From the NCBI GenBank assembly GCA_905478365.1, contig CAJQIK010000150.1, positions 1-36,764 of the forward strand: 36,764 nt of DNA. The letters run 5' to 3'. Each line of letters starts with the position of its first letter. Position 1 is the first letter of the stretch. The stretch is from an uncultured Burkholderiales Genera incertae sedis bacterium. Lineage in GTDB: Bacteria; Pseudomonadota; Gammaproteobacteria; Burkholderiales; Eutrophovitaceae. The notes below the pieces were generated by a model. The model saw nothing but the letters and a program-made list of their open reading frames with translations, had not been told where the DNA came from and ran no database searches. A program made the translations under genes and the position numbers. Of the stretch, positions 1 through 36,764 are shown piece after piece.

Positions 1-573
1 TTATCTTGTTTTGATTGTGAATGAATCAACGGGCAAGCCTGTACCATCGTCAAATTCTGCTGCGGCTTCTATACTTTTTCTTGCGATCGTTTCTGCGCTT
101 ATGTCTTGCGAATCATACGTTGTCCACATAGATCCAAGTGCATAATCACTGCCACTGCCATAGGCATAGAATCGAGAGAATTCTTGAACAGTACGATGGC
201 CAGAAACTCCAAATATTCCATATGGATTAGCGATGAGCACATCCATTCTGGAAGATTCAATTGCATCTTCTTTGTCTTCCTCAGGCATAAGAAAGTACTT
301 CTCTTTAAGCTTTAAATGTAATTGGTTCCAAGTCCGAAAAATATCATCAACCGATTGAAGCGATATCAATTGTGCATTATCAACAAAGTATTCTTTCAAA
401 ATCATCTTGAATGTTGCGTTACCGGTCACCGCGATAAAGTTGTCGTCGATCCGGATAATTTTTTCAGAATTTAGTATGTATTTTGCGCTTTCCTTCCCTG
501 AGCCCCATTTGGTTAGCGTGTCCGCTGCAATCGCGGTTTGCCCAGCTTTTCTAACGACGGAAATCGTAGTCAT
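1..573 (-). CDS. Proteasome/HslV-like Ntn-hydrolase (candidate BPH, beta-proteobacteria proteasome homolog)
   Basis: [20 protein letters not shown]-terminus resembles HslV (TTIVSVRR..IAGD); candidate Thr1, Asp17, a Lys aligned with Lys33 (..NSEKI), and a GSG motif (YGSGSDYA). ATGA overlap with argG at 570-573. Confidence 0.8.
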
Positions 574-1805
574 CGCTTTTTAGTTTTAATTTTAGAGGTT
601 TGTTTTGCGTTCATCCTCAGTCGCAGGGCATTTAACTTTATAAATCCTTCTGCATCTGCCTGATTGTATGCCCCTTTATCGTCCTCGAAGCTAGCAATGC
701 GGCCGTCGAATAACGAGTGGCGAACCGACTTTCGTCCCAAAATTTGGACGTTTCCTTTATACAGCTTTAATTCCACTGAACCATTTACTGGAGTCTGGGA
801 ATCATCTATAAGATTTTGAATTAAGACTCTTTCTGGGCTGAACCAATATCCGTTGTAGATTAACCTGGCGTATCGGGGCATCAGGTCGTCTTTAAGCGCT
901 AACACTTCTCGGTCAACAGTAATGGATTCCATAGCGCGGTGGGCCTTGAGCATGATGGTGCCTCCGGGTGTCTCGTAACAGCCTCTTGACTTCATACCCA
1001 CATATCGATTTTCGACCAAATCTAAACGGCCAATACCGTGTTTCCCACCCAATCTATTTAATTCACTCAATACTTTCGCCGGCGATAGTTTCTTACCGTT
1101 AATCGCAACAATATCTCCACGTTTATATGTTAATTGGATAGCTTCTCCTCGGCTAGGTGCTTTTTCCGGAGACACTGTCATCCGCCACATACTGTCTTCT
1201 GGAGATACGTTTGGATCTTCGAGAACTCCACCTTCATATGAGACGTGTAGTAGATTGGCATCCATTGAGTAGGGTGCAGCTCCTTTTTTCTTTTTGAAGT
1301 CAACCGGAATACCATGTTTTTCTGCATAGGCAATTAATTTTTCCCGGGATAGCAGATCCCAATCACGCCAAGGCGCGATCACTTTGACATCTGGCATTAG
1401 CGCATAGGCGCCCAACTCAAACCTTACTTGATCATTTCCTTTGCCTGTGGCGCCGTGAGATATCGCATCAGCTCCTGTTTTTCTCGCGATTTCTATCAAT
1501 CGTTTTGCTATTAAAGGCCGTGCAATTGACGTGCCTAAGAGGTACTCACCTTCATACACCGTATTTGCTCTAAACATTGGGAAGACGTAATCACGAACAA
1601 ATTCTTCCTTTAAATCCTCGATGAAGATTTGCTTGACCCCAGCTGCTTTAGCTTTTTTTCGTGCTGGTTCAACCTCTTCTTTTTGTCCGAGATCAGCAGT
1701 AAATGTAACAACTTCGCATTCATAGGTTTCTTGTAGCCACTTTAAAATGACTGACGTATCCAAACCCCCTGAGTAAGCTAAGACAACTTTTTTTACTTTT
1801 TTCAT
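570..1805 (-). CDS. argG: Argininosuccinate synthase
   Basis: [21 protein letters not shown]-loop, [16 protein letters not shown] motifs; 411 aa with a Lys-rich C-terminal tail. Confidence 0.97.
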
Positions 1806-1829
1806 ACGTAATTTTCGTTCTTTAGTAGT

Positions 1830-2351
1830 TTAAATTCTTCTGCCATCCGGCTCATCCAGAGGTTCTCCGTTCCGCCACTCGCCCTCGAAAATTTCACCAT
1901 TGGCGGACCTAAATCTTCCCCAGCCATGAGCACGACCATTCAGCCATTCTCCATCATAAGCACTGCCGTCCGGATTAAGTTGAACGCCTCGACCATTCTG
2001 TCTACTGCGAACCCATTCCCCATCGTATTGAGTGCCATCGTAGGAGGTATACACGCCATTACCTTCCGCCCAACCGCTTACAAGGTTACCAACGTAATGC
2101 TCTTTCAACTCGCCGTTTATAAACCATTTTAGTGTTCCTTTTCCATCCGCAAACCCTTTGAGGCAAGCACCATCCCAACTAATTGACTCACCATTTTGAG
2201 GCATCGGATTGTAGACTTTGCATCCATTTTCATCAGCAATAGTTGTCGTATCGTGATCGTTAACGTGTATGAGTTTAACGTCGTGGTGATGGGCAAAAGC
2301 GGTGGACGTACTAAAGACTAATATTGCGAAGTAAATAAAACGTTTGAGCAT
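1830..2351 (-). CDS. Exported MORN-repeat protein
   Basis: N-terminal signal peptide (MLKRFIYFAILVFSTSTAFA) followed by repeated YxGxWxxGxxxGxGxx units (YDGEW.., YDGEWLNGRAHGWGRF, FEGEWRNGE). SD-like gaaggag upstream. Confidence 0.8.
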   Translation of the reverse strand: MLKRFIYFAILVFSTSTAFAHHHDVKLIHVNDHDTTTIADENGCKVYNPMPQNGESISWDGACLKGFADGKGTLKWFINGELKEHYVGNLVSGWAEGNGVYTSYDGTQYDGEWVRSRQNGRGVQLNPDGSAYDGEWLNGRAHGWGRFRSANGEIFEGEWRNGEPLDEPDGRRI

Positions 2352-2456
2352 ACTGAAGTTTCTCCTTCATCAATTAATGAGATAGTTAATATCTCACATG
2401 TTAAGAGGTGCGGATGATTAACGCTGCGTAAACCGCATAATTGGCATCATTTAGTG

Positions 2457-3368
2457 CTAACTTTTGGATGGTCCCAATAATAATGTTTCCATTAATGCTT
2501 TTTGAACATGTAAACGATTTTCCGCTTCATCCCAGACAACACTTTGATCTCCGTCTATTACCTCTGAGGTTACCTCCTCCTCTCTGTGAGCAGGGAGACA
2601 ATGCATGAAGATTGCATTTTTTGCGGCTTGTGCCATCAAGGCCTTATTTACTTGCCACTTTTGAAAGGCTAACTTCCTAAGTTTTGTCTCTTCCTCGAAA
2701 CCCATACTTGCCCAAACGTCTGTTGTGACTAAATCTGCATTACGAACAGCGGCGTCAGGAGTCGGAAAGAACTTCGTGCAACCCGATTCGCTGAGGTTTG
2801 TTGGCTCGTACCCTGGTGGTGATGAGATGTTGAGGTTGAATTCAAGAATCTCGGCAGCCTCGATCCAACTATTGCACATATTATTAGAATCGCCAATCCA
2901 AGCTACTGTCGCGTCGCGTATGGATCCTTTTTTCTCGATAAACGTGAATACGTCTGCAAGGACTTGGCATGGATGATGTTGGTCAGTTAAGCCGTTGATA
3001 ACAGGAACGGAGCTGTTGTTCGCAAATGTTTCAATCATCTCTTGTTCAAATGTCCTAATCATGACCAAATCACACATTCGAGAAATAACGCGAGCAGAAT
3101 CTGCAACTGGTTCACCTCGACCGAGTTGTGAGTCTTTTGTATTTAGGTAGACTGAGCTTCCTCCTAGTTGACTCATGCCAAGTTCAAATGACAGACGGGT
3201 TCTAGTGCTACTCTTTTCAAAGACCATGACTAGAGTCCTGTCTTCAAGTGTGTGGTGTCGTTCAAAGGCTTTATATTTCTTTTTGATCTCGCTCGTTAAC
3301 TTAAATAGCGAGTCCAGTTCTTCGCGAGTGAGATCGCTAAACCGTAGAAAATGCTTTACGTCTTTCAT
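2457..3368 (-). CDS. argF: Ornithine carbamoyltransferase
   Basis: FEKSSTRTRLSFE, DQHHPCQVLAD and FMHCLPAHR motifs. Confidence 0.97.
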   Translation of the reverse strand: MKDVKHFLRFSDLTREELDSLFKLTSEIKKKYKAFERHHTLEDRTLVMVFEKSSTRTRLSFELGMSQLGGSSVYLNTKDSQLGRGEPVADSARVISRMCDLVMIRTFEQEMIETFANNSSVPVINGLTDQHHPCQVLADVFTFIEKKGSIRDATVAWIGDSNNMCNSWIEAAEILEFNLNISSPPGYEPTNLSESGCTKFFPTPDAAVRNADLVTTDVWASMGFEEETKLRKLAFQKWQVNKALMAQAAKNAIFMHCLPAHREEEVTSEVIDGDQSVVWDEAENRLHVQKALMETLLLGPSKS

Positions 3369-4543
3369 TTCGATTCTTCGAGAAATTTGTTAATCACTGT
3401 GGTCAGCCTAACTATTAGAAACTTGATTTGCTCGTCATCCAAAATTAATGGAGGTAATAGTCTGATGACGCTATCAGCGGTAACATTGAGTAGTAATCCC
3501 GCTTCAAGTGCATGATCAACGATACTTACACATGGTCTATCCAGCTCAATACCAATCATGAGACCTTTGTTTCGTATATCAACGATAGAGGCCTCGTCAC
3601 TAAAGTTAGTCCTTAGGCCTTGAGCAATTGCATTACCGATAAATGTTGCTCTATCAATTAGTGAGTCTGATTCGATAGCATTTATTGTGGCCAAGGAAGC
3701 GCGACTCACGAGAGGGTTACCGCCAAATGTGGAGCCATGAGTTCCTGGGGCCAAGATTTCTGCCGCTTTATCTCGGGCGAGGCAAGCGCCGATGGGCACG
3801 CCATTACCCAATCCTTTCGCTAATGTCATGACATCAGGAGCAATGCCGTTGTGTTGGTGAGCAAACCACGCACCCGTCCGACCCATACCGGTTTGAACTT
3901 CATCAACCATTAGGAGCCAGTCTTGTTTATCTGTGATTGTTCTGAGGTTGTTTAAGTATTCAGGATGAGGAATCTGTATCCCACCTTCGCCTTGAATAGG
4001 TTCGACAAAAATAGCAACTACATTTTTGTTGTTCAAAGCCACTTGGTTTATCGCTTCAACATCGCCGTACGGTACCCTTGCAAACCCTGATAGAAGGGGC
4101 TCAAATCCAGCTTGTACTTTACGATTTCCCGTTGCGGACAAGGTTGCCATTGTTCTGCCATGGAAAGATTGTTCGGCAACGATGATGACGGGTGTCTCTA
4201 TACCTTTATTGTGCCCGAAAAGTCTGGCTAGCTTTATAGCTGCTTCGTTTGCTTCGGCTCCTGAATTCGAGAAGAAAACAGTTTCCATGTTGGATAGTGA
4301 GCATAGTTTCGTCGCCAGAGCCTCTTGTTCCGGAATTTGATATAAATTTGAGCAGTGAATGAGCGCGCCGGCTTGTTCTTGAATCGCTTTTGTGATTTTA
4401 GGGTGATTGTGACCCAGCCCAGTCACTGCAATCCCACAAAGCGCATCGAGATAGCGTTTGCCGGAGGTATCATAGATCCAAGCTCCATCGCCATGGGTAA
4501 ATGCGATCGATTTTCTCCCATATGTCTTCATGACGTGGCGCAT
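3365..4543 (-). CDS. argD: Acetylornithine/succinyldiaminopimelate aminotransferase
   Basis: Class-III PLP aminotransferase: FFSNSGAEANEAAIKLAR, VDEVQTGMGRTG, TLAKGLGNGVPIGA; ATGA overlap with argF. Confidence 0.95.
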   Translation of the reverse strand: MRHVMKTYGRKSIAFTHGDGAWIYDTSGKRYLDALCGIAVTGLGHNHPKITKAIQEQAGALIHCSNLYQIPEQEALATKLCSLSNMETVFFSNSGAEANEAAIKLARLFGHNKGIETPVIIVAEQSFHGRTMATLSATGNRKVQAGFEPLLSGFARVPYGDVEAINQVALNNKNVVAIFVEPIQGEGGIQIPHPEYLNNLRTITDKQDWLLMVDEVQTGMGRTGAWFAHQHNGIAPDVMTLAKGLGNGVPIGACLARDKAAEILAPGTHGSTFGGNPLVSRASLATINAIESDSLIDRATFIGNAIAQGLRTNFSDEASIVDIRNKGLMIGIELDRPCVSIVDHALEAGLLLNVTADSVIRLLPPLILDDEQIKFLIVRLTTVINKFLEESK

Positions 4544-4628
4544 AATAACTCCCTAACTAACTCCTTAATTTCTTTGGCGTGTTTCGTATTACTCTTAATG
4601 CTATGAGAACAGCATACCCTTAAATGAA

Positions 4629-4654
4629 AAACCCGCAGGACCAGCTGCGGGTTT
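4629..4654 (-). terminator. Rho-independent terminator downstream of rpsT
   Basis: Perfect 10-bp inverted repeat AAACCCGCAG / CTGCGGGTTT with 6-nt loop; on the minus strand it is followed by TTTTTCATTTA. Confidence 0.85.
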
Positions 4655-4679
4655 ATAAAAACTTTGAGCAGCTGATGAT

Positions 4680-4943
4680 TCAGCCCATGCTTTTAATCGC
4701 ACGAGAAAGTTTACTTTTTTGACGTGCTGCTGTGTTTTTGTGAATAATTTTTTTATCCGCAATTGAGTCAATCCTGCTCTGGGCACTTGTGTATGTTGTG
4801 GTCGCTACATCTTTGTCCCCGGCATCTATTGCTTTGCGTACCTTCTTGATCATGGTACGGAGTTCCGATCTTAAGGATGCATTATGCGAATTACGCTTCT
4901 CGGTTTGACGAGCTCTCTTCTTGGCTGATGCAATGTTTGGCAT
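4680..4943 (-). CDS. rpsT: 30S ribosomal protein S20
   Basis: [26 protein letters not shown]...; start reassigned to the internal Met at 4943 (the ORF track starts at 4988). Confidence 0.96.
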
Positions 4944-5124
4944 GTTATTCTTGTAATCCCGCTTAGCGGCTATATGAAAAGCCGACAATTATAACGTTGG
5001 AGCTTAGCTAAGGCAACATAACTGGAATTATTATACGATTGCTGAGGAAAAGCTGATATGGTGAAACGAGCAGGTCTAATTCGCCTTACAAATAGCATTT
5101 TTAATGTAAAAAATATTTAAAATC

Positions 5125-6672
5125 ATGGGTTTATTTAAGTCCCTATCTGTCGTCAGTTTTTTTACACTAGTATCCCGGCTGCTAGGTTTAGTTAGGGAAA
5201 TGGTTATTGCTGCAAAATTTGGCGCTAGTGCGTCTACAGATGCGCTCTTCGTCGCTTTTCGCATACCAAACTTGCTGCGGCGGTTGTTTGCCGAAGGTGC
5301 CTTTGCTCAGGCATTTGTCCCAATATTGGCAGAGTACAGACGTACAGAAGGAGACGAGAGAGCCAAGCTACTCATCGCACATGTCGCCAGTTTGCTCTCG
5401 CTACTACTACTCATTATTTCCATTCTGGGAGTTCTTTTCGCTCCCTATTTGGTGTACCTCATTGCAACGGGATTCAATGATTCATCTGGTCAGGCTGAGC
5501 TTACCGCCAGTTTGATGCAGCTCACCTTTCCTTATTTGTTGTTTATCTCTTTGACGAGTCTTTTTGCCTCGGTGCTTAATACGTGGGGTCGATTTGCGGT
5601 GCCAGCTTTCACTCCAGCATTATTAAATATTAGTTTTATTCTGTCAGCGCTCTACCTGACACCATACTTTGACCCACCAATTATGGCTTTAGGTTTGGCA
5701 ATATTTTTGGGTGGTATCGCACAACTCGCGTTTCAGATCCCATTTTTGTTGCGGCTTAAGCTGTGGCCAAAATTGAAATGGAAGCCCAATGACCCAGGTG
5801 TACTTCAAATTTTAAAAAAAATGGCTCCTGCCGTTATCGGTGTATCCGCCGCGCAAATATCTTTGGTTATCAACACAAATATTGCTTCAAGAATGCAAAC
5901 AGGGAGCGTGAGTTGGTTGACCTTCGCAGATAGATTGATGGAGTTGCCCGTTGGTCTTCTCGGGGTTGCAATGGGCACTGTAATTCTTCCGGCGTTATCG
6001 GTTTCGGTCGCCGATAAAAAGGCTGAAGAATATCAAGCAACTCTTCAATGGGGCCTAATTCTTATGTTGGTTATCTCAATTCCAAGTGTCGCCGGATTAA
6101 TCGCTCTATCAAAACCTATTCTAATAACATTGTTTATGCGAGACCAGTTTTCAATTGAGGACGTATCGATGACTCAAGTCGCTTTTTGGGGATATGGTGT
6201 TGGTTTAGTTCCTATCGTGATGATCAAACTTTTTGCCCCGGTTTTTTATGCAAACAAGGACACGCAGACGCCTGTGCGAATCGCCATAAAGGCAGTGATT
6301 GTCACTCAGCTTCTTAATGTTATTTTTTGGATGTTGATGCCTAATCACATTAAGCATGCCGGTTTGGCTTTAGCTATTTCTGGGGGTGCTTGGTTGAACG
6401 CTATCATGCTAGTTGTCGAGCTTCGTCGAAAGGGACTGTTTGTATTGACGAATAAGTGGGTTCTGGTCTGCAGAGATTGTGTCATTGCTACTGCAATAAT
6501 GACGTTGGTCGTTAGTTTTGTGGCGACAAAAATTGACTGGTTAACTCATGATTCGTGGGAGCGTGCGGGCCTGCTCTTTAGTGTGATATTAGTTGGTTTT
6601 GGGATTTATGTAATCGGGCTGAAAGTTCTTGGGCGTAGATTAAAAGATCTTCTCGCGCCTAGTGAAAACTAG
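5125..6672 (+). CDS. murJ: Lipid II flippase MurJ (MviN)
   Basis: TLVSRLLGLVREMVIAAKFGASASTDALFVAFRIPNLLRRLFAEGAFAQAFVPI, multi-pass, 515 aa. Confidence 0.95.
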   Translation: MGLFKSLSVVSFFTLVSRLLGLVREMVIAAKFGASASTDALFVAFRIPNLLRRLFAEGAFAQAFVPILAEYRRTEGDERAKLLIAHVASLLSLLLLIISILGVLFAPYLVYLIATGFNDSSGQAELTASLMQLTFPYLLFISLTSLFASVLNTWGRFAVPAFTPALLNISFILSALYLTPYFDPPIMALGLAIFLGGIAQLAFQIPFLLRLKLWPKLKWKPNDPGVLQILKKMAPAVIGVSAAQISLVINTNIASRMQTGSVSWLTFADRLMELPVGLLGVAMGTVILPALSVSVADKKAEEYQATLQWGLILMLVISIPSVAGLIALSKPILITLFMRDQFSIEDVSMTQVAFWGYGVGLVPIVMIKLFAPVFYANKDTQTPVRIAIKAVIVTQLLNVIFWMLMPNHIKHAGLALAISGGAWLNAIMLVVELRRKGLFVLTNKWVLVCRDCVIATAIMTLVVSFVATKIDWLTHDSWERAGLLFSVILVGFGIYVIGLKVLGRRLKDLLAPSEN

Positions 6673-6678
6673 TTTTAA

Positions 6679-7608
6679 TTAATTACCCTGTTTATTGACG
6701 ATTGAATCTATGGATTCCCTATTTAAGTGCGGCGCAAACATTGAGATGAAATCATAGACAAATCCGCGCATATATGAGTTTTTGCGGATACCGATCCCTG
6801 TTGTGCTCGATTCAAATAGATGGCTGGCGTCCATAGCCCTTATCTTGGTATCTCGTGCCGGGTCATAGGCCATCATAGATACAATGCCGATACCGAATCC
6901 AAGTTCGACATAGGTTTTGATGATATCTGCATCGATGGCTGTTAAAACGACATCAGGTTTTAACCCATGAGCTTCAAATGTTTGTTTAATAACGGGACGA
7001 CCGGTGAACGTAAAATCATAGGTGATGATTGGGTATTCACAGATTTCTTCCAAGGAGAGTGCCTTTGATTTAAGGAGAGGGTGTTTTGGAGGCGTTAAAA
7101 CACATCGATTCCATTGATAGCAAGGTAACATGGCGAGCTCGCTGGTTAAGGACGTAGCCTCGGTCGCTATGGCAAGATCAGCCTCACCCGAGCAAGCCAT
7201 TTCAACAATATGGGCGGGACTTCCTTGATAAACGGACAATCGTACTTCAGGATATTTTTCTCTAAATTGCTTAATGACAGGGGGAAGCGCATAACGCGCC
7301 TGCGTGTGTGTTGTCGCGATTGTTAAGTTTCCCAGCGTTTTGTTTGAGTATTCGCTTCCAATTGATTTGAGATTATTTAAATCACTGAGTGCTGCTTGAG
7401 ATTTGTTAATTATTTCTTTTCCCGGCTCCGTTATTCCAACAAAGCGTTTACCTCGTCTAATAAAAATATCGACACCAAGTTCTTCCTCCAGTGCCTTAAT
7501 TTGTTTGCTGATTCCGGGCTGAGATGTGAATAGCTCGTTGGCTGCCTTGGTTAAGTTGAGATTATGTTTGGCGACTTCGCAGATAAATCTGAGTTGTTGT
7601 AGTTTCAT
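6679..7608 (-). CDS. cysB: LysR-family regulator, CysB-like
   Basis: MKLQQLRFICEVAKHNLNLTKAANELFTSQPGISKQIKALEEELG is a typical CysB/Cbl N-terminus; ATTHTQARYALP and TYDFTFTGR motifs. Confidence 0.88.
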   Translation of the reverse strand: MKLQQLRFICEVAKHNLNLTKAANELFTSQPGISKQIKALEEELGVDIFIRRGKRFVGITEPGKEIINKSQAALSDLNNLKSIGSEYSNKTLGNLTIATTHTQARYALPPVIKQFREKYPEVRLSVYQGSPAHIVEMACSGEADLAIATEATSLTSELAMLPCYQWNRCVLTPPKHPLLKSKALSLEEICEYPIITYDFTFTGRPVIKQTFEAHGLKPDVVLTAIDADIIKTYVELGFGIGIVSMMAYDPARDTKIRAMDASHLFESSTTGIGIRKNSYMRGFVYDFISMFAPHLNRESIDSIVNKQGN

Positions 7609-7791
7609 GGCTTGTTCGATTCAATTCGTAAGCGATGCACTTTTTTCATTTGTCAGCATTTAATTAACAGAATTTGATTCTATCCACTTTTCTCATTCGA
7701 GGATACTAGTTGAGTCTGCGTCCTGACTATAGAGTGCTCTAAAAGGAGTTAGAATTACGCCTTACTTACCTTTTAAAGACTGAACCGTGAA

Positions 7792-8724
7792 ATGCGTTTG
7801 TTAGAGCTAAACAATTCGGGGACTAAAAGTGCGCGAGCTCTGACCATAGGAAACTTTGACGGAGTTCATCTTGGGCACCGTGCAATACTAGATCGTCTGG
7901 TATCGGTTGCGCTCAAAAAAAATCTAATTCCTTCCGTATTAACTTTTCAACCACACCCAGCAGAGTTTTTTGCGCGAGAGAAAGCTCCAGTGAGACTGTA
8001 CGGCAATCGAGAGAAGCTGAATTCATTTTCTGAGGCTGGTGTTGCGCAGGCCATATTACTTCCCTTCAATAGGAAATACTCGAAGATGTTACCCGAGCAG
8101 TTTATTCGCGACATACTGGTATCAAGATTATCGGTGAAGTGGTTGTTAGTCGGCGATGACTTTAGATTTGGTATGGATAGGCGGGGCGACTATGACATGC
8201 TGCGTGTAAAGGGGGTTGAATTTGGTTTTGAGGTCGAAGCGAACAGCAGCGTTAAGGTTGGTCAAGTGCGAGTATCGAGTACTGCTGTACGAGAGGCTTT
8301 ATCGAAGGGAGATCTCGAATTTGCGGAACAACTATTAGGCAAGCGTTACAATGTCTGTGGAAGAGTAATTCACGGTGACCAGATTGGAAGGACTCTTGGA
8401 TATCCGACAGCAAATATCCATTTTACAAGAGACTTGTTCCCGCTAAATGGAATTTTCATGGCGTTCATTGATGGGCCTGCATTCACACAAAAGCCAGCAT
8501 TGGTGAGCGTTGGTAAGAGACCGACAGTGACAAATAATGGGATTGTTTGCGTGGAGGTAAATATTTTAGATTTTTCTGGAGATTTATATGGCGAAAAACT
8601 CAACGTTCAGTTTGTTCGTAAGATACGTGATCAAGAGGCTTTTGCTAGTAAAGATGAATTGATAGTGGCAATGAAGCAAGATGAAAGAATCTCCCGAAAA
8701 TTTTTTAAAGTAAATAGCGGTTAA
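7792..8724 (+). CDS. ribF: Bifunctional riboflavin kinase/FAD synthetase
   Basis: TIGNFDGVHLGHRAIL, SSTAVREAL, GRTLGYPTANI motifs. Confidence 0.96.
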   Translation: MRLLELNNSGTKSARALTIGNFDGVHLGHRAILDRLVSVALKKNLIPSVLTFQPHPAEFFAREKAPVRLYGNREKLNSFSEAGVAQAILLPFNRKYSKMLPEQFIRDILVSRLSVKWLLVGDDFRFGMDRRGDYDMLRVKGVEFGFEVEANSSVKVGQVRVSSTAVREALSKGDLEFAEQLLGKRYNVCGRVIHGDQIGRTLGYPTANIHFTRDLFPLNGIFMAFIDGPAFTQKPALVSVGKRPTVTNNGIVCVEVNILDFSGDLYGEKLNVQFVRKIRDQEAFASKDELIVAMKQDERISRKFFKVNSG

Positions 8725-8793
8725 AAATGGGTGGCTTATAAGATAGGCATTGCCCTTGACGTTTTGAATTTTTACAGATGGTTATTGAAATAA

Positions 8794-11553
8794 ATGGATT
8801 ACAAAAAAACATTAAATCTTCCTGATACAACATTTCCAATGCGTGCGAATCTAGCAAAGCGTGAACCGCTTTGGGTTGAGCAATGGCAGCAAGGTGGCCT
8901 GTACCAAAAAATTCGTGAGAAAGCGAAAGGTAGACCTACGTTTGTGTTGCATGATGGGCCGCCGTATGCCAATGGAGATATCCATATCGGCCATGCTGTC
9001 AACAAGGTCCTAAAGGATATTATTGTTAAGTCAAAAACTCTTGCGGGTTTCGATGCGCCGTACGTGCCTGGATGGGATTGTCATGGATTACCTATTGAGC
9101 ATCAAATTGAAAAAAAACATGGCAAGGGTCTAGAGGCCGCAAAATTCCGTGCCTTGTGCCGGACATTTGCTGAGGAGCAGATCAACAGGCAAAAGAAAGA
9201 TTTTATTCGTCTCGGAGTATTAGGCGATTGGGATAACCCTTACAAGACGATGGCATTCCAGACCGAAGCAGACACTATCCGTTCCTTAGCTAAAATTCAG
9301 AAAAATGGGTTTCTTCAAGAGGGTGCGAAGCCAGTCCATTGGTGTCTCGACTGTGGCTCTGCATTAGCTGATGCGGAAGTTGAATATGAAGATAAAAAAT
9401 CTCCCGCCATAGATGTTGGTTTCTCAGTTGTTGATGCGGAAGCTTTTGCTTCGGCTATGGGCTTCACGCATTTATATGAGCCAGTCTTTGCGGTAATTTG
9501 GACAACAACGCCGTGGACGCTTCCCGCAAATAGGGCGGTTGCAGTCGGAGCAGATATTGAATATGTGCTTGTGCGAATTGCCGACGGACTATTAATACTT
9601 GCTAGGGAGTTAGTTGACACGTGTCTTCAACGCTACGGTATTGAGCAGTTTGAGGTTTTGTCAAATTTCACTGGAGATAAACTAGAGGGTCTCTTACTTC
9701 AGCACCCTTTTTATGATCGACAGTCATTGGTGATTTCCGGTGAGCACGTGACTCTGGATGCTGGGACTGGTTTGGTTCATACGGCACCCGCCCACGGGGT
9801 GGATGATTTTATCGTCGGACAGCGATATGGCCTAGAGGTTGACAATCCGATAAATGATGAGGGTAAGTTTCATAGTTCAGTACCAATCGTTGGTGGCATG
9901 CTGGTGTGGGAGGCAAACAAAAAAATCATTGAGGTGCTGAGAGAAAACCACAAATTGTTGCACGTCGTCACTTACGAGCATAGTTATCCAGTTTGTTGGC
10001 GACATAAGACACCCATTATTTTTCGAGCGACTAAACAATGGTTTGTGGGTTTGGACGCCGGCAATGATTCGATCAGGGATCGAGCGGCTAAAGCTATTGC
10101 TGAGACCTCTTTTTATCCAAGCTGGGGTCGTGCTCGCTTGGAGGGGATGATCAAGAATCGGCCGGACTGGTGCGTGTCGAGACAGAGAAGTTGGGGAACT
10201 CCTATGTCATTAATTGTTCATTCTGAGACTGGAGATTTGCACCCAGATACGTCGAGGTTGTTAGAGGTCGTAGCACAACGCGTCGAGGAGAGGGGTATCG
10301 ATGCGTGGTTTGAACTTGATTTAGAGGAGTTATTGGGCAAAGAAGCTAAAGACTGGAAAAAAGTACGGGATACACTTGATGTTTGGTTTGACTCAGGGAC
10401 AACCCATAACAGCGTCCTTTCAAGACGTGATGATCTTTCGAAGCCTGCAGACCTTTATTTAGAGGGCTCAGACCAACACAGAGGCTGGTTTCAATCAAGC
10501 TTGTTGACCGGATGTGCGATCGATGGAAAGGCGCCGTATAAGAGTCTACTGACACATGGCTTCGTCGTAGATGGGAATGGTCGAAAAATGTCCAAGTCGA
10601 TGGGTAATGTAATCGCACCACAAAAGATTTCAGACACCCTAGGCGCCGATGTCTTGCGGCTTTGGGTTGCGGCGACGGATTATTCCGGTGAGCTAAACAT
10701 TTCTGATGAAATATTGAAACGGGTTGTAGAAAGCTATCGACGTATTCGTAATACATTGAGATTCTTGCTCGCAAACCTTAGTGATTATGACGTGGATGCG
10801 GATAAGCTGGAGCTAAATCAGTGGCTTGAGGTGGACCGCTACGCAGTGCAGATGACTCAGCGGTTACAGGAAAATATTGAAACTGACTACGAGCGTTTTG
10901 AGTTTCACCATGTTGTACAAAAGTTTCAAACTTTTTGCTCCGAAGATCTGGGCGGGTTTTATTTGGATATCCTTAAAGACCGTCTATACACAAGTGCTGA
11001 AAACTCGATCGAGAGGAAGTCGGCGCAAAATGCAATGTGGCACATTACACATTCTTTGTTACGACTGATGTCTCCGGTGTTGAGTTTCACGGCAGACGAA
11101 GCTTGGTCAATATTTTCCAGAGACGACAAAGATTCGGTTCTGTTACATACGTGGTATGAGTTTCCTCAAATAGATGAGGATCTTCTTGTAAAGTGGGATA
11201 GGCTTAGGTTAATGCGAACAGTTGTTCAGAAGAAATTAGAGGAAATACGGAGTGCGGGCGATATAGGTTCTTCGTTACAAGCTGAAGTGGTAGTCACTGC
11301 TTCGGGCGACGATTACGATGCATTAAGTTCCCTCGAGGATGATTTACGTTATTTGTTCTTAACATCTTCATTAGAGTTAGTTAAGAATGATGCTCGAGAA
11401 TTTACGGCAGAAGTTAAAAAGAGCACGCATAAGAAGTGCGAGCGATGTTGGCATTACAGACCAGATGTCGGCGCTGCGCTTCAGCATGAGACGATTTGTG
11501 GTCGGTGTATTAGTAATTTATCAGGCGGTGGCGAGCAAAGACGGCATGTTTAG
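8794..11553 (+). CDS. ileS: Isoleucyl-tRNA synthetase
   Basis: [41 protein letters not shown]-type motif ([12 protein letters not shown]), C-terminal CERCWHY..CGRC zinc site. Confidence 0.98.
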
Positions 11554-12049
11554 TCCATCCCAGTCTTTAGGTGCTCGAACTTTTTTAAGATGGTTAGCCT
11601 TAACATTAATTATCGTTTGTCTTGATCAATACACAAAGCGAATCATCATTGCAACGATGGGACCATATGACGTAAAAGAGGTCTTCCCATTTCTGGCGAT
11701 TGTGTTTACGATGAACCCGGGAGCGGCTTTTAGTTTTTTGGCTGATGCTTCAGGCTGGCAAAGGTGGTTTTTTTCAATTGTCGCAATGATTGCAGTTGTG
11801 CTGTTACTGGTTATGCTTTTTCGAAATACTAAAGATCGATTTTTGTCCCTTGGGTTTGTTTTGGTGCTTGCAGGTGCTATCGGTAATCTCATTGATCGAA
11901 TTATGCTTGGGGCGGTTGTAGATTTTATTTTGATTCATTGGCGTGACTTTCGCTGGCCAGCATTCAATGTTGCAGATTCTTGCATCACAATAGGCGCTGG
12001 CATCCTTTTATTTGATGGCTTGTTTAGAAAACGGATTGAGCGTGCGTAG
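11546..12049 (+). CDS. lspA: Lipoprotein signal peptidase
   Basis: [43 protein letters not shown]; start reassigned to ATG 11546, overlapping the ileS stop by 8 bp. Confidence 0.95.
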
Positions 12050-12060
12050 CGAGTTGATAT

Positions 12061-13014
12061 ATGAGTATTACTGATTCATCTTTAGCGGAATTACATCTAG
12101 CGAATCCCCGCGGCTTCTGTGCCGGCGTAGACCGAGCGATTGAGATTGTTGAGCGAGCTATCAACAAATACGGAGCGCCAATTTACGTCAAACATGAGGT
12201 TGTCCACAACAAATATGTCGTTGATGACCTAAAAGCAAAAGGAGCAATTTTTATTGAGGATCTGGATGATGTTCCAGTCGGTAAAACGTTAATATACAGT
12301 GCACACGGTGTCTCACTGCAAGTTAGAACGGATGCGAAGAAGAGGAAATTACGTGTTTTTGACGCCACTTGTCCGCTGGTTTCGAAGGTCCATGCCGAGG
12401 TAATCCGTCATCGTAAAAAAGGCTTGGAGGTGATTATGATCGGTCACAAAGGACACCCTGAAGTTGAGGGAACAATGGGTCAGGCGTCGAGTGGTATTTT
12501 ATTGGTTGAGAGTATCGATGATGTAACTAAGTTGGTTGTGGCGGATCCGGAAAAGCTGGCGTACGTAACCCAGACAACGCTCAGTGTCGACGATGCCGCA
12601 AAAATCGTCGAAGCTCTGATTTTAAAATACCCTAAGATCAAGGTGCCCGCGAAAGAGGACATTTGTTACGCGACACAGAATCGTCAAGACGCGGTTAAAT
12701 CGTTAGCTGAACATTGTGATTTGATTGTTGTCGTTGGTTCGTCTAATAGTTCAAACTCTAATAGACTCCGTGAAGTAGCTGAGACTAAAGGTGTTCGCGC
12801 ATTTTTAATTGATAATGAGGCTGACCTTAAGACCGAATGGTTGGATGGCGTGACTAAGGTTGGTGTAACAGCTGGTGCTTCTGCTCCAGAGGTGCTCGTT
12901 TCTGCAGTTGTAGAGCGGTTAAGAAGCTTAGGTGTTGGTGTTGTAAAGGAGTTCTCGGGTATTCAAGAAAAGGTTGTTTTCCATGTGCCAGGCTCTTTGA
13001 AGAGAAAGACCTAA
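12061..13014 (+). CDS. ispH: 4-hydroxy-3-methylbut-2-enyl diphosphate reductase
   Basis: [42 protein letters not shown] motifs. Confidence 0.97.
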
Positions 13015-13068
13015 ACATTTCTGGTATCGTAATTGAAGATGTTATGAACGTTAAATGAGCACTCTGTC

Positions 13069-13491
13069 ATGGAACCACTTGTAGCTAAACCGAATTTGGC
13101 TGGTCATTTAAGGGCTTGCGGTGTTACCCCTACCCAGCAACGCTTAATTATTTCCGAAGTCCTTTTTGACAAGCGACAGCACCTGAGTGCCGAACAAATA
13201 TTGAGGAAGGTCGCTCACAGGGACGCCAGTGTCTCTAGAGCGACGGTTTATAACACTCTTAATTTATTTGTTGATAAAAAGCTTATTAAAGCGTTAATCA
13301 TCAATAAGTCTAAAGTTTTCTACGATACGAATGTTTCAAATCATCATCATGTGTACAACGTCGATACCGGCGAGTTGGTAGACGTTTGCGCTGATCACGT
13401 TGTCATCTCAGCGTTGCCGCCCTTGCCCTCTGGAATCGAGTTGGAGGGAGCGGATGTTGTTATTCGAGTTCGACAGGCACCGGTCGCTTGA
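13069..13491 (+). CDS. Fur-family regulator, Irr/PerR-like
   Basis: LRACGVTPTQQRLIISEVL winged helix, SRATVYNTLNLFVD; His-rich SNHHHVYNVDTGELVDV lacking the usual CxxC. Confidence 0.85.
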   Translation: MEPLVAKPNLAGHLRACGVTPTQQRLIISEVLFDKRQHLSAEQILRKVAHRDASVSRATVYNTLNLFVDKKLIKALIINKSKVFYDTNVSNHHHVYNVDTGELVDVCADHVVISALPPLPSGIELEGADVVIRVRQAPVA

Positions 13492-13583
13492 TTGTTTAAA
13501 AACACAAATTTGTATGCTATTCATGGTTAACGTTTAAATTCTTTTTAAAGAATTGAGGCGCTTTTTTTTTGGAAGGAATTACA

Positions 13584-14366
13584 TTGAATTACGAAAATAT
13601 ATTGGTTGAAAAGCGTGGCAAAGTCGCGATCATTACGTTAAACCGTCCTAAGGCACTGAATGCGTTATCGCCGGATCTTATGAGAGAGGTATCACTTGCA
13701 GTGGATGAATTAGAACGTGACTCAAGTGTGGGTTGCTTAGTCGTTACCGGAAGCGAAAAAGCGTTCGCTGCAGGCGCCGATATCAAAGAAATGAAAACAA
13801 AAAGCTATATGGACGTATACATGTCCGATTTTATTACCGCTGAGTGGGAACGAATAGCCCGCTGTCGAAAACCGGTTATCGCTGCCGTCGCGGGATATGC
13901 ACTTGGCGGTGGATGCGAATTGGCGATGATGTGTGATTTCATACTTGCTGCAGAAAACGCCAAGTTCGGTCAACCTGAGATTAATCTTGGAATTATTCCT
14001 GGAGCGGGCGGTACTCAAAGGCTGCCTCGCTTCGTAGGGAAGTCAAAAGCAATGGAGATGGCGTTGTTAGGTCAGGCTAGGATGATGGATGCAGAAGAAG
14101 CAGAGCGATGCGGTTTGGTCAGTCGTATTATACCTTTGGCTGACCTTGTTGATGAGGCTGTTAATACAGCTCAAAAAATCGCTGAATTGAGCCAGCCGAT
14201 TGTAATGATGGCCAAGGAGAGTGTGAACCGAGCGTATGAAACAACATTGAGTGAAGGTGTGCGTTTCGAGCGGCGTTTATTCCATTCGGCGTTCGCTACT
14301 GAAGATCAAAAAGAGGGTATGGCTGCTTTCGCAGAAAAACGTAAACCCAACTTTCAGCATAAGTAG
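13584..14366 (+). CDS. Enoyl-CoA hydratase/isomerase family protein
   Basis: Crotonase fold: [52 protein letters not shown] 13584 is preferred because GGAAGGA (13571-13577) is a well-spaced SD; the ORF track starts at 13569. Confidence 0.9.
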
Positions 14367-14413
14367 AGATCTTCACAACAAAGATCATCGGATCTTATAG
14401 ATTCCTCCAGACG

Positions 14414-14419
14414 TATAAT
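14414..14419 (+). promoter_or_regulatory. -10 box of the tRNA-Thr promoter
   Basis: Consensus TATAAT 11 nt upstream of the tRNA 5' end; no strong -35 seen. Confidence 0.45.
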
Positions 14420-14430
14420 ATGAGATCAAT

Positions 14431-14506
<76 letters not shown>

Positions 14507-14606
14507 TTGTGTGTTTTTGAAATTAAACGCTCCCGACGGCCTCGGGAGTTCTTGTGTTTGGTTTGTCGAGTATTCGATATTGGTAGCTAATAAGGAGGTT
14601 GAGGTC

Positions 14607-14987
14607 ATGACGGATGGTTTGACAACAGAGAACAGAGAGTTATTGCATAGTGTTGCTGACCGGTTCCAGAGGGTATGCGGGACTACGTTGGGAGACCTAA
14701 TTTGGGTATACGCTGAGAGCGAAGCGTCTAAAGGTATGGAGTATGGATGCTATTTGATTGGCAGAATGACGGGTATGCATAATAATTTATTTGAGGGTGA
14801 AACCCGAATATTAGAAGATCATTGGGAATTTGCCGAGAATTTATTTTTACCCTTTGTACGATGGACGATTTTAGAAAGAGTTATTTTTTTAGAAAGGTGG
14901 GTGCAAGGCCTTAGTGCTGACTTTCCGGATCAGGTGAAACAGGAATATTTGGAGGCAATCGATAGACTCAAGCTGGAAATAAATTAG
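14607..14987 (+). CDS. Hypothetical protein (~126 aa)
   Basis: ATG 14607 preceded by AAGGAGG (14592-14598); Trp- and acidic-rich helical sequence; no family recognised. Confidence 0.6.
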   Translation: MTDGLTTENRELLHSVADRFQRVCGTTLGDLIWVYAESEASKGMEYGCYLIGRMTGMHNNLFEGETRILEDHWEFAENLFLPFVRWTILERVIFLERWVQGLSADFPDQVKQEYLEAIDRLKLEIN

Positions 14988-15113
14988 ATGAGCGCCAGTC
15001 AAATTTAAATTATGAAACTTAATGTTGATATTTAAGTCATTGGTTTTGTATGAAGATGGTAGGTAAGTGGCGGTACTTGACAAGCTTGCTCATTAAAAAA
15101 TTGGGGGAACAGA

Positions 15114-15425
15114 ATGAAATTAGTGAATGTTATAGTGTGTTGTTTTTTGCTATTCCCGGCTTTATCAAAAGCGGAGACCGATGGCAATGAACTGCTTGAG
15201 ATGATGCAGCATCCAAAGGGCCGAGATGCAAGTCAACCCTTTATCGATGACGTGTGGTTGAAATGGAATAATGGTCTGTTTTGTATTCCTGAGGAAAATA
15301 TTCAAGACACGACATTTGCTGCTGTATTGGAGTATCTAGAAACGCATCCTGAGGTGCTTTTTCGGCCAAGGCGGTATGTGATCGTTCAAGCACTTAGGGC
15401 TGGGTTCCCATGCAGCAAAGACTGA
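15114..15425 (+). CDS. Exported Rap1a/Tai-like protein
   Basis: Signal peptide (MKLVNVIVCCFLLFPALSKA), then GLFCIPEENIQ...VLEYLETHPE...VQALRAGFPC, which resembles the Rap1a-domain pattern (FC.P..YL..hP..al..aFPC). Confidence 0.6.
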   Translation: MKLVNVIVCCFLLFPALSKAETDGNELLEMMQHPKGRDASQPFIDDVWLKWNNGLFCIPEENIQDTTFAAVLEYLETHPEVLFRPRRYVIVQALRAGFPCSKD

Positions 15426-15439
15426 ACCGCGCGAAGCTC

Positions 15440-15880
15440 TTAGCGATAAACGAGTACCGCGATTGAGCTATGCGTTAAAACTTTCATAGTTTCGCTACCA
15501 AGCAAAAGGTTAGCGAGACCGCGCCTGCCGTGGGATGCCATAAAAATGAGATCGCAGCTGTGTGCTGTTGCGGTCTCAATTATGCCTTTCCATACGTGGT
15601 CAGTTTTATGACACACTGCTTCTGCTCTAATCCCAGCGGTTTGAGCATGATCGATAATTTTGGCAACAAACAGGTTTGCACGTTGATCCGCCTCTTTTTC
15701 AAATCTATCGATAATAGAGTCACTTGGGCCAGATTCAGGAAATAACATATAGGATGTTGTGGGAATTGCGTGAAATGCGACGACCTTCGCATCATTTGCT
15801 TTCGCAAATCGAATTCCTTCTTGCGCGGCTTTCCAACATAAATCAGAACCATCAGTCGGGATCAGTATTTTCTGGTACAT
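15440..15880 (-). CDS. Universal stress protein (UspA family)
   Basis: KILIPTDGSDLCWKAAQEGI; GRRGLANLLLGSETMKVLTHS ATP-binding motif. Confidence 0.93.
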   Translation of the reverse strand: MYQKILIPTDGSDLCWKAAQEGIRFAKANDAKVVAFHAIPTTSYMLFPESGPSDSIIDRFEKEADQRANLFVAKIIDHAQTAGIRAEAVCHKTDHVWKGIIETATAHSCDLIFMASHGRRGLANLLLGSETMKVLTHSSIAVLVYR

Positions 15881-15965
15881 GTTACTTCCTTACAATAACT
15901 GAGTAATATAAACATATCTTAGTTTTACTCGTTTAATCAATTTTTTGCATTGAATTGAGAGGCAC

Positions 15966-17117
15966 ATGAAGATTACTGACATTAGAGTTCATATTTTGCA
16001 AAGTGAGTTAGAGCAACCTTTTGCTTTTTCGCAAGGATGGGTGAAGGCGAGATCGGCTACTATTGTCGAGATTCATACCGATCATGGCTTAATAGGGTGG
16101 GGTGAGGCCTTCGCTCAAGGGTTGGAGTCCCCACAAATAGCAGCCTCGGCTATTGAATATTCCTTGAAACCTTTGATTTTAGGTCAAGATCCAAGAAATA
16201 TAGAGGTGTTGTGGCACAGCATGTACAACCACACGCGTGATTTTGGACGTAAGGGCTCAATTATCGCCGCAATTAGTGGGATAGATATCGCTTTGTGGGA
16301 CCTCTTAGGTAAAGCGTATGAAGCACCGGTAAGTCAATTGATGGGGGGGCGATTTAGGGATGTGGTGCAACCTTATGCAACAGGTTTCTACAGACTTAAA
16401 GGTCAAAATGAGGCTGATCGTTTGGCGGAAGAGGCGGTCGCGCACAACGACGCAGGCTTTAAAGCTATGAAAATTAAGCTGGGTTTTGGTGTGAACGACG
16501 ATATAAAAGTAATGCAGCAGATTGGACGCGCTATAGAAGGACGGACTGTTGAGCTTATGGTTGATACTAATCACGCGTATGGGCGCACTGAGGCATTAAG
16601 ATTAGGGCGAGTTCTTGACGAATACGATTTACGTTGGTACGAGGAACCAGTGCCAGCGGAGGATGTTGGCGGTTATATTGAATTGCGTCAAAAACTAAAA
16701 ACACCAATCGCGGGTGGAGAAAATGAGCATTCAATTTATGGTTTTCGTGAATTATTGAACTGTCACGCAGTTGATATAGTTCAACCGGATATTGGATCTT
16801 GTGGCGGAGTCACTGGAGCGAGACACGTTGCCGCCTTAGCCCAAGCGAATGGAATTGAAGTAAATCCTCATGTTTGGGGATCTGGAGTTGCCCAGGCAGC
16901 ATCTCTTCAAGTCTTAGCAGCGCTGCCGACTGCAGTCCATTCTCTATATGCCAGACAACCTATCTTGGAGTATGACCGTTCATCGCATCCATTCCGAGAT
17001 GACTTAGTTGATAGGCCGTTGTCACTTAATACGAACGGAATGGTTGAAATATCCGAAAAGCCAGGTCTTGGTATAGAAGTTAACCAAGAGGTAGTTAACA
17101 AATATAAGATCAATTAG
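15966..17117 (+). CDS. Mandelate racemase/muconate lactonizing enzyme family (enolase superfamily)
   Basis: AISGIDIALWDLLGKA, KAMKIKLGFG, ELMVDTNHAY, WYEEPVPAEDV, PIAGGENE, VQPDIGSCGGVTG motifs. Confidence 0.92.
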   Translation: MKITDIRVHILQSELEQPFAFSQGWVKARSATIVEIHTDHGLIGWGEAFAQGLESPQIAASAIEYSLKPLILGQDPRNIEVLWHSMYNHTRDFGRKGSIIAAISGIDIALWDLLGKAYEAPVSQLMGGRFRDVVQPYATGFYRLKGQNEADRLAEEAVAHNDAGFKAMKIKLGFGVNDDIKVMQQIGRAIEGRTVELMVDTNHAYGRTEALRLGRVLDEYDLRWYEEPVPAEDVGGYIELRQKLKTPIAGGENEHSIYGFRELLNCHAVDIVQPDIGSCGGVTGARHVAALAQANGIEVNPHVWGSGVAQAASLQVLAALPTAVHSLYARQPILEYDRSSHPFRDDLVDRPLSLNTNGMVEISEKPGLGIEVNQEVVNKYKIN

Positions 17118-17136
17118 AATTTGGCAAGAAGCGAAT

Positions 17137-17556
17137 ATGTACGCTAAAGATCTCTACGAGGCGTCTTATCTTAAGACAAATTACAGGGCTCTCGTCGGCC
17201 GGAACTATATCGATTTTCGGATAGATAAGGTTAAACGACATCAACCTTGGTCTATTACCAATGACTACGTTCAAGAGTGGACTTTTGTTTCTGCAGAAAA
17301 TCCTCGTTCGGTTCGACTAACTGAGCGAGAAAATGCACTCAAGAGCACAATGTTATTGCGCTACTTGCATAGAAGAAAGTTAGGATATTTCTTCGGGCTA
17401 GGTATACCAGATGCGGAGACTTGGCCCGTAGAGTTAGGTTTTTTTGTGATAAATGTCAGTCTTTTAGAAGCAAAAAGTATAGGGCGAAAATTTCATCAGA
17501 ATGCGATTGTTTTTTCCAAGGTGCTCAAGCCAATAGAGTTGATCTGGTTAATTTAG
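17137..17556 (+). CDS. DUF3293-like protein
   Basis: WTFVSAENPRSVRLTERENALKSTMLLRYL, WPVELGFFVINVSLLEAKSIGRKFHQNAIVF matches my recollection of the DUF3293 pattern. Confidence 0.6.
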   Translation: MYAKDLYEASYLKTNYRALVGRNYIDFRIDKVKRHQPWSITNDYVQEWTFVSAENPRSVRLTERENALKSTMLLRYLHRRKLGYFFGLGIPDAETWPVELGFFVINVSLLEAKSIGRKFHQNAIVFSKVLKPIELIWLI

Positions 17557-17572
17557 ATCTTTTCTTCATATT

Positions 17573-18688
17573 TTATTGGAATTTTTTAACGAATTTTCGA
17601 TCGACATGATCCTTCCATTTCCAAATCCACCGACCACTGGCGCATAAAATATGTTTCGAAGCCACTGCATTTTTATCGCCGGTACTAATTAAGGCAAGCG
17701 AGCTTTTCTGTGGAGTATACGACTGAAGCGGTGCGCCGCTTAACTTACTCCTGATGTTAGCCTCTAGAATACGTGCTTGTTTGATTGCGTAAACCCCAGA
17801 TTTCGGATAAGTCAGACCTTCAATGGAGGCGATGTCTCCAGTGGCGAAGAGGTTATTAATATCTTTTACCTGAAGAAAATTATCTGTCTTTATATACCCA
17901 TCTTCGGTTGTGGGCAGTCCGGATAATTTTGGCCAATGACTCGGGGATGCTCCCGTTGCCCAAATTACAAAGTCTGATGGAATGATTTTTTTTGATCCTG
18001 TTTTTAGGTAATCCTTATTTACTTCAATAACAGGAGCGTTATAGTAAGTCGTTATACCCCGTTGATGAAGAATCCTATGAAACTTTCTTTTCACGGGTAG
18101 TGCGTGAGTCTCCAATATATCGGTTGCCGCTGTTATCAAACATAATTGTAGATTGGTATAACCTCGAGTAGTAGCTTGATATTGTAAAGCCAACAATACC
18201 TCGATACTCGCCGCTCCGCCGCCCACTACAGATATTCTATGAGTAGAATTTTTTGGGGCACGACCAATTCGATCGAGTAAGTTTTGAATATTATTAACCA
18301 AACCTTTAATGGGTTTTACGGGGATAGCGCAGTCTTTAAGTCCGGCTATGGTCTTAGAGTTTGGGGTAGAACCTGTATTAATGGATGCAAGATCGTATTG
18401 ATAAGTCCCACTCTCGGTATGTATTGTTTGCTCATTTGATGAGATTTTTAATACTGTTTGTTGTACGAATTCATAGTCATATTTTCCGCATAATTTTTGG
18501 AGATCAATATGGCATTCGTTAGATTTGTAATGGCCCGAAATTAATCCGGGGACCATTCCTGAGTAAGGTGTGTGTACTTCACTGCTAATTAATATTAATT
18601 TATAATCTTGAGCAAATGAACGCTCACCCAAGCGTTGAATTGTTTCTAAATGGGTGTGTCCACCGCCGATGAGTACGATTTTCTTCAT
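17573..18688 (-). CDS. FAD-dependent pyridine nucleotide-disulfide oxidoreductase, SelD-N-terminal-like (TIGR03169 type)
   Basis: KKIVLIGGGHTHLETIQ, SGMVPGLISGHY, VVGGGAASIEVLLAL, LFATGDIASIEG. Confidence 0.82.
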   Translation of the reverse strand: MKKIVLIGGGHTHLETIQRLGERSFAQDYKLILISSEVHTPYSGMVPGLISGHYKSNECHIDLQKLCGKYDYEFVQQTVLKISSNEQTIHTESGTYQYDLASINTGSTPNSKTIAGLKDCAIPVKPIKGLVNNIQNLLDRIGRAPKNSTHRISVVGGGAASIEVLLALQYQATTRGYTNLQLCLITAATDILETHALPVKRKFHRILHQRGITTYYNAPVIEVNKDYLKTGSKKIIPSDFVIWATGASPSHWPKLSGLPTTEDGYIKTDNFLQVKDINNLFATGDIASIEGLTYPKSGVYAIKQARILEANIRSKLSGAPLQSYTPQKSSLALISTGDKNAVASKHILCASGRWIWKWKDHVDRKFVKKFQ

Positions 18689-18755
18689 GCGCTTATTTTA
18701 GGTACTAGTTTCTAATTGTGTAGATCTGATGATTAACAACGTCTGAGCCACTGTG

Positions 18756-19394
18756 TCAAAGACCTCTTGTTAAATGTGGCATGTGCAGTGATAACCGTTT
18801 GTAGTCAACAAATTCATCAACATCCCAGAGCGTGGGTAGTTCTGCCCAAGAATAGTGAAATTTCTTTAAATTCTCTCTGATCTGTGACATCACTAAGTTA
18901 CTGTTCCATGGAACGTTTTGAAAGATTTGAGGTGAGAATAGGACCGATCCGATTAACGCGAAGCCTCCATCCTCTACCGGTATAAATACATAATTATGTT
19001 GATCTAATATAGAAATCGCTCTGACTAAGGTTGCCTCATCGATGACAGGGCAGTCACATCCGACTAGTATGACTTTCTTATATTTTTCTAACCCGTCTGT
19101 TAGAGAGCAACTCATGCGGTCAGCAAGCGATTCACCAATTTGCATTTTAATTTCATGGGCTTGGCTTAAGTTTGCAAGAAAAGGGTGATTAATATCAGGC
19201 GTACACCAAATTTGTACCGCTGGCGCTGCGTGGGTGGCGACTTGGAGAGTATGAAGTGTCATACGCTTATGGAGTTCACACGAGCCTTGTGCACCTAATT
19301 CAGGAATAAGTCTCGTCTTCACCTCTCCCTCGATGGGCGTGCGGGTGAATATCTGTATTAATGTATCCCTGTTTTGCTCAGTTTTGCTCATCAT
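18756..19394 (-). CDS. DUF2064/TIGR04282-like glycosyltransferase (arsenosugar-cluster type)
   Basis: IQIFTRTPIEGEVKTRLIPELG, LVGCDCPVIDEATL, FIPVEDGGFALIG. Confidence 0.85.
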   Translation of the reverse strand: MMSKTEQNRDTLIQIFTRTPIEGEVKTRLIPELGAQGSCELHKRMTLHTLQVATHAAPAVQIWCTPDINHPFLANLSQAHEIKMQIGESLADRMSCSLTDGLEKYKKVILVGCDCPVIDEATLVRAISILDQHNYVFIPVEDGGFALIGSVLFSPQIFQNVPWNSNLVMSQIRENLKKFHYSWAELPTLWDVDEFVDYKRLSLHMPHLTRGL

Positions 19395-20077
19395 TTTTTG
19401 TTGTACTGCTTATTCAACCAGTTTGGTGACGCACCTAAAAAAAATAATAACCTCAAGGTCCACATTTTAAAAATTGTACGTATTGGTCCATCCTCCTCCC
19501 ACCTTCTGGCCGATGTTTCTAATGGCGTATCACTTATGAATGGTGACTCTGAAGACCTTATTTTTTTTGAAAACTTAACGTCCTCCATCAATGCAATTGA
19601 TGGGAAAAGCCCCTGTTCTATGAAGATATTTTTATGAATAAAAATCCCTTGATCGCCTGTAGCGACAGACGTAATTTTTGACCGGTAGTTCATCATCGAT
19701 TCAATTACGCGAAAAATTATTTTGGTATTACTTAAACGGACGTTGAACCATCCCCACTTTTTATTTTTTAGACCCGATTCAATGATGCTCTCAAAGTCGA
19801 AGTCAACCTTAGAGTCGGCGTGTAAGAACCATAAATATTTCCCCTTGGCATGCCGAGCGCCAGTGTTCATTTGTTGTGCTCGGCCAGGTTCTGAGTGGAG
19901 AATACGATTTTTTTTATGACAGATGACATTCAGGGTGTCGTCTTCGCTGCATCCGTCGACAACGATAACTTCTGTGTTGTCAGACTTTCTTTTTTGTAAT
20001 GCGTTTAGTAAAGAGGGTAGATGACTCGCTTCATTACGAACGGGAATGATTATCGACAATGAGATTTTTTTTTGCAT
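19391..20077 (-). CDS. TIGR04283-like family 2 glycosyltransferase (arsenosugar-cluster type)
   Basis: SIIIPVRNEASHLPSLLNAL, VIVVDGCSEDDT, GRAQQMNTGARHAKGKYLWFLHADS; ATGA overlap with the next gene. Confidence 0.87.
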   Translation of the reverse strand: MQKKISLSIIIPVRNEASHLPSLLNALQKRKSDNTEVIVVDGCSEDDTLNVICHKKNRILHSEPGRAQQMNTGARHAKGKYLWFLHADSKVDFDFESIIESGLKNKKWGWFNVRLSNTKIIFRVIESMMNYRSKITSVATGDQGIFIHKNIFIEQGLFPSIALMEDVKFSKKIRSSESPFISDTPLETSARRWEEDGPIRTIFKMWTLRLLFFLGASPNWLNKQYNKK

Positions 20078-20089
20078 CTAAAGACCGTT

Positions 20090-20911
20090 TTACATTTGGT
20101 CACGTGTATTGAGTGACCAATCGTAGTCGGTGTATTCGATAGCAATATTACTGCGGTTCACTAAATCAAACTTAGTATCCAACGCAAATGAGTAACTCTT
20201 AAGCCATTCGAGTACTGAGCCAGACATTTTTTGGAAGTCAGCCTTGTACCATTTGAATATCGGTGAGACAAATAAAACTCCATTCTTAATAAAGTTGCGA
20301 CTGCTATCCGATAGGAAGCGCAGAGTGCTATCGTGAAGTTGATCCTCAATACGCCAAGGTTGATATGCTTCTGGACGTAGCGCTGGGCAACTAATTGAGG
20401 CGCAGTTGACAACCATATGAATTCGCGGCTCATCGAAACGTCCTTGTTCTCGTATTAACTTATGCTCTATGTAATCCAAGCTGACGATTTTGCCGAGAAG
20501 ATTAAAGCGTTTGTACTTCCAGGGGCTTTTTAAGAATGAACCTAGGTCCTTTATAGAATCTATTGTTTCGTGATGTTGTGAAACCCAGAAGACCGTGTAA
20601 GCGTTATAGGTATTTATTAAAAATGCCAGTTGCTCTTCCATGTTAAAAGATTCAAATTCAAGTTTAGAAACAGCAGCAATTCCCCCTAAGTACTCTGTCA
20701 TGATTTCTTGATCTTCTTTGAAGCCGAAGTAGTTGACTGTGCTGTTGTGACCGCCTTCATTCCAAGTCACATGTTTTTTTAGTAGTGCATCAAATTTACT
20801 GTGAGTATGATCGAAAGCATATGTTATTGAGACAGTGAGAAAACTAAATAATAAAAATAGTAACTGACTAAATTGTTTACGCTGAAAGACTTGGCGAATT
20901 GGATTTGTCAT
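20090..20911 (-). CDS. Exported DUF547-domain protein
   Basis: FLINTYNAYTVF, LVNCASISCPALRPEAY are typical of DUF547. Start reassigned to 20911 (signal peptide MTNPIRQVFQRKQFSQLLFLLFSFLTVSITYA; ATGA overlap with the upstream gene). Confidence 0.83.
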   Translation of the reverse strand: MTNPIRQVFQRKQFSQLLFLLFSFLTVSITYAFDHTHSKFDALLKKHVTWNEGGHNSTVNYFGFKEDQEIMTEYLGGIAAVSKLEFESFNMEEQLAFLINTYNAYTVFWVSQHHETIDSIKDLGSFLKSPWKYKRFNLLGKIVSLDYIEHKLIREQGRFDEPRIHMVVNCASISCPALRPEAYQPWRIEDQLHDSTLRFLSDSSRNFIKNGVLFVSPIFKWYKADFQKMSGSVLEWLKSYSFALDTKFDLVNRSNIAIEYTDYDWSLNTRDQM

Positions 20912-23085
20912 TTGCGCATGATGCGGTGATATATTTTTAGGATCTTTAAAATTGTATTGGGAGCATGTTTTCTTTTCCATTCGCCCGCTACATATTTGTT
21001 GGCTTCGGAAAAGGTGGGGTAAATATGAGTAGTCGATAGAATTTTATTTAGTCCGAGTTTGTGTTTCATGGCTAGTACAAACTCAGAAATTATTTCTGAG
21101 GCATTTTCACCGACGATAGTTACTCCAATAAGTTGATCTGAATTCGGACGAGTTAGGACTTTGACAAAGCCATGATCCTCCGAATCTGCAATAGCACGGT
21201 CTAAATCATCGAGTCCGTATACAGTGACCTCGTAGTCTATATTTTGTTTCTTTGCATCGTTCTCGCTTAATCCTACCCGGGCAACTTGTGGGTGAGTAAA
21301 GGTAGCCCATGGGACAGATGAAAAATCGACAGTGAACTTTTTAAAACGACCGAAAAGTGCATTAACCGCCGCATACCAGGCTTGGTGAGCGGCCGCATGG
21401 GTGAATTGCATTCTTCCTGTTACGTCACCGCACGCATATATATTCGGAAATTTGGTTTCAAGAAAATCATTGGTAGGCAAAACCTTATCATTTTGAGAAA
21501 CAGCATCTATATCTTCCAGACCATATCCTAGGATGTTCGCTTGTCTGCCAATCGCAAAAAGGACCTGATCAAAGTTCAGCCTGACTTCGCCGTTAGGGCT
21601 ATCACAGACTAGCGTCTGGACATTTTTCTCTTTTATAAAGCCTTTGGCTCGATGTCTAGTGAGTATTGCTACACCCTCATCCGATAATTGATTGCTGATC
21701 GCCTCTGCAACCTCTATATCTTCTTTCATGAGAATACGATCTGCAGATTCAATTAAAATTACATTCGAACCTAAACGCTGAAATGCTTGGGCTAATTCCG
21801 AGCCGATTGCGCCACCGCCAATAACAATCAATTTTTCTGGCAGGTCGGTTAAGTCCCAGACAGTATCAGATGTAGCATATTTAACTTCGCTGAGATTTGG
21901 TAAAGGCGGCACTATAGGTCTTGCTCCAGCCGCAATAATGATTGAGCGAGCACTAATCTCTTGCTGCCCATCTGGTCCGTCGTACGAGACTACCCACGGT
22001 GATACCACTCTTGCATTACCCTGAAGGCAGGTTACTCCTAACTCCGTATACCGCTCTATTGAATCATGGGGCTCTATTTTTTTTATAATTCGGTGTACTC
22101 GTCTCATTATTTCTGAGAATTCAAAGGTGATCTCGGCCTTATGAATGCCTAATCGTTTGGATTGTCTAGCCTCTTCAACGAAGTGTGCGGTTTTAATGAG
22201 TGCCTTTGAAGGGACGCATCCGGTATTGAGGCAATCACCTCCCATTTTATGTTTTTCGATGAGAGCAACTTTCGCATTTACAGCCGTGCCAATGTATGAG
22301 GATACAAGTCCAGCCGCACCTGCCCCAATAACTATAATGTTGTAATCAAATTTTTTGGGTTTCGGCCAGTTAGCGTAGACCCTTCGTCTACTAATGAGAT
22401 CTGATACTAATTTTGCGACTATTGGAAATATACCGATGATGCAAAGCGAAATAACTAGATTTGCAGATAAGATATCTCCCGTTGAATTCAGATTGGCCAG
22501 CTGAGTTCCGGCGTTCACAAATATGATTGTTCCAAGAAGCATACCAATCTGACTCGCGATATAAAATGTATGCGTCTTGATTGGCGTCAGTGCCATCAGT
22601 ACATTAATCGCAAAGAATGGAAAAATAGGAACTAATCTGAGCGTTAAGAGATAAAATGCCCCATCTTTCTTAATGCCATCATTGATAGTTCTTAATTTGT
22701 CACCGAAGCGGGCCCTCACAGAGTTACGAAAAAAATAGCGGGTAATTAAAAAAGCAACTGTCGCTCCAATAGTCGAGGAAAATGATACGAGAACTGTACC
22801 CCAAAATAATCCAAATATAGCTCCTCCAGCGATTGTCAAGATTATGGCGCCTGGAATCGACAGGGCGGCAGCTAAGATATATATAGATACATATATTAGG
22901 CTCGATTCAATTGGGTGGTCTTCAAAAAAAATCTGTAATTCCGAGTAATTTTCCTTTAGGGATTGAAGATTTAATTGTGCTAACAAATTGAGAACGTTGT
23001 CACGGAATAAAGTAAATGATATGAGAACTATTGCAAAGGCAATGATTACGCTAATCCATTTTTTTTGAAGTTTCGTAATTTTCAT
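20908..23085 (-). CDS. TVP38/TMEM64 (DedA-like) membrane domain fused to a mercuric reductase-like FAD/NAD disulfide oxidoreductase
   Basis: aa ~1-240 multi-pass with IPGAIILTIAGGAIFGLFWGT...GATVAFLITRY; aa ~248 on VIGAGAAGLVS, GGDCLNTGCVPSKAL redox Cys pair, YACGDVTG, HIYPTFSEA. Confidence 0.88.
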   Translation of the reverse strand: MKITKLQKKWISVIIAFAIVLISFTLFRDNVLNLLAQLNLQSLKENYSELQIFFEDHPIESSLIYVSIYILAAALSIPGAIILTIAGGAIFGLFWGTVLVSFSSTIGATVAFLITRYFFRNSVRARFGDKLRTINDGIKKDGAFYLLTLRLVPIFPFFAINVLMALTPIKTHTFYIASQIGMLLGTIIFVNAGTQLANLNSTGDILSANLVISLCIIGIFPIVAKLVSDLISRRRVYANWPKPKKFDYNIIVIGAGAAGLVSSYIGTAVNAKVALIEKHKMGGDCLNTGCVPSKALIKTAHFVEEARQSKRLGIHKAEITFEFSEIMRRVHRIIKKIEPHDSIERYTELGVTCLQGNARVVSPWVVSYDGPDGQQEISARSIIIAAGARPIVPPLPNLSEVKYATSDTVWDLTDLPEKLIVIGGGAIGSELAQAFQRLGSNVILIESADRILMKEDIEVAEAISNQLSDEGVAILTRHRAKGFIKEKNVQTLVCDSPNGEVRLNFDQVLFAIGRQANILGYGLEDIDAVSQNDKVLPTNDFLETKFPNIYACGDVTGRMQFTHAAAHQAWYAAVNALFGRFKKFTVDFSSVPWATFTHPQVARVGLSENDAKKQNIDYEVTVYGLDDLDRAIADSEDHGFVKVLTRPNSDQLIGVTIVGENASEIISEFVLAMKHKLGLNKILSTTHIYPTFSEANKYVAGEWKRKHAPNTILKILKIYHRIMRK

Positions 23086-23242
23086 ATTTTAGACTTTGTT
23101 ATAAACAGGGTCTTTATAAGCAGTTTATCGTTGAATGCAATCTTCATTCTATTCGAACCAAGGCTACATGGACATCTTTGAATATTTCTTTTAGGGGGAT
23201 TTTAAGTCCCCGAAAGATACGCTTTTGAGGCGTTATCGGACG

Positions 23243-24202
23243 TTACTGTAAAGCCCCGCTGCAGCTTGAGCCGCGTCCGGCTGTACAGCCAAAGCAATGA
23301 TCCCTGACAGCAATTGACTTACCCTCTATTTGATTTGTATTTAAGTCTCGGATATGAGTTTTACGCCTTAAGTTACCGAACGGGAGACCAAGCATTTGAT
23401 TAAAATCACAATCAAACAGATAACCTTCCCAATCAATCGAAATTAATGTCTTGCACATGACGGAGTTAAGATTTTCCTCGCTATAGTTATCCTTTAACAA
23501 TTGCATGTAGTTTTCAAATTCGCCACGGCTTACCAAGGTGCTCCCAAACCGCTTAATAGGCATATTAGTAATTGTGAGCAGCACATCAAACTGCACACCA
23601 TAGGTTTTGGCTAAATATTCCTTGTACTCAATCTCTAGTGTCTCTTGGGGTGGAGGCAGAAATGCCCCTAGAGGGTTATAAACTAAATGTAGTTGAAGAT
23701 CTGGATTGGAATGTCCATAGCCTACCTCATTGAGTAGGCGTAATCCGTTAATACTTTTTTTGAATACGCCATCCCCCCTCTGAGAATTAACGTTATCTTC
23801 CGTATAGCAGGGCAGAGAAGCAGTGACGATTACCTGATGTTGGGCGAGAAACTTGTGTAGATCTTCTTGGCCATGCTCGAATAAGATTGTTAAATTGCAT
23901 CTGTCAATCACTGCGATTCCTCGATCTCGTATCTCAGAGACGAGTTCACGAAAGTGAGGGTTCAATTCTGGAGCACCACCAGTCAGGTCAACTACTGCAG
24001 GTTTGACCTTATCAATGAATTGAATCACCTGCCTGATGGTATCGATTGACATTTGCTCTTTGCGGTCTGGGCTGGCATTGACGTGGCAGTGAAAGCAAGC
24101 TTGATTACATCGATAACCGAGGTTGATCTGAACGGTTTTGACCTCTTCCCTGTTAATGGGTGGGAACTCTCGGTTATTAAGAAGTGATAATGTGTCGTGC
24201 AT
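23243..24202 (-). CDS. arsS: Arsenosugar biosynthesis radical SAM protein ArsS-like
   Basis: YRCNQACFHCHVNASPDRKE (CxxxCxxC), DLTGGAPELNPHFR, LVYNPLGAFLPPPQ, FDCDFNQMLG, and Cys-rich C-terminus HCFGCTAGRGSSCSGAL. Confidence 0.88.
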   Translation of the reverse strand: MHDTLSLLNNREFPPINREEVKTVQINLGYRCNQACFHCHVNASPDRKEQMSIDTIRQVIQFIDKVKPAVVDLTGGAPELNPHFRELVSEIRDRGIAVIDRCNLTILFEHGQEDLHKFLAQHQVIVTASLPCYTEDNVNSQRGDGVFKKSINGLRLLNEVGYGHSNPDLQLHLVYNPLGAFLPPPQETLEIEYKEYLAKTYGVQFDVLLTITNMPIKRFGSTLVSRGEFENYMQLLKDNYSEENLNSVMCKTLISIDWEGYLFDCDFNQMLGLPFGNLRRKTHIRDLNTNQIEGKSIAVRDHCFGCTAGRGSSCSGALQ

Positions 24203-24288
24203 AGATTACTGTTTTAGTACCTGGTTGTAATGTTTGATGTTAACAAAATTTAGTACTACCTATTTATCGATTATTTGTGGGTCTTTAT

Positions 24289-24885
24289 ATGAAAAATAAT
24301 AAACAATTGATATTGATTTTATTCTCTTTTACATGTTTTGCGACAAGCCCCGTAACTACTTGGAGTGAGGATGATGGACTGCGAGTCGATTCCTCAATCG
24401 ATAATGGTGTCGTCTACGTTGAGGTTGAAAGCTTAATCGAGGCGCCGCACGAACTGATATGGGAGGTTTTGACAGATTACAATCGATTGGCAGAGTATAT
24501 TCCAGGGATGCATTCGAGCCGACTATTGCGCTATGAGGGACAAACTGCGTTTGTGGAGCAACACGGAGTATCAGAGCTTCTTTTCTTTAAGATCCCAATT
24601 GATGTTGTCGTTAAAACTATAGAATTTAAGCCTTATTCTATTTCTATTGAATTGGTATCGGGAAATCTTGACTATTTATCGGGCGGGTATCACTTGACTC
24701 AGATCGGGGATGAGGACCTGTGGGTTTTGTCATGGTCAGGTTTCTTGGATCCATCATTACCCATTCCTAATTTTATAGCGGAGCGATTCATCCGAAATAA
24801 TATTAAGAGCCAATTTTTGGGAATTATTTCTCAGATTGAAAAGGAGAAGAGGAGGTCAGGAAATTATGCTGAGAGTGAGAATTAA
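24289..24885 (+). CDS. Exported START/SRPBCC (polyketide cyclase-like) protein
   Basis: Signal peptide MKNNKQLILILFSFTCFATS; APHELIWEVLTDYNRLAEYIPGMHSSRLL is typical of SRPBCC. Start reassigned to ATG 24289. Confidence 0.75.
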   Translation: MKNNKQLILILFSFTCFATSPVTTWSEDDGLRVDSSIDNGVVYVEVESLIEAPHELIWEVLTDYNRLAEYIPGMHSSRLLRYEGQTAFVEQHGVSELLFFKIPIDVVVKTIEFKPYSISIELVSGNLDYLSGGYHLTQIGDEDLWVLSWSGFLDPSLPIPNFIAERFIRNNIKSQFLGIISQIEKEKRRSGNYAESEN

Positions 24886-26376
24886 ATGCTGATAGGTCTG
24901 CGGTTCGTGTTTGTTGTGAGTTTAATCGTCCTGATGACCGGTTGTGCGACGCAAAGAACATCACATCTGGATTTTGAAGATCAATCCTCTGTTGAACTAT
25001 CGCTAGATTTTTGTCGTAATTGGTCGGAACAACTTGATGTCGTTATTGCGCAATATGAAGCTCGCGATTTTGGAGCTACTAAAGTTAAAGATTATGTTTA
25101 TCTACGAGCTGATCGATTTCTTGCCGCTTTTTCGGACTTAGTTTATGACGATCCAAACCTTTTTCGCGCGTGGGTTTCGGCTATGGTTGATCTCGACCAG
25201 GAGAGTCGTCAAATTGAAGTCAATAATTTGAATGAGGCCGCACTTCGATTGCTAGGTAAGGACCGGTTAACGATTAAGGATGTTACTAAGCGGTGCTCCG
25301 TTTTTTTTAAAGAGCATTATTTAGAAGAACCATTTGATGATCTTGAAAAGTTGACCTCGGTTGTGTTTATTCCCGATGACTATAGCAGCGCTAAAAGAGC
25401 GTTGGGTCTATATCCGTTGTTGAAAATCCCGTTCATTAAAGGTATCAAAGAGTGGCATAAGCAAGCGAGGGATACATTTGAGCGATATGCGCAAAAGGAT
25501 GTCAAAGTAGTTTCTACAAGGCAATACGAACCTACTAAGAAAAATATATTTCGGCCGCAAGAGGTGGCTCGGTTAATGAGTCAGCGTGATGCGCTTGGTC
25601 AGTTAACTTTGAGCCCGGATCTTCTATCGAGATTATTTGTTACATATGCCCCTATATTTACGATCGAGGACTCAGGTGAATTTGATAGGGTTGGCGCGGT
25701 AGATTTTACAAAAGAAGGCGCTGTGACGGTTAACGTCTTGGAGCCCACCGTTTATACCCATTTGACTCACACTCGGTTTGAGGGCAGGACACTGCCGCAG
25801 CTTGTTTATGTCGCTTGGTTCTTAGCAAGGCCTAAAGAGGGAGTGGGTGATCTCCTTGGCGGTAATTTAGACGGCATTATATGGCGCGTGACATTAGATC
25901 ACGACGGAACGCCATTACTTTTCGATTCGATCCACCCATGCGGTTGTTACCACATGTTTTTCCCGACCGATCGCTTAGTACCAAATGCTGCGCCCAGTGA
26001 GTTCGTTGAGTGGGCTTTCTCGCCCAAGCAATTAAATGAGATTGAAACGGGTATGACGGTCAATATTACAGTCCAAACAAAAACACATTATTTAGCTGGA
26101 GTGACCTTAGATAACTTTAGGCAAGAGGCACAACAATATTCTTTGAGAGCTTATGATGAGCTTCGCTCCATTGAGACCTCTCAGGGGCGAAGAAATTTAT
26201 TTGGCGTTAACGGTATCGTTTCTGGATCTGAGAGAGGCGAACGCTATCTGTTGTGGCCTTCGGGTATCGAGAGTCCGGGCGCCATGCGTCAATGGGGTCG
26301 ACACGCCACTGCATTTGTCGGACGCCGTCATTTTGATGATGTTGATTTATTAGACAAATATTATATACGTCGCTAG
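24886..26376 (+). CDS. Large uncharacterised lipoprotein (~496 aa)
   Basis: Lipobox VLMTGC; start codon abuts the stop of the upstream START-like gene; no family recognised. Confidence 0.75.
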   Translation: MLIGLRFVFVVSLIVLMTGCATQRTSHLDFEDQSSVELSLDFCRNWSEQLDVVIAQYEARDFGATKVKDYVYLRADRFLAAFSDLVYDDPNLFRAWVSAMVDLDQESRQIEVNNLNEAALRLLGKDRLTIKDVTKRCSVFFKEHYLEEPFDDLEKLTSVVFIPDDYSSAKRALGLYPLLKIPFIKGIKEWHKQARDTFERYAQKDVKVVSTRQYEPTKKNIFRPQEVARLMSQRDALGQLTLSPDLLSRLFVTYAPIFTIEDSGEFDRVGAVDFTKEGAVTVNVLEPTVYTHLTHTRFEGRTLPQLVYVAWFLARPKEGVGDLLGGNLDGIIWRVTLDHDGTPLLFDSIHPCGCYHMFFPTDRLVPNAAPSEFVEWAFSPKQLNEIETGMTVNITVQTKTHYLAGVTLDNFRQEAQQYSLRAYDELRSIETSQGRRNLFGVNGIVSGSERGERYLLWPSGIESPGAMRQWGRHATAFVGRRHFDDVDLLDKYYIRR

Positions 26377-26483
26377 GCTATAGCTTAAGAGGATATGAGT
26401 CATTAATATGCTGCAACTTGTATACGGGTATATTCATGTGAATAGGCTCATGTCAGTACGCCGATATCATTGAGAGATTTACT

Positions 26484-28163
26484 ATGCTTGATATTCGATT
26501 CGATAATGTAACGATTATTAACGGTAGCGGGGAGCCTGGTTTCTTGGGTTCTCTAGGCGTCCTCGATGGTCGTATCGCTGAGGTTGGCACCTTTGAGGCA
26601 TCCGCGAAGGAAACTATTGATTGCTCCGGGTTATCTATCATGCCGGGTATCGTTGATAATCATACTCATTATGATGCCCAAGTAACTTGGGATCCGTATT
26701 GTAATCCGTCACCTGCACTTGGCGTAACTACTCTTGTGATGGGAAATTGTGGTTTCACAATTGCGCCATGTCGTCCAAACGACCGTGATATCACCATGAA
26801 AAACTTGACTCAAGTAGAAGGCATGTCTATCGATGCCCTTCAAACAGGTATTGATTGGAGCTTTGAGACATTTCCACAATATTTAGATATGCTCGAAAAA
26901 AGAGGGGTCGCTCCCAACGTTAGCTGTTTCGTTGGACACTCAAGTGTGAGAACTTACGTACTTCAGGGAGATGCTTCGAAAAGAGCGGCGACACCAAAGG
27001 AAGTCGAACGAATGAGAGCCATTGTCGTCGAGGCCATGGAGGCTGGAGCTTGCGGTTTTGCGACAACACGGTATCCAGGACACAATGGAGAAAATGGGAT
27101 TCCGATGCCCTCTCGATTGGCAGATGAGGTCGAAATGTTGAGTCTTTCCAGCGCGTTGAAAGATATCGGGCGTGGTGTTTTGATGATGACCAAATCCTTC
27201 GATATGCCCATTTCTGATATTGAAAAGCTCAGCGAAGCAGCGCAGAGACCTTACTTGATTGCCGCACTACTACATTCTCGCCTTGATCCAAATAAGACTT
27301 TCTCTGATTTATCTGAGATAAGGGCCGCCCAGTCGCGTGGTAATCGTTTATATGGGGCGGTATCGCCATGTCCGTTGAATATGGATTTTTCTTTTCGATC
27401 TCCGTATCCCTTGGAGGGTTTTGCGTGTTGGAAGCCGATGATGAGTCTTAGTGGTGACGCATATAAGCAAGCTTTAGCTGATCGGAGTTTCCGCGAGTCG
27501 TTCATGGATGAGTTGAATAACGGCGAGGTGAAAGTATTTAGCGGGGAGTGGGACAAAGTTTACGTTGCTCAGGTTGCTGATGCTGATAATTCAGAGTTCG
27601 AGGGAAAATCAATTTCTGTGTTGGCGGAAGAGGCCAAACAGCTTCCTTTTGATTTTATGTTGGATTTAGCGCTCAAGGAAAACCTTGAGACTATGTTTAC
27701 AGCAACCATAATGAATTCGGATGAAGATGCCGTTGGTAAGTTGATGTGTGACGAAAATGCAATTATTTCATTGTCTGATGCGGGAGCTCATTTAACGTTT
27801 TTGTGTGACGCAGGCTTTGGCTTACATGTTCTTGGCCACTGGGCGAGGGATAAAGGAATAATGCCGTTAGAAAAGGCGGTGTATAAATTAACTTTGGAGC
27901 CCGCTAAATTATTTGGGATCAAAGACCGGGGCTTTATCGATAAGGGTGCTTGGGCAGATTTGCTGCTTTTCGATCCTAGAACGGTAAATCGAGGTCCCTC
28001 GCATCGTTTGCATGATCTTCCGTCGGGTGCCTCACGTCTAACAACACCGTCGATTGGCGTTCATGGTGTTTGGGTTAATGGACGTAAGGTTGCCGATGAA
28101 GGGGGCTTGATTCCCAAGGCCCCTTTGTCCGGTCAAGTTATTCGAGAGTACGACAGTTTTTAG
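26484..28163 (+). CDS. Amidohydrolase, N-acyl-D-amino-acid deacylase family
   Basis: PGIVDNHTHYDAQVTWDP, TTLVMGNCGFTIAP, LSDAGAHLTFLCD, GIKDRGFIDKGAWADLLLFDP. Confidence 0.88.
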   Translation: MLDIRFDNVTIINGSGEPGFLGSLGVLDGRIAEVGTFEASAKETIDCSGLSIMPGIVDNHTHYDAQVTWDPYCNPSPALGVTTLVMGNCGFTIAPCRPNDRDITMKNLTQVEGMSIDALQTGIDWSFETFPQYLDMLEKRGVAPNVSCFVGHSSVRTYVLQGDASKRAATPKEVERMRAIVVEAMEAGACGFATTRYPGHNGENGIPMPSRLADEVEMLSLSSALKDIGRGVLMMTKSFDMPISDIEKLSEAAQRPYLIAALLHSRLDPNKTFSDLSEIRAAQSRGNRLYGAVSPCPLNMDFSFRSPYPLEGFACWKPMMSLSGDAYKQALADRSFRESFMDELNNGEVKVFSGEWDKVYVAQVADADNSEFEGKSISVLAEEAKQLPFDFMLDLALKENLETMFTATIMNSDEDAVGKLMCDENAIISLSDAGAHLTFLCDAGFGLHVLGHWARDKGIMPLEKAVYKLTLEPAKLFGIKDRGFIDKGAWADLLLFDPRTVNRGPSHRLHDLPSGASRLTTPSIGVHGVWVNGRKVADEGGLIPKAPLSGQVIREYDSF

Positions 28164-28173
28164 ACGTCATATT

Positions 28174-28195
28174 TGCGCGATAGACGCATCGTGCA
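28174..28195. terminator. Candidate bidirectional terminator hairpin between convergent genes
   Basis: 8-bp stem TGCGCGAT / ATCGTGCA (one G-T wobble) with loop AGACGC in the 36-bp convergent gap; no U-tract. Confidence 0.35.
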
Positions 28196-28199
28196 TGAC

Positions 28200-28736
28200 T
28201 TAAAGGAGTTCCTCTAGGCGTTTCACGAGCTTCGCATTCATGGGATCCATAGACGCCGTGAAACTAAACGCTTGATCGCCATTACGAGAAATTAGATATT
28301 TGTGGAAATTCCACTGGGGTGCATCACCTGTCATTGTTTGTAACTCTTTGAAGATTGGATTTGTGTTTGGGCCGACTACATCCGTTTTCTCAATCATTGG
28401 GAAGCTCACCCCGTAGTTAAGTTTGCAGAAGTTTTGGATGTCCTCGTTCGACCCAGGCTCCTGGTTCCCAAAATTATTAGCTGGAAACCCGATGACGACA
28501 AAATCTTTTTCGCTGTATTTTTGGTACAACGCTTCTAGTGCTTCATACTGAGGAGTATTTCCACAGTAGCTGGCTGTGTTAACAGCAAGGATGACTTTGC
28601 CACGGTAGTTGCAAAAATCAACGGACTCGCCTGTTAGGTTATTTAATTTGGTGTTCAGTACTTTAGGGCAATCGTTTGACATGGCAGTTTGAGAGATTAA
28701 TAGGGTGAATACAAAAACAAAAATATTTTTGCGCAT
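28200..28736 (-). CDS. Exported glutathione peroxidase
   Basis: Signal peptide; NTASYCGNTPQYEALEALY, GFPANNFGNQEPGSNEDI, WNFHKYLISRNG. Confidence 0.92.
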   Translation of the reverse strand: MRKNIFVFVFTLLISQTAMSNDCPKVLNTKLNNLTGESVDFCNYRGKVILAVNTASYCGNTPQYEALEALYQKYSEKDFVVIGFPANNFGNQEPGSNEDIQNFCKLNYGVSFPMIEKTDVVGPNTNPIFKELQTMTGDAPQWNFHKYLISRNGDQAFSFTASMDPMNAKLVKRLEELL

Positions 28737-28803
28737 TGGAAAAAACTCCTTATATCGAATATCGTAGTCTAGTTCTTATAATAGTAATTCTGAGAGATAA
28801 CAT

Positions 28804-29991
28804 ATGGATGGACCTCTTAAAGATGTAAAGGTTCTTGAATTAGGCCAATTAATTGCGGGACCATTTTGTACGAGAGTAATGGCTGAATTTGGTGCGCAAG
28901 TCATCAAAGTCGAGTCGCCCAACGGGGGTGACCCACTTCGGAAGTGGCGGAAACTATACAAGGAAAAGTCGCTTTGGTGGTTGCTGCAGGCTAGAAACAA
29001 ACAATCCGTAACGATTAACTTAAAAGAAAAAGACGGTCAGGAAATCGTGCGACGTTTAGCGAAGGATGCGGATATTTTGGTAGAGAATTTTCGGCCTGGC
29101 GCTCTGGAGAAGTGGGGTTTAGGTTATGACTCACTTGCTAAAGAGAATTCTGGCTTGGTTATGGTTCGTCTATCAGGTTACGGCCAAACGGGTCCTTATA
29201 GGGATAGGCCCGGATTCGGCGCGATTGGGGAGGCCATGGGTGGGCTACGTCACGTCACAGGCTATCCTGATCGGCCGCCTGTAAGAGTAGGTATCAGTCT
29301 AGGTGATGCGGTGGCATCGCTTTATGGCGTCATCGGCGCGTTAATGGCTCTAAAGCAGCGCGAAGCCAGTGGAAAGGGGCAGGTGGTAGATGTTGCTCTG
29401 TACGAGGCTGTTTTTAGTTTAATGGAAAGCATGGTGCCTGAATTTGACTATTATGATTTTGTTCGTCAACGTACAGGTTCGTCGCTCCCAGGAATTGCGC
29501 CATCGAACTCATACTTGACCAAGGATGGGAAGTACGTGGTTATTGGCGCTAACGGCGATTCGATTTTCAAGAGAATGATGCTTGCTATTGATCGAAAAGA
29601 CCTAGCTGATGACCCTGATCTATCGCACAACGATGGACGTGCGGAGCGCAGTGATGAACTGGATTCTGTGATTGGTGCATGGTGCGCATCACATGATCTT
29701 CTTCACGTTTTGGATGTGCTCGAGAAGGCTGAGGTTCCCTCCGGGAAAATATATGATGTGGCAGATATTGTCTCTGATGTCCATTATCGCGCGAGACATA
29801 TGATCCAAGAGCATAGGTTATCAGAAGATGAAAGTTTACTGATTCCGGGGATTGTTCCAAAGTTATCGGATACTCCAGGTAAGACTAATTGGCTAGGGCC
29901 TGACCTCGGTGAGCATACAGATAATGTGTTGACCGCTGCAGGATATGAAGTAGAGGAAATTGAAGATTTTCGGCGTCGTAAGATAATTTAA
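28804..29991 (+). CDS. Class III CoA-transferase (CaiB/BaiF family)
   Basis: LKDVKVLELGQLIAGPFCTRVMAEFGAQVIKVE, NFRPGALEKWGLGYD, SGYGQTGPYRDRPGF. Confidence 0.94.
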   Translation: MDGPLKDVKVLELGQLIAGPFCTRVMAEFGAQVIKVESPNGGDPLRKWRKLYKEKSLWWLLQARNKQSVTINLKEKDGQEIVRRLAKDADILVENFRPGALEKWGLGYDSLAKENSGLVMVRLSGYGQTGPYRDRPGFGAIGEAMGGLRHVTGYPDRPPVRVGISLGDAVASLYGVIGALMALKQREASGKGQVVDVALYEAVFSLMESMVPEFDYYDFVRQRTGSSLPGIAPSNSYLTKDGKYVVIGANGDSIFKRMMLAIDRKDLADDPDLSHNDGRAERSDELDSVIGAWCASHDLLHVLDVLEKAEVPSGKIYDVADIVSDVHYRARHMIQEHRLSEDESLLIPGIVPKLSDTPGKTNWLGPDLGEHTDNVLTAAGYEVEEIEDFRRRKII

Positions 29992-30035
29992 AGTTACTCC
30001 GGTCGTTTTCCGCCAACTTTAAGAAGGAGTTGAAT

Positions 30036-31331
30036 TTGAGTATTAGCAAAGTATCTAGTTTGTTAAACGACGGCTATACAAAACGTCATCTTTGGGCGTG
30101 GTCAATGTATGATTTTGCTAATTCTGGTTATACGACGGTCGTTATTACGGCTATCTTTAATGCCTATTTCGTATCTGTTATCGCAGAAAACGTTGTTTGG
30201 GCAACTTTCTTATGGACATCAGTGCTCTCAATTTCTTACTTAATTGTAATGATTGTAGGGCCAATACTCGGTGCTTATATTGACGTTATCGGGTCGCGCA
30301 AAAAGGTATTGGTAATACTCACAATCGCTTGTGCGTCAAGTACCGTTTTTTTGTCAACTGCAGGTCGAGGAGACCTTTGGTTTGCCGCGTTACTGCTAGT
30401 GTTGTCGAATACCTTTTTTAGCCTTGGGGAAAATGTAATTGCATCTTATCTTCCTGATCTTGCGAAAAAAGAATCAGTTGGTCGTGTGTCCGGGATAGGG
30501 TGGGCAGTCGGGTATTTTGGCGGGATCCTTACGTTGGCGTTGTGTCTTGTTGTTATTTTTCAGTTGAAAGGGATGGGGTGGGAGGCTGAGCAATATGTAC
30601 CTATCACCTTAATTATCACAGGGCTACTTTTCCTTTTTGCCGCTTTACCCACGTTTCTCTTCCTGAGGGACTGTGAAGGTAAAAAGGTAACTAAAGTAAG
30701 TTTTTCATCAGTCAACAAAAGGTTCCTCGACACTCTTGCACAAGGTCGTCAGTTGACCGATCTACATCGTTTTTTATTAAGCACAGTTTTTTTTCAAGGA
30801 GGGGTCCAGGCAGTGATTGCCCTGGCTGCGATTTACGCCCAACAAGTAATCGGCTTTAACTTTACTGAAACCATATTATTGATCATGGTTGTTAATGTGA
30901 CAGCTGCTTTAGGGGCGTATATTTTTGGTCGTTTACATGACATGTTGGGTCACCGAAATTCACTAGTCATTATTTTGTGCGGATGGATTGGTACAACTAT
31001 ATTGGCATGGCTATCTGAAGACCGGTCAAGTTTTTGGTTTGCAGCAAATCTCGTGGGATTGTTGCTCGGAGCATGCCAATCGAACGCTCGTGCATTTGTC
31101 TCAGTTCTCACACCAGCAACTAGGCAGGCTGAATTCTTCGGCTTGTGGGGTCTCTCGGTTAAGTGTGCGTCAATTGTCGGGCCGCTCACTTATGGTGGCC
31201 TCACTTGGTTGACGGGAGGGGATCACCGAAATGCTATTTTGTCTCTTGTTGTGTTGTTCGTGATAGGCCTTGCGATATTGCTCACAGTCGATACCGAGCG
31301 AGGTATGCTGGCCGCAGACCGAAAGTATTAG
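30036..31331 (+). CDS. MFS transporter, UMF1/Atg22-like family
   Basis: WSMYDFANSGYTTVVITAIFNAYF N-terminus; multi-pass; SD AAGAAGGAG (30021-30029) favours TTG 30036 over TTG 30030. Confidence 0.85.
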   Translation: MSISKVSSLLNDGYTKRHLWAWSMYDFANSGYTTVVITAIFNAYFVSVIAENVVWATFLWTSVLSISYLIVMIVGPILGAYIDVIGSRKKVLVILTIACASSTVFLSTAGRGDLWFAALLLVLSNTFFSLGENVIASYLPDLAKKESVGRVSGIGWAVGYFGGILTLALCLVVIFQLKGMGWEAEQYVPITLIITGLLFLFAALPTFLFLRDCEGKKVTKVSFSSVNKRFLDTLAQGRQLTDLHRFLLSTVFFQGGVQAVIALAAIYAQQVIGFNFTETILLIMVVNVTAALGAYIFGRLHDMLGHRNSLVIILCGWIGTTILAWLSEDRSSFWFAANLVGLLLGACQSNARAFVSVLTPATRQAEFFGLWGLSVKCASIVGPLTYGGLTWLTGGDHRNAILSLVVLFVIGLAILLTVDTERGMLAADRKY

Positions 31332-31346
31332 GCGAAACTATCTGAA

Positions 31347-31949
31347 TCAGTTTTTGCTACGCCTGGCTGATTTGGGTCGAAAAGCCTTACAGAAATTCTC
31401 TCGACAATCAATATAAGGGCCCCCGATTAAATCGATACAGTATGGGACGGCGGCGAAAATACCGTGTGCTATTGCTTCTCCATTATCATTCCTCAAGCCC
31501 TCGAGCGTCTCTTTTATCGCTTTCGGTTGTCCGGGTAGATTGATTATGAGGCTTTGTTTTCTAATAACCGCCACTTGGCGAGAAAGAATCGCTGTGGCCA
31601 CAAAATTAAGACTGATCTGACGCATTTGTTCACCAAAACCTGGCATTATTTTGTCTGCGACCGCTAAAGTTGCTTCAGGGGTAACGTCTCGTGGCGAGGG
31701 TCCGGTACCACCAGTTGTTAGGATAAGGTCACATTCGGCCTGATCTACGATCTCTATCAAACTGGATTCAATCACCGCTTGCTCATCGGGTATTAGCTTT
31801 TCTACATATTCGATCGGATTGATTATGGCACTATTAAGCCACTGCCTTAAAGAGGGCAACCCTTCGTCTTTATAGACTCCGCTAGAAGCTCGGTCGCTAA
31901 TAGATACAAGTCCAATGCGTAATTTTTCTTCGCTCATGTTCACCTTCAA
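31347..31949 (-). CDS. mog: Molybdopterin adenylyltransferase (Mog)
   Basis: IGLVSISDRASSGVYKDEG, LILTTGGTGPSPRDVTPEAT, INLPGQPKAIKETL. Confidence 0.92.
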   Translation of the reverse strand: MKVNMSEEKLRIGLVSISDRASSGVYKDEGLPSLRQWLNSAIINPIEYVEKLIPDEQAVIESSLIEIVDQAECDLILTTGGTGPSPRDVTPEATLAVADKIMPGFGEQMRQISLNFVATAILSRQVAVIRKQSLIINLPGQPKAIKETLEGLRNDNGEAIAHGIFAAVPYCIDLIGGPYIDCRENFCKAFRPKSARRSKN

Positions 31950-32011
31950 CCATTGAGTAATTTAATGCTAAGTAAATTTATCAGAACTATAACAAATCGA
32001 AATACCAGGTT

Positions 32012-32500
32012 TCAGTCCTTTTTTTCTTCTATATAACGAGAAATGACTCTGAATAAGCTTCGGTAAGAACTTTTTGAAGAAGAGGTTGCTGGTCCGCGAC
32101 AGCTCGAAATCAGTTCCTTCAACTTAGTTGAGTCCGCTGTTTGGTAAATATCAATAAATTCTTTGTAGCTCTCATCGTTTTTTATCATTTTTTCGCGCCA
32201 GGATTCTGTCGCATGTAAGAGCTTCACCTCTTGTGCTGAAGGTTGCTTGAGCTGCTCTAATTGTTCTCGGATTGGATCTACCTCAATCTTTCGCATTATT
32301 TTTCCGATGAATTGTAACTGTCTTCTTTTAGCTCCATTTTGAGGAATGTTCTTTGCTTCTAGTACCTCATCTCTTAGGTAATCTGGGAGATCTAATTTTT
32401 TTAAAACATCTTTAGGAAGCTCAACAAGGGCTTTGCCGATGTTTTGCAGCTCTTCCATTTGTTTTTTTTGTTTTGTTTTGCTTGGCCGTGACGATTCCAT
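32012..32500 (-). CDS. darP: Ribosome-associated protein DarP/YjgA
   Basis: RPSKTKQKKQMEELQNIGKALVELP, RRQLQFIGKIMRK. Confidence 0.9.
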   Translation of the reverse strand: MESSRPSKTKQKKQMEELQNIGKALVELPKDVLKKLDLPDYLRDEVLEAKNIPQNGAKRRQLQFIGKIMRKIEVDPIREQLEQLKQPSAQEVKLLHATESWREKMIKNDESYKEFIDIYQTADSTKLKELISSCRGPATSSSKSSYRSLFRVISRYIEEKKD

Positions 32501-32616
32501 AAGTCTGATAGTAAATTGATGGTGGTGATATCATGGACTACTTAGCTCGTATTGAGAGTCCTACAGTTTTTAGCATTGTTAGTCAGTGCTAAGTTAATGG
32601 TGAGTAATTGAATATA

Positions 32617-33963
32617 ATGTCCCAAAAAGAATTCGCATATAGCATAGACCAATTCAAAGAAATTGCCCAACAAACCATACAAATGGCGAAAGGCCTGGGA
32701 GCGAGCTCTGTTGAGGTGGATCTCAACGAAGGGCTTGGCAGTGCCGTATCGGTGCGCAAGGGTGAAATTGAGAATTTAGAGTACAACCGAGATAAGGGTT
32801 TAGGTGTCACGGTTTATGTTGGGCATCGGAAGGGCTTTGCCAGCACTTCGGACCTCAGAGAAAGTGCTATCAAGCACACAGTCGAAGCGGCCGTAGCGAT
32901 CGCCCAATTGACTGCGGAGGATCCTTTCTCTGGATTAGCGGACCCCGACCAGTTGGCTAAAGAAATCACTGAGCTGGACCTTTATCATCCTTGGGATATA
33001 TCAATGGAGGAGTCAATCAGTCTTGCGCGCGAATGTGAGCAAGCAGCATTCGATGTCAGCTCGGAAATTAAAAACTCTGAGGGAGCAAGTGTCTCTCTTC
33101 AAGAGGGTCAATTCGTTTACGCTAATTCAAACGGTTTTATTCAAGGATATCCCAGCACTCGACATTACATTAGTTGCTCCGTCACTGCGGGTGAGGGGGA
33201 TCAAATGCAACGAGACGGATGGTGGAGCACTGCACGGTGTGCTGATGATATGGAGCCAGCCCTCGATATTGGAAAACAGGCGGGTCGCCGCGCGCTTGGT
33301 AAGGTGGGAGCAAAAAAAATTAGTACAAAAAAAATCCCAGTTGTCTTCGAAGCTCCAATTGCCTCGGGTATGTTGAGGCATTTTGTATCGGCTGTGAGTG
33401 GCGGAAACCTATATCGTCAACAATCTTTTCTCGAAGGTGCAATTGGAGAAAGTGTTTTTCCTGATTTTTTCTCAATTGAAGAGGATCCATTTGTGCTGCG
33501 TGGATTATCTAGCTCTGCTTTCGATAATGAGGGCGTACAAACTGAAAAACGCTCAATTGTTTCATCTGGGCGGCTAGAGGGTTTATTCTTGAGTACATAT
33601 TCTGCTAAAAAACTTGGTTTGGCCTCGACCGGAAACGCCGGTGGTGCTCACAATTTGTCCGTTCATGCTCGAGACCACACGCATGAATTTGGTGATTTAT
33701 TAAAAATGATGGACACAGGCTTCCTTGTTACCGACTTGCTTGGTCACGGAACGAATATGGTAACCGGAGATTATTCTCGTGGAGCATCTGGTTTTTGGGT
33801 GGAGAACGGAGAAATACTTCATCCAGTACAGGAAGTCACGGTAGCCGGAAACCTAAAAGATATGTTTAAAGCAATTCGAGGGGTTGGTAACGATCATTTA
33901 AATCGCTCTTCATTTAAAGTTGGCTCTTTACTGATTGATTCAATGACGGTCGGTGGTGATTAG
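32617..33963 (+). CDS. pmbA: TldE/PmbA metalloprotease subunit
   Basis: VRKGEIENLEYNRDKGLGVTVYVGHRKGFASTSD, STGNAGGAHNL, GHGTNMVTGDYSRGASGFWVENGE; ATG 32617 preferred over TTG 32608. Confidence 0.94.
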   Translation: MSQKEFAYSIDQFKEIAQQTIQMAKGLGASSVEVDLNEGLGSAVSVRKGEIENLEYNRDKGLGVTVYVGHRKGFASTSDLRESAIKHTVEAAVAIAQLTAEDPFSGLADPDQLAKEITELDLYHPWDISMEESISLARECEQAAFDVSSEIKNSEGASVSLQEGQFVYANSNGFIQGYPSTRHYISCSVTAGEGDQMQRDGWWSTARCADDMEPALDIGKQAGRRALGKVGAKKISTKKIPVVFEAPIASGMLRHFVSAVSGGNLYRQQSFLEGAIGESVFPDFFSIEEDPFVLRGLSSSAFDNEGVQTEKRSIVSSGRLEGLFLSTYSAKKLGLASTGNAGGAHNLSVHARDHTHEFGDLLKMMDTGFLVTDLLGHGTNMVTGDYSRGASGFWVENGEILHPVQEVTVAGNLKDMFKAIRGVGNDHLNRSSFKVGSLLIDSMTVGGD

Positions 33964-35245
33964 ACCAAGCGAAGATGCCTCGACTTTGAATCCCGAAGGG
34001 AACGGATATTCAATTTCTATGCGGCAAGCATTACTGGTGTTCCTGCCATTTGCCTGTGGATATTTCTTATCTTATTTGTTTCGTTCTGTTAATGCAGTTA
34101 TAGCACCAAACCTCATTTCAGAATTTGACTTGAGTGCCAGTCAGTTAGGGCTCTTAACGTCGGTTTATTTTTTAACGTTCGCATCATTACAAATCCCAAT
34201 CGGACTTTTTTTAGATAGATTTGGTCCAAGGCGTGTAAACGCGACTCTTTTAATTTTGGCCTCGATTGGTGCCTTGATATTTTCCAAAGCGGATGACTTC
34301 CAAACGCTCTTGCTGGGTCGTGCGTTTATAGGTTTTGGTGTGGCTGCTTGCCTTATGTCAAGTATCAAGATTTTTTCCCAATGGTTTCCAAAGGAAAAAC
34401 TCCCGGAGATGACAGGAAGGATTATGTTCGTCGGTGGGCTTGGTGCAATTTCTGCGACAGCACCAGTAGAGTTTATGCTGTCTTTTACCGGATGGAGAGA
34501 GTTGTTCGTTGCGTTGTTTTTTGCGACCGTTATTGCCTCAGCTATCATTTTCTTCTTTGCTCCTGATAAAAAAAATATCCATGATATCGGTTCGACTAAG
34601 GATCAATTACTTGGTGCGCTGAACGTATATAAAGCGCCAATATTTTGGCGTATAGCCTTAGGTTCCGTGCTGCCGCAAGCGTTTAATATGTCTGTTCAAG
34701 GATTATGGGCAGGGCCTTGGTTATCTGATGTGGCTGGATTAGAGCGATCCGGTGTTGCATTACACTTGTTTGCGTTGGGAATGGCCACGATGCTCGGGTT
34801 TCTTTTTTGGGGCGCATTTGCGACGCGCATGAGTCGCCGTGGTATCCAACCGATAGTGGTTCTTATCTGGGCTACCATTGCTTACATGGCTCTGCAGCTT
34901 CTCCTGGTCTTTGAGGTCACTCAGATGTCATGGGTGATATGGATCGGTTGGGGTTTGCTTGGTACATCTGGTAGCCTTGCATTCTCAATAATTTCCCATA
35001 GCTTTCCCGCCCATTTGACTGGGCGCGCTACGACCGCTTTGAACTTGTTGGCATTCCTGACTGCCTTCGCGTCTCAATGGCTATTCGGTATCATACTAAA
35101 TCAGTGGGATGCTTTGGATGGTGGTGGGTATGCTCCAGAGGGTTATGTTCAAGCATTTAGTATTTTTTTAGTGCTTCAGGTGTTAGGCTTCACTTGGATG
35201 TTTCGCGGATATTTAAAAGATCGACATGCTCAAAAAGCTTTATAA
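33953..35245 (+). CDS. MFS transporter
   Basis: FRSVNAVIAPNLISEFDLSASQLGLLTSVYFLTFASLQIPIGLFLDRFGPRRVN; GTG start overlapping pmbA by 11 bp. Confidence 0.88.
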   Translation: MVIRPSEDASTLNPEGNGYSISMRQALLVFLPFACGYFLSYLFRSVNAVIAPNLISEFDLSASQLGLLTSVYFLTFASLQIPIGLFLDRFGPRRVNATLLILASIGALIFSKADDFQTLLLGRAFIGFGVAACLMSSIKIFSQWFPKEKLPEMTGRIMFVGGLGAISATAPVEFMLSFTGWRELFVALFFATVIASAIIFFFAPDKKNIHDIGSTKDQLLGALNVYKAPIFWRIALGSVLPQAFNMSVQGLWAGPWLSDVAGLERSGVALHLFALGMATMLGFLFWGAFATRMSRRGIQPIVVLIWATIAYMALQLLLVFEVTQMSWVIWIGWGLLGTSGSLAFSIISHSFPAHLTGRATTALNLLAFLTAFASQWLFGIILNQWDALDGGGYAPEGYVQAFSIFLVLQVLGFTWMFRGYLKDRHAQKAL

Positions 35246-35258
35246 CGATCGTTAATAC

Positions 35259-36068
35259 ATGACAGAGAACACAAATAGTAAGTTACCGTTGTTGAAATTG
35301 ATATTCGGGGCAGCAATTTTTGCCTACGAGAAGCGCTTCGTGCTTGCTCGTTCACTTTGGCTGCCATTTGTGATTGGTATGTCCTTATCTTTTGCTGATT
35401 CATTCGGAGTTGATGTTGGCGGAGATCTTGGTGTTACCGAAGAGGGGGGTGAACTTAATCCTAATGCCAAGAGTTTCGGGCTGATGTATTTTGTTGTTAT
35501 TGCTATGTTTTTTATTACAATCATAGCTTCGGTTCGCGCGTATCGAGTGTTGTTAGAGTGTGATCTTGCTGAACGCTCGCCAATTTCATGGGGTTTATCT
35601 GAGACTAAATTCACGTTGGCTATGTTTTCCCTAGGGATGATTTTCATGTTTGTGTTAGCCATCTCAAGCACTATTCTCGTTAGTATTTTTAACGTGTTTG
35701 GAGATGTCGGTTTTTTTGCAATGCTCAACTTTTTACCACCGATTTATATCGCTGCGCGCTTGATACTCGTTTTCCCTGAGGTTAGTAGGAATCCCGATAT
35801 TGGCGTTTTCGAGGCTTTGAAATGGTCTTGGTTGGTGACCAAGGGAAATGGTTTAGTGTTAATGCTGCTTGCTGTAATTTTTCCCTTGGCGATTGCTCTT
35901 GGCATTAATTGGTTTAGCTCTACAGGATTGCCCCTAGCAGAGTTTATTGGTGCCGCACTGGTATGGTTAGTCCTGCCTTTTGAGGTGGCGCTGATTGCTC
36001 TGAGCTACTCAACGATACAAAAAATTCAGTCGATAGCTGTAGATGCTCCGGAGGACACTAACGACTAA
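35259..36068 (+). CDS. Multi-pass membrane protein of unknown function
   Basis: 269 aa with several hydrophobic segments; no family recognised. Confidence 0.7.
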   Translation: MTENTNSKLPLLKLIFGAAIFAYEKRFVLARSLWLPFVIGMSLSFADSFGVDVGGDLGVTEEGGELNPNAKSFGLMYFVVIAMFFITIIASVRAYRVLLECDLAERSPISWGLSETKFTLAMFSLGMIFMFVLAISSTILVSIFNVFGDVGFFAMLNFLPPIYIAARLILVFPEVSRNPDIGVFEALKWSWLVTKGNGLVLMLLAVIFPLAIALGINWFSSTGLPLAEFIGAALVWLVLPFEVALIALSYSTIQKIQSIAVDAPEDTND

Positions 36069-36081
36069 GTCCTGATTTAAC

Positions 36082-36603
36082 TTAACGTGCCGAGATGATT
36101 GGTAGGAGCTTGCTATGTGCATCAAGCAAAGTTTTTTCAGTGACGTCCCAATCAACGCAGGCATCGGTAATAGAAACGCCATATTCCATTTGGCTTAAGT
36201 CTTCGAGAAGTTTTTGGTTCCCGGGACCTATGTTGCTCTCAAGCATCATGCCTGTAATGGATTTGTTTCCATCAACTACTTGATTGACGCAATCGTTAAA
36301 AACGAGTGGCTGTAAGTTGTGATCTTTATTCGAGTTGGCATGACTACAATCAACAATGATATTGGACGGTAACTTCGCTTCTTTAAGTTCTTTTTCGACT
36401 AACGAAATAGAGACCGAGTCATAGTTTGGACCATTTGATCCTCCGCGTAGCACAATGTGTCCATATCGATTGCCTTTGGTATGCGTAATCGCTACTTGGC
36501 CGTCGCTGTTAATACCCAAAAAACTGTGTGGATTAGAAACTGAGTGAAGTGCATTAACTGCTACTGAAAGACCGCCATCAGTCCCGTTTTTAAATAAACC
36601 CAA
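36082..36603 (-). pseudogene. C-terminal half of class-I DAHP synthase (5' part absent)
   Basis: FKNGTDGG.., HIVLRGGSNGPNYD, IIVDCSHANSNKDH, GMMLESNIGPGNQ, YGVSITDACVDW. In-frame TGA at 36606-36604 precedes the TTG; the first ~half of the enzyme is missing. Confidence 0.85.
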
Positions 36604-36764
36604 TCAATTATTATTCACTTATTTTCATTTTGCTTCTAGCGAGACACTTACAAAAGCAATGATTAAGTCCGGTGCAGTTTGTTTAGCTTATGAAACAGTT
36701 GAAGATAATGGAACTTTACCGCTACTAATTCCTATGTCTGAAGTTGCTGGTAGAATGGCTACTC
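36596..36764 (+). CDS. Internal fragment of alanine dehydrogenase, open to the window end
   Basis: + strand frame from 36596 reads [56 protein letters not shown], matching the Ald pattern [29 protein letters not shown]. Confidence 0.85.

Follow-up and report, generated by a model that had tools for sequence, protein, structure and literature searches.

Judged from profile searches of genome sequences, carrying ArsS without the arsenic methyltransferase ArsM is the rule in the order Burkholderiales, as it holds for most ArsS carriers there. It also holds for the arsS cluster of the window, the whole 36,764-nucleotide stretch of DNA from an uncultured Burkholderiales bacterium that was analyzed here. 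ArsS and its named partner families were already known, whereas ArsS clusters without arsM appear to be new. We assign a probability of roughly 45% to the reading that this cluster makes an arsenosugar, probably joined to a lipid or another acceptor, and that it starts at dimethylarsenic and not at inorganic arsenic.

The cluster occupies positions 17573-24202 of the minus strand, in the order arsS, VTT-flavoprotein fusion, DUF547, TIGR04283, TIGR04282, and TIGR03169 (Table 1). Positions 20908-20911 are common to the TGA of the fusion gene and an internal ATG of the DUF547 ORF, positions 19391-19394 are common to the TIGR04283 and TIGR04282 genes, and a gap of 12 bases (20078-20089) separates the DUF547 gene from the TIGR04283 gene. 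Both overlaps and the gap had been given in a preliminary description of this DNA and proved exact on recheck, and all six minus-strand ORFs that it listed were found at the same coordinates. The outer gaps are wider (157 bases between arsS and the fusion gene, 67 bases between the TIGR04282 and TIGR03169 genes), so that transcription of the six genes as a single unit, which is likely, stays a prediction. Promoter and terminator scans gave scores at or below the shuffled background and carried no information. Although the DUF547 ORF is longest when read from 20980, the likely true start is 20911, as it precedes a stretch resembling a signal peptide. Other genus members have the same gene order, and so do many families, there with insertions. 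Neighborhood genes in this comparison were called by a codon-usage caller that missed some genes, and all neighborhood counts given below are lower bounds.

Table 1. Genes of the arsS cluster and the divergent gene adjoining it, with their positions in the window.
Feature	Position	Strand	Evidence
ArsS, radical SAM (TIGR04167), 319 aa	23243..24202	-	447.6 bits (cut-off 300); DUF3641 C-terminus
TVP38/VTT (DedA superfamily) membrane domain + MerA/lipoamide-dehydrogenase-like flavoprotein fusion, 725 aa	20908..23085	-	PF09335 (VTT), PF07992 (Pyr_redox_2), PF02852 (dimerization)
DUF547 protein, signal-peptide-like N-terminus	20090..20911	-	PF04784, 78.9 bits
TIGR04283 family GT2 glycosyltransferase, 228 aa	19391..20077	-	251.5 bits (cut-off 182), motifs
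TIGR04282/DUF2064 protein, 212 aa, predicted CofC/FbiD-like nucleotidyltransferase	18756..19394	-	173.9 bits (cut-off 134), profile and fold matches
TIGR03169 (SelD-N-terminal-like) FAD/NAD(P) oxidoreductase, 371 aa	17573..18688	-	365.5 bits (cut-off 310)
Polyketide-cyclase/START-like protein, divergent, adjoins arsS	24277..24885	+	PF03364/PF10604

In the making of oxo-arsenosugars, adenosylation of arsenic is an established activity of ArsS (Cheng 2021, cited in PMC12159101). The radical SAM protein of the window, which had been called ArsS-like from its sequence, scored above the TIGR04167 cut-off with model positions 2-303 of 303 covered, and the call was thereby borne out over the full length of the model. 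Its cysteines comprise the CxxxCxxC motif (C32, C36, and C39) together with C250, C265, C303, C306, and C314. All eight were invariant in 17 aligned ArsS sequences, and the window protein keeps every cysteine that is invariant in ArsM-linked ArsS. In a tree of 50 ArsS proteins, those from ArsM-bearing and ArsM-free genomes were intermingled within one supported clade (99/96), with six changes between the two labels, at least three of which are forced by supported branches. Because of this intermingling, the simplest reading of the sequences is that ArsS likely performs one and the same chemistry whether or not ArsM is present. The tree also contained a second supported ArsS clade (100/98; loci L072, L080, L085, L088, and L090 from genomes G032, G054, G074, G084, and G089). 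Two of its members have arsS immediately after a TIGR04169 peroxidase-like gene, and no VTT/glycosyltransferase cluster was called nearby.

No methyltransferase domain was found in any of the window ORFs scanned with curated models and Pfam, in agreement with the preliminary description, which had seen none in the window. Its proposal that the methylation step is encoded elsewhere was not supported for ArsM. The best match in the window's genome to the ArsM model NF008823 reached 46.6 bits (cut-off 263), no match at 1e-8 was obtained with a profile of ArsS-type ArsM built from four ArsM proteins, all out of arsS loci, and the ArsM cysteine motifs were not found in the genome's methyltransferase candidates. 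Three of these candidates were rejected as ArsM: C53 is sarcosine/dimethylglycine-like, and C137 and C108 are related or UbiG-like proteins, all without the ArsM motif. The earlier arsenosugar pathway reading was thus right about ArsS, about the order of the genes, and about arsM being absent, and is not supported as to an arsM elsewhere in the genome.

Eight of the nine genomes of the genus carry ArsS and none carries ArsM. Among 120 relatives, ArsS was present in 45, and an ArsM-like match was found in 14 of these. Inspection of the arsenic-binding cysteines reduced the credible ArsM proteins to eight (G019, G035, G054, G057, G070, G097, G101, and G114). The ArsM-like matches of G009, G011, G015, G026, G038, and G106 (85-210 bits) lack these cysteines, with NGV in place of NCV, and were for this reason discounted as arsenic methyltransferases. 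Such cysteine-less proteins often occur in pairs, as in G011 (locus L100, 2583-3932 and 5702-6490) and also in G009, G013, G015, and G106; the C-terminus of one of the G011 proteins resembles a membrane-spanning segment, and an ECF sigma-like gene lies between the pair. While credible ArsM occurs in only 8/45 ArsS carriers among the relatives, the TIGR04283 protein occurs in 44/45, compared with 2/75 relatives without ArsS; these co-occurrence counts are raw and not corrected for shared ancestry. In a phylum-wide sample of 399 genomes, an ArsM match was found in 89/106 ArsS carriers outside the window's class and in 4/11 inside it (Fisher p = 0.0013); the cysteine check covered the relatives plus three more genomes of the window's class, so that the out-of-class count may hold weak matches. 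Many of the out-of-class matches, at about 350 bits, adjoin arsS. A mirror case of the window was observed in G031, a genome without any TIGR04167 match, where a full ArsS-type ArsM (540 bits; L121, 1-1501; G031:C1:2946732-2948514) directly adjoins a TIGR04283 gene.

We considered whether arsM is present in the organism but was lost in draft assembly or binning. The window's genome, in 156 contigs and 94.7% complete, leaves some room for this, but the eight ArsS-bearing members of the genus all lack arsM, with a probability of about 10^-8.6 that incompleteness would produce this by chance, and 25 relatives that are at least 95% complete, some of them in a single contig, carry ArsS without credible ArsM. 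The complete genome of UKL13-2 is likewise ArsS-positive and gave no ArsM match. The genus members and the near-complete relatives contradict assembly gaps as the source of the absence, and the explanation is very improbable. Slightly less credible still is that the cluster is a decaying remnant after loss of ArsM, as might be supposed from the frequency of ArsM among ArsS carriers of other classes. All cluster genes are intact, their order is conserved across the genus, and the pairwise dN/dS values within the genus, which are rough because dS is high, were 0.06-0.08 for arsS, 0.05-0.07 for the fusion gene, and 0.07-0.28 for the others. By these sequence comparisons arsS is under purifying selection, and its low dN/dS together with its full cysteine set indicates that the cluster is not decaying.

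Two other explanations are unlikely but carry more weight. ArsM-free ArsS and its partners may use another substrate, such as arsenite, monomethylarsenite, or another soft nucleophile, so that the product would not be a dimethyl arsenosugar. This would fit with the TIGR04283 glycosyltransferase, and not ArsM, being the tight partner of ArsS in the order, and with ArsL, another radical SAM enzyme, which is predicted to use unmethylated arsenite (PMC8552651). However, the window ArsS shares its cysteine set and its clade with ArsM-linked ArsS, and we regard this substrate change as having perhaps one chance in five or a little better. Marginally less probable is methylation by a methyltransferase from outside the ArsM family that is encoded elsewhere in the genome and was missed by the ArsM profiles. 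The window's genome does hold several unassigned class I methyltransferases, C137 and C53 among them, and relatives in the family hold ArsM-like proteins from which both key cysteines are missing. Against this, none of the candidates in the window's own genome carries the ArsM cysteine motifs or adjoins arsS, and the ArsM profile search of the surveyed arsS neighborhoods found no methyltransferase beyond true ArsM. Most plausibly, the ArsM step is bypassed by scavenging of dimethylarsenic.

The preliminary description had named two glycosyltransferases in the cluster. For the TIGR04283 protein this was supported by its score and its GT2 motifs: DG, HxD, MED, and W/RRW-type motifs are invariant (D41, H86, D88, E165, D166, and W193), and its closest solved relatives are GT2 enzymes, including polyprenyl-phosphate transferases. 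From its sequence, it looks like a competent GT2 glycosyltransferase. The TIGR04282 protein instead resembles nucleotidyltransferases in both profile and fold. The motifs G-x-x-K-T-R-L, G-x-D, and D-G-G are invariant or near-invariant in this family. A profile of 24 members matched the DUF2064 structure 3cgx first, for which the depositors' label is putative nucleotide-diphospho-sugar transferase, and then, weakly (E 0.014-0.022), the guanylyltransferases 6bwg (FbiD), 7p97, and 2i5e. A fold search with the AlphaFold model (pLDDT 96) returned the same four structures in the same order, with E 1.9e-10 to 2.5e-8 for 6bwg, 7p97, and 2i5e and a TM of 0.73 to 6bwg, followed by CMP-KDO synthetase, MobA, IspD, and GlmU; 3cgx aside, those named among the 50 fold matches listed are nucleotidyltransferases, and none is a glycosyltransferase. 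Like the CofC/FbiD 2-phospho-L-lactate and 3-phosphoglycerate guanylyltransferases, the protein has this fold, K-T-R-L, and G-x-D, but it is just 16-17% identical to them and its predicted substrate is a sugar phosphate. From these matches and motifs we predict that the TIGR04282 protein is a nucleotidyltransferase and that it turns a sugar phosphate into the activated donor used by the GT2 enzyme of the overlapping gene, which suggests that the database name glycosyltransferase is wrong for TIGR04282. In most families, and at most loci with calls for both genes, the overlap between the two measures 4 to 100 bases. In one genus, two TIGR04283 copies adjoin arsS (L089, 3-2422, in G087; G041:C50).

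The flavoprotein part of the fusion protein bears the redox motif CLNTGC. Among COG0398 DedA proteins, a subfamily for which phospholipid flipping has been proposed, fusion to a pyridine nucleotide-disulfide oxidoreductase is the commonest (PMC10127716). By its Pfam domains the window protein has the same fusion, which differs here in being tied to arsS in most surveyed loci: it was found on the arsS strand no more than 10 kb away in 40/54 loci. A TIGR03169 gene lies near arsS on the same strand in 17/54 loci. The DUF547 assignment made in the preliminary description was upheld by the Pfam match (Table 1), and the AF2 model of this protein (pLDDT 87) had no significant fold match in the PDB. 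The polyketide-cyclase/START-like gene has the same place in several genus members, although it is not clearly part of the pathway. Beyond it, positions 24886-26376 encode a 496-aa predicted lipoprotein-like protein without a Pfam or NCBIfam match, whose gene adjoins the cluster across the genus and in the family members G011 and G016. In several families, a gene for a protein of about 320-390 aa (cluster c9) lies between arsS and the VTT-flavoprotein gene, for example, at L045 11078-12034, L067 4807-5814, and L098 9992-11020; the protein has metallophosphoesterase-like motifs (GDFHWFD) and no Pfam or NCBIfam match.

Just upstream of arsS, G116 (L097, 10079-10928, where the sigma factor is TIGR02943) and G035 (L073, 8002-8969) have genes for an ECF sigma factor and a short zinc-finger-like protein, which hints at dedicated regulation of arsS in these genomes. 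G097 has genes for an ArsR/SmtB-like regulator and an ArsP-type permease after the cluster. A PF03773 (ArsP-type) permease beside the arsS-arsM genes of G035 is weakened as arsenic evidence, as merA and merR adjoin it. In G057 and G101, whose clusters also hold ArsM, arsS has as its divergent neighbor an MTA phosphorylase-type gene (TIGR01694, 297 bits, cut-off 275), which suggests a possible way to strip adenine from the ArsS product.

For the scavenging of dimethylarsenic, we propose the following route. Dimethylarsenate from phytoplankton or other microbes would enter the cell and undergo reduction to trivalent arsenic, for which either flavoprotein of the cluster is a possible catalyst. 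ArsS would then join the 5'-deoxyadenosyl group to arsenic, and release of adenine by an MTA-phosphorylase-type enzyme would give arsenoribose-1-phosphate. The TIGR04282 enzyme would convert this to the NDP-sugar (NDP-arsenoribose), from which the TIGR04283 enzyme would pass arsenoribose to an acceptor that may be a lipid; the VTT domain may carry a lipid product across the membrane. There is precedent in SAR11 for the consumption of phytoplankton-derived methylated arsenic by heterotrophic bacterioplankton (PMC6426599). Several observations count against parts of the route. No importer of DMA was identified. The MTAP of the window's genome (301.6 bits) belongs to an ordinary MTA-salvage operon, with neighbors read as adenine phosphoribosyltransferase and MtnA, which speaks against dedicated release of adenine. 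Neither Acr3 nor ArsP was found in the window's genome, and arsenic is named in the cluster solely by ArsS and by family names assigned through co-occurrence.

The closest known system is the cyanobacterial ArsM-ArsS pathway (Synechocystis SsArsM and SsArsS; Xue 2019 and Cheng 2021, as cited in PMC8552651 and PMC12159101). The window shares with it an ArsS equivalog whose cysteine set is complete, and also holds TIGR04282 and TIGR04283, which NCBI named for that pathway. It differs in that its genome and genus lack ArsM, and it adds a clustered activation and transfer pair, the VTT-flavoprotein, DUF547, and TIGR03169. The arsinothricin cluster arsQML (PMC8552651) likewise encodes a radical SAM enzyme that forms an As-C bond, but the radical SAM family and the product are different, and arsQML includes arsM. 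The searchable library, outside which most subscription papers lie, yielded no literature on ArsS clusters without ArsM and none on a tested role for TIGR04282 or TIGR04283.

How arsenosugars or arsenolipids are formed after the ArsS step is not settled for any organism that we found described. ArsS together with a predicted nucleotidyltransferase and a GT2 enzyme, plus the MTAP-type gene in two relatives, provides a proposal that can be tested enzyme by enzyme. The scarcity of ArsM against the near-constant presence of TIGR04283 among ArsS carriers suggests that many heterotrophs draw on methylated arsenic from other producers. It suggests a downstream-only version of the arsenosugar pathway, which may use methylated arsenic from other microbes; such use, if true, would be an extra branch in the aquatic arsenic cycle. 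More broadly, and with slightly less confidence than we give the scavenging of dimethylarsenic by this cluster, we tentatively propose that across a large part of the Burkholderiales the ArsS cluster is uncoupled from arsenic methylation and runs through a nucleotide-sugar route to an arsenic nucleoside-derived glycoconjugate or glycolipid, made from scavenged dimethylarsenic or from a different arsenic substrate. If this is true, both the class of metabolite and the division of labor within the community would be so far undescribed.
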